From contig CM060849.1 in NCBI GenBank assembly GCA_030737835.1, forward strand, positions 17,202,334-17,266,333: a stretch of 64,000 nt of DNA, written 5' to 3'. Below, piece after piece: positions 1 through 64,000 of the stretch. The notes under the pieces were generated by a model. That model made no database searches, was not told the DNA's origin, and saw only the letters and a list, made by a program, of their open reading frames with translations. Origin of the DNA: Acorus gramineus. Its lineage: Eukaryota > Streptophyta > Magnoliopsida > Acorales > Acoraceae. Position 1 is the stretch's first letter; each line of letters opens with the position of its first letter. The position numbers and the translations under genes were made by a program.

Positions 1-3000
1 CATTAGCTCAGACAGAAGGATGAGTTTAACCTTTGTTTTGATGTCAATCACCTTCTTTACCTCTAGGAGCTTCTTGTTTGTTTGATCCGAGTGAATGACA
101 CGCTTGCCTGAAACGAGACATAGTTACCGATTACATTTGGATATTTGGTGCTACAGTGCAAGGTACATAAATGAAACTTCCAATATGTTGACTGTATGAT
201 CATGAGAAAAAATACATATCTGACTAAGCATGATAACTATAAACTTCTTCACACGTACCTAATCTTCTATTGACTTTATTATCAACAAATCCATCTTCAG
301 TCATTTTGTCAATGAACTTCCGAATAGTGGTCTGATTGGCTTCCCCTTTGAGCTTGCTCTGCAGCTTGGGTACGGAAACATACTCCATGGGAAGAGCATG
401 ATAAAGAGCCTGAATTATGTCTAAACATTCAGAAAATGTATCAAAAGATAACTCAATGTTACTCATTGAAACATGCTCCTCACCTTCATATACATGTAAT
501 CCTCATTGGAATGGTTATGAGATTTCTCCACGTGCTGTGTATCTGGCACATCAACCTCTTCCTTCACAACACCAACGTAAGGAAAAGATTCCTGCAATGT
601 CTCTTTGTCATGAAAATTCACACTAAAGAATCCAAGTGAATGACTGTATATAACTTACCTTTCCCTTGTTTATGGTGTAGATATCCCTCCCAAATTTCAG
701 TAGAAGGCCTTCTTTCAACAGTTTATCTATGATTTCTGAAACAGTCACATCAAAGAAGAATATGTCAGAATAATAGAGATTTAGGTGTGTTTTTCCATGC
801 CTAATTCATGATACTGATTTGTGGCACAATGGTTCTCTCTCTCCCAGTACCTTCAGTAAGGGCCTGCAAAAACCAACCCCAAAACATATAAAAAGTTAGG
901 AATGACAATAAACTCAGTTGGGATGTGCGCATAAAAACTAATGGGAAATTAAACTGCATGTGGTTGAAATTTTTCTCAAGACTTGGCCCAAAAAAAAAAG
1001 GCATATTTACCATTGATATTTCTGGGAAATTAGAAAGAATATCGGTTAGCTCAACAGTTTTCATGTGCCAGGAACAAATCCATTCTCTCACACGAGCACA
1101 TTTTTCTTGTTCTTGATCTGCATCTTGAGTATCATCTGCAAACAAGTTGAATGTCCATCCATGAATTTACAAGGACAGAAGATGGAAAGATTAAATTAAA
1201 GTTAGAGTTGAGGCTTAATTTTCAAAAAGACACTCCTACATATTTAAGACTTCAAATGGGATACACAAATTACACTGACCTTCAGACATTGTGCCATTGT
1301 TTTCAGCTGGAGGTTGTTTCACTGTAGATGTGTTCGCGCGACACTTATACTCCAGAGAAAAAACAGAGAATGAAAATAAAAACTAGAACTGTAAAAGAAC
1401 TTCATAAAGTACCTTTGGGTGCCATGATATATTGCTCTTCCTGTGAATGCTGGATCAGAGAAGTTTATGAAATTTTGATTAATAAGAAAAACAGGATGAA
1501 TGAGATCTCTCTCTCTCTTATACATACAAATGTCACAACATCATTATACCGAAAATGAACATTATTTTCAGTTTCAAATAAATGAAGGATAACTTTTTTA
1601 TCCATGGTGAACACGAGTCCCAGAACTCAAGGCTGTGTTCTATCATTTAGTTTCATATATCAAAGTCACTCTTCCCATTAATGTCATTTTACTTTGAAGT
1701 AATTCAAAAATGTATGAAGAGAATAATTCCATGTTCAATCTGTTTTGTGATTGAAATGTGTATATACCTCACTGTCAGAAGAGGAAGAACCATCTTGCTG
1801 TAATGAATCAGCTCCCAAACTCACTTCTTCATCCTCCTGGAGATCTTCATTTTCATCCTCACAGGGATCAAGAATACTCTTAACCTGAAGTGACATCCAA
1901 TTAAACACAAATTTAAAGATGACCTAAATTTTTATAGAAGCTGCTAAAACTTCTCCTGTTTTCCCCTCACCTTGAGAGCCAATATCATATGCTTGCTGTT
2001 GACATTCCCAACCTCCATTTTAAGAGGATTTTTCATCCAGATGTTACTGGCTTCATTGTCAGCACAGCATCTAAAAAATGGCGGTTCATAATTGGAAGGC
2101 TGCATCAAAGCCAATTGGTTATTTTGTTGCATACTTGCATAGGCTAAATGAAAATATATAATGCTCAAATAATAATAAACAATCAAATGAATTTATGATT
2201 TTGGGGGCAATCTAAACCATGAAAAATACTGCATCCAACAACAGAACATAGCTGATCCACTATAAGACAAAGGCAAAGTTTAGCCAAGAAGAATGGGGTA
2301 AAAAAATCATAACATTTACCTATATAGCTATCATGGTACACCATAAATTACAGATTTCCTAAAGAGAGATCCAAATCAAAGATGCATGAAATCATGTGAA
2401 AATTCTGGCAGATATCATAGGTTCTAACATACATTATTGCCCATTACTGGACAATAAATAGTAAATAAAACAAAAAATGCAGCAAATTAGGCGCAGATAC
2501 AATATGTCAAAGAATATCAACTCTCACGGAAAGAAATTCAGATGATTGAAATTGGCAATCACAGCTTAATTCACAAGGAAACCAAATCAATTACATCCAC
2601 ATTGCGTTGGTGCCAGAAGCTGACACGGTGCTTCACGGAAACAGCAATAACAAAGGAACACTATTCATTATCGACAAGATTAAACTTCATACATCTTCCC
2701 CACAGACAACACTACAAATAAACCAAAGAACAGCTCAAAACCTACCGTAACGTCATCATAATACAGGAGCTTCATCAAGATAGTGCGCTGAACAACACAT
2801 TAAACGATCCATTAGTACGTCCACTAATCACTACAACCGTACAACCTTGGACTTCTAAAACAATTATAAATACCTCTTCAGGCATGCGATCAAGCGTCCT
2901 CATCAGCTGAACAAGCGTCCGAACCATTTTGCAAGCAGAGCTCCTGCACATGACATAAAAAATTAAAAAAAAATATGTTCTAAATATTTATTGGGAAATT

Positions 3001-4980
3001 AGCATTTTTAGTCCCGGAAAAATAAATATTTACAAAAATAGCCCCCCCACCTGAATATTTGCAAAAACTAGCCCCGATGGCATTTTACACTGGAGACGGA
3101 TTATATATAATCCGTCTCCAGTGTTGCAATTCTAAAAAAAAAACTAAGGCAATCCTAAAAAAAACAACTGGAGAGTCTCCAGTGTAAATCCATACCATTT
3201 ACACTGGAGACGGATTATATATAATCCGTCTCCATTGTAAATGGCCACTTACGGATTTTACACTGGAGACGGATTATATATAATCCGTCTCCAGTGTTGC
3301 AATCCTAAAAAAAACTAAGGCAATCATAAAAAAAACAACTGGAGACGGGTTATATATAACCCGTCTCCAGTGTAAATCCATACCATTTACACTGGAGACG
3401 GATTATATATAATCCGTCTCCATTGTAAATGGCCACTTACGGATTTTACACTGGAGACGGATTATATATAATCCGTCTCCAGTGTAAAATACCTGCGGGG
3501 CTAGTTTTTGCAAATATTCGGGTGGGGGGGCTATTTTTGCAAATTTTTAATTTTTGGGGGTTAAAAGTGCTAATTACCCATATTTATTTATAGCATCTGC
3601 AATACTGTCAATCACGAAGAATCAATGAAAACGAACCTCATATGATTCGGAGTCACTTCTGTTGGGGTGGACTTGAAAGTCGCCCCATGTTTCTTGTGCC
3701 CGACTCGGCTCACGTTCATCGACACCTCCTCACCTTCAGAGTTCGAGTACGTGAAAGAAACTGCACCGCATATTTACAGAATTAAATAAGAGTGCGCACT
3801 AGAAGACAAGGATAGGTGATGTCACTCAAGGACAACTAAAACAACTTATTCGCATATGCCGGTTAACAAAACTAGCGATGCCATAACGATACAACACTAA
3901 CGATTTCGATGTTGTCCGTTGTGACGTGGCAGATCCACGTCAGAAAGGAGGGATGGATTGGACGGACGTGATTACTTACATGAGTACTCCTCGATCATCG
4001 GACCGTCCACTGCTTCGCAGACGCAGAACAAGAGCGTTCGGAGGTACTTCTTCTGCAGCGCATCGTAGACGCCTAGAATTTTTTTTTTTCCCAAAAATAA
4101 AAAAAGAAAAAAAATGTAAATCAATAAATAAAAAGAGGTCCAGCAATCCTGACTGATCGATCGGTCGATCTTACCTTTCTCCATCCAATCGATGAGCCTC
4201 CGGGACTCGGGATCCATAGGCATCAGCTTCTTGATCTTCATTTCTGGCATTAAAAAAATACAAAATCGAAAAACATATGTAAAAAATATCTTCGAATTAT
4301 AGCGATTTCGAACGAATTGCGAGAAGAAAGGGAGGAAGAGAGATCGACCTAGGGCGGGAACAGATTTGTCGTTAAAATACTTCTCGGGGAAGAGTCCTCT
4401 GATGTAGCTTATATTGAAGATGGCGATGCGAAGAAGATTTCGCGTCTGTTCATTTGCAGAAATGAAAAAAAAAAAACAGAGAGTGAATTGAAGGACTGTT
4501 TTATCCGAGATCGAACAGATTCAGATCTGATGAGATCACAAAAAAATCGGTGAAATAGAGGTTGATCTGCAAAACTTCATGGCGAAGTCGTTCTCAAAAC
4601 AGTCTTACTTGAAATGTAAGAAAAATAGATGATTCAACTATGTTTCAGAGCTTTCAAATCTGACGAAGAAAGGGAAAAACTACTGAAATCGGATATTTCG
4701 AACCATCATTTTAAGAGATTCAAAGATCAGAAGCGCAAACACGCGATCATTTTAAGAGGTTCGGGTTTAAGCGAAAAACTACCAAACGAACAGAGGAGGA
4801 GTCTTTGAAAAGCTTTCAAAGCCTTAAAATCGCACGATCGGTGAAAAGAATTTATAAACTAAATTAAACAAAAATAGAGAGTACCAGAAGAAGAGAGTCC
4901 TGTTCAGTGATCTCCGCTTCTCTCACTCTCTGTGCGACCACCTGCAAAAGTGAGAAGAGCTTTCAGAGCACAAACACACA

Positions 4981-5032
<52 letters not shown>

Positions 5033-5050
5033 GATTTCTCTTCTCACCAT
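1..5050 (-). CDS. ASY1: ASY1 meiotic chromosome-axis HORMA-domain protein (3' end outside window)
   Basis: This is the plant homolog of yeast Hop1, a nuclear protein of the meiotic chromosome axis needed for synapsis and inter-homolog recombination. Coding exons on the minus strand: 5048-5050 (ATG only), 4885-4941, 4349-4445, 4175-4243, 3980-4072, 3637-3760, 2874-2943, 2746-2787, 1971-2099, 1768-1884, 1413-1440, 1280-1321, 1011-1135, 851-863, 659-735, 484-591, 259-409, and from 107 past position 1. Phases agree at every junction. The HORMA domain comes first, with visible stretches [24 protein letters not shown] and [15 protein letters not shown]. An acidic linker follows ([12 protein letters not shown]), then the winged-helix/SWIRM-like part ([28 protein letters not shown]). 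The family identification is based on these ordered motifs. Odd points: the start codon forms a coding exon by itself, there is a 13-nt microexon, and a foldback-rich element lies in the intron 2944-3636. The donor of the last exon inside the window is not resolved. Confidence 0.96.
2992..3580. mobile_element. 589-bp inverted-repeat element carrying arrayed palindromes, in an ASY1 intron
   Basis: The ends are imperfect inverted repeats: the left begins TGGGAAATTAGCA, and the right reversed begins TGGGTAATTAGCA. The similarity continues inward through a 'TTTTTGCAAATATTC' stretch on both sides. The direct repeat TATTTAT flanks the element at 2985-2991 and 3581-3587, consistent with a 7-bp target duplication. 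Inside are six near-perfect palindromes with arms CTGGAGACGGATTATA (centres near 3105, 3219, 3278, 3355, 3410 and 3467), plus a collapsed seventh at about 3169-3188 that has lost its centre. The block from about 3188 repeats once with a period near 187 bp. No coding capacity is seen. The superfamily is not identified. Confidence 0.85.
4973..5029. repeat. (CA)n-(GA)n compound microsatellite
   Basis: A run of CA dinucleotides passes directly into a run of GA dinucleotides inside the first ASY1 intron, just after the start-codon exon. On the transcribed strand this is a TC/TG tract close to the acceptor of exon 2, so it lengthens the pyrimidine-rich stretch. Confidence 0.95.
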
Positions 5051-5731
5051 TTTTGCTGAGACGTTTTTGAATTTTGAAAACTGAAACGAAGAAATGAAGT
5101 GGGAGTGGCGGGGGAAGGCGGGGTGGTATTTATAGAGGCGTGAAAAACGGAAAGTTAACCGCGGTTGCAAACAAACGTGGCGCGCGCGCTCGAGTTAACC
5201 TGGGTAGAGTTTATTTAACCTCGGTTTTCGAGATGTTAATCGGAACCGTCGAAAAAAGAAGAATGATCTAATTGACGGTTGAGGATCATGGTTTTGTTAT
5301 GAGTCAAATTTGAGATTACGATGGAATTCAAATATGAAATCTGAACCGTTCAGTCATCGACTTGGAGAGATGGACGGCTGATGGATGAGACGCGCAAATA
5401 AGATATTTTTTGGGGTTCAGTAATTCCTCCCGTCAGTCCCTAACGAGGATTTGAAATTATTTAAAATTATCATAAAAGAATATACATTCAATTCATCTTT
5501 ATACATGTATTCCATTTCTTTACAGATATATATTTCTAAAAACAACTACAGAACTGCTAACATTATTCAAATTTTATGTTAGCAGACATGATTTTCTATG
5601 TGAAACAATATGAATAAGTTATAAAGATGTTACATAGTGCCCTTACATTCAATCTATATGTTCTTTTTATATATAAATGCATACATATATAATTAATTAG
5701 AAAATATATTATTATTATTTTATAAAGATAC
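5051..5731. other. Region upstream of ASY1
   Basis: Holds the ASY1 5' leader and promoter (TATA at 5127-5135), then AT-rich sequence up to the LINE fragment. No gene is seen in it. Confidence 0.6.
5127..5135 (-). promoter_or_regulatory. Probable TATA box of ASY1
   Basis: On the minus strand this reads CTATAAATA and lies about 77 bases upstream of the ASY1 start codon, a normal distance for a plant core promoter with a short 5' leader. The role is inferred from motif and position only. Confidence 0.55.
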
Positions 5732-5742
5732 ACATGTTACTT

Positions 5743-6505
5743 GGTCACGCAGCGGGATACTGGGACTTGGCTTGAGGTTGGGACGACATCTTGGAGAGGC
5801 TTCCCTACACACAGGGATCTCTTACACGAGCTCAATGAGGTGGTGGAGGCTGGGTGTAGGGTTATGGTGGTCTGGAGGCCTCAGCCTCAGCCTCAGCCTC
5901 GACATTCTTTTACCGTGTGCGCTCGCTATGATTGGTGGAGAAGAGAACATGTTCAGATTGAGCAAACGGCATCTATGTTTTTGGAGATATGGAACCCAAA
6001 AATTCCCCTTAAAGTTAGTGCATTCACTTGGCTTACGGATCAAGAGAAAATCCTTACAAAAGCTTATGGCATGAAGTGGACGCCACTTGCCAATAAGTCA
6101 TGCCCTTTTTATCAGGCGGATGAGGAGACTGTAACCCATCTAATGATCCACTGCCCTCTGGCGTGACAGATTTGGAGGTGCTTGAAGAAGGTGACGGGCC
6201 TCAACGACGGGTTCTCATTGTGGGAGGCGGGGCGACACCTAAAGCGAAGAGGGTATACAATCTTATGTCCCAACTGTTATGTGGCCATTTGGAACACCCG
6301 TGATTATGCTACTTTCAGAGGGTCTAGAGCTTACTTTGAAAACATTTGAGACCTTGTCATTAATTTTATAAAAACTTGAAGTCTTGTTTGTGCTGGAGCC
6401 ATTACAATAATGTACACTTGGGGTAAAATCGTGGTAGGCCAATTGAGTGCCTTCTTTGTAACCTTGACTAATAGATTCTTCTTCTACTAACAAATTTTAT
6501 TTTAG
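5743..6505 (+). mobile_element. LINE fragment: 3' end with zf-RVT region
   Basis: The open frame 5741-6166 encodes the zinc-binding reverse-transcriptase tail found at the C-terminus of plant non-LTR retrotransposons (MFLEIWNPKIPLKVSAFTW, then CPFYQADEETVTHLMIHCPL). Similar sequence continues past the stop. The reverse-transcriptase core is absent, so this is a strongly 5'-truncated, dead copy. ACATGTTACTT at 5732-5742 and ACATGTTTTACTT at 6506-6518 look like a target duplication with a 2-bp indel. A short (CAGCCT)n run lies at about 5880-5899. Confidence 0.8.
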
Positions 6506-6518
6506 ACATGTTTTACTT

Positions 6519-7058
6519 AATTAATATAATTATGACACATGACTACCATTCTACCAAAAAAAAAAAAAACACACACATAATTAAAATTAAAACACATGGA
6601 TGCTACATGTCAGTCTATCCCTCACATTATCTTTGTGGTACACAACCACTCAACCAGCCTTATATATATGAGTTTTAAATCAGACCAATACATCACTTGC
6701 ATTTCCTGACTCAAAAACAGACTATGTAGGAAGATAACAATTATCATCAATGCCAAAAATATATTTATTCCTTCACAAGTTCAACTGAAAAATACATAAG
6801 TCTAATCTTACTCTTTTAATTGTTTCCCATCAATAAAATTACAAATGACTGATTTCGACTTAAAACCTTTTGGTGTTTAGGAACACATTATAATGTGATG
6901 AAATAAGAATAATATCCCACACGTGCGATAGTGTAAAAAAAAGGTAGGAATTCTCTTGCAATTTAAACTAGTATCTTCTGAGAAACAACCATCACATAAT
7001 GATTACAATAGTGAGAATATCATCAGATGCTAGGCTGGTCAATCTTCAATGGGCATTC
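6519..7058. other. Spacer between LINE fragment and VHA-e 3' end
   Basis: AT-rich, with an A-run followed by CA repeats near 6557-6576. It probably contains the VHA-e 3' untranslated region on the minus strand. No further gene is seen. Confidence 0.5.
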
Positions 7059-10000
7059 TCACTCTTCATTGAGGATAGGAACGATTAGCGGCTTCATCTG
7101 CGCAAGATACACAATCGCCCACCTGATCAAAGCAAATTGAAAATAAGCAAACCTTAGTTTTTTCTTATTTTTGAAATGAATTTTGAGCAGAAATAACTGA
7201 AGAGATACTGATATTCACAATTTGAATTAATAGATCCTAGAAATAACTGAAGAGATATTGAGAAAATGCAGTTGAACAAGAGTAGGATTCAGTTAGGAAC
7301 ACAACTATGATCCTCACATAATACAAATGGAATCTATGCAATCTACATATAAGGAGTCTGGCTGATAGACACATCAAGCAGCTCTATTCCCTGATTCATC
7401 AAACATAAAATCTTATCTAGTGATCTTCCATTTATATTGAAAATATTGAAAATATACCAAGTAGAATATTTTAAGTATTTCACATGTCAACAATTCTTTG
7501 ACAGTTAACAGGACGACTACTTTATAAGCAACTTCTCCACGTCAAGAATCAATCAAATTACAAATCAATATGTGCTGAAAAATCAGTGCAAAGTATTAGA
7601 GAACTCACATCATCCAACAACAAACAGTTGCAGTAATAATCAGCGTCAAGTGAAACCTGCATACAAAAAATAAATCATTCATAAATCATATAAATCAAAA
7701 ATGAATTTAGCTCCAAGGAACTCCAAGGTAAGGCAAGTTGAACTAAACAAATCCAATATAAAATAAAATTTGATCAATGATAGCACAATCCTGTGGATTG
7801 CTCTTCACCCGTGTTCTTGTCACCATTATAAACAAGCATTTGACATGAACAAGCATGGCTGACAAAAGTGAAGTGGAAGTTTCCAACACTATATACTTTA
7901 TAATGAACAGCACATGCAGGCAATGAATTTGCACTTTTTGTTTTGTTGTATCTAAAAAAATCCAGGAATATTGGCATTATTAGGCTGCTAATGTAGCAAC
8001 ATAAAACAAATAAAAATTTTCACATGGAAGAACGGATGTAGAATATCTTGACGAAATATACACACTGCTGTTGATCACTACCATTGATGGACATTGGTTA
8101 GAGATAAATTCATATAATGAAAGTTTCATTTAGAAAAAATATACGGTGTCTCAATGATCAGACACCAGGTAGGGTGATTTTGACTGTCCATGCTAATTTC
8201 ATTTTAGCTTTAAGGAAAATCCTACTGCCTATTTGAAAATAATCCCCATCATATATGGTCCATGGATGGTGGACGGTACCCTCACTTTATATTATATTAT
8301 ATTATATTAACTGGTACAGCCAATAAGAAGGAAACAAAGGAAAAACACAGATCAGGCCATCACCAATTTTGCTGCATTTTTTTTTTCTTCTGTTGTTGTT
8401 GTTGAGAGAGAGAGGATCAGAGCAATCTATTAGAAAGATGCCCATGTACAAGAAGGAGATGAGGGTTCTCCGAAAACAAGAAAAACAAAGGAAAACTAAA
8501 TCCAATTCCTGACAAATTAAAGCCCCCACAATAGAGAAACCCTTTTCCTTCAATGCTCGCCCAGCCAGGTGGATGTTACTATATCAATCACAATCACCAG
8601 AACCAGAATGCAAAAGGATCCCAACCAATTTTGTTTTTTGATAAATGGAAGACGCACTACCGTAATCCAAATCATACTTTTTAAATGCCAGAAATTTAAA
8701 TCCCAACCCAGATCCACCTAAGCTTATTGAACAAGACCTTAAAACACTCAAAGATTCAATAAGATAAAAAAGAATGTAAGTAAAAGGCATAGAATGGGTC
8801 AACTATTACAAAGAATAGTGTATGCCTTTATTGTGTGATAGCAAGAATGCTGTAAGTTATAAATATTTCAGCAGTGCTAAATTCCATTTTTTCTTGAAAT
8901 AGTGGAGGTTTTTTATGAAAGGTTGGACCGTTGGAGGCACTGCCACTATACCAACAGCTACATTTCTCAACCCAATACCATCTCAAAACAACTAAGGGGC
9001 CTCCTTTCCAAAGATTGCCATGGTTTCACCATCAAAAGTAGATTTACAAATTCAGGCTCCACAGCCTCTGCAAAGGAATTCCATTAACAGGCAACCAAAT
9101 TATTAAAAGCTTCAAAACAATCCACACACTTTACGATTCAAAAAGTTTACTTCCCTGACCTTCCATCTTACAAGTAAAAGGATATATCTAGATGCCAATA
9201 TGGAAAGGCCTCTTGATGATGACCAACATATATATTTCCCTTCATCATGAGCCAAAGCACTGCCAATTCTTCTAGTTGTCACTTCAAAACAAACTCAAAT
9301 GCATGATCAATTTGGATGCATAAATAAGACTATCCTCCCCGAACAAATCAATCCATATCCAAGCTTTCCTCTTTTATGAATGGGTGGAGGCACAACCATA
9401 GAATATTAGCTAAATTTTCTAGGTTGAGTAATCTTCAAACCCAATACCATAAAAAAAACACAAGTAAGAAAATAAAAGAGCTTGTAATGCAATGACCACA
9501 CAAGGGATTGTGATGTCATCATTGTATTGCAAGTAGGAAGTAGAGAGAGCACACACCAACACCAAGACCTACATCAGGAATCAGTCCCACCTCATCCACC
9601 CAACAAATCAATTTCATTCAAGATTTTCAAATGGGGCTCCCTTGCCAAAGATTCCCATAGTTTCACCTTCAAAAATCAAATGTAGATTTACAAATTCAGG
9701 CTTCATAGGCATCCCACCTTCACAAAGTAATTCCATAAATAGGCAATCAAATCATTGAAATCTTCAAAGCAAGCCACACATTTTCAGATTTCGAAAGATT
9801 TACTTCCCTGATCTTCCATCTTACAACTAATATGGAAAATCATCTTAACCACGACTAACAGAAATAATCCCCTTCATCATCAACCAAAGCACAGTCAATT
9901 CTTCTGTTTTTCAGTTCCTAACACTTCAAAAACAAACTCAAATGCATCCGAAGTTTAGATGCATGGATAAGCATATCCTCCCCGCAAAAATCAATCCAGA

Positions 10001-10270
10001 TCCAAACTCCCATTTTTCCGATCCCAAACATACACGCCCAAACAGCCCACATGTTCGCCTAGATCCGCAAATTTCAAAGATTTGATTGAATTCTGCATGT
10101 AATTTCTGACCAATCGAACTACCGAACAAAATACGAAGGAAACAAAAGGAAAACTGAGAAACTGAGTTTTACAGGTTCGTGGAAGGGCCTCGGTTGAAGC
10201 AGAGGCGCGCGGAGAGAGAGGCGACGACGCCGATCAGGATGAATATCAGTGTCGTCACCCAGAAACCCAT
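7059..10270 (-). CDS. VHA-e: V-type proton ATPase subunit e
   Basis: This is the small membrane subunit of the V0 sector of the vacuolar/endosomal proton pump, a 69-residue protein with two membrane-spanning stretches. Minus-strand exons are 10173-10270, 7609-7656 and 7059-7122, which together give 210 nt. The product starts [20 protein letters not shown] (first hydrophobic segment). It continues [12 protein letters not shown], then [20 protein letters not shown] (second segment), and ends [12 protein letters not shown]. Length and sequence match plant VHA-e from memory, which is about 70 residues. Intron 1 is about 2.5 kb and carries a tandem duplication. The start is the only ATG before the first hydrophobic segment. 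A possible TATA box (CTATAAACC on the minus strand) lies near 10489-10498. Confidence 0.95.
8962..10020. repeat. Diverged tandem duplication inside VHA-e intron 1
   Basis: About 390 bp at 8980-9370 match 9625-10020 in the same orientation. Both share stretches such as GTAGATTTACAAATTCAGGC, TTTACTTCCCTGA, CTTCCATCTTACAA and ACTCAAATGCAT in the same order. A shared 'CCCAATACCAT' also occurs at about 8971 and 9440. The second unit carries an extra segment of about 190 bp, and the copies differ by many small changes, so the duplication is not recent. Confidence 0.85.
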
Positions 10271-11341
10271 CTCGAACTCGACCTTCCGAATCAACAACGA
10301 CAACAACCGAAATCGAAAGATCTGGTTGTTCTTTTTTTTTGGATTTCTAGGTTTCTGATCGAAAGATCTCTCAACGAAAGCGATCCAAAGGTTTTTAATC
10401 GTTCGTTGGGAAGACTATTTGAGACCCGTCAAATTAAAATCGGACGGACATAACTCACTCGACCTCTTTTTAACCATTCGGATCCGGGTTTATAGGGGCC
10501 GGAGGCCCAGTTCCGCCTAACTCGAGCTCTGGCGAGTTCAAATCCAATAGGAAAATATCACAGTTTTTTTTACTTTCTAAATCGCAGACAACATGTATTT
10601 ATATTTTTTTTTAAAATCATATACTTTATGTAATATATTTATAAAAAATAAAATAAATATTTTCATGAATATAATGATGCATTGTTATAGTAAATGGAGG
10701 GGGGCTAACAAGATATATGATATTGTATTTGAGACAGTAAAAAAGACTGAGCATAGCAATACTTTTCTTGTAATCTCTTTTGTAATCATATTAAAAGCGA
10801 TGCTACACGTAACCCCCAATACATCCTCGCATGTAGTCCCATAATAGTTGTCCAATTAGATATATAGCTCGTTGAACATTTTTTTACCATTTTTCAAAAG
10901 AGGTTCACACAATATATTAGAGTTTAAGATTTGTTGTTTTATAAAAATATATATTCACATTAGATTAAATTTACTATTATGAAAAGATATACATAAGTGT
11001 GGATTGCAAATGGAACTGTGAACAAAGTTGTGTCTAATATTCTCATATCTTTTCATTCATAAATTTTAAGATGTATAATTTTTTAATGAAATACATACCT
11101 TCAAAAAAAATATAATATATATCCAAACGCATCGAATATATGTATTTTTTGCATTTTTCTAGCCTAATATATATAACGAAAAAGTGATGACTGCAAAAGA
11201 GAATATATGAATGACCGTGTGCATCAATATCATATATAAAGAGTTTATGTGTTGTTATACACAGTCTCATTTACAATCCTGCATGCAGTCACGTATTCTT
11301 CAATAGTTGTCTAACCAGATATGCATTTTGTTAGATGAGGC
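10271..11341. other. VHA-e upstream region and AT-rich spacer
   Basis: GC-richer sequence up to about 10550 is the probable VHA-e leader and promoter. The rest is AT-rich, with no supported gene and only short chance reading frames. Confidence 0.5.
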
Positions 11342-12022
11342 TAAGGATGGCCATGAGCTGGGCCCGGGCCGGGCCTTCACTTGGCTTGAGGGGCTTCAAG
11401 GCTGGCCAGCTAGGCCTAAAGTCCAAAATCAAGCCTGCCCCAAATAGGCCAAGTTTGGGCCGGGCTGTGTGACTGAACCATTTTTTTTAGATTAAATTAA
11501 AACATATAACAAAATAAATGGAAAAGTTGAATCAACTTGAATTAGAAAAAAATTATATAATAAACTATTTGAATTGAATATTGATTATACTTTACAATAA
11601 TTACACGTTATAATTTACAAGTTTACAATTGTTTGAGCATTAATTGAATAACTATTATAAATTCATAATAGAAATATTTGAATAGAACATTACAATGAAT
11701 ATTAGTTTATGGTTGATGACTATATCACAATAAAATAAATACAACATTATAATTTAATTTTCTATTTCAAATTTAATGTTTGAATTGAAATTTATTAGGA
11801 ATCTCTTAGTATAGTTATTGATGGAACCCACCAAATTTGTCATACATTAACAATAATAAATAAAAACAACTGTTGGAGACTTGGGATTTAAAAAAAAAAA
11901 CCCTTCCTATGGGCTAGCTTTACCGAGCAGAGCCCTGGGCCGGGCTTGAGGTTTTCCTTAAAGCCCAGGCTTGGGCCTATGGTGGTCCGTGCGCGACCTC
12001 ACAGGGCATTTGGCCATCCCTA
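11342..12022. mobile_element. hAT-like non-autonomous element with GC-rich ends
   Basis: The left end reads TAAGGATGGCCATGAGC and the reversed right end reads TAGGGATGGCCAAATGC, forming terminal inverted repeats. Runs of GGGCCGGGCC type lie just inside both ends (to about 11475 and from about 11925), and the core is very AT-rich. Flanking sequences share ATGAG in matching position, consistent with a decayed 8-bp target site. No transposase is encoded. Assignment to hAT rests on the end motif and layout. Confidence 0.65.
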
Positions 12023-12247
12023 TATGAGATACATACATCGATTAAATTTTTTTTTCTTTCTATAATAGGTTATACGATTTGTTTGAGTATATACATTATA
12101 TATTTTATAAAAATTAGATGATGCGTTTATATTTTGTTAATTAATAATTAATATATTTAATGTGTATATATTTATAATGTAAATCTTTATCTTTTTATAT
12201 CCGTCAACTTTTGACTCATGTTTACTCAATAATAATAATATTCGTTT

Positions 12248-12448
12248 CCAGTGGTCATAGCACAACAGTTAAAGCTTTAGCGGTGTTATCAATAGGTCAT
12301 GGGTTTAAGTATTGGTGTTGATTTACCCACTTGTTTGTTGGTGATTATTCGAAAGAGTTTTCCATATGATCAGAACAAACAGGCGGAGGTAGCCTTTCCA
12401 GCTCAATCGTAAAGTCAACCACGGAGTCCCTCCAATATAAAATATTTT
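12248..12448 (+). mobile_element. tRNA-derived SINE, copy 1
   Basis: This copy closely matches the SINE at 47490-47695. Both begin GTGGTCATAGCACAAC, which resembles a tRNA A box, and both continue with a GGTCnTGGnTTnnAGT stretch in the B-box position. They share the body (CAAACAGGCGGAGGTAGCC) and the end GTCCCTCCAATAT. This copy is the more mutated and ends in an A/T-rich tail. It lies just downstream of the methylesterase 3' end. Confidence 0.75.
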
Positions 12449-12540
12449 TTATTTTTTTTAAGAGACTTAGATCAAACAACAATGCATTTTGTCAGATAGT
12501 ACCCCCTCCCGCCATGGGTCCCCAACAACAATTAACGGCC

Positions 12541-14673
12541 TCAATCATACTTGTCGGCTATCTCGAGGAGGCAATCGCACAGATTCTGAGGCTCGGACAA
12601 CATGACCATGTGATCGGCGGTTTCGATCTCCACCACGTCGTCCGGCGGGTTGTTCTGGATCATCCAACGCTGCATGCCCTCCGGGAATATATAGTCCCGA
12701 CCGCACACAACGAACACCCTCTTCACTGACCCGAATTTCTCCTCCGAAAACAGCCCCTCCTTCAGTTGAATCTCCGGGAAGAGCGCCGCCGGCGTCACCA
12801 ATGTCGTCGCCAGCTTCAAATCCTGCAAGGTTAGGATGACTTGACTGTGTGAGGAGTGTCACTTTCCTATTGGATTCAGTCTATATGAACTGTGCATTGT
12901 TGGGTACTTACGGCTAGTTAGATTTTTGTGATTGTTAATTCCTTATTAAAGAGTGACATCTATGTTAGATTTTTATGACAAAGGTAATGCAAAAACCTAG
13001 TAAAGCTATATAATCAAATCAATCATCAAACTATCAAACTAATATGAAAACACTGAAGGAGTTTGGTCCAACAAGTCTCAATAATAAAATGGTTTGTCTC
13101 TACATAAAAGATTAAAAATTCAAATGATTTTTTTATTGATGTATGACTAAAGTGTTATGAAGAAAAAAAAAAAGAATCTAAATTTTTTGTCAACTAAGAA
13201 ATAGGTCATTTAAGAGGGCCCGATACTAACATTCTATTCATAATTGTTATAAAATCTTACATATGTTAAACATATGAAATGACATATATTAGTTTTTAAT
13301 TGAAAACCGATAAGAACTAACAAATCTGACATCAAAGGTGGAGAAGTAAAGGGCAAGATCAGGAGACAAATTATCGTCGGGTACACTGTATGTGTGTCTA
13401 GTTTTAATGCATGTGATAAATCAATTGAGTTAAACGGATATCTAAATTCTATATTTACCTCAGAAGAGCAACATTGATACAAGTTCTTGGCCAAGTACTC
13501 CGGACCAAAGATCATACAAGTCGGAGGGTTGTCGGGCCCGTCGTCGAAGGTGAAGGTGGAGTCCATCATTGACTCAAACGGGTTCCTCTTAAAGAACTAC
13601 CATTCAAAATAAATCAAAACACAAAATCAATGAAGCATGTAAACTTTTGATGATGATGATGATGATGCATTTCACTTAAGGAGTGATAATATTAGGGGGA
13701 CATCATACCTCCCTCTCCATGAAAATATATCTATTTAATCATACAATTGTTTTTTAAAGGTGTCAAATAAGCTAGAAAAAGGTGAATATGCCCAAGATGA
13801 GTATAACTATGCAAGAATAGTTGAGAATAAACGGATATTAATATTATAATCTCCTCTTAAATTTGTTTATTCCACCCAATCTATTCCACATATATAAAGA
13901 TGACCGCATATTAAATAATTTATCATTACATGTAAGTCAAAATCATATTTTTACATTTTATAAACCATCATTCACATCTTAATAACTTTTTATTTAAATC
14001 TTATTCTTGATCAGCGAAACAACAAAAACTTTATTACTACTTTTTCCAATGAAAATGATTAAAAAAAATACAATCAAATAAAAAATGATGCATTCATTGG
14101 TATAACTATCCATGCATAAATAATTATCTATATTAAAATAACTTATATCATTACCTAAATGGGTTAGTAACATAATATTAAAGAAAATGATATGTATAGC
14201 ATCTTGTGTAGTCTCATTTGCAGTATATATTACGCTACCTAGTATATGAGGCTACAAAAAAGAATGAGTGTGTCAAACGTGGTGGTTAAATTTACCTCCA
14301 ATGAAATGTGGACCATAGGCTCATGGAGACAAGGCATGATGGCCGAGGCGTAAACCGCGGCGGAGACCTTCTCCGGGAACCTCTCCATCGCAAGAGACAG
14401 TCCGATCCCTCCGAAGCTGTGACCGACGAGGATGACGCGCTCTTCCCCGGGAAGGGAAGCCAAGACCTCCATGAGCGGACCCACATATTCGTCGATGGAC
14501 CGGACCTCGTCGACCCGCTTCGGATGGACGCCGCACCCGGCGAGGTCGGGGGCCGTGACGCGGTGACCGAGTGACTCGAGCAGGGTCGAGAGCCTGTACC
14601 AGCACCACGCGCCGTGGCCTCCGCCGTGGACCAGTACGAAGTGGTGGTTCTTCTTGTTCTTCTCTCCCGCCAT
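12541..14673 (-). CDS. Methylesterase of the MES/SABP2 family (alpha/beta hydrolase)
   Basis: A serine hydrolase related to SABP2 and Arabidopsis MES proteins, which remove methyl groups from methyl salicylate, methyl jasmonate or methyl-IAA. The substrate here cannot be told from sequence. Minus-strand exons are 14296-14673, 13459-13596 and 12541-12822, giving 798 nt and 265 residues, the family's usual length. The oxyanion-hole motif HGGGHGAWCW is near residue 16. The nucleophile elbow GHSFGG has Ser86, the acid is Asp215 (VVCGRD) and the base is His243 (ETADHM), so the triad is complete. No signal peptide is seen. The exon 2 acceptor was placed at 13597/13596 (TAG) because it restores the family sequence FFKRNPFES. 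Confidence 0.93.
12823..13458. other. Methylesterase intron 2
   Basis: AT-rich intron with no recognised internal gene or element. Confidence 0.6.
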
Positions 14674-14741
14674 TTTTTTTATTTTTTTGTTGGGTTTGGT
14701 TTGGTTTGGTTTGCTTGTGTTGGTGCTGGTGATTGTGTTTT

Positions 14742-14751
14742 GGATTTATAG
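14742..14751 (-). promoter_or_regulatory. Probable TATA box of the methylesterase gene
   Basis: The minus strand reads CTATAAATCC about 70 bases upstream of the start codon. The call rests on motif and spacing only. Confidence 0.5.
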
Positions 14752-16205
14752 ACAGATGAGGTTTTAGCCGGCGGAATGTGGTGACGGTATCTATGAATGG
14801 TTTTGGTTGGCCTTTTGTTTTAGCATTTGATGCGGGTTTGGTGTTGGAAAATTAATACATTTCTTTAAAAAAAATAGTATTAATTAGTTTTCAAATAAAG
14901 ATTAAAAATTTAATGGGATGAACTATTTGTTTTTCGTAACGGCTGGCAACATTTGAATTTTAAACGTTGGAAATAAATATGGTAATCGAAACGCTTACCA
15001 TAATTGACGCGTGTATTTATTGTCAACGTTACATCTCTAACGGTCGAATTTCTTGTGCCTATAAAAAGGCCCCCTCCCAGAGATTCAGAATACATGCGAA
15101 AATCTATATGTTCCATCAGAAATCCTCCACAAACATAGTTCTTATTTTCCTTTCTTGTTCTTTTGGGCAATCAAGTCTGCTACTGGTTCGACTTCTCTTC
15201 CTGCTTGCACCAAGAAGAGAACAACGAGAGCTGGGTGGTTTTATCTTGGGAACAGATTGTTGAGAACCATGCGCGATTGAGGGGGTGTATTCTGTTCTGA
15301 AGACAGCGTTACCATGTGACTCCATACCAGACTTTTCTAATCTCTGTCTTCATATTCTTTCTGTTTTGTCTGATAATAACTTATTTTTCCAACATTTGGT
15401 ACCACATGCTTGATGTTATTATCGGTTTGGTGGAATATCGTAGCATTGAAAGGTTTTGTTGTCATTGTGAGCTGTTCACTGTTCACATTGTACTCAACAA
15501 TCAATGAATCGAATTTATGGTTGTGTTTGGAAACTCTGTTTAAAAAGCAGTCTCAAGTTTTGTATATGATTTTTTAAGATGTAATTAAAAGGACTGTTTT
15601 TTTTTATTTATCAAGAAATTACATTTGTTGCTGATAATAGAAGTTTTTTTTGTTAGAATAAACCCATTTTTCAGGCGTTTTTTTTTTGTTGTAATCATAA
15701 GGATAGCTTTTCAATTAAATGAGCTTGTTTGATAATCTGTTTGGAGCTTAAAAAAAAGCTAAAAACATCAAAAAAATGAGTTACCAAACAGAACCTTAAT
15801 AGTTCATTCATGCATTAACGAATTCAATCTTAATTCCATCTATACATGTATCATCTTAAATAAGTACGACATAAATAGGAAAATGTTAAAACGTTAGAAA
15901 AAATAGTGCAGGTAATTTTGTAGTACCAATATTATAAGATTTAAAGTAATTTTTTTTTATGTTCCTTTTTTTGTATTTTACTTTTCTTCTATTTCGCTTC
16001 ACCTAGTTCAGAATTGTATTACGATTTTATCTAATGAAATCGTGATAGCAGTATCTATTTTTCAAAAAACTTATGTTTATCGAATAAAATGCATGGCTTC
16101 ACAAAAATGAAGTGTATACTAAAATGTATTGGATACTTTTAAATTTTTTTTTGTTTTTTCTAATCGAATAAATATATATTTGCTTAGCAGAGTAAACATA
16201 ACAAC
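14752..16205. other. Spacer with a possible short transcription unit
   Basis: A clean TATA motif (CCTATAAAAAGG, about 15058-15069) is followed by a mixed-composition 450-bp segment ending in ATCAATGAATCG near 15510. The longest frames are short and match nothing recognised. The stretch 15530-15800 is AT-rich and contains fragments such as TTACCAAACAGAACC, typical of MITE ends. A non-coding transcript or a relic of an LTR is possible, but neither is shown. Confidence 0.35.
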
Positions 16206-16221
16206 ATATTCTATTATAGAT

Positions 16222-19151
16222 GCCTCTCGGCGTGGGCCAAACGCCTCGCTTTGAAGCTGAGGAGACTGAAGAGATGCCTCTCGGCGTGGAGCCGGCTAGC
16301 CAGGCGCAAGAAGGTGGAAGCAAAGTCAAAGCCAGCGGAGATCATTCGGCTCGAGGAAATTGAATGGCGCCAAAAATCCAAAGCGCTATGGCTCCACGCA
16401 GGTGACGGTAACACTAAATTCTTTCACAAATTCGCTAACCAAAAGGAGAAAGTTGAACAAGATTGATAAAATCATGGTGGGCGAGGAGGTGCTGACCGAG
16501 GAGGCCACGATTGTGGACAGCGTCGTCAACCACTTCCAAGCCCAGTTCAGGAAGGATAGGTCGTGGAAACCGTCCTGGGCGGACCGCTCCCTCCCGAGGC
16601 TTACGGAGCTGGAGTCCCATCAATTAGAAGCTCCTTTCTCGCTCGAGGAGATTGGACGTGCAGTTTTTAGCAGTGACGGTGACAAGTCCCCGGGGCCAGA
16701 CGGTTTGGCCTTGCTTTCTCCCAACGCTTCTGGAATATTGTGCAGAATGATGTGTGCTGCATGTTCAAAGACTTCCAGCGCCTAGGCCAGGGGATGGGTT
16801 GCCTGAATGCTTCCCTCTTTGTGCTTATTCCGTAGAAAGAGGGAGCAGAGTCGGTCTCCGATTACCGGCCAATTTGCCTTGTCAACGACGGTTATATGCT
16901 TGTCGCTAAGGTGATGGCGAGGCGTCTCCGAGAGGTTTGCGGTGGGTTGGTCGATGAAAATCAATCCGCGTTTCTACCTGGACGAAGCCTACAGGAAGGA
17001 TACGCGGTGGGGCAGGAACTAATTTTGAGTTTTACACAAGGACAAGCGCAGTGGGGCCATTCTCAAACTAGATTTCTCTAAAGCTTACGATCATGTTGAC
17101 TGGTCATTCCTCTTTCAAGTGCTCAGACTGCACGGCTTCCCCCAGGCGTGGATTAAGCTGGTCGCCAACTGCATCTCCACAGCGAGAGCATCTGTGGCGA
17201 TCAATGGCGTGTCACACGGATACTTCCCCATTGGTAGAGGCCTGCGTCAGGGGGACCCTCTATCCCCTCTCCTCTTCTCGCTTGTGGCGAATGCGCTTAG
17301 TCGAATGTGCGGTAAGGCAGCTAACGCGGGATGGATTGAGGGAATAGCTTGCTCGAGGGGCGGCAGGCCCATCACGCACCTGCAGTACGCCGATGACACG
17401 TTGGTATTCGCGACTCCATCTGTGGATGTCTTGGCAGGGATCAGATTCATACTGCATTGCTTCGCATTGGTGTCTGGGCTCTCTATCAACTGGTCGAAGA
17501 GCACTTTGTTGACTGTAAACGTGGACCCGTCATTGGCAGCTGACCTTGCGAGCATTTTGGAGTGCCAAACATCGACCTTCCCTTCCAAGCATCTCGGCCT
17601 CCCATTGGTTCACCACAGACTGCTTCAATCCGACTGGCTCCCTCTGATTGACAGGATTCAGAAGAGGCTCGAATGATGGCAAAACAGGTCGCTTAGTTTG
17701 GGGGGGAAATTTACCCTGCTTAGAGCTGTCATTACCAATCTCCCTCTCTTCTTCCTGTCCAGGTTCCGCGTGCTGGCGGGTATCCTGAAGAAGCTTGAAG
17801 CGATCCGGTGCCGGTTCTTTTACAGAATGGGTCAAAGAAGGAGGCTAACAGCCCCTGCTTGATCAAATGGGCTTTGCTATGTCAACCCCGAGAGAAAGGG
17901 GGCTTGGGTATCCTTGATTTGAAGTCGATGAATAATGCTCTTCTCTCCAAATGGCTTTGGAAATGGGCCACGAAGGAGTCGTCATTGTGGGTGAGGGTGA
18001 TGCATGAGAGATACGGCGGCAGAAACCCATCGTCCCTCTTTCCACACATCGTGCCAAAGATGTCATTTTTATGCAAGGGGTGGCTAAGTTTAGTAGAAGG
18101 TTTTGCTCCCGAAGTCGGATGGAAACTCGGCAATGGCGCTTGTATTAGATTTTGGCGCGACCTTCCCCAACCTATTCAGTGTGGCAGTGGATAGTGAGGA
18201 GCACGTGCGGGACGTTTGGCAGCACGCAGGGGAGGGAGGTGATTGGCGCATCCAGTTACGAAGGATGGTGTCCGACGTCCAGGTCGGGGAGCTGGCTACA
18301 TTACTCCACAGCCTCCCTCCGCTCGGGCCCGTGACTCAAAGCCAGGATTCGATGACGTGGGGCACGCCTCCTCTCCCGACTTACAGCGTCAAAAAGGGTT
18401 ACAAAATGTGGTCGCGGTTTGTGGTGGACAACCCAGCGATGGCACAGCGCACGCCGACTCTCTGGAGCTGGAAACTCCCGTACAAGATCAAGTTGTTCGT
18501 CTGGTTGGCTCTCCAGGGCCGCATTGTCACCAAGGTTTACAGGGCGAAATGGAGGCCATCGGACCCCACTGATTGCGCAATCTGCGGTGCGGCACCGGAG
18601 TCCATAGAGCACCTGATGCTTGTTTGCCCAACCTCGGTCAGATTGTGGGACAGACTCGGGTCGGCTGCAGATGTTAGATGCCATTGCCAGAACCTGGAAG
18701 AGCTATGGGAGATCATGGCTGCTCACCTCCCTCTTGGGGACAAGTGTATCCAGAATGACTTTCACCGCATGATCATACCAGCAGGAATGTGGACCATTTG
18801 GCGCGCGAGGAACGACCTCATCTTCAAAGGACAGCCGGTCTATCTGGAGAACCTCTGGATTGATGTCCTTTGGCTGATGAAGGACTGGGCCAGCATCATG
18901 CTTGGCACGAGGCTGGCGTGGAAGCCCGGGGAGAAATTTAGTCTCTTGGCATGACGTGAATGGTATGGCCCCGAAGTGGTGGGTGTTTTGGCGCTCGGGG
19001 CACACCTCGTGTTTTGGGAAGTTTCTTCTTCCCCGCCAATTCCCTCACATGTAGTTTAAGCTTACATTTATGCATTTCCTCTAATCTCCCCCCAAATCAG
19101 TCCATTTGTAATTCATGTTATCGATTATGAATGAACTATCATTTTCAAAAA
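16222..19151 (+). mobile_element. 5'-truncated, inactivated LINE (non-LTR retrotransposon)
   Basis: Reverse-transcriptase motifs occur in order: KSPGPDGL (near 16680), DYRPICLVND (16858), ENQSAFLPGRSLQ (16958), LDFSKAYDHVDW (17070), GLRQGDPLSPLLFS (17240) and YADDTLVFA (17388). The zf-RVT tail follows (KLPYKIKLFVWLA, then CAICGAAPESIEHLMLVCP, about 18470-18640). The reading frame shifts several times and has in-frame stops, for example near 16465, 16833 and 17676, so no full protein can be made. The endonuclease part is missing. ATATTCTATTATAGAT occurs at 16206-16221 and again at 19152-19167, a perfect 16-bp target duplication. The GC-rich composition contrasts with the AT-rich surroundings. 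Confidence 0.95.
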
Positions 19152-19167
19152 ATATTCTATTATAGAT

Positions 19168-19881
19168 TTTATATACTTGATTAAAAATTTAAAACTGCGA
19201 GAATGACCACAAAACACCCGCATAAATATTGTTTCATTCGTTAAATTTTAGTTATTTTAGGAAATTGAATAGATTTTCATTGTTTACCTGTTACAATTAC
19301 AAGAGGAGGGAAAAAGCGGACACCTATGTCATCTGCAGTCATTTATCATCCGTCACAGCAATTTTTTTCTCTCTCTGTATCTCACATTGTTTATACCCTT
19401 TTCAGCTTGGATGATCAGATGTAATTTAAAGTTTTTAAAGTTTCTCTTAATCACGAAAAGCAAGTGAGCTAATTCATCCTGTGCACAAGCAAAACTCAGC
19501 ACTTCTAAGTTTCAGCATCTGATACCAAAAGTTGTTTCAGAAGCATCAATGATCATTGTGGTGAAGCATAAGTGAACCATCAACACAGAACACCAGGTTT
19601 GAAACATTAAAAAAATTCTCTATATGCTCAATCAAAATTCGTATAAGAATTGTTACAGATTAACCAAAGAACCAACAAAAGAATTGGAAACTTCAAAACC
19701 ATCACTCACCATAAATCCATATGAACTAACCTCGAATGCTCTCAATTCCTACAAGTCCAAGATGGCTAACCCAAAAAATGATATAAGAACTCAAATGTCA
19801 AGTTGTGGATGATTTCTCCTTTCTCTATATTCAGAAGAATATACGACGCAACGTGTGAATAAAGACCAACTGCAGCAATCC
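19168..19881. other. Spacer and 3' region of the HEMA paralog
   Basis: AT-rich sequence after the LINE. The part nearest 19881 is probably the 3' untranslated region of the minus-strand HEMA paralog. No other gene is seen. Confidence 0.5.
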
Positions 19882-22800
19882 TTATGTTTGAGACTGCTCC
19901 AACTTGGCTCTTATCTTCTTCTCGATCACAGACTTTTTGGTCTCCAACTTAAATACCCTTTCAGTTACCAACGTATTTTGAAGGACCTCACTGAGATTGT
20001 GGTTCTCAGTGAGGTGTTTACACGGGCCAGAGAGTAACTCTCGCAATATATTGTTCATGTGGATTTCCACGGTCTTCTTCACTTCCGTGCTATCACACCC
20101 ACCGATCTTCTGAGAGAATGTCTTTAATTCTGACTCTAATATCCTATTTGCATATTTATTAAGATTGTGGACTGTAGCAGAAGTCAACAACTGATTTTGA
20201 TCCCTCCGGACCTCAAACTTCTTAACCGCTTCCATGATAATAGTCTGAGCTTTCGTGGCCTGCCTTAACTGTTCTTCCTCATCGAATTCCACTTCTTTGT
20301 GATCATTGACTTCAGAGACCGCCCCCGATGAGATACTTAGGTCATCATGGACCCGCCTCCCGGCCATGATTGCATCCTCAAACAGCTCTCTGATATTTTC
20401 TCCAAAGCCTTTGAGACCACGACAGACATTGACAACCTCTTCGACTTTTGATTGAATCTGTGATTCTCCCGGAATCAGGGATTCAAGTCCTGTTGAAACT
20501 TCAAATAGATGTTGACTGGCATCACTGTCGCGCAGCAAAAAGAGGTGTTGCCGGATCTCAGACGAGGAAACCCCACTTGCCTGTGGAGGAAAAAGGCAGA
20601 TGGTTATTTGATAGGTTTGATGAGGATTCACATATTCAAATCAATTAGATGACTATTTAAATACCTTAGCCATCCATTCAGTCACTTCTTTGACTCCACG
20701 GTGCCAAGACAATGCCACCACGTATACTTCCGTTCCGTTGCTAGTACTGAGTACAGCAGCCTCCTCAATATGATTCAAGTTGCACAGCTCTTTAATGGCA
20801 CGTGGCCATCCCGCTTCAGGGACTGCAAGCTTTTCAAGCATCTCAACTGGTGCTGTTCGAAAATTGACCCCTATAACTGCAATGCAGCTCTTTTCTCTTG
20901 AATATCCTGATGTAAAGATGAACAGAATCGTTAAAAGATTGTCTGTTTGGAATTTTTTTCCTCATGGGTAAGCATAGGAATTACTTAACATGATGTATTG
21001 CAATTTAAAAGGATAAAGCAACACAGAACAAAGACATGTTTCCTGTGCAATAGAATTATATTTTTGTTTCCAACTGTTGGAAGATTTGACCAAACAGAAA
21101 ACCTCACAAAAAGACAGGTCTAGCCACCATATTCATCCACATTTTCTAATTCACCAAATGTGAAAGAAAAAAAAATCAAGCAGCACTATGGATCACATTA
21201 CCATGATAAACATATAAAGGACATGAAGTCTCAGGAAATATTCACAACAAAGACAATTTCACAGTAAGTTGGAACAATAGATTCACAAAATTAGTAACCA
21301 TAATAGATGAGGATAATTTCTAGAAAAAAAAATGATGGCAAAGAAGAATAGAGATCATTCGAAGTGGGGACTCACAGCTGGCGGCAGTCATCTTGAGAAG
21401 CATGAGAGTAGGGCAGCTCGAGGCATCAATCAAGATGAACCTCATTGATCCATCACAGAGACTCTTGCATTTTGGGGTTGAAAAAAAAGGCCCCTCTCTC
21501 AAAGCACTTCCTTGGACTCTGCTGTGGATCTAATGGATAACCAGATACATGGTAACAAACAATGCAAGCGGAGGAGATGTCAAAATCTTAAAGAACAAAT
21601 CCTCCAATTTCAACCCTCCCCCCCAAACAAAAAAAACAAAAAAGAAAAAAATTTGCTTCCTGCAACCATCCATGAACTGAGTCCCTAGTAAAACATGATT
21701 GAACAGGGGTCTCTCCAAAGAGAGGTTTTACAGGTTCTCTCTCTCATCAAACCTATTCAATTTATTAAGGCAGTGAATTGACCGCAACTAAGTAGGAGCT
21801 ATTAAGAGGATGGGTAGAAATGACTGAATGGAGATTTCTAAAAATGTCTCAGTTGCAGGATGCTTCTGTAATTTTAAGGGCCATTGATAATTTCCTATTT
21901 CATACCAACACAAGATAATTAAATTGGAGAGGCTTTAATTGATTATTCATTTCTTAGCAAAGAAACACTTTTTCATCAAAATTAGCTCCTTTATCTTTGT
22001 TATCATGTAATAAAGAGTATAAGATTTGGTTACTTCATGAGCCAAAACTTATCACATCCACTTAATTTCATTTAAACAAATTTGTCTATCTACATAAAAA
22101 AATTCAATTAATTATACAACTTATGTCGTGTTTCTGGCTTTTTCTTCTTTAAAATCCAAAATACTCTGTGTTCTTTATTACTAATCCTTTTCCAGCAAAT
22201 ATGATTTCCAGTTTCTCGACTGCTACATAAATAAAACAGATGAACAAGCTTCGCAACACAACGATTCAGACACTACATTGGAGGGTGCATTGGGTAACAA
22301 ACTAACAAGAACAATCACACGTGATGCAATGTATGGAAATCATATTCTTTTATGTCAAAAAAAAAAGAAAAAAGAAGCAAACAAACTTTAGAATAGAAAA
22401 GGGGCTTCCTTTCCCCTCTTTTTATAGCAAATTCTACTACTTATACGATTCAATAATGATAAAATTTTTATCAAGCAACACAAATTTCAGTGAAACATAT
22501 TGCACCCACGTATCATAAAAAGTGGCCGCATTATTAGACTCCGGTCCTAAAAGTTCCTCTCATGAAATTCATTCGTTCCACTCAAAGAGGGAACCTATTG
22601 ATCAGCCACCAAAACATCAATTTCGATGTTCATGATTACTGTGAGAATCTCCCCAAGTACAATTCAAAATTTTCATTGTTATTACAAGTTTAAGATTTCA
22701 AACAGAGAATTCAATAAATCAAACCATCTACGGAGATCAACCAAGGGAGAAACTCACGATTGGCCGGCGACGACTTGAGAAGCTCGAGCGCGAGACGACC

Positions 22801-22965
22801 CGAGGCCTTCCTCGAGAGGTTCCCCTCCAAAACACCATTGCGACCTAATCCGACCTCGCATTTAAGGTTCGTGGCGGCAAATGCCACTCTCTGGAAGCGC
22901 CTCCTCCGACTCCGATCGACGGATCTGGCGGGAAACCCGACTAGATGGGGAGAAATCGATGTCAT
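19882..22965 (-). CDS. Glutamyl-tRNA reductase-like protein without NADPH domain or catalytic Cys
   Basis: A paralog of plant HEMA, the plastid enzyme that reduces glutamyl-tRNA in the first committed step of chlorophyll and heme synthesis. Minus-strand exons are 22758-22965, 20665-20906 and 19882-20580, giving 1149 nt and 382 residues; plant GluTR is around 540. Residues 1-60 look like a plastid transit peptide (basic, Ser/Arg-rich). [19 protein letters not shown] and the catalytic fold follow. The catalytic motif reads [11 protein letters not shown], with Ser125 where the active-site Cys belongs and Gly127 for Arg. [12 protein letters not shown] is kept. At residues 236-245 GAVS passes straight into [10 protein letters not shown], which starts the C-terminal dimerization region (QATKAQTII to the end). 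The central Rossmann NADPH-binding domain is therefore absent, within a single exon. The open frame and consensus splice sites argue against a simple pseudogene. Enzyme activity is unlikely; the role is unknown. Confidence 0.92.
20907..22757. other. Intron 1 of the HEMA paralog
   Basis: An AT-rich intron of 1,851 bp. Apart from the exon-1 relic at 21373-21480, nothing else is recognised. Confidence 0.6.
21373..21480 (-). pseudogene. Decayed second copy of exon 1 inside the HEMA-paralog intron
   Basis: The minus strand here reads [17 protein letters not shown] followed by GTGAGT. It aligns with the end of real exon 1 ([17 protein letters not shown], then GTGAGT); CTTCTCAAG and GCCTCG blocks match and the donor is in the same place. 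Splicing it to exon 2 would create a TGA at the junction (AGC T|GA), so it cannot serve as a coding first exon. Similarity fades about 70 bp upstream of the donor. Confidence 0.65.
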
Positions 22966-25900
22966 GGGGAACAGAGACCGCAAAGCGTACCAAACGCCGA
23001 AGCTGCGCAGTATAAGAGGGGGGAGACTGAAACCCTAATCAAACCTTCCCCCTCTTGGTCTCTGGACGATCGATCACATTGAGTCGATGTGGATCATCGA
23101 CGGTCAAAGATTGAAACTGCGCGGAAGAGATCGAACTGAGCGTCTATTGTTGACCATTCTCGATATACGCGTGTTTCGGCTTTGATGTGATGGAGGGGAT
23201 TCTGCACGTATAAAGCGTTTTCATATCAGGGATATTGCCGTCCAAAATAATATTTTTTTATTATAGGTTTTAAATGTGGATCGGATTACTCGAACTTGAT
23301 AGGATAAACTCGATTTTTATATATGTTGGGTTATAAAAATTAGATTCGAATTTAAGTTGAGTAAAAAATCAGGTTAAATTTAAATTGACATCAATTCAAA
23401 ACAGTAATACGTACCTATATGATATTCTAAATGGATCATGTGTGATTAATATTTGATTCTTTACTCTAAATTTTTATCTTTGGATCACAATATATTTCTT
23501 CTGTGGAGTTAAATTTTTTTTTTGTGAGTGATTGAAATTTATGAAATATGTGTGTGCGTGTGTGTTTTTTTTTTTTTGTTAAAAATTAGGCTTGAAAATC
23601 AAGTTCTGTGAGTTGGTTCGAGTTCCACGGGTTGGATTTGAATTAGAGGTTGAAATTCAAGTTATTAGATCGGGTTAGAATTGAACACCTTAAACTTCGG
23701 GTTAGGTCAACCTGAACCCAACTTGTCCGAGTTACATCCCTAATTTTTTTGAAAACCCTATTAATATATGTTTTTCATAGATCTATGGAATATATATATG
23801 GTTTGACATATTTTTTAAAAAATTAATTCCACCTCGGAGAATCCTTGAATTAATTTCATGTCTCTAAAACATTTGTATTTATTTTTAGGTCCTCCAGTTA
23901 ATTAGGGTATTATTTTTAAGTCATTCCATCTAATATGGGTTATCTTTTATCTTTTTTTATTTATTTTGCTTTTGTTTTTATATTTTTAACAATGTAAACA
24001 GATACGTTAACAGTGTACAAACTTGTTAACAGTATACATGGACGGTGAAAAACTAGAAGGTAAAAATTAAATATGTAACCGTGAATTTTTAGATAAAAGG
24101 ATAAAAAATAATATACAATGGGTCCGAGAATTTAAAAAAATAAATTCAAATATTTAAAGAATCTAAAAATGATTCAGAATTAATTTCCTCTTATTTTTTC
24201 TTTAAATCTACCGAAGTGTTTTTTAAATGAATTGATTACATATGAAAATCATTAAAATTCGTTTATATATTCTCGAACCAAAAAAATGATAAGATCAAAT
24301 AATATATTATTTTAAGGGGGCAATGATGGAATTAAAAATATGTTTGACTTTAATTTCCAGATATGATTATATATTTGACATCTTCATCCATATCCATTCG
24401 ATTTTAACGGATCTCCCTCCAAAAATCAACCATAAAAAAACTAGTTCTCTCTCTCTCATTTAAATAACCCGGTAAACAATATTCTATATAATTTTAAGGT
24501 TCTTCATCTTTTATTTTTAATTATTTTTTTTTATTATAATAGGTGAATTGATTAAGGCATTCATGGAGAACAGAGTACCCTTTCAACTACATGAATTCGA
24601 GGTAAAATGAAAAAAACCTAGAAGTAGTTTTGTATATTTTATTTTGTGAATATTTTTTTGGCATAAAAATAAAAATGCTTTAAGACTTTGATTGATTAGA
24701 TTTTTCATCTCAAAAAAATTGATTAGTGCATGCAAGAGTTAGCTTCTCTTTAAGATGTTCACAGATTTTTTTTTCAACAAAAGAAATATGTTCAATCAAT
24801 TTTTCTTCAAATTTCATATACATTTTTTTAAAATTTTAATTAGATAGGTTTCTACTTGATTTTACATGTACATATTATTTATATAGAAGATCTGCTTGTT
24901 AAAGTATTTTTCTACTAATAACACAATGCATATAACCTAGGATTTTTCTTAATGGTAGGGATTATTTAGAATGTTCAATTAAATTAAACTTATTAATATT
25001 ATAATTTTTGGATGTTAAATTATATTATAATATTTTAAATCTAATTTTTTTGTCACTAGGATGACTTGAAATTATGTTGATATGGTATGTGTTTTCAAAA
25101 TTGGCATAAAGGAATCTTTGATGGATTTTTTGTTTTTCTTTTGTGGTAAAAGTTTTATCCACATGCTAAAACACATATAATAATAATTTAGGTTATATAC
25201 ACATAAATAACATAATGATAATGATAAAAATCTAATAATTATTAAAAAAAATCAACCTGATTTATGCATTTAAATGTGGAGCTTAAATAAAGGTATCTCA
25301 ACCAAATCATTTTTGTGCATTTAATATAAGTTAATAGAGTTTACTATGTAGTTTTAAATAAAAGGAATATATTATAATGAAAAAATAATCCACATGTATT
25401 TGAAAGTCTTTAAAGGGAAATATACACAATACCATTTGATAACTATAATTATCTAAAAATTATTTAAAATGTGCGTTAAAGTTATAGCTTCAATTTTTCT
25501 TTTGATTTAAGTTCACTTTGTAATTCAATGAGAATTGGTTAATGTTAAATATTATTCACTAGCTCTTTCAAATATTGAAATGAATATGGATATGATGTGA
25601 TTTGAAATGTAAGTTACAAAAACACCCATGATTAATTGGTATAATAGATAGATTTTGTGATTTATTCCTCATTTAATTATATATAATATATTGTATTTAT
25701 ATTAAATGTATTAGATTTTACATATCAATGTATTGATTCTTTGTTACATTGTATTAGTAAAACATGTTATCTATAAAATAATATATCATGTGTCATGCAT
25801 TGTATATATTAAATAATTATCAACCTTTCCTATCATTTTATATATATATATATCTATCTAACCATGAAGACTAGTTAATATCTCTTAAATAAAAAAATTT

Positions 25901-26209
25901 GGTGAGATAAGAATATCAATGCCAACTTCTTGAATAGTCAACTAACATCTCCTTAACATATTCGATCTTCTAAATATATTTTTTTAATAATATTGGGGAG
26001 ATAACATCTAAAGAATATCCAAATATAACTACTTGTATCATGGAGATATTATCTTATCTAGGTAAGTAATTTTATATTTATTAACAAGATTTGTTTGTTA
26101 CTATTGTTATTAAGGATGTTGTTGAATTTTTTTTTCCTAATCTTTTGTTACATGCTTCTAATATTTACACAGAGAAAATTAGAAGAAAAAAAATAGCAAA
26201 AGTGAAAAA
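22966..26209. other. Intergenic spacer, HEMA paralog to F-box gene
   Basis: Up to about 23200 this is the leader and promoter of the HEMA paralog. The remainder is very AT-rich, with one degenerate inverted-repeat element (23265-23742). No supported gene. Confidence 0.5.
23265..23742. mobile_element. Degenerate hAT-like element
   Basis: The right end, reversed, begins TAGGGATGTAACTCGGAC and continues into GGGTTnGGGTT-type sequence. The left end (TAGGTTTTAAATGTGGATCGG) resembles it weakly. It has the same style as the better preserved element at 46913-47360, and no target duplication is clear. Confidence 0.4.
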
Positions 26210-27397
26210 ATGGAGGCATCGATGGCTGACTGGTCACAACTTCCGAGAGAGCTGGTGGTGTTGATTGCGAGCCGCATAGAGCACCTCTCCGACTACATCC
26301 GTTTCTGCGCGGTTTGCAAGTGGTGGCTATCGATCACGGCCCAAGAGAATCCCCGCCCTCGTCTACGTGAATCTCCATGGCTCATGTTGCCAGCCAAAAA
26401 CAACAATTATTCTCACCAACTCTATAGTCCATTAATGGAAGACAGGTTCCACCCCATCAAGCAAGAAGAGAAAGAGGAGACATGCCTTCTGGCGTTGGGG
26501 TCCTCGCCAGACGGTTGGGTATGCATGGTCGACCAGAAAGGTAATATCTATCTATTCAACCCTTTCTCTGGTTCCCGGTTCGCACTCCCTCCTTTTTTGG
26601 TCAAAAAATATTCCAACAACGTTTCCAACCAAGGCCTCCGCGGCCTTCCCTGTGAGCATCTTATCAAGGTGGCCTGGACTCCAGACCCCACCAACTCCGG
26701 CCCAAAATCCGTCGTCATCTCGACAACAAAAAGATTGGCCGTCTGGCGCCATTCGAAGCAAGAACAGTACTGGACGACGTTCTGGTCCGAGTATGCTCCC
26801 TTCAGCGACATAGTCTACCATGAGGAGGAGGACATGTTTTTCATGATGAGCCACTTTGGATGTTTGATGACCTTCGATCTCTACAGCCTAATTAAGGTGG
26901 CGTGTCATCTCCCTCGCCCGCCCCGCGACATCTCTAAAATGTTAATTGTTTCAAAGGAGCTCAGATACTACCTGGCGATTAGAGGAGGGCCGTCGTCGTC
27001 GTCGTCGTCACTCGTGTTAGTGGTGAGAGAGATAGAAAAGAGGAAGACGAAGGGGTTCAAGGTGTTTGAGCTCAACAGGAGAAGGATGAGATGGGAACCT
27101 AAAGAGAGCTTGGAGGATGATGGAATGTTGTTCCTGGGATTGAATAGCTCCACATACCACTTCATGACTGGTGGTGGTGGAAGCAAATGCAAGGGAAACC
27201 GCATCTACTTCACTGATGACAGTATAGGTCGATCGTCTTATGATGATAATCTCAATAATTTGGGTCGACATGACATGGGTGTTTTCAGTCTGGATGATGG
27301 GAGCTTTGAATGGAATCATTGTAGGAAGTGGAAGGGGCCTCATCCCATATGGATCTTTCCCAATTGGCGGCTCCCCTCCATCGATTTTGAAATGTAG
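26210..27397 (+). CDS. F-box protein with DUF295 domain (SKIP23-like)
   Basis: A 395-residue intronless protein. The F-box at about residues 8-45 (WSQLPRELVVLIASRIEHLS, then FCAVCKWW) would bind a SKP1 protein and make this the substrate receptor of an SCF ubiquitin ligase. The rest has the layout of the plant DUF295 family: NPFSGSRFALPPF in the middle and a C-terminal block with GNRIYFTDDS and HDMGVFSLDDGSFE. No repeats of kelch type are seen. The second ATG five codons in (MADW) could also start translation. The substrate is unknown. The gene is flanked by long AT-rich spacers and is coded in a more GC-rich style than its surroundings. Confidence 0.9.
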   Translation: MEASMADWSQLPRELVVLIASRIEHLSDYIRFCAVCKWWLSITAQENPRPRLRESPWLMLPAKNNNYSHQLYSPLMEDRFHPIKQEEKEETCLLALGSSPDGWVCMVDQKGNIYLFNPFSGSRFALPPFLVKKYSNNVSNQGLRGLPCEHLIKVAWTPDPTNSGPKSVVISTTKRLAVWRHSKQEQYWTTFWSEYAPFSDIVYHEEEDMFFMMSHFGCLMTFDLYSLIKVACHLPRPPRDISKMLIVSKELRYYLAIRGGPSSSSSSLVLVVREIEKRKTKGFKVFELNRRRMRWEPKESLEDDGMLFLGLNSSTYHFMTGGGGSKCKGNRIYFTDDSIGRSSYDDNLNNLGRHDMGVFSLDDGSFEWNHCRKWKGPHPIWIFPNWRLPSIDFEM

Positions 27398-27695
27398 TGC
27401 TTATATTTTGAAAACTTGGGCAATCCTCTAATTACTTTTTATTTTTATGTATTTACTGTTTAGTAAATTTGATCCAAAATTCACTTAAGACATTTTTATG
27501 CACATGTAGGTATCTCATTTAATTAAATGAAATCAATTTATGTTGGTAATTAAAGACATTTGATATCACGTTTTAGTTTGTGCAATTGGATTGACTATCC
27601 CAATGATATATATTGTATTATGATTTATTGAATTGTCATGAGAAATTGATTTATATATATTCCTGAAATATGAGAGGTTGGATTTTCAGGGGCAG

Positions 27696-27742
27696 TACGG
27701 ATGGTATCAATGCTTGGGTGCTGGCGTGCTGCCAAAGCATTG
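27696..27742. other. Small hairpin downstream of the F-box gene
   Basis: CAATGCTTGGG and CCAAAGCATTG form arms around GCTGGCGTGCTG, giving a compact stem-loop in otherwise AT-rich sequence about 300 bp after the stop codon. No known microRNA is recognised. Confidence 0.35.
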
Positions 27743-28004
27743 GATAATGGTTTCTATATATATAGTTATCTAGCTAGGATCAAGAATGTATTTATTGTAT
27801 TGTTGACTTTTTTTTATATGCAAGTTTAATCACCTTTGGCATGGGACATAGGTGTGCCCGACTCGTGCGTTTGTGATTCTTGTATTTAGCTATTCAACTA
27901 CATTTTTTTTTTATAAAACACAGATGAATCTTAGATTAGTATGGAGAGATATGATACTAGTCAAACTAAAAATTATGCATCTATTCATACAATTTTTTTA
28001 TGGG

Positions 28005-28275
28005 GATTTTTATTTTTAAGTCCCTACAAACCATCATATTTAGTGATCGATCCCTCCCTTTTTCGTATTTAGGTTTTAGTCCCCAGATTTAAATGATAGT
28101 TCCTTTTTAGTCCCTGAGAGGGACCTATCTATAAATTATTTAATTTACTTTTTAGTCCATGTGAAAGACCTATCCATGAATTATCCTTTAAATCGGGGGA
28201 CTAAAACCTAAATACGAAAAAGGGAGGGATCGATCACTAAATATGATAGTTTGTGGGGACTTAAAACTAAAAATC
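28005..28275. mobile_element. MITE, copy A of a two-copy family
   Basis: Long inverted repeats of about 90-100 bp start with GATTTTTATTTTTAAGTCCC on the left and, reversed on the right, GATTTTTAGTTTTAAGTCCC. The arms also carry CATATTTAGTGATCGATCCC and its reverse. The central part (TTTTTAGTCCCTGAGAGGGA) matches copy B at 42748-43010 throughout. Confidence 0.85.
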
Positions 28276-29227
28276 TCTTTTTTTTAATGATGATTATTGT
28301 CACAAAATTAACATTTTGAATAATTTTTTAATTTAAATTATAATTCTTTTACCCAATTCACCTTAACATATCCCTATAAAATAGGAATAAAAAATAAAAA
28401 TAACAAACAAAATAAAAAATAAAAAGAACATTTTATCCCAATAAAGTAGGAATACACAAAATTAAAGAGAAAAAGAAACAGATGATAAGTTTTTAAAAAT
28501 AAAATAAAATAAAAATCCCAACAAATATTTGGGACCCTTGCTCGCTTATGCCACAGTCGGCTATAATAAAACATGATGTACATACTCATACGAATTGAAT
28601 GTATATATTTTTACATATTATTATAATAAAATAAATAATGTAGTATATAGTATATATTGCATTAATGTAATATATATTACGTTAGATGATTCCATATGTC
28701 ATACATGAACTATAGAAGAGACTACGTATAAAATTGATTAAGTGCATCAGCTTCCATAAATTTTTTGTAAATCATTAGTTTCACCCCCATTTTATTTTCA
28801 ACTCATAAAAACTAACTCACTCCACACCGAACAGACGCAAAATTATCTCTCTCACGACAGTGGTGGTAGCAAGAGGGCAAAGCGATGTAATGGCTAGAAG
28901 AGTACAATGCCAACGTATGAGGGTATTATTTTTTAATATCTAAAATGTCACTTGATCATTTAAATTAGTGTCTGACATATTAATTGTCTAAAAAAATATT
29001 TGTATTTGTTCTGAAAACAAAAAAAAAATTTAAATTTGAATATTAATATATGTATTTTAAAAATCAGATATTGATCCTAAGGTTTTTGATCATTTCATAG
29101 GTTTACGTGAATTTAAAAGAAAATATAAAAATCGACTTTTAATGTTTTTTTAATTATTCAAACGCATATACCAACTATTTTCGTCAGCATGCTCAAATTT
29201 TCTTTCCGTGATCTTTTTGTTATTAGG

Positions 29228-29456
29228 GTGCGTTTGATCGCGCGATTGCAAAACTGATTATGTAGGAATCTGGATTTTAAAACTGATTCGGCAAGAAGCT
29301 CACTTTCTCAGTTTTTTGAAATTGTAGCTTTTGGGCATTGTTTGTTTGAAATCTGTGTGCAGGAAGCTGCTATAATAAAACTGTTTAGTTGTACGATTGT
29401 AAACGTAGCTTCCTGCAATCGTAAACGTTGCGCAATCACGTAACCAAACACACGCT
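29228..29456. mobile_element. Small inverted-repeat MITE, Tourist/hAT style
   Basis: The left end is GGGTGCGTTTGATC followed by GCGCGATTGC. The right end, reversed, is GCGTGTGTTTGGTTACGTGATTGC. TTA flanks both sides, which would fit a 3-bp PIF/Harbinger-type target site. The ends are imperfect and the superfamily is uncertain. Confidence 0.55.
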
Positions 29457-31300
29457 TAGAGCAACATTTAAAGTCAAAATCAATTCTTAAAATGTATTTT
29501 GAAATGAATGCAGATTTAAAGTCTGAATGAAACAAATAATTAATAATAAAAAAAGGAACGATCCATTCACATATTCAATGGAAAGTGTTAAAAAGTCATA
29601 AAAGGATAGGTTTGATTTTATTTTTAAATTTCAACATTTTTAATCATTCTCAACCTCTCGTGACAAACAGATTCTCGTTTCGTTCATGCACATCCATCCA
29701 AAACATAGTCATCCAATTGTCACCTTCATTTTCCATTGAATTGAAAAAAAAAATGAGTCCAAAGGCTTATATCCTAGGAATAAGGTACACTTTACCTTCG
29801 TTCAAACCCTAGGTAATGAAATTTTATCCGCATTCCATTTTGGATTTGTGTTAATTAGTTGGGTCATATCTTTTTAGTATTAACAATGGTCTAAGGGTAT
29901 TAAATCTTAGACCATTGTCTAATGGTCTAAGGGTATTATATATTGGTATTAAATTAAATAGGCCATAAGTCCATGATGGGTCGACTTATTAGACCTTTTA
30001 AATTAAATGTAAAGGGTGTTGTTCCATTTTATTGTTTTATATTATTCATTAGTACTATTTACTCACTATTTAAAGAGTTATATTTGTTAAAAAAAATTTT
30101 CCATGTTTTACCAATGAGTTTATTTATATATTTTATATTATATAAAAATATATATCTTATTAGATATTGTATATTATTTAAAAAAAAATATAAACTGTAT
30201 TTGATGATAGGAATGGATTTGAGTCTAACACAATAATATAATGTGGCATGTGAGGTTTAAAAACTTACCCCCACGTAGATGGTTATGGAGTTACACACAT
30301 ACAAGTATATTAATGTGTGTTCAGTCATTAATTAGATATTTTCATTAATTATATGTTTAATATATAAAAACCACCGGTGGATATGCATTAATACAGTCGC
30401 ACATTCATTAATGTATGTTACTATGTTTTCATTAAAATATAATATATTTCAAAAGCTAAAACACAACTATTGCCAAAAAGTTAAAATACGACTCAGTCCA
30501 TATAATATAAAATAATAAAACTCCAGGGCCGGAATTCGTAGCTCGACAGGAGAATTTGAAATAAACAATTCATGAATTCCAATTCCAACCTTTATTTAAC
30601 AAAGAAAAAAAAAATTTAAATGTAACTTCGTTAAAAGGATAATATTATATTCAGCCAATTTTTCAATTTTAATTTTTAACCTACATGTGTTTTATATTTT
30701 TTTAAAAATAATATACCTCATCTAATGAATTACATATTTTATAAAAAATAAAACATATAATTTAAAGAATTATATGAATGTATTTATAAAAAATATAAAT
30801 TTTTTTTATCAATTCATATATTTTATTAAAATAAATATATATTTTAATAAGTTTTTATCATGTATGAAATTAAAATATAAACAGATATAACAACACTCTT
30901 CATTGAAACTACTCCGGTTTGCCTAGTCCACTCCGTACTGATGGACCAATTCTCCGCCGGATGATCAATGGGCCCATCACCCTATAAGTCCACGGCGTCT
31001 GTCAACGCGTTTGGTAGACTCACATGGATTAAAAAAATACCAACCAATATTACAACAACGCCATCAACGCCTTCAATGCCACGTCAATACGGACACCGTA
31101 AACGGACATTTAGAGTGTGCGCGGTCCGTTTTGATCTTTAAACGTCTGTCTCTGACAACGAGACCGCGTCGATTAATCATTCAATAAACTTAAAATTAAA
31201 AAATAAACCGAATATAGAACCCAAAAAAAACAAAAACAAAAACAAAAAATAACGTTCGAAAAAAAAAAGAAAAAAAAAAAAAGAGGGACGCGAACATCGG
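29457..31300. other. AT-rich spacer before the MAPKKK gene
   Basis: Mostly AT-rich with A- and T-runs. The last part (about 30900-31300) has mixed composition and is probably the MAPKKK promoter and leader. Reading frames here are short and low-complexity; none is supported. Confidence 0.5.
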
Positions 31301-31417
31301 AGGTCGTCGTCGTCCGTGGCAGATCTAGGGGTTCTAGGGTTTCCATGATAGGCCCCTTTCATGGCGGAAGAGGATTCCGGGATATAAGGAACGTACGATG
31401 ATTCGCGAACAGCGGAG

Positions 31418-34400
31418 ATGCCTTGGTGGAAGAACGCTAGCTCGTCCCCCCCGAAGTCGTCCAGCCCGATCGGTTCCTCCGACTCCTCCTCTTCGATGTC
31501 TCGGAGGCAACGCCGGCCCGGAGTGACCCTCTTCAGCCGTCGCGACTCGCGGATGTCGCCGCCGCCGCACAATTACCATCACCAGCAGCAGCAGCCGAGG
31601 CTCACGCGGGCGAGGAAGCTCCGGCACCTCGACATAGACATCGAGTCCGCGGCGGCTTGTTCACGGGACTCGCCGGAGGGGTCGAAGCCGTCCGTGTCCC
31701 GGTCGGAGAGCAGCCTCGATTTCCCGGGGTACTCGGCGCGGTCGTCGTCCTCTTCGGTGCTCCCTCACCCGCTCCCGCTGCCGGATTTGTCTCCGTTCTT
31801 CCGGCGAGGAGAGTCCGCGGGGTCCTCACCTTCGAATTGTTGCCGTCTCCCTTCCCCTGATTCGGATTATCTGGCTAGGGAAATTGGTGGGATTGGGGAG
31901 AAGGTCTCTTCAATATCTGTTGTTGGAAGGTAATATTTTGCTTTCCAATAATAAAAAAAAAAAGTAATTTGGGGTTGTTCTTTTGTTTGGTCCGTCAAAT
32001 AATTTTGTTGTTGTTCTTTTGTTTGTTTCAAATTGGAGGAAATACTGTCTTTGGTGTTAATTATAACTTTGATACGCTTAGCAAATTGGAAATTTCTGTT
32101 TCTTTGTTGATTGGTTGGAATTGAATAGAGGGAGATCTTGGGCTCTGTTTTGATTTCCGGGGAAACTTTAGAAAATCTGGTTTAAATTGCTCTGTGATCT
32201 GGTTGTTGGGTGCCTTCATGAAGATTTTTTTAGCATTTGTAGTGGTTGTGGCTGAAAGGGCTAAAATAGGTCCTATGAATTGTGTTTTTTTTTTTTTGTT
32301 TGTTTTTTTCCTGGTTAAATTTTCATCCGTCAGTAGGAGTTAGACTTGAATCCAGGATCCCATGTTGAAGAGGGGGGTGCCTCTGCCAACATACCAAGAG
32401 GTGGTTCGATTGTTGATTGTGTTTTTTTTTTTTTTTTATGTAAACGGTTACTTATTGTCCTACTTCTGTATAATTGTGGGCAAATATTCTAATGATGTCT
32501 TTGCAGTTGCAAAAGATTATTGGATTAGTACAATAATCAATTATAAATTTGAAAATAGCTTTATGACAAGGGATCCACTCCTATCATCTGCCATATAACA
32601 AGGGATCCACTCCTCTTTATTTTTGGAAGTTCTTTTGTTCTTTAATGCCCACTACATCTATTTGAAATTTGTGAGCCGGGCAACATTTTCTGTAATCATG
32701 GAATGCATTTAGCAGGATAAATTTTGGATTTTCTAGATCTTTTGCCTGTTCAAAGAAAATCCAGGTTTAGTAAATTACTGCATGCTAGGGTGAAATATAT
32801 GTCAGAAGAAAGATGCAGAGTGAGACAGGAAGGGGTTTCCTGGTTCCTTTACTAATTTGCATCATATTGCTCTGTTTTTTAAGATGGGTAAATTTGTATT
32901 AATTGCACAAGTAATTGAATACTCCAATTGGGCATAGGAAATTTCAACAATTTTTTTATAGCAAAATCTAGGGCTTCTTTTAAAGTGGTGCATTGGAGAG
33001 GTTTAGCATAAAGATGCTGTTGAAATATAACACAAAAATTGGAACAGAAAAAACACATTAGCATTTCTTATTTAAATATTCTGCATCATATATATTTTTG
33101 TTTTAGTTTATCAATTCTTCTCTAGTTTTTGTTACTCTGCCATATTTCTCGTTTGACAAATGTGTCCTTGGCGTGGATAATTTCTTAGTGATAAAGATGT
33201 CTTTATCCACTGTGGGGGCTTAAATACGGCCCTTAACAATTATAATTAGTTTAATTTGTAGGGTGGACCCATAACCTAGTTGGTTGACACTTGACAGCGA
33301 CAGATCATATTTGCAATGGGAGACATTGGGATTGAACCTAGCTTTTTAAGGAAAAAAGAATTGACTTTTTCTGAATGAGTGATATTTGTTTAGCAAATTG
33401 AGACTCCATGACTATCACATATCCTTTGTAAGCAAGTTTATGTTGGGAGTAGGATATATGAAATGAATAATTCTGATTGCATCCTCTCTATAACACTGCA
33501 GTAGGTTGGCCCACCAAACCATGCGCAAGAGCACAGATCATAATGATGTCGTTGGAATTACTTCAGGTCTTAATAGAAGAAGAACTCCAGATTTAAATGC
33601 TGGTGGAAATGTTCAAAGTAACTTTAGGTTGAATGTTCCTGCTAAGAGTGCTCCAGCTAGTGGATTTTCAAGTCCTGTGCGTAGTCCTCGAAGAATGAGC
33701 ACTGGAGATTTTTTTCCATATCCTTACATGGGTTCACAAGGACCCCAAGTCTGGTCAGCCCCAGACATTCCCTCAGATATGATGACAGGTTTCTCTCCCC
33801 AAACTTCTCCAGAGATTTTATTTAGTCCAGAACGCTCTCCCCTTTATAGTCCTACCGGGAAAAGTCATGTACGAAAATCTAGAAATTTAAGTGGGTCCAC
33901 ATCTCCCTTGCACCCAAGGATGTCCCCTGACAACTCTTCAGGCAAGCCTGATTGTGCTGGCAGTCCTATTGTCCATCCTCTGCCCCTTCCTCCAGGTGCT
34001 GCTGGGCCTTCACCACCAGCTTTTGTTGCTCATCAAGCGCCACCAATAGCTGAGTCATCATCGGCAACAAGTCAGTGGGTAAAAGGAAAGCTGATTGGAA
34101 GTGGTACTTTTGGGCATGTGTATGCTGCCACAAACAGGTATGTGAGTATTTTGATTGATTACTCTGTTTCCGATTGAGCTGCTTGAAGAAAGTTATATTG
34201 GTTTCTCTAACAGGCAAACTGGGGCTATGTGTGCCATGAAAGAAGTCAATTTAATTCCTGATGATCCTAAATCTGCTGAATGTATGAGACAGCTAGAGCA
34301 GGTTAGTTCTTTTAATGCATTATGCATCACATTCTCCAAGTTAGGCATCATTCTCGACCTTTTTTCTTGCACTGGCTGTACTTAGATCTCCTGTTTGAGA

Positions 34401-37400
34401 GAAATTTTGTTATTGAATGATAATATACAGCATTGGTATTTTGGTCCCAGTCCTTCACGATATATATTTTTCGCCTGACTTGTGAACTTTGGAATATGTG
34501 AATTTTTTGATGTTGAATCTTTGAATTTAGTAATAAAGAATGATGCTTATGATGCTTCTACCTTCATTTCAAAAGAAAGAAAGAAAGAAAAAGAATGATG
34601 ATGAAATAATGATTAAAGAAATTAACTTTCGAAAACAAGAGGTGAATGAAACAAGCCAAACGTGGGCTTTTCTTGGACGCTGTTGAGAAGTCTTGATATC
34701 TTGACCTTCTTTCATATGTTTGGTCTTTTACTTGTTTGCTTTGTCTTTTCCCCATATGTAGCCCTTCTGATTTATAATAGAGTTGTTTTAAATGTGGATG
34801 TATATATAATATCTGTATAAACACATGTTTCTTCAATTTTATCTATTAAAAAAATTGATTATTTTTTCATTTGCATGAGCATATTCTTATTTATTCTTTC
34901 CTGGAAAACACAACTTTTTTTCTGCTGTCTTATATCCTATAGGACTGTGTTACCATTCATCACTGATGTAACAATATTTACACATGGTTAACGCATTTTT
35001 AGACACACAATCTTGACATGGGACATTGTATGACTGTATGTTATACCTTCATGCAGAATGTCCTATCTAAATATATAGGTATACAGAAGGTGTAATGTTC
35101 AAAGTAGTATTGTAATCTACAATTCTATTCATTCTTTGAAATATGATTTGTGAATATATTAAAGTAAATATGAAATGATTCACATTAGAAATAGATTCCA
35201 TAAAATTGTGCAGCAGTGCCCCACTTAATAAGACAGTTCTAATTAGTGATATTAAGTAAATGCTTTATTTGAATGACTAATGAGTGAATTTTTATGGAGT
35301 TTTTTTAAATAAAATGATAATAAATTAAGATATCATTTTGCTTGTTTATGAATGAAACTTTGCACCCTCTCTTCGTAAAGAAAGAAAAGAAAGTAAAAAA
35401 AACAATCTACTCTCTTTATTTGTTTGAATATATATGGACTTGCACACATCTTCATGTTTATATGCTCCATGATTCCATCAATTTTTATCTGACACTTGTT
35501 ACAGACTGCTTGATTTGGTTCTAAATTATCTTTTTTTTTTACTTATTTTACATCATTCATTCCTACATATATCCTTTCAATGTGACTTCTTTCTGGCATC
35601 ATTTGATATTTGCATGTCTACATGTGTTGCAGATAAATAACTGCATTATGTGTGGGTTATATTTGTCTTGCCTGATTCTTGTGCCATTCTGCAACTATTT
35701 ATGTTCCTCTATTTATGTATCTCAGGAAATAAAATTTCTCAGCCAACTAAAGCATCCAAATATTGTTCAATATTATGGAAGTGAAATAGTGAGTTCATCC
35801 CTAATCTTCTATATTCTGTTATTGGATGTACAACAAATATTGATTCACCTTATTCTCTGTACATACAGGCGGAGGATCGGTTTTACATATTTTTGGAGTA
35901 TGTTTATCCTGGATCAATCAACAAATATGTTCGCGAACATGTTGGAGCCATTACAGAATCTGTAGTTCGCAATTTTACCCGCCATATCCTTTCTGGGCTG
36001 GCTTACCTGCATAGCAAAATGACAATGCACAGGTTTATTTGAACTCAAATCCCTTATTCTTGTTGGACTATAGTTGTTTATTGTTTTATCTACATAATGG
36101 GTAGCTAATTCGGTCTATTATTTAAGAATATCTTTCTGAGGGAGTTTCTCGTTTTTGGATTGCAAACATCATCCAATGGTCAAAATTTAGAGTTGTTTCA
36201 ACTCATTTTGGAAATGTGGTTTCAATTCATTGTTTTTGGAACCATGAGTGATGCCTTTTTAAAATTGATTTCCAATGATGTTAGCAAAAATCTATTTTCA
36301 GTTTTTTCATGATTACAAGATCAAATATTTTAGTAGAAGCGATAGGTAAGCTCTTAAGATTGAAATATAAATGGGAATGGAAACAAAAATAGTTGATGGG
36401 TGTTGTTCATTTTAGAAAATGGGTGTCTAGAGGTAGTATTGCAGGAAAATACAAACGGTATAGAGATGGGTGCTTTCTGTTATTTATTTTGGAGAAATTC
36501 TGAGCATTTTTTCTGTGTTATCTTGCAATAGAAGATCTGCACATTGTTTTAACCTGAAGTATCACAAGTTCATGTATTTTCTGAAATTACGTTTTATATT
36601 TTATATAATTATTCTATTTGAGAAACAGCTTCTATTGCTTTAATAGAATTTTTATTCTCACAGCTTTAAAATGTCAGTATTTTAGGGCATATCCATTTTC
36701 CAGCTTTTTTTCAGTGAACTGTTAACATTTCTTTTGGTGTGAAGAGTAATGATATGTGTAATGGGTTGTGATCATAACAACACTTTTTTTTGTCTTTTAT
36801 CCTTGACATATTTATGGTTCATAGTAATTAATTTTTAGTTTTCTTTGCATGGGTTGGTCATGATTTTATTTATTGGAGAATTTATTACATGTTTTTTTTT
36901 CTTGTTTAAAATCATATATGGGTAATGTCTTATAGTTATTGGACCGTTCAGTTTTCTAAAGATGGCGTAATCTGTGCAGAGACATCAAAGGGGCAAATTT
37001 ACTTGTTGATGCATCTGGTGTGGTCAAGCTAGCAGATTTTGGAATGGCTAAACATGTGAGTTTTTTTTTCCATGTGATTATAGATTGCATATCATACACT
37101 TCATTGGAAGAAATTGATTTTGATTCTTGAATAATGCTAAGATAAACAAAGAACTGTTTCCCAGATCACAATCATGAATGGAGAAATCATCAATTTTGAA
37201 TTTGAAGTGTTGCATTCACTTGCTTGATCAATAAATTTGCTTAAAATTTCTTGAGAAATGTATGGCATTCTGTTTAACTAGTTTTGAAAATTTTAAAATA
37301 AATAAGTAAAAGTGGTAGAAGATCCTCACCTGAAAGGGTGCAGGATTACAATTATACTCGTCTCTTCTTTTCATTTACTTCTGCCTTTTTTAGACCATTA

Positions 37401-39907
37401 AAAAGGAACAGTAGAGGGCAATTTTTTTTCTCTACTTCTTACAAGCTGGTATATGCTGTAATTTTTCCACTTCTTTCATGTTTTGATCTACCAATTTACC
37501 AGTCTCTAACTCTGTTTTCCAATTGTTGCAGCTGTGTATCTGGATGCCCTGGAAAAGGGTTTTAGTTGTATGTGTCATGTGAGGGTGTGAAGAATAAATT
37601 TGTTATATTAGCAAGGGGCTGAGGTCATTTTCTTTACTAAAAGGTGGGATGTCCAATGGCAAACATCTTAGATACAAGTGGAATTGAGATATCTCCTTAA
37701 AGACTACATTACAATAGTAAGGGAATGGAGAAACTATATCAGCCTATTCTTCAAGAAATTTCCATATCTACTAAGAAACCCTGATATAGCTCCCACATTC
37801 TTGCCTAATTTAAGTTTTCAAGCACCCTCAATACTTCCACTGTTCTCTACATAGATCTCTCTACCTTGAAAAATACTTGGATTCCTGCCCAGCCACGAAT
37901 TCCAACAACGTGTATGTGTGCATGCAGCGCCCAGCCAGGGATGTTTCTAAAAGGGTCAAACATAATCGTTCTTAAAGGGTTGATTTGTATTTGCCTATGA
38001 TACTGACAGTAGTCATGGTATGCCAGTTTTTCGTGTTGCCAGCTAAAGTCCCCATCAGGGACTTTGTAGTTTCTTTATAAAGGGTGGACTTGTAATTGTC
38101 CACTTCATTGTGTTTGATTTCTGAGGGTGGGGTATTTTGCCTTATAACATAGGAGACTGTGGAGGCCACTTCGCTGTGATATTACATACTATTTCATTAG
38201 TCACTGTTTCTTGTTTGCATCAATGACTATTCAAATTTGAAGAATCTTTGCTATGCTTTGTAAACTGCTTTCTCTGTTGGTATTTAATGGGTAACTAGCA
38301 ACTAATGTGCTTCACTGATTCACATGCTTTGCTAACATGGACTGTTATATTTTTACAGCTCAGTGGGGCGGCACCTGCACTCTCTTTGAAGGGAAGTCCA
38401 CATTGGATGGCTCCAGAGGTATTCCCCTTTTTTGTTAGTTGTGAATTTAAAAGATTGTATGCTCAAATTGAGGTACTCCGTGCAGGTCATGCAAGCTATG
38501 ATGCAGAATAATAGCGTTGGTTATGATCTTGCTGTTGACATTTGGAGTTTGGGGTGTACGATCATTGAGATGTTTACAAGGAAACCTCCATGGGCCGGTA
38601 TTGAAGGGGTAAATGCAGTACCATGCTGATTTACATTGATAACATTGATTTATTTATTTGCAATACACCAATCATATCACCCTGTTTCATGTGTAACATT
38701 AAATTAAGTTTTCCATGGTGGCTTAACTGCTGATTTAATCATTTTGTAGAATCTGAGAGTTATCTTATAAAAAATGATTTATACAGATTTGAGATTTTGA
38801 AGTCTTCCAAAGTGTTCAATACTGCCATGACCATACGAAATCACAATGTTAAAGTAAATGCACACATACATGCTAATATTTTTGGCATATGTCCCGTTAT
38901 CCTGCTGATTACCCTAGGCCCATCAACTCATCCACTTTATTTTGATTGTTATTCCTATTTTTAGGTTAATTCATGATGGTATTCTATTATCCTTGAAATT
39001 TTGATTTCCATAATGTTTCCCATCTGTAAATTGGCTGATTTTTTCCTCAAAAATAAATAAATAAATAGGCTAATTCCTAGATCATATTGCATTTATGCTA
39101 ATCAATATGATTTAATGTGTTTAAGTCTGTATGTTTTATTATCAGTGTGATTTCCATGTTACTTTTTATACTTACGAATGATAGGTCAATTCTTTTACAA
39201 ACTTATCTCACGATTTCTTAAATATTGCTACAGGCTGCAGCAATGTTTAAGGTCTTGCATGGATGTCCAACAATACCTGAAAATTTATCCCCAGAGGGTA
39301 AAGAATTCCTTAATCTTTGTTTCCAAAGAAATCCAGCTGACAGGCCATCAGCAGCTGCTTTGCTTGATCATCCATTTATAAGAAATTCACATCAGGAGAT
39401 CCCTTCCTATGTACACGCATTCTCTGGAATGAAACTGACGGTAAGCTTCTCAGTTTTATCTCATTATAATTTATTCTATAAGCTCCAGCATCAAAATTAT
39501 ATCGGCATTTTTTTTTATTCATCAGGGTACTGAACTGAGTCCCAGAGAAAGGACTAAATTTGTTGGTGATTCAGCTGCAAAAGGAAAGGTGTTATCAAAC
39601 AGGTATGCCCTTACATTATCCTTTCCCCCACTAAATTGAGTATTCATTCGAGTTCTATTCATCCATTATCTTTTATTTCACCAGTGACAATGACCAATCT
39701 CATCCCGAGACATCAGAATCAGCAGCATCTCGCCTTTCACCTCGTTCAACACTGGAGACGCTCCCTAACTTATCCCCTCCACAGGCTAACCATAGTCCCA
39801 GCCCTCCATTGAATGGATTGAGCGGCATACATCGCGGGGCAGCAAACCATCGCATGTACTCCTTACCCAAGGCCCATCATGGGAAGGAAGTTCTGCATCT
39901 TTTTTGA
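31418..39907 (+). CDS. MAP kinase kinase kinase, YODA/MAPKKK3/5 group
   Basis: A plant MEKK-type kinase that heads MAPK cascades in development and immunity. Exons: 31418-31929, 33505-34137, 34214-34301, 35726-35788, 35869-36032, 36980-37055, 38359-38418, 38486-38608, 39234-39440, 39526-39602, 39685-39907, totalling 2226 nt and 741 residues. The N-terminal half is Ser/Pro-rich and regulatory (MPWWKN start, [29 protein letters not shown]). The kinase domain spans about 362-622, with G-loop GSGTFG, Lys391 (CAMKEV), catalytic Asp488 (MHRDIKGAN), Asp506 of DFG and GSPHWMAPE. All catalytic residues are kept. The tail has [16 protein letters not shown] as in Arabidopsis MAPKKK5. Which paralog (3, 5 or YODA) cannot be settled by eye; the tail favours MAPKKK5/3. 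The exon 2 acceptor is the second of two tandem AGs (CAGTAG). Confidence 0.95.
31930..33504. other. MAPKKK intron 1 with SINE-like remnants
   Basis: Near 32335-32405 (reverse) and 33255-33340 (forward) are short segments with A-box-like and B-box-like stretches (GGATTCAAGTC reversed; GGGATTGAACC), suggesting old tRNA-derived SINE remnants. They are diverged, have no clear target repeats, and are not called as separate elements. Confidence 0.3.
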
Positions 39908-41408
39908 CATGTATTGTTTATTGAAACAGGAGTTGTACCTCACAACCTCCCCATAGTGTGATATCTGAAGTCAATAGGAGCAGGACATTTGAAGGTTTCA
40001 ACAGTTGACAAGTGAGAAGTTATTATTACTCCAGGGGCTTGGGGTGGACCAGGAGCCTCTAATTCTTCATCCACCCTTCTTTAAATCTTGATTGTGTATA
40101 TATTGAGATTGGATTCTGTACAAGGGACAATAACGCACCTGTTTCACGTTTGTGGGTATCATAGAATAGCAGGACCAGAGAATGAGAGCAGTTGTAGATA
40201 AGCGAAACAGCTTTCTTCATTTGCAGCTTCATCAGGCTATTTAAGGTGGTGGTGTTCTCCTCTGTAAGTGAAGAACTTGCAAATTGTAAGTTTGTTTATA
40301 TATAAATGAAAGAGAAACTAGGGTGATTTTTTTTTTTTTGGTTGTTTAGTTACAATCGATATTATTGTTCCACCTAATGACCCGCTCATCAATGCATGGG
40401 ATCATGCTAACTCTATGGATGGTGGAAAATTTTACAGTCTTGACTACATCCTAACGAGCAATTTTAATTTTTTTTTTTAATTCATTAAATAAAATATAAA
40501 CTCTATGATTTGTATGGATCTATTTATGGTAAAAGTGAACATGTATTATTCATTTAACAATGTATTGCCAGTAGGATTGCATGGAGGTATGGTAAATGAC
40601 ACTGTAATATCATTAAAAAAAATGAAAGAAATAGCTCTGTTACACATTAGTTTTGGTGTGTCCCCTATTTGGTATGCAGTTTTATTTTATTAATGAGGTA
40701 AAGAAAAAAAAAAATTTGAGATAACTATAGTCTTTTTATATTCTTGATAAAAAGAGATACAAAAGTCCGAAATATAGAAAAATAAATAAGAAAGCTTGAT
40801 GAAAACGAAAACACAAAATATATTTTTTCATAACATTATCACGTAATTCTTTTTAGATTTATTTTTACATAATATATACGTACATCTTTTTACTAGCAAG
40901 GGCCAAGGAGCAACCTAACATTTTTTCATAAAGATATTATATGAAGATATGAAAGTATATATATTATTTTCATAAATATAAATAGATAGTTAAGTAAAGA
41001 GTGCACAATCTTTTTATCCATCTCTGCCGAGGTTCGTATACGTCACTTCGATCGAATTAAATGAAAAAGATGGCCTCATTTAATCAATCCATTTTTATAA
41101 ATAAAATAAAAAACTTTGTATACAAGTTCTTATGTATGGAGTATGGACGACTCCTTTTTTTTTTACCGTACCAGTAAGGGTGGGGCTGCTTTTGAGTCTT
41201 GAGAAGAAAGAAGCGGCAGAGCTGATCTTTTGCATTCCCCTGGCCTCACAAGGCAGAATTATTTTTTTAATATTTAAAACATTTATTAGGGTGTCCTTCC
41301 TATTTAATATCTTCCTCTTTTACCCAATCTTCTATGTTACAAAACACTCTGGGTTGTTTGGTGGATTTTTGGTAGAGGGTTCTTGTGGACTTGCATTTTT
41401 TCGGATCG
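39908..41408. other. MAPKKK 3' region and AT-rich spacer
   Basis: The first 400 or so bases look like the MAPKKK 3' untranslated region. The rest is AT-rich without a supported gene. Confidence 0.5.
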
Positions 41409-41767
41409 ATCCCTCACTTCTTGACATTTAACTCTTAGTCCTCCTTTTTATAGGCAAAACTTGCGGACTTCAATGGGTTTGGCAAACGTCCGTCCATACA
41501 CCGTTAATTTGTGAAATATGATTTATTTTTAAGTCCCTGTAAACTATGTTATTTAGTGATTAGTCCCTCCATTCTTTATATTTTACAGGGACCAATCACT
41601 AAATAACATAGTTTACAAAGACTTAAAAATATAGTTTATAGGGACTAAAAAATAAAATCACATTTTACAAATTAACGGTGTATGGACGGACGTTTGACGG
41701 AGGGACTAAAAACCAAATAGGCTGTTGAATATGAGGACTAAAAAAAATATATCAAGAAGTGAGAGAC
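41409..41767. mobile_element. Foldback (long inverted-repeat) element
   Basis: Long arms pair almost end to end. CGTCCGTCCATACACCGTTA and AATTTGTGAAATATGATT near 41488-41523 return in reverse at 41658-41693. AACTATGTTATTTAGTGATT near 41541-41560 returns in reverse at 41594-41613. The outer ends (TCCCTCACTTCTTGA and reverse) also match. AAGTCCC-type blocks relate it loosely to the MITEs at 28005 and 42748. No coding. Confidence 0.8.
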
Positions 41768-42010
41768 CTGTTCTTAAATATACATGTTTACAGAGACTTA
41801 AAACTAAAAATCCATAATATAACTGAGCTCCTACTTGTAAACATTGGAGTCATGACCATTAATCATTTATTGTCAAATCAATACATTTCCAATATTTATA
41901 TGACTAGGATTTATTATATATTTATGAGTGCTGATAGACAAAATATATGGCGCGTTCGCTTCTTCTGTTTTTTTTTTTCTGGTGCAATCGCTTTTGAAGT
42001 CCACTGGTAT

Positions 42011-42119
42011 GTTTAGGAATGTAATAAGTTTATAAATTAGGAACCATATAGAGAAGATTAGCATGCCCCAGTACAAGAATGACTAGCACAAATTGAAAAA
42101 TGATCTAACTTTTTTTTTT
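42011..42119 (+). pseudogene. U6 spliceosomal snRNA pseudogene
   Basis: From about 42031 to the T-run this matches plant U6: the invariant AGAGAAGATTAGCATG is intact, then CCCC, AATGAC, GCACAAAT, and a final T-tract that would stop RNA polymerase III. The 5' stem-loop region (before 42030) is degenerate, the GGCCCCTGCGCAAGGATGACACG stretch carries several changes, and neither an upstream sequence element (RTCCCACATCG) nor a properly placed TATA box is seen. It is therefore most likely not expressed. Confidence 0.8.
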
Positions 42120-42747
42120 TTATAACACTAGTAAAAGATTAATACGTTACTCATCATACATATTTAATATGTGAGTCTTTGTTTGAACATGTTTCATTCA
42201 TAGATACCATGTCATATATTTAGCGAGAAAATATGGATGTTTGTGAATATAGTTGGTTAAATGCATATGTATTTCATTTTTTTTATTAAGATTTATTTCA
42301 ATGAATTGTATGTTATGTTATAACATACTATACTTAATACTTTAATAGGAAAAAACTCAAAAAAATCTTTTAAAAGTTATAAATACCAAAATCAACTATT
42401 TTTTAAAATTATACAAAAAAATAGTTTCATTTCACCATCTTTGAAATTAAAAAGACTAACACACTCATATGTAATTTTTAAACCCTCTCTCATCATATTT
42501 AAAATTTTTTATAACCATCATCTAATTAAAAATTAAAATTAATATGAGAAATGATTTTATTTGAGAGTGATTCTACGTGTTACTAAATTTTTAAAGTATG
42601 CTATAAAAAATGTTAAAATTGTCAAAATTGTCATTTATGAATTTACAAGATTTGTTTTTAGATTTTTTCTAACTTTTAAAGTTTTTTTTTTAAATTTGTT
42701 ATTTATATTTTATACAATATATTTATCAAATATAAATAACAAAAAAT

Positions 42748-43010
42748 TTTTAGTTTTAAGTCCCCACAAACCATCATATTTAGTAAACGGTCTCTCCCTT
42801 CTTTCTTTTTTGGGTTTTGTCCACAGATTTAAATGATAGTTCCTTTTTAGTCCCTGAGAGGGATCTATCCATAAATTATTTAATTAATTTTTTAGTCCCT
42901 GTGAGGGACCTATTCATGAATTATCTTTAAATCGGGGGACTAAAACCTAAATACGAAAAAGAGAGGGATCAATCACTAAATATGATGATTTGTGAGACTT
43001 AAAACTAAAA
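42748..43010. mobile_element. MITE, copy B of a two-copy family
   Basis: The 263-bp element has inverted repeats TTTTAGTTTTAAGTCCC and its reverse. It is flanked on both sides by ATAACAAAAAAT (42736-42747 and 43011-43022), a likely target duplication. The sequence follows copy A at 28005-28275 along its whole length, including the CCTGAGAGGGA centre. Confidence 0.9.
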
Positions 43011-43479
43011 ATAACAAAAAATCACATGCATGATTTAATGACGTGTCTATCTTCTCATAGATTTAAAATGAGATCGGTAAAAAAACAAAAATTTCATATG
43101 TTGGGCAACTTGATCATCACTCTTTTTAATTATAATAATAATTATATTCCACGTATTGGGTAAATCTTAACAAATTATCAAATTTTAATTGATTCACTTT
43201 TTTAATGATTTTCATTCCATTCACAGAGTCAAAATATCCATCCCTACGTGGAAATTAACGATTTACTGTTTCCAAACCCCTTGTAATTCCTTAATCATCT
43301 TTCATTAAAAAAAAAAAAAAAAACTAAAAGGACACGATCGTCCTTTTCGTTAAAGACAAGGGCAAATCCATAAAACCATATAATGACCTCAGAACCACAG
43401 CAAAATCGGACGGTTAATATTCCATCCAAATGCCATCGGACGGTGGTCAGACGCGACACGTGCGACAGCCCATTCGACG

Positions 43480-43790
43480 TGGTTCCGCGCTTCGCGGATG
43501 CGTCACCTCCACCACCTCTGCATTTCCATGTTTGTTTTCGCAGTTATCAAAAAAAAAAAAAAAAAAAAACCCGTATAAGTTCCGCTTGTTCTCGCCTTTT
43601 TGTTTGAGATCCGAAACGACCTCTTATTTTCCGATATTTGATTTTATATTTCTTTTGTGGGTTGGATTCGATTGAGGAGAAAATCAAAAACCCATTTGGA
43701 TCTCGATCTGGGTTTTTATTGGGTTTGTTTGGTTTGGTTCGTTTTTGAAGAATTATGGGTTGGAGGAGAAGGAACTTTGGTTGAATGTAA
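43480..43790 (+). promoter_or_regulatory. Possible non-coding first exon upstream of the LBD gene
   Basis: A GC-richer patch ends in TTGGTTGAATGTAAGTCTC, a good splice donor (donor GT at about 43788-43789), followed by a T-rich stretch like an intron start. It could be a 5' untranslated exon of the LBD gene or of another transcript. No matching acceptor was fixed; the LBD gene also has its own TATA motif. Confidence 0.3.
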
Positions 43791-44449
43791 GTCTCTATCT
43801 CTCCATCTGTTCATGTTCTTATTTTGATTTTGATTTTTTTTTTTTTTTGCGTTTTAATTATAGTGTTATCATTGAATAATGGAACCCAAATCATTGTTTT
43901 GATTTGAATTAAAATAAAATCTATAATGGGTTCATCAAATTAGATTACTATCGTTTTGTTCAAACTTAGAATTACGAGAACTGTAATCCTAAAACGTATA
44001 TTGAAAATAAATTTCATTTCGAAAACTTTCCTTTAACATTTGAATTGCCAAACTCATATCAATTTGTTCAGCACCCATTGATTTCCAAAAACCAAATACT
44101 TCAGATGCTAAAGGAAATGTTTTTATGACACATTAAAGTAGTAAAAAAAAAAAAAACCCTTCAAATTTATGAAAAAAAACCCAAATAAACTGCTATACTT
44201 TCTCAAACGATTTAAAAAAAAAAAAAAATCAAATCTTTATTATAGAAAAATTTTGCTTTCCGAGACATACATTTCCAGCACAACCCAAATCCACCACCAA
44301 CAACCAATTAAATTTCACAATCCGTCAATTAAAACCAAAAAATCCTTCAAATTCATCAAAAAACCTCCAATACCCATCATCACATACTTGATATACAAAA
44401 CCCAAAACACATTTTTATAATCCTTAATCTTCCATTCTCTCTCTCCCCC
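43791..44449. other. LBD upstream region
   Basis: AT- and A-rich sequence with several poly-A runs between the possible first exon and the LBD core promoter. No gene is seen. Confidence 0.5.
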
Positions 44450-44459
44450 CACATATAAG
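44450..44459 (+). promoter_or_regulatory. Probable TATA box of the LBD gene
   Basis: CACATATAAGC lies about 120 bases upstream of the LBD start codon and after a CT-rich stretch. The call rests on motif and position. Confidence 0.4.
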
Positions 44460-44575
44460 CTGTCAAGATCTAGCCCTAACACACTCTATCAAATAAACTA
44501 TTTAAATATATAAAAAAAAAACCCCAAACTAATCACAACCCACACAGATTTGCCTTTGCAAGACCCCCCACAAGA

Positions 44576-45316
44576 ATGGCGTCCTCCTCCTCCTCCTCAT
44601 CAAACTCCCCCTGCGCGGCGTGCAAGTTCCTGCGACGCAAGTGCACGCAAGGGTGCGTGTTCGCCCCATACTTTCCGCCGGACCAACCCCAGAAGTTCGC
44701 GAACGTGCACCGCGTCTTCGGCGCCAGCAACGTCTCCAAGCTCCTCCAGGAGCTCCCCCAGACCCAAAGAGAAGACACCGTGAACTCCCTCGCTTACGAG
44801 GCCGAGGCCCGTCTCCGCGACCCCGTCTACGGCTGCGTCGGCTACATTTCCCTCCTCCAACAGAAGCTCCGACTCATCCAGAACGACCTCCTCCTCGCAA
44901 AGAAGGAACTCGCATCCTACATCGGCACCACCCAAACCCAGATCCCTTACGCGTACTACGGTCTGGGTTTGGGTCAGGCGCCGCTGCCGCAGCAGCAGCA
45001 GCAGCAGATGTTGGTGGAGGCGCAGATGGTGAGACAGCAGGAGATGTGGAGATATGAACAGCAGGAGGAGATGGGGAGGTTTGGGGGGTTTGAAGGGCAG
45101 GTTGTTGGGTACCATGAACATGTTGGGGAAGGTGGGGGTGGTGGTGAGGGGGTTGGGTTGGCTTTGGTTCCTTTTGATAGCTTGTTTTCGATTCAGCAGC
45201 CGCAGCAGCAACAGGAGGAGCAGCAGCAGAGGGAGAGTGAGCGGCGGTTGCCGACGGCGGCGCAGAGGGCGGGGAGCAGTGAAGAGGTCAGGAGCGCCGC
45301 CCCGCCGTCTTGTTGA
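44576..45316 (+). CDS. LOB-domain transcription factor, class I (LBD)
   Basis: A nuclear DNA-binding protein of the plant-specific LOB/AS2 family, which acts in lateral organ boundaries and leaf patterning; 246 residues with no intron in the coding part. The zinc-finger-like C block has Cys13, Cys16, Cys23 and Cys27 (CX2CX6CX3C). The GAS block contains FGASNVSKLLQEL, with DPVYGCVGYIS and then the leucine-zipper-like L-spaced helix (LLQQKLRLIQNDLLLAKKEL) that marks class I. The C-terminal 130 residues are rich in Gln and Gly and low in complexity. Sequence is near LBD36/ASL1 and AS2; the exact ortholog cannot be fixed by eye. The first exon region is GC-rich against an AT-rich background. Confidence 0.94.
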   Translation: MASSSSSSSNSPCAACKFLRRKCTQGCVFAPYFPPDQPQKFANVHRVFGASNVSKLLQELPQTQREDTVNSLAYEAEARLRDPVYGCVGYISLLQQKLRLIQNDLLLAKKELASYIGTTQTQIPYAYYGLGLGQAPLPQQQQQQMLVEAQMVRQQEMWRYEQQEEMGRFGGFEGQVVGYHEHVGEGGGGGEGVGLALVPFDSLFSIQQPQQQQEEQQQRESERRLPTAAQRAGSSEEVRSAAPPSC

Positions 45317-45466
45317 TGGGTCTTGATTGAGGTTTGTTTTATTTATTTATTTTTTAATTATTTTTTTTTATTTGAAAGAGTTATATGTTAAAATGTGTAC
45401 AGAAATTTAAATTTAAGTAAAAGTCACTTAAAAATGTTTTTAATCATTTACCTCTTACACCGTATC

Positions 45467-46265
45467 AGGCCTGTCAACGGGTCGGGGTGGACCCGGACCC
45501 GACCCGTGACAGGACCCGGCGGGTCCGGGTCCAACCCAGGACCCGGCGGGTCCGGAGAAATGTGGACCCGGACCCGGACCCGTCGGACCCGGGTCGGGTC
45601 CGGGTCCGACCCGACCCGGATGGTTGGGTAAAAAAAAAAAAAGAGAGAAGAACTCATGTATTTGTTTGTCTTATCATTCTATTTGAAATTTTTTGTAATA
45701 AAACATTATTGTTAATGAGACTATGTTTGAATATAATTTTATACCATTCAAAAGAAGTAAATGAATTATTAAACAACATCCAAAACAATAATCACTAACA
45801 TAAAAAAACATATTAACCTAAATAATAAACATAACTAACCTAAACAACATTCAAAACAATAAACACTAACATATTAACCTAAATAATAAACATAAATCAT
45901 GCAACAAACTAATTAATCATACAAATTCAAATGCTAATAAATTAATTGTCCAAAACAAACCGATTTATAGGCTTGTTATGATTATGATTTATGAACTTGT
46001 AGATACAAAAATAAGTTAAGTAAGAAATAAAATTATGTATCAACTAATACTAATGGTCTTATAATATATGAACATATATTAAAAAAAACAGTCGGGTCCA
46101 ACGGGTCGGGGCGGGGTGGACCCGGACCCGACCCGTTTGTTTGTTCGGGTCCGCCGGGTCGGGTCCAACTCGGGTCGGGTCCAAATCGGGTCGGGTATAT
46201 TACACGTGTAATCGGGTCCGGGTCGGGTCGGGTCCGGGTCTAGACCCGACCCGTTGACAGGCCTA
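45467..46265. mobile_element. hAT-like non-autonomous element with GGGTCCGGGTC-rich ends
   Basis: A 799-bp element. Left end AGGCCTGTCAACGGGTCGG; right end is its reverse complement (CCGTTGACAGGCCT). Both ends contain clusters of CCCGGACCCG-type repeats about 150 bp long, separated by an AT-rich core. Target sites ACCGTATC (45459-45466) and ACTGTATC (46266-46273) agree at 7 of 8 positions, as expected for hAT. No transposase is present. Confidence 0.85.
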
Positions 46266-46912
46266 ACTGTATCAAGACTCCAATCCTTATTCAAACCTAT
46301 ACCCAAATTTTACTTTAAATTTGAGTAAAAGCTTGATTTGATATGATGTGTTTCCAAACCATCATTTTGTGTTTTACTCAAATCTTTTAAAAAATTCATA
46401 TCTGCTTCTAATTATTTTTTATAAACATTTTCAAAGTCTTTCCCTAAACATTTTTACTATTCAATTTTTATTCTCTATTTAAATTTAAAAATTATAATCA
46501 TCCAATTTTTTTAAAAAAGATAAAAAATAATCTTTTTTTTATTTGAATAAAAATAAGAAGTTAAAAAACAAATAGTAAGACTTAAGAAAGAATGCTATTT
46601 TATTTTTGGGTTTCAAGAGATGGTAAAAATTTTGGGGGGTGGGAAGACATTTAATATAATTCAACTAAAGGTGGAGTTGAAAGGAAAAAAAAATGTCACA
46701 TTGGAAGAAAATGTGGAAATAAAGGAAAAAAAGAGACGTTGAAAATTTGATTAAAGATTTGAGTCTTCCCTGATTTGAGTAAAGATTTGTGTAAAAACTT
46801 AATTTGGTATGGATATGGGTAATTGGTTGAAAAGAGTTTTGAGTGACTTTTACTCAAATTTAAATTTGGGTAAAGATTTGGGTATATAATTGGAGATACT
46901 CTTACCCATATC

Positions 46913-47360
46913 TAGAGTTGCAACTTGGGTCGGGTTGAACCCGATTTTTATATGGGTTGAGTTGACCAAATCGAATTCGGGTTCGCTAATTCGGGTTGAC
47001 TCACAAATCATGTTGGGTTCGGGTTGGCATCACTCACAACCCGACTCAACCCCAACTCGTAAACTAATAGTTAAAAAAAAATCATGGCCGTTCATTCTGT
47101 AGCTTCTAATCTGGGTAGTCCAAATTTTAGGTAAACCTAGTTAATCTTACGGGTTGGGTCGAGTTGATTTATTTAATTTGCACATCATGTTAAAAATTCA
47201 GGTTGGATCGGGTTGGTCCAATTCGAGTTGGGTTGGGTTAATTACGAGTTGGGTTCGGATTGATCCAATTCGAGTTGAAAATCGGGTTGAGTAATTTGCA
47301 ATTCGGGTTGAGTTCGGGTTGGGGTCAACCCGAACCCAACCCACCCGAGTTGCAGCCCTA
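46913..47360. mobile_element. hAT-like non-autonomous element with GGGTTGGGTTC-rich body
   Basis: A 448-bp element. Left end TAGAGTTGCAACTTGGGT; the right end reversed is TAGGGCTGCAACTCGGGT. The flanks CCCATATC (46905-46912) and CCTATATC (47361-47368) form an 8-bp target site with one change. The body is full of CGGGTTG/CAACCCG motifs, giving strong self-pairing. No coding. Confidence 0.88.
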
Positions 47361-47431
47361 CCTATATCAAATTAAGTTTTTACTCAATCTTTTACATAAA
47401 TCAAAGAAAACTCAAACATTTATCTAAATTT

Positions 47432-47695
47432 GTGAGAGGTCCCAAGTTCAATTCTCAGAATGCTCCTCCCTCTTTATTTTATTATCAGTCCCCAGTGGTC
47501 ATAGCACAACGGTTCAGGGCTTAACGGTGTTACCGATAGGTCCTGGATTCGAGTCTTGGCGCTGACTTATCCACCTGTTTGTTGGCAATTATTTGAAAGA
47601 ATTTTTCTTGAGACCGGGGCAAACAGGCGGAGGTAGCCTTCCCAGCTCGACCGTAAAGTCGGTCACATAGGGTCCCTCCAATATCAATAAAAAAA
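47432..47695 (+). mobile_element. tRNA-derived SINE, copy 2, possibly composite
   Basis: AAACATTTATCTAAATTT (47414-47431) and AAACATTTACCTAAATTT (47696-47713) are an 18-bp target duplication with one mismatch. A first part (47432-47489) contains a B-box-like AAGTTCAATTC. A second part from about 47490 matches SINE copy 1 (GTGGTCATAGCACAACGG, then GGTCCTGGATTCGAGTC) and ends in an A-tract. Because the repeats enclose both parts, it looks like a composite or longer SINE of which copy 1 keeps only the second part. Confidence 0.85.
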
Positions 47696-48114
47696 AAACA
47701 TTTACCTAAATTTTAAAATACTGTTTTTCTTTTTCAACTCTACATTTTTTTTTTAAGATACGAGTAAAACACAAAGTGATGGTTGAAGATATCATATCAA
47801 ATTAAGCTTTTACTCTAATTTTTAGTAATATTTGAGTATAGATTTGAGTTAGGCTGGAGATGGCGTTAAGGATAATGTTAGGTATAGTCTAAAATACAGT
47901 CCTAACATATTTAAATTATTTAGAAATAATAAATATCATCTAATTAATTAAATATATCTCTCTATTTCAAATTGAATAGACTTATTTTTAACAAATGTAA
48001 AAAAAAATTAACGACCTATGAGACTATATTTAAAAATGTAAGAAAGACGGTGAGTAACAATGCCCTCATAATAATACAGATACAGAGGATGTGTGAATTT
48101 TTTTTGTTGGTGTT

Positions 48115-48730
48115 GAAGATTGGTTTTTCTGAAACATTGGATTAAGTGGTGCCGAAATTATTTGACTGAATGAATGGTTATTTTTTTTTATAGCATGGAA
48201 AAAAAATTATTTTAAAAAAACTGGTTTAATTTTTTATGGGTGTTGTACTGATTTGTTTTGAATGTCCTTTGTGTGTTTTTATTTATTTATTTAATAAGTG
48301 AACAATTTTGTTGAGTGTTTTTTTACAATATTTTTTTCTAGAAACATTTGATGTAGTACCGCATCTGATATATATATATGATCAATTAAGGTCAGTTTTT
48401 TTATTATAATTTTCTGTTAAAAAAACATAAATTTGTTTATTTAAGTGACAATTTGTAGAATATGTAAAAAAAAATTTATTCGGTGTTCATGATTTTTTTA
48501 TTGAGTTATGTTTGAGATTGTTTTAATTTTAAAATATTTGAGGAAGTGGTACCAACATTGCTCATAGAATGAATTCTAATGAAAGCATGTTTATTTTAAG
48601 TGGAATGGAAAAACTGTTTAGTTTTTTTACAAAAAATGGTTTAATTTTATGGGAAGTTGTATTGTAGCACCATTAGTGTGACAGATGATATGATTTTTTT
48701 AACTTTAATGGCATTTGTGTTTTTTCTTTC
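48115..48730. repeat. Three diverged tandem units of about 200 bp
   Basis: Similar strings recur at 48130 (GAAACATTGGATTAAGTGGT), 48341 (GAAACATTTGATGTAGTACC) and 48531 (AAAATATTTGAGGAAGTGGT). The first and third units stay alignable for much longer (ATGAAT, GGAATGGAAAAA, GGTTTAATTTTATGGG and a following GTTGTA). They are old and AT-rich, with no coding. Confidence 0.55.
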
Positions 48731-49906
48731 AAATTTTTTTTCTTTATTAGGTCATGAAATGAAGAGATCTTGTATTGTATATAAGTTCTTCTGTAGCTTG
48801 ATGTCTATCATGTATTTCTTTGATTTCTGTTGTCATTTTCATGACTGATGATGAAGAATTGCCCATCAAAACTTGTTTTTCTTTTAAGCAAAGCATTTTT
48901 GATATGCAATGCATCTTCCTTTTTTAATTGTCCAAAAAAACCTTTTAATACCTTTATTGGTAGAGTGTTTTTTTTTTTTATAGCAAATTGTAGGCATTAT
49001 TCATTTAAAAAAATTTTAGAATAGACAATGTCTAAATTGGAGATAAGAAATAACAGATTAAATAAAAATACAAAACAAGATAAAGATTGCGCATGGAAGG
49101 GTGATGTAGAAATGGTTTGGAGGAATTTTTTAGTGTTTAGAAGAATTTTTTTTTTAAGTGATGCATATAAATTTTTTTTTTTTTAAACAAAGGTATGACC
49201 AGACCCTAACAAGTAGGCTGTAGCTATCTACGCAACTTAATTTGCACGGCGAGAGCCAAATAAAAAAATTTTAAAAAAAATTGACACAGCAACCAAGCCA
49301 AAACATACTCAATAAGTCATCACCAAATGAAACCCATCAGAGATAAAATATTTTAATAACATCTCAACCGTCCGATGCATGTAACCACTCCTTTGGTCAA
49401 AGTCAAATTTTGACGTGGAAGTTTGAGTTTTTTAAAATGTCCAATTATTTCAATTGAAACTCTTAATTGATATAAATTTTAAATGTAAATATTTTATCTT
49501 TAGTACAAATTGTTTTAACAATGTACAGAAAATGGTTAGTTTTTGAACTCCATATGTTTAGTTGGTTCTCATTAAAGGTATTATCTGTTTGGATAGAGCA
49601 GATTTAATTTCAATTTAAATAAAAAATAAAGTGTTTTATTAAAAATGCGGGATTTTTTTTTTTTGGTAATTTGTATTCCTGTTTGCATTTTGATTATTGA
49701 CATTTTCATGATTCAAGGATTATTGACATAGGTCTAGTTTTTTTTATTGCAGGTTCAAAAAGGGTGAACAAAAAAAAAAAGAGAAGCAATACAGCTGAGA
49801 TTGAAACAAATGAAACACAAAAAAGTACAAAACAACTGAGTGGTTTCTTCTCTTTTCATTTTTTTGTACTTTCTTGTCAGATAAAATCTCATCTTTCTTT
49901 GTCACT

Positions 49907-49941
<35 letters not shown>

Positions 49942-52900
49942 ACACCTTCACCATTTTTGGTTCCCTTCCTTCCTAAAGGAGATGCATGGTTGCTTTCATT
50001 CTTACTATTATTCTCTCTTTCTCTATATATTTATATATATTGTTGTTTTTTGTGATGTCTTCTGGGACTCAGTTTTGTTCTTCAATAGGTTTAGTGAATC
50101 TCTCCATCTGTTATTTATAAAGGGTCTTCTGCAGTTTCTATAGACTGATATGTTTATTTTTTTTTATTTTTTTTCTGAAGGAGAAAAGAAAACCTGTAAG
50201 TGTTGAGTTTGTACAAAGACAGATTATCTGTTTCTAATGGAAAGAAAAGCTGAGTGTCTATGGAAATCAGATGCATATGTTTATTGGTTTTCATTGGAAT
50301 CATGAGTTCATTAATTGAGTTTATTATTGTGATACTGACCATCTCTTATTTGAAGTTTGTTTTTATAGGAAGAAGAGTTGGCCTTTTATTTAAGGGGGGT
50401 CTTGGACCATCTGAAACTGTTTTGAACTTTTGTTTTCTTTCTTTGATTGAGAGTTTGCTTGGTTCCACATGGAAATTAAAGCTAAATAGGGTTTTGGTTC
50501 TAGTCAGGTTGAGTTCAACCAATCCGATTTAATAAAACTATGATTGATTTCCAGTGTACATGTCATGTACTTTTTTTTTTTTTTGCTTGGTAGATACACT
50601 ATATATAATTTTGTATTTACACTAGGCAAATTATGTAATAGTCTTATCCATATATTTTATAACACCAAGTGTAATGCATAGTTGTACGATACATGTACTT
50701 AATTATAGAATTTCAATGGTTGGCTTTTGTGGGTTTCCTGACAAAAGAAGAATAGGGAGGGTAGTGAGAAAATAAAGGATAAAGAAGAAGAAACTTGAAT
50801 TGCATGTGGGTTCTGAATTCTTATTCAACTCTCTCTCTCTCTCTCTCTACATAATAATATTTGTTAATACATTCTATATTGAGATACTCAATACCGACCA
50901 CAGTTTTAATAACTCCTGCATTCAGGAGAAGAAGAAGCTGATATTAAATTATGGTTGGAAAACGAAGCCCAAGTTAGACCTGAACTGGTATTCTAATGCT
51001 GACATTTATAGCTATTTGTGTGGTCTGCATTGTTTTCTGTGTTGGGGAATATCTATTTGTCTTTTTGACAGGCTAAACTGAGGTTTAGATTGGGTTGCAC
51101 GTGGTCCTTCACTTTGACCGTACAAAATTTTCTGTGTTGACATTTTGGGGATCACATCACCTCCTTTACTGTTACGTGTATGGAAAATGAGGGCACGCAT
51201 GATCAATTACTGTATGAGTTTTTTTTTTTTTTTTTTTAATAAAAGAAATGATACTCCTTATATAGCTCGTAAACTAAGCTTGTCAATCGGACGGATACGG
51301 ATTGAATATGTTAATATCTATATCCTAACTTTCAGATTCAGATATGGATATTAATTTTTAGATTCAGATCCCTTCGAATTCAGATATTTTTCAGATAATT
51401 AACAGGTCTGAATATTGACATTAATTTAAATAATTAAGTGATATTTTAAAGAGATGTCAATATTAAAATTAAGTTTTTAAGGCTTATTCTCTTTTTCAGA
51501 TATTATACATTAAAAATCTAATAATATTATAATATATTATTATTATATTTAATAATACAAGATAACAATATGAGTAATATATAATTTAAATATATATATT
51601 TATATAATCAATAATGATTCCTAGACCCCAACTTTCCAGGCCCCATGATGTGGCAATAGGACATTACCTATTATACCCTCTAATTGATAACCACCTCTAA
51701 AAGGAAAACGGTTTGATTTATTCCTAGGATCGTGGAGATTTCATTAATTACTGTATTTCTTCTTCCTTGCATTGTGTAAAATCATTAATCCCTATAATTT
51801 ATTCGTAGCAGTCCCGAAATTGATCTCTCTTTCGGATCAGGTTTGTCAATTGTTTTTTTTATTTTTTATTTATCTTATTGAATGAAAGTCACATCGAATT
51901 TGAAATTAAATTTTTGATGATCAAATATTCAGTCTATGTTACATGTTTCAATTCAAAAAATGAATTTTTTTTTATGTTTTGATCACTATTTCACACTTTT
52001 TTTTATATTTGTTTCGTTATAATTTCATAAATGTAATTTTGATATTGTTACATTTAATTATTACTGGTTCGTATGATGTTTATATTAGACTCCCGAATTC
52101 GGATATTCATTTACACAATTTTGTTACATTCATAAATGTAACACTCTGAAATGTAACATTATCTCATGTTGTGCATTTCTTTTAACAATGTAAATAGAAA
52201 TGACGTATAAATGTAACAGTGAAGTACATACTTTTACAGAGGATTCTGATACATTTTCTTTGGAAGGCAGTGCACTAGAAATTGAAATAGATAATTTTAA
52301 ATAGTAAATGTAACTGTTTGACATTTAGGTAAATATAATTGTTTGTTCCATCTATATAAATGTAACAGTTTTTATATAAATGTAACAAATCGTTGTGAGA
52401 GATGTAAACATTTAAGAAATGTATTTGTAACTACCAATATAAAATGTAACAGTTTCATATGTTAACTATATGTGTTTTTTATTTAAATTTGAATACAATA
52501 ACTACCTAGAGAAAATGAGTTGTTTGAAGGATTTTAATGAAAACAATTTCGGTAATTTTTGGTGTAATCTAGGTTCAATTATAATTTAAGTAATAATTTT
52601 AAAATTTAGGTAATGATCGAACGGTTGTTATTCAAACTATTTGAATAACAACCGTCCGATCTTTTTCTTTTTTTGGTGAAACAGAATATCCAAACGTCCA
52701 AATCATTTTAAATTGTTTGATAAACATTCAGAAACACTAAGTCTTAAAATCAATAAGATAAGATTGAATATAAATGTAAACAAACTAAATAATTTTAAGA
52801 TTTTAAGGATTTTAAGATTAGGTAAGGATTTTAAGATTTACATGAAAGAGTCATAACTAAATTAGAGAAAATGGGGGGATTTGGGTTAATAAGACAAATT

Positions 52901-54149
52901 TTTAATGAAGGGCAAATTTGTATTTTGTCATTTTACCATTTTTTGAAAAAGTCAACAAACCAAAAAACCAACCAATGAAATGATGACACCTCATGGGGCT
53001 TGTGAGTGGGGCTTATATTATGGGGCCTGGGTATCATGACTGTATTAAAATATATGTCAAATATTTTTAATTTTTCATATATGAATTAAAATTTAATTTA
53101 AATTTTTTTTAAATAATTAACAGACTTACTGTGAACGGTTACAAAAACCCAAAGACCCAAACAAGGCCAGAGAAGGCAGAGAGAAAGAAAAGAAATATGT
53201 ACCAGCTTTTGTTATATTTACGTTTTATAATAGGTACTTGGTCAATGATGATGTTTTGATAGCTAATTTGTCAAATATTTAAAATTTATATTTATTTTGA
53301 ATTCAATATGTATTATAAAATTATATGTGTCTGTGTTACCATCATCTCTTCCCAGCCCATCTTTGCCCCACGCAGCCTCTTCTGCTCTTCGCACCTCTCC
53401 TTTGCCCCACTTCAACCCTCCTCTCTCTTCCCTCTCCCCCTATTTGTGGGTGGTGGGGACAGTGATATGGGTGGTGTGACTTTTTGGTTATCCGATTTGA
53501 AAATATGATTGGTAGGAGTATTTGTATATAATTATAATTTTAAAATTAAACAATACTGGTATAAAATTAAAAATTATGTTGACTGCATTTAAGCTATAAA
53601 TGACAATGTATCTAACATTTTCCTGTAAAAATTGACAAGAAAACATACACGTATAGATACAAACAAAAAAAGGCCTCCATCCAATCAGATGGACTGGACC
53701 TTTATATGTACTAAATAGTAAGAGCTCTATTACACTTAATTTTTATTACAGTCATAAATGTAGTCATATATATCTCGTTAGTCATTTTCACTCACTTTAT
53801 TAAAATAAATACTTCATTAGAAATTTTTTATCTATAAACTTTATCATTCAATTCAATAGAATTTATAATTCACATTTTAAATAAGTACATACCTCTTAAA
53901 TAAAATATATAATTTAAAAAAAAATGAAAACACACGTGCTCTGAGTTTTTTAGATTGTAAAATAGATCGATTGTAACATTTCCTAATAATTAAAACTCCT
54001 GATTAAATGCGTTGTGTTAAAGCCCAGTCATCCTGCATGGGCCCAAGAGTCCACTAACGAATGGCCCGGAAAAGCCCAAATAAGGGCCTACAAGTCCCAC
54101 CAGAACAGACGGCGGAGAGGACCAGAGAGGCAGAGGAGGGAACAAACCG
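48731..54149. other. Long gene-poor spacer
   Basis: AT-rich throughout. Contains CT microsatellites near 49911-49938 and 50830-50849, a hAT-like end fragment near 51278-51300 (TTGTCAATCGGACGGATACGG), and a pyrimidine-rich stretch at 53340-53450. No protein-coding gene could be supported; the short frames here lack recognisable domains. Confidence 0.5.
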
Positions 54150-56164
54150 ATGGTGCCCTCTCGCATCGCAGCCGCCATTACCGCCGCGAGGACCCTCAAT
54201 AGACTCCTCCTCCGCCGATCTCCGGCCACCTCCATCGTCAACCTCCGCCACTCCTCCTCCTACGTCGGTCCCCGCCGGGAGCTCTCCGTCTCCCGACTCT
54301 CGCAAACCCTCCGGCCGCCGGAGACCCTGAAATCTCGGCCGCCGCATCGGAACTTGGCGAGCTTCATAGGGAAGGTGACGATGCCCGTCACGAGGACCGA
54401 CTACGGAGCGTACACTCTTCTCGAAGTCAAGAACTCGCTCGAATCCGACCGTACGTTCCGGTGAGATCGGGCTGAACCCCCCCCTTTTTTATTTCTAGGG
54501 TTTTTCGAATCTTCGTGAGAATTGATGTTTGATTCACGTGTTATCTATACATCTAAACAGGGTTTTATTGAACTTGAACGACGAGTGGGCGAAGTTGTGT
54601 TTGGAGCATCTGAAACCCGATGATTTCATTTTTGTGACTGGATTTTTAGGTTCGTATGAAAAGATGGTTCGATGTGGAGAGCTCAGAGTGTTGTACAAGG
54701 TTTGGTTGGCTTTCAGAGTTGTTTATTTGGCTGTGTAAAAGTTTTAGATTTTTTATATCATAATATAATCATAGAAGTTTTGGAAAGCTCTTTCTTTACT
54801 TCATGAGGTGAAAAACATGATTATAAGGCATTTGTTGTTTATGAAATTGGGTGATGGAGTTGAATTTAATCACAAAATAATATATTTTGTTTAGTTGTGA
54901 GCAGGGGTTTTGCATTAGGCAATTGGATTGACATTATAAGATCTTTTTTTTTTCCTTTATTATGTTAAGGGTGTGATGAAAGTAAAATTTTATCTCTAAT
55001 CACTCAAAGAAATGGTGTTTGTGTCAAACAAATGGAAAAAAAATTCCTTGTCTTTCCTTTCTTTTTATTTGTCTTTTTCTTGTCTAATTAGAAGAGGTGG
55101 TAATTTTATTTTCACAATGTGAGGCAAAGTGACTGGAATTATTTTCAGTCACTTTTTATCACAAGCACAAACAACTTAAAAACTCGTTAAAGAAAAAATG
55201 ATTTCCTTTTCATCACTTCCCCTTTTTTTTGGTCAGTCATCACTTCCCCTTTGATCTAAGTTCCTTTACTTTCATTCATTTTCATCCAAGATTTTGCACA
55301 AAAACACCATAAGCAACATTTTTTTTTTATGAAGTGGAGATTATAAATCAATTGTCCCCTTTAGAGGCATTCGAGTTCAGTTAATAAATGATGTTGATAA
55401 TTCTCCAGCTAGCTACAACTTGAGCAATGACCTGTTTTGGCATTTTGATTTTTCTTTTGAAAAAAAAAAGTCATTTATGCATTTGTTTTGATAATTAGGT
55501 GAAATAATGTTGTTGAATGAATGCTTTTAATCTTTTTCGGTATGCAGGTCACCGTGAAGGAATTAAACTTTATAATGCCTAATTATCCTGGCCATAAAGA
55601 TGAGCGTTTGCAGGCAGAAGCAAATGTGAAGCAAAATAGTGAGTTCTGTTCTTTCCCCTCTTACCACTGTGTTACGAGATACCGATACATCGGTTTTAGT
55701 TGCAGCTTCAGTTTTATGTACATCTTAACCTGTCATTTCAATTTGTTTCCCCACCATCCATAAATTTCACTTCATGTGCAGGTTTATCTGATAGGAAGCC
55801 AGTATCTGATGGTGAGTCTTGTTTTTTTGTTTGAAATGATTTCAGGTCACGACATTCTAATGATATTCACAGCCATCTCTAAAACTCAATTTCAGGTTCA
55901 TCCAATAAAGAAAAGGAGAGAGACCGTCTAAGGTTATGGCAGGTGTTCCTCGCCAACCCACGTGAATGGTGGGATAACAGGAGGAACAAGAAACATCCAA
56001 AGGCACCAGATTTTAAACACAGAGACACTGGCGAAGTCCTTTGGATTAATCCAGATGACCCTCCATGGCTGAAAAGGCAACTTGAACTCCTCGACTCCCA
56101 CATGGAAGGAAGAGATCAAGGGGTAGCTCGAGCTCGTCTCTCCACTTGGAAAATCAATGACTGA
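54150..56164 (+). CDS. OSB-type organellar single-stranded DNA-binding protein
   Basis: Plant OSB proteins bind single-stranded DNA in mitochondria or plastids and restrain recombination of the organelle genome. Exons are 54150-54460, 54561-54699, 55548-55638, 55782-55811 and 55896-56164, together 840 nt and 279 residues. The N-terminus (MVPSRIAAAITAARTLNRLL) is Arg/Ala-rich without acids, as in a mitochondrial presequence. An SSB/OB-fold region spans about 68-160 (LASFIGKVTMPVTRTDYGAY, then FVTGFLGSYEK). One PDF motif follows at about 205-255 (LWQVFLANPREWWDNRRNKK, then KAPDFKHRDTGEVLW). Only one PDF motif is present, as in OSB1/OSB2-like members. Exon 4 is a 30-nt microexon. The target organelle is inferred. 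Confidence 0.94.
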
Positions 56165-59100
56165 GGTGGTGGAACCTTGATAGTGAATACAACATGACAT
56201 GGATATTGATTTACATCAACGGTGGAACCATCCAGATGTGGGATTTTCAGCATCTACTCTTCATTATGCTGCATCGAGGTATTATTTGAAAAAATATTTG
56301 GGAATGGATAGGTTTTCAACACCTCTATCATCACTCACATTGGAAGTTTTACTCAAGGAGTATATTTTAAAGATTTAAACAAATACCATCATGAAACAAG
56401 ATACACATGAAACGGAAGGTCTGAACTTCTAAATTCATCATTGCCCTGTGGGGGGGATTCAATCTTAGCATGTTGTAGATTTTGATCATTCTCATTGGTT
56501 CCTTGTGGTCAAAACAGTCATTTTTTTTGTATGTACAATCTCAGTTTTTTTTTACTGAGATGTTTTATACAATCATGTTGTTTGTACTACAGAGATTCAG
56601 AAATTGAGAAGAGTATTCATTCAGAGTGTTTTTTTATCAGTCAGTCATCAAATGAACTAGCACATGTAGTTGGAATGAATCACGGGAAGAACAAATTGAC
56701 ACTAAAAGAAGCATTGATTCTCAATCACAGCACAACACACAAGCTTTTGGAACAGACATTTTCTCATTGAATAAAAGTCTAACCGAATCACTCTACATTT
56801 AAAGGGTTATTATCAATAGTCATCTTGAACGACTCTGCCATATCTTTTCTTTTATCCAAAATTTGACCACAATTGTTTTATCAAAACTATGGCCATATTT
56901 GTTACACAGATGCGTAAAAAAATACCTTTGTAAAATGTGGAATTGAAAATTTATCGTGTGTCTAAATATAAAGAAGAAGAATTGAGGGTAATTTGTGGCC
57001 AAAGATAATTTTTTTATAAATCTCTAAATAAGTTGAAATCCTAAAAGCACTGTTGATGAAGCTTTTTGATGAAGTGTGGCATCATTAAAAAAATTTAGCT
57101 TAAATAAGCTCAAGTTTAAATAAACTTACCACGACAATTCTTTTAAATTAAAAATTATAATCAATAAATTATAAGTTTAAACAAACAACTAAAATGTCAA
57201 TTTGTATCAAATAATGATAAAAAATGGTTATTGGATTTTTTTTTCTTCCGATTTTACCATTTCAGATGTATATTGAAAAAGCGGTGCGATTCTTTTAGGC
57301 CTAATTTGACATGGGAATAAGAGGTTGGGATAAGAAAAAAAATTAGATTAAATTACTTGTTATTTCATATGAAATAAAAAAAAGAGGGATAAAATATGGA
57401 TAATTGTCCACATTTTGAGATAAAAAATGGGGATACTTTGTTCTAGATAAAGGTAGAATAGATTTTGTCCTAATTTTTTATCCTTATTTTGAAAATTGGG
57501 ATAACATTTATGACTACCATTCAAAAAAAAAAAAAAAAAAAGAATGTGTTCCACTAAACAATATTAATGTCTCATTAATAGGAGGGTAGATTTGGTATTT
57601 TTAAAAAAATTAAAATTATCTCATATTTTGATCCAAATGCAAGATTAAGGATAAAAATACAAAAAATAAGGATAAAAAAAGCATTAACAAATATAAATAT
57701 GAATAAAAAGAGTAGATATTTTATCTTTATAAATTAGGTTAACATATCCTATAAATTTATCTCTTTATCAAAACTAGACCTTAAAAGGGGACAACTAAAG
57801 TCTCATTAGTAGGTGTTGAAACCCCCTAAAAGAAAAAAAAAAGAAAAAAAAAAAAAGAAAAAAAAGAGGGCGATATGGCCGATCACCACTCTTTCTCAAT
57901 CTCTTTTTTTTTCTTTCTTAACTTCTCTTTCTCCCAATCACCCCTCCCCTCCGCAGTCACGGCACGCCCCCTCCCTCGTTGTTTCTCCTTCTCTCTCTCT
58001 TTCTCCCTCTCCTTCGTTGTTTCCTCCCCCGTCCCGTCGTCGCCGCCTCTTCTACCCGCTCCCTCTGCCTCCCTCCCTCCATCCCTTCCCTCTCTTTTCC
58101 TTTTTTATTTTTTAAGATGTATAAACCCCATTTTAAAAAAGATAAAAATGGAGGGTGCCGATGCATGGGATGAATCTAACACTCCGTTTTCTTTAAACCT
58201 GATTCCATGTAAGAAATAATGGACTAAGGTTGTGTTTAGATGTGAGATTAAGATTCTTAAAATCTTGTGTTTCAAACTCAGCTTTTAAAAAATATTATTT
58301 TATTAAATTTTTAAGATATTTTTTTGACATAAAAAGAAATATGAATATTTAAAAAACTAAACACTGAAAATGTGTTACTATTTTAATTTAAAATTTTTTA
58401 ACCTTTTCACTGGTATTCAAATGTACAAGTCTTCAGTTTTTGTAAGGGTTCTTTCATTTTAGACGATAACATCTGATATTGTGAATCGAGTCTTTCAAAT
58501 CCATGCCTTATATATTAAAATAATATACCTTGTTAAAAGATTAATAGAACATATCCGTGCCTTATATATTAATATAAATTATTAAAAAATTAACATATGC
58601 ATTTTACCGCACCATTGTATTCATTGCTTTATATTTAGTTTTTAAAAACATAAAAATATATGTTTTTAATTACTTAAGAGTATATATTCTATTTTATAAA
58701 AAATATATTGTTAGTAGATATACATATACATAATATATGCTGCACGGTCACACTTCATCAGTGTGTGTGTGTGTAAAGAAAAAACGTGTTGAAGCTAGGT
58801 TTAAAAATAAGCTATAGGTAACATTCTGATCTCAAACATAATAATAATAAAAAAAGAATTATAAAGTTGAGCGTGAATATCAATTCCAAATAGTTTTCGT
58901 GGTTATAACAAATATCTAGATAAGGTTTACGTTAACTAATAAAAATTCGACAGAATCCAAAAATAATTTTACTATTAAATCTTAACTGAACGAGGTATGC
59001 TCCACCGAATTAAGATTTGGAAGTTAATTTAACAACTAACCAACAAAGTTGACAGAGTAAAAATCTTAAACAGAATCTAAAAATACATCTTATCCACTGT

Positions 59101-59935
59101 AACTATTCATTTTTTGGTATTCATTTTTTTGGTAAGGAACCTATTCAATTGGTGAACACAATATACTTTATCCAATTAAGATAAGATTTTTTTGGTAAAA
59201 CTTTATCCAATTAATATTTAAAAGTAGATAAACCAATTTTTTAAAGTTACTTTTGGTTTTTCTTTGTTTTATAAACACTTATAAAAAATCAATTGTAAAT
59301 CTTTTGGGCACATACTCGCGAAATATTAGAAGTTCAAATTCTCTATCAGTTACGTCTCTCAACAACCTAAAATTTATTAACACATTTAAACTTTATCTAA
59401 ACAAAAAGCTTAAATTTTAATGAATTGGATGCACATCAAATGCAAGCACACCTGATATAAATATGGCACTTGAACATAACCACTGTAAAACCCTAGAAAT
59501 TAAAATGATACAATAATATGTCCAATACTATGTGTACTGTTTTTTTTTTAACATACAAATTTATTCATTGAAATACATACGGTTGAATTCTTTGTTAATT
59601 TTCACACACCATACAGTGCAATAGGACAGTGTGAACTTAAGTGTGAGGTTTCAAACAGTAAATATAGAAATTAGAAATCTTAAACTCAATTGAAACGAAA
59701 CCTCCAAAACATATCAAAAAACTAAAACTATCTACAGTATAACAACTGTATCCTAACATTAAAAAAAATCCTTCTAATTAATTATATATATCTAAAACAT
59801 AATAAAAATCATAACTAATCCTAATTATTCATAAAGCATAAAATAAACCTAACAAATAAAAAAAAAAACTACACATATCTAACAGTCCAGCTGCATCAAC
59901 TTCCCTTTCTCTTATAAAACAACACATCAAAATTT
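56165..59935. other. Spacer between OSB and the GARP factor gene
   Basis: Starts with the OSB 3' region. Around 57295-57790 the ends TTTTAGGCCTAATTT and (reversed) TTTTAAGGTCTAGTTTT suggest an old MITE of about 490 bp. Poly-A tracts at 57832-57866 and a CT-rich stretch at 57885-58110 follow. A (GT)n run lies near 58760. No supported gene; the CT-rich stretch gives Ser/Pro/Leu/Phe low-complexity frames only. Confidence 0.45.
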
Positions 59936-62911
59936 TTATTCAGTCTCTTCATATAATCGCATGATCGATCTCTGTTGATGACTGTCTCCAGCGTCGACTG
60001 AAGAAGCTCGATCTGATTGGACTAATAAGTGAAGAAGATCATATGAAGGGCTAGACTGAGAAATACCCTTCCTTTTCAGGTCCAAAGGTTCCCAAACGCG
60101 GGTCTGTGGATTTGATGAAGAAGTGAATGAACTACCAGACTTTCGAAGATGCATCCGATACTTCTGAAACATGCGATCAACAAAACAAAAAAAGGTTAGT
60201 CTCATTTTCCAAGTCAACAAAGTTAAAGACTAATGAGAGAAATTAATTAAGGGCAATTTGCATAAATAACCCTGTAATATTTGCAAAAAGAAAATCTAGC
60301 TAGATTGGATTTTAGGATAACTTGTAAAATGGGAAAAAATTTGAATGATTTACCATGATAGTCATAAAAAATCATTGAAAATAAAATGTAAAGGAATAAA
60401 AACCATAAAAATTTCTTAAATGCTTGCATGTTAGTAGACAAGGAGACGGGGGAACATTTTTAAAAAGTAAGGTTATTTGTGCAAATTGCCCCGAAATTAA
60501 AGGCAGTTGAAGAGATGGTATGGGGAAAAAATGGACACATGAAATACACACACACATACTTGCAAATGACTTTTCACTTCATCATTTGTCAGCCCATCAA
60601 CTTTCATTAGTTCCCTAATCTGTTTTGGAGTAGCAACTGAACAGGTAAGACAACTGAAAAGGTAAGATCAATATAGATATTAATGAACATCAGTAATATC
60701 AATGAATGTAGTGCTGGAGTCAGAAATTTGATGGCAACCTTCTAACTAAAGATCATTAATTTTTCCCTATTAATAATATTCACATGGTACATTCTTTTCA
60801 AAGTAAAATTCATTTAATAAACAAAAAAAGAAATATATATCTTTCAACCTCATTAAGAAAAATGAAAGTGAAAGTCTTATAAGACAGACAAAATAGTTAA
60901 AAAAATAATCCAAATAAATAAAGAATATTAACCAAGCAGAGGATCATCTAATTCTCTTCTATCAATGCTTGAATAAATTAATCAAAAACCAATTGGGGAT
61001 GAAGAGCCCAATAAAACTACTTAACCAACAATTAAAATTACCTCTTTTTTTACTAATGAAAATCCAATCTATTTTTTTATCAAACCACATTACTCCAGTA
61101 CAACTAGAGCGGGTTGAGTCAGGTTGAACTCAATCCAAACTCAACCCGAAGTTGATGAAAGCTAATCCAAATCCAATTTAACCTGACCATCAAATCCGAG
61201 AAATTCAACCAGAACCCAACTAACTCGTCGGTTTTAATTCGGGTTCGGATTTAGTTAAGATTGGGTTCAGATAAGTTCAGCCTCCATGCAAACTGTCCTG
61301 GCATTTTCATTAATGACAATAAAATAAAGAATCAAAGTTAAATATATATGTGTGTGTGTGTATTTCTTTTATCTGACCTTCTGAACCGCCGAGATGTTGA
61401 ACAGCATCAACAAATCTGAAGTGGAGCTTGGTCGACCAGCACCTTCTGTCCTTCTTGGGCAGCCGATACAGACCATATGGTGGTGGTGGTTCTTGATGAT
61501 AAGGAAGAAGAGATATGTAACTACTGGTCCCCACCCCTACCTTTCTAAAGGGCGAGACATCCGGTGACCCGAAATCGGATTTCTGTCACCCAAATTATAA
61601 ATGATAATGTTAGGTACAATTCATTTTTCAGTTTTCATTTCAGTCTACACATACTTTTCAAAAAAAAAAAAGTCTAGTTTACACGTGTTAAAAAATATAT
61701 ATATATTCCAATGAATTGCACATACAACTGACCCGTTTTTTATTAATACAAAATTCATGAAGTCTCTCTTTGATTAGTGGAAACATGATTAGTGGCAATG
61801 AGATGGGGTGGATGAAAAATCCGTCCCGACCCCGTCCTATCAGGATGGATTGGTCTCATAAATGTTGGACTCCAACCGGACCCAGGTTTGGATTCAAATA
61901 CAAAATCTGTCAATTTTACCATAAACCATAAATTATCATATATATCTTTCAAAATTTAAATTGTGGTATGTAAATAAAACTAGATCATTATGTAATTTTT
62001 TTTTCTATTAGTGAATACCTACATCAGATAATATTATTATGCAATATAATGATTGAAGGTAATTATTTAGTTTTTTTAAATAAAAAATTATGTATAGCTT
62101 TCTTTTGATTACGAATTCAGACTAGCATTTAAGGCCTTGACACAAAAAAAAAAAAAAAGTTTTTTTAAATAAAAAAATTTAAAATATATATTAAAAATGT
62201 TTGACAGTCGGGATTCTTACCTTAAGACTATCTGGATGGGGTGGATTAGGACAACTTTTTGGGATGGAAAATCAAATATTTGGAACAAGATTTTCTCATC
62301 AGATTTGGGTCCAGGAATGACCAAACTCTTCCCATTACCATCCCTGGTATAGGAGGCATTGATAAACTTTTTTTTTTTTTTTGCAAGTCACTTTATCGCT
62401 AACGCATTAATTGTCTAATGCAATATACATTCTACTATATGTCATTATATATTTTATTATAAAAAATATAAAGTTACATTCATTTAATTGAAGAGCAAAC
62501 TTGTGTAGTGTGCAAAAGTGATTGAGTTGTTTGAGGTAATCTGCAATGTATTATTATTCCATAATTAATGAGATTATGGGAGAAATATGAAACCTATGTT
62601 GGTGATATTGTTGGAATAAAATGTGTAGATTAGGATCTAGAGTATTTACATGGATTTTGATATAGAATTTTGTTTAAATATTAGAAGTACCCACCAAACA
62701 CTAAAAATGAGTTGAATATGGTGAAATGATAACATTAATAAATAGAATAGAATAAAGAAAAGAAAAAAAATAAAAATAAACCTACATACCTCTCCTGCAT
62801 CAGTAAATTTTTCTTTTTGCTTTCCATTACTCCCCACACTCCAAATCTGTGCGCAACTCATCCACCTCTTCTTCTCATCCTCTTCAAGAATTACATTAAA
62901 TGCATCAATAG
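59936..62911 (-). CDS. GARP (G2-like) transcription factor of the HHO/HRS1/NIGT1 type, 5' end missing
   Basis: HHO/NIGT1 proteins are nuclear repressors that link nitrate and phosphate signals. Minus-strand exons seen: 62790-62911, 61378-61582, 60560-60636 and 59936-60163, with phases agreeing. The upstream exon or exons were not found and lie beyond 64000 or are hidden in the intron from 62912 on. The first visible exon has the family's [13 protein letters not shown]. The single Myb-like G2 domain runs [60 protein letters not shown] across three exons. The C-terminal part is Ser-rich; the usual EAR-type repression motif is not obvious in the visible part (DLKRK and LHLLV only). Two transposon remnants lie in its introns. 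Confidence 0.93.
60251..60491. mobile_element. Small MITE in a GARP-gene intron
   Basis: The left end GGGCAATTTGCATAAATAAC and right end (reversed) GGGCAATTTGCACAAATAAC are inverted repeats of about 20 bp, 241 bp apart. TTAA stands directly before the left end. The element sits between the exons at 59936-60163 and 60560-60636. Confidence 0.8.
61100..61290. mobile_element. hAT-like fragment in a GARP-gene intron
   Basis: A segment rich in GGGTTGAGT/CAACCCG and GGGTTCGG motifs, like the body of the element at 46913-47360 but without clear ends. Probably a decayed piece of the same type. Confidence 0.35.
61788..62352. mobile_element. hAT-like element in a GARP-gene intron
   Basis: The left part TAGTGGCAATGAGATGGGG and the reversed right part CAGGGATGGTAATGGG both resemble the common plant hAT end CAGGGATGGCAATGGG. 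The inside is AT-rich. Exact ends and target site are not clear. Confidence 0.45.
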
Positions 62912-64000
62912 CTACAAAACAAAACAAAAATACACTTGTAGATCAAAGTTGAATAAGATATGGATAACAATTTATAAAAAATAAAAAAATTATTTAACAT
63001 AAAAGTCTCTTATTTATAGGAGGTGATAAAAAGAAAGTAATAGATTGGGTAAAATTACACAATTTCATGGGGACCTAAAATACCACTAGATTCGGGGGCG
63101 GCGCTATAATAATGTAGTGGGGCCAATTGACCCTATCACATTTTTTAAAAAAAAATACAAATTACTACCGTCACCCTTTCAAACTATGGCAAACCAACTC
63201 ATAAACATTAAATCTGAACCAACTCTTTCTCTCCCATCAAAAATTATCATACAACGATTTCAAAATATGAAATCTTGTTGATGATAATTGTAAAAGTTTA
63301 AATATTGTAAATCCTCATCTCATGGTTTATTTTTTATTAATGTAAATTGTTGTTCTATTCAAGGGCGAAGCCAAGAAATAAATATGGGGTAGGCTGAATT
63401 AAATTTTATTAAAAAGTAAAATTGATATAAAGAAATCAAATTTATAATCAAAATATATTCAAGAATCACATAGATGTATAATAAACTATATAAATAAACA
63501 TTTTATCATTTTTTGAACTCGAAAAAAGACACACACTAATGTATTTCAGTATATACTTCATTTCATATAACAACAAGAACTTCAATAGAAGAATGCATAG
63601 TTAAAAAAAAAAAAAAACCCAGTATGGACTGCAATTGAGGCTGCACAAGAAGCTGGACAATCATTTTCCATAAGAAAATGTTTAGACTCAGTCATTTTTT
63701 ACATACCATATATGTTTTTATTTAAAAATATATATATATATCTTGATAAATATGATTGTATATTCTAATGAGGTATATAAGCCTGTATTTTGGATTATAA
63801 AATAAACTGAATGCAACAACACCATTTTCCTGTAGTTCCGTATTTGTTCTATTTTCAAACAAAAAAGTTTATTTTTTTATAAATATATAATAAAAGTAGA
63901 CTTTTTGAAACTTTTATTAAATATACTTTTTTAAATAACCTCAAACTTCCTAAAGACGCCATTGACCCAGATTACTTCTATCTATTTTGATATAACTAAA
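62912..64000. other. GARP-gene intron, window edge
   Basis: AT-rich; the 5' exon of the GARP gene was looked for on the minus strand and not recognised. GGGGGCGGCGCTATAATA near 63095 and AAGGGCGAAGCCAAGAAAT near 63361 look like pieces of a plant DNA transposon, but no ends were found. Confidence 0.35.

Follow-up and report, generated by a model that had tools for sequence, protein, structure and literature searches.

Glutamyl-tRNA reductase (GluTR) is the main control point in the synthesis of chlorophyll and heme, and a gene in the 64,000-nucleotide stretch of Acorus gramineus DNA analysed here (the window) raises the question of why a copy of this enzyme should stay open and spliceable after losing the parts needed for catalysis. 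The gene lies on the minus strand (22965-19882) and has three exons, which encode a product of 382 amino acids. Exon 1 (22758..22965) carries the ATG, the only one in its stop-to-stop frame (22711..23034), a segment resembling a transit peptide, as judged by eye from the sequence, and the beginning of the RED segment. Intron 1 (20907..22757), of the GT..AG type and in phase 1, interrupts ANRY within its Arg codon. Exon 2 (20665..20906) completes RED, a segment that reads SALEMLKSSAADRYTKERSSIAVVG in HEMA, and encodes the first of the two halves of the catalytic fold. Intron 2 (20581..20664), with 84 nt, GT..AG ends and phase 0, contains an in-frame TAG and an in-frame TGA, and exon 3 (19882..20580) encodes the second half of the catalytic fold, the spinal helix and the dimerisation helices, and ends in TAA. 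Of 18 open splice combinations, this model is the only one that yields 382 residues, and both its introns match those of the canonical HEMA gene in position and phase. The open frame over three exons with phase-correct splicing, claimed in the original prediction, was thus confirmed. The start is intact, the stop occupies a position homologous to that of HEMA, and no internal stop, frameshift or damaged splice site was found, so that the gene bears none of these marks of a pseudogene.

The product retains two of the domains of GluTR and lacks the third. Pfam located GlutR_N at residues 81-229 (E 5.1e-38) and GlutR_dimer at residues 260-361 (E 9.7e-11), and gave no match to the shikimate/NADPH domain anywhere in the 382 residues; a weak Prismane match (E 0.055) fell under the cut-off. 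Arabidopsis GluTR1 (PDB 4n7r) aligned with the paralog as two separate segments (chain residues 5-190 and 322-471) that skip the NADPH domain, and 106 of 167 paralog residues (76-242) were identical to it. Compared with the canonical HEMA, 141 codons are absent between GAVS (20314..20325) and the NVDNLKEV of HEMA, a deletion that is in frame, comprises a whole number of codons and falls at a domain boundary. The absence of a Rossmann domain proposed earlier is therefore upheld by Pfam, by the two-piece alignment and by the comparison with HEMA. The junction was also said to lie within one exon, and GAVS, at 20325, is indeed inside exon 3. EVNDHKEV, taken in the original prediction for the start of the C-terminal helices, does follow GAVS directly, but its correct identity is the linker to the spinal helix, homologous to NVDNLKEV. 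A tblastn search of the whole 64-kb window for a relic of the missing domain returned four chance-level matches (E 1.7 to 9.0).

The active-site motif is altered as had been predicted: STSNG (20748-20734) replaces STCNR, changing Cys to Ser and Arg to Gly. Both residues are invariant in the 77 of 77 aligned bacterial GluTR proteins, a set in which one of the two search patterns demanded S/C and R/G at the motif positions; 80 loci had been fetched and three (L003, L045 and L052), with fewer than 350 amino acids, were dropped. At the positions conserved in at least 90% of these bacterial proteins the paralog keeps 19 of 26 residues, H174, G188, E189 and N126 among them, and the losses are C125S, R127G, D183E, L193Q, Q195K, K225R and T231L (paralog numbering). 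The cysteines that HEMA carries in EKCC, in LRCDG and in the NADPH domain are missing from exon 3 of the paralog (19882-20580); three further conserved cysteines have been reported in angiosperm GluTRs, which may or may not coincide with these (PMC3778395, in the part drawn on here). From the features of an active GluTR, the GlutR_N fold and the dimerisation domain are present, as Pfam domain matches only, and the catalytic Cys and Arg of STCNR and the NADPH-binding domain are absent. Because the NADPH domain is lacking and Cys and Arg are replaced by Ser and Gly, the predicted product should not be able to serve as a GluTR reductase.

Searches with GlutR_N and GlutR_dimer over the 398.6-Mb assembly, in each of which all three first-look candidates were scored, found two GluTR genes in the genome, the paralog and one canonical HEMA, against the three HEMA genes reported for Arabidopsis (PMC4726326). 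The canonical gene lies about 0.9 Mb from the paralog on the same contig and encodes 550 residues in three exons (1285-1561, 3392-3633 and 3752-4882 of its locus, L084), with STCNR and a full NADPH domain. Positions and phases of the introns are identical in both genes, which points to a duplication at the DNA level and rules out a retroposed copy; by the RED segment and the intron positions that it has in common with HEMA, the paralog belongs by descent to the plant-type GluTR lineage. The duplication of a larger block was rejected as well, after comparing 401 open frames of the window (at least 50 amino acids) with an 85.5-kb region that surrounds HEMA. The frames that matched were GluTR exons 2 and 3, two opposite-strand frames overlapping them, and repeat-like frames at 29.3, 46.9-47.4 and 47.5-47.7 kb of the window; exon 1 gave no match at the threshold used. 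Beyond the GluTR gene both regions therefore share repeat-like stretches only. In a protein tree the paralog grouped with its own HEMA (support 66.8/86; AU p 0.80, 0.21 and 0.21), with 10 of the 77 bacterial proteins included, 8 of them untrimmed, and the tree does not distinguish a duplication before the split from Arabidopsis from one after it. No relatives of the paralog were found in viral contigs.

Elsewhere in the window, remains of a LINE-type retrotransposon (16300-18954, plus strand) lie just downstream of the GluTR paralog, with an RVT_1 reverse transcriptase frame at 17029-17676 and a zf-RVT frame at 18097-18954. The stretches 29258-29574 and 46853-47712, which also occur around the HEMA locus (L089, L092, L090 and L094), are probably repeats or pieces of transposons. 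An open single-exon frame of 404 residues (26183-27397, plus strand) matches the KIB1-4 beta-propeller and, weakly, an F-box-like domain; a frame for a LOB-domain transcription factor is found at 44480-45316 (plus strand), and a partial alpha/beta hydrolase gene at 14239-14745 (minus strand), its fold assigned by search and its methylesterase-like character by eye.

Whether the copy has been maintained was addressed by several measures of coding constraint. Pairwise maximum likelihood over 324 mature codons of paralog and HEMA, computed with our own codon-model script, gave dN/dS 0.231 (dN 0.351, dS 1.518), a value that departs from 1 (2dlnL 72.6) and that averages both lineages with dS near saturation. 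By regions, omega was 0.156 in exon 2 and 0.332 in the catalytic part of exon 3; in the transit segment (0.413, 2dlnL 2.9) it was indistinguishable from 1, and the value of the C-part (0.115) is untrustworthy since its dS of 4.8 is saturated. Judged by a dS of about 1.5, the duplicate is old yet intact. When changes were polarised with Arabidopsis GluTR1, 108 amino-acid changes were specific to the paralog and 12 to HEMA, a count that leaves out 23 gap columns and 22 columns in which all three sequences differ; 21 columns in which Arabidopsis alone differs were assigned to no lineage. Branch lengths in the protein tree agree in direction (0.51 for the paralog, 0.056 for HEMA). The mature protein carries four paralog-specific indels (141, 1, 2 and 4 residues), all of whole codons as read from a protein alignment, which would hide compensating frameshifts; another gap, of one residue near GGCD, does not enter this list, Arabidopsis being also one residue shorter than HEMA at that place.

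Neutral evolution was simulated from the HEMA codons until 108 missense changes had accumulated, replacing an earlier simulation that started from the paralog (probability of no stop with the ATG kept 0.011-0.016, with seven invariant losses). A mean of 4.9 stops was produced and the probability of none was 0.008; with an assumed 0.05-0.1 frameshift indels per substitution, the probability of an intact gene fell to 1e-6 or less. Shorter neutral periods are better tolerated: after 60 missense changes the probability of no stop, taken alone, was 0.057, and after 20 that of an intact gene was 0.09 or 0.02 with assumed frameshift rates of 0.05 and 0.1. By regions, the probability of no stop was 0.44 for RED plus exon 2, 0.25 for the catalytic part of exon 3 and 0.09 for the C-part, each being weak evidence singly. 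The kind of replacement is also informative. In the N-part the changes were more conservative than random one-step missense changes (p 0.008), as were all changes together (p 0.017), and those of the C-part did not exceed one-step neutral changes in conservativeness (p 0.36) but were more conservative than two-step ones (p 0.0055). Taken together, these sequence comparisons favour a gene that was kept coding through most of its existence, rather than a pseudogene that has been dead ever since the duplication.

The constraint is not uniform along the protein. Of the positions with the same residue in HEMA and Arabidopsis, the paralog changed 19 of 83 (23%) in RED plus exon 2, 31 of 78 (40%) in the catalytic part of exon 3 and 58 of 103 (56%) in the C-part, a gradient with a chi-square p of 2e-5. 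Four-fold sites differ evenly over the same regions (18/35, 17/30 and 12/21), so that it is constraint, and not mutation rate, that seems to vary. Constraint is thus highest from RED to the middle of the catalytic fold, the stretch that contains the dead active site. This constraint does not follow the bacterial pattern: by entropy, 7 of the 30 near-invariant bacterial sites were changed as against 50 of 161 N-part sites overall, both counts being confined to positions that HEMA and Arabidopsis share, and variability in bacteria was not higher at the 45 changed sites than at the 106 unchanged ones (p 0.44). Near-invariant sites have been struck almost as often as the others, which suggests that little is left of the former catalytic constraint; relaxed selection also fits changes that do not avoid the sites conserved in bacteria.

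A plausible reading of this pattern, which we hold tentatively, is that the paralog is a non-catalytic HEMA duplicate that would act by engaging the partners that the working GluTR uses. The competing account that deserves most attention is a late pseudogene, that is, a gene that evolved under coding constraint for long and then died, with the deletion of the domain and the catalytic losses perhaps as steps of its decay. Its fast branch, the changes at near-invariant bacterial sites and a C-part that the one-step BLOSUM test finds near unconstrained are as such a history would leave them, and death could have preceded as many as some 60 of the 108 changes if stops alone are counted, or about 20 under the assumed frameshift rates; Arabidopsis HEMA3, too, has been described as a seeming pseudogene (PMC10967246, in the part drawn on). 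However, decay would have had to spare every splice site and the frame, leave the start intact and the stop at its homologous position, remove a domain in frame at its boundary and preserve an uneven constraint along the protein, and on this balance the late pseudogene appears somewhat unlikely. An artefact of assembly or sequencing at the deletion or at the motif is highly improbable. The sequence does rest on a single assembly, but the canonical HEMA was assembled separately, the missing stretch consists of whole codons at a domain boundary, and paralog and HEMA differ at 47 of 86 mature four-fold sites, which makes a collapse or mis-join of both genes implausible.

Two other accounts give the protein a different task. 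Through its dimer end it could form heterodimers with active GluTR or sequester FLU, and so alter dark repression. GlutR_dimer is present, the C-terminus is retained to its end, and FLU has been reported to bind the dimerisation domain of GluTR (PMC4726326); but it is precisely the C-part that is least constrained, with more than half of its comparable sites changed and a 4-residue loss inside, and we regard this account as unlikely. Alternatively, the fold might still bind and act on glutamyl-tRNA without NADPH, as a residual hydrolase or a tRNA-binding protein. The conserved positions that are kept, with H174, G188, E189 and N126, would suit such a role, against which stand the loss of the nucleophile Cys and of the motif Arg, the changes Q195K and T231L, and the report that in GluTRs the thioester is made by that very Cys (PMC3778395); a role of this kind is very improbable.

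For the tentatively preferred reading, a non-catalytic duplicate that occupies GluTR partners, the distribution of constraint suggests which partners these would be. In Arabidopsis GBP, Clp selectors and a chaperone compete at RED, just ahead of the catalytic domain, and GBP shields GluTR and is freed by heme (PMC6597238, PMC11969407 and PMC7966870, in the parts drawn on). One exon of a GBP-like gene was found in the Acorus genome (E 1.1e-26 to chain C of 4n7r), and from this and from the retention of RED we infer a competition for GBP and/or the Clp selectors. The paralog would occupy those proteins that bind RED and might thereby alter how stable the active GluTR is or how it binds GBP; titration of FLU, or heterodimers with active GluTR, would come second. 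With constraint peaking in RED plus exon 2 and falling to its minimum at the C-terminal end, the evidence speaks more for the GBP/Clp side than for FLU or dimerisation. The original prediction of a pseudoenzyme regulator, which allowed for GluTR, FLU, GBP or tRNA-Glu as partners, is thus supported in part, as to the absent reductase parts and the signs of coding constraint, and the distribution of constraint shifts the likely partner to the GBP/Clp side. It has been suggested that the esterase activity of GluTR is prevented by favouring NADPH accommodation (PMC4726326). On our reading, a GluTR without its Rossmann domain but with an intact Cys might cleave glutamyl-tRNA to no purpose by esterase activity, and the loss of Cys and Arg would then have disarmed it. 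The full proposal, in which RED together with the early half of the fold serves as a decoy that adjusts stability and heme feedback by way of GBP and the Clp selectors while being disarmed as an esterase, is rather unlikely as a whole and is offered as a speculation.

If the reading is right, a retained non-catalytic GluTR paralog would mean that the enzyme is also controlled through an inactive version of itself, and it would offer a naturally occurring case in which binding by RED and the catalytic fold is uncoupled from catalysis and from the binding of NADPH. To our knowledge none of the GluTR regulators named in the papers drawn on here (GBP, FLU, the Clp factors, cpSRP43 and TTP1) is a GluTR relative. 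Among the literature matches listed, drawn from open-licence papers, no title or abstract opening described a plant GluTR that lacks its NADPH domain. With plant GluTR (HEMA1/GluTR1, PDB 4n7r and 5che) the paralog has in common RED, the GlutR_N fold and the spinal and dimer helices, and it differs in the absence of the NADPH domain, in the changes of Cys to Ser and Arg to Gly and in the loss of other near-invariant residues. GBP and FLU exert post-translational control on GluTR, the kind of role proposed here; they belong to protein families other than GluTR, whereas the paralog is a GluTR relative and would act by competition. Arabidopsis HEMA3, compared by its published description and not by its sequence, is likewise a diverged extra HEMA copy (PMC10967246); in the part of PMC3778395 drawn on, however, the catalytic Cys is conserved across all aligned GluTRs and HEMA3 is an exception only at other cysteines, whereas in the Acorus paralog it is the catalytic Cys itself that is replaced.
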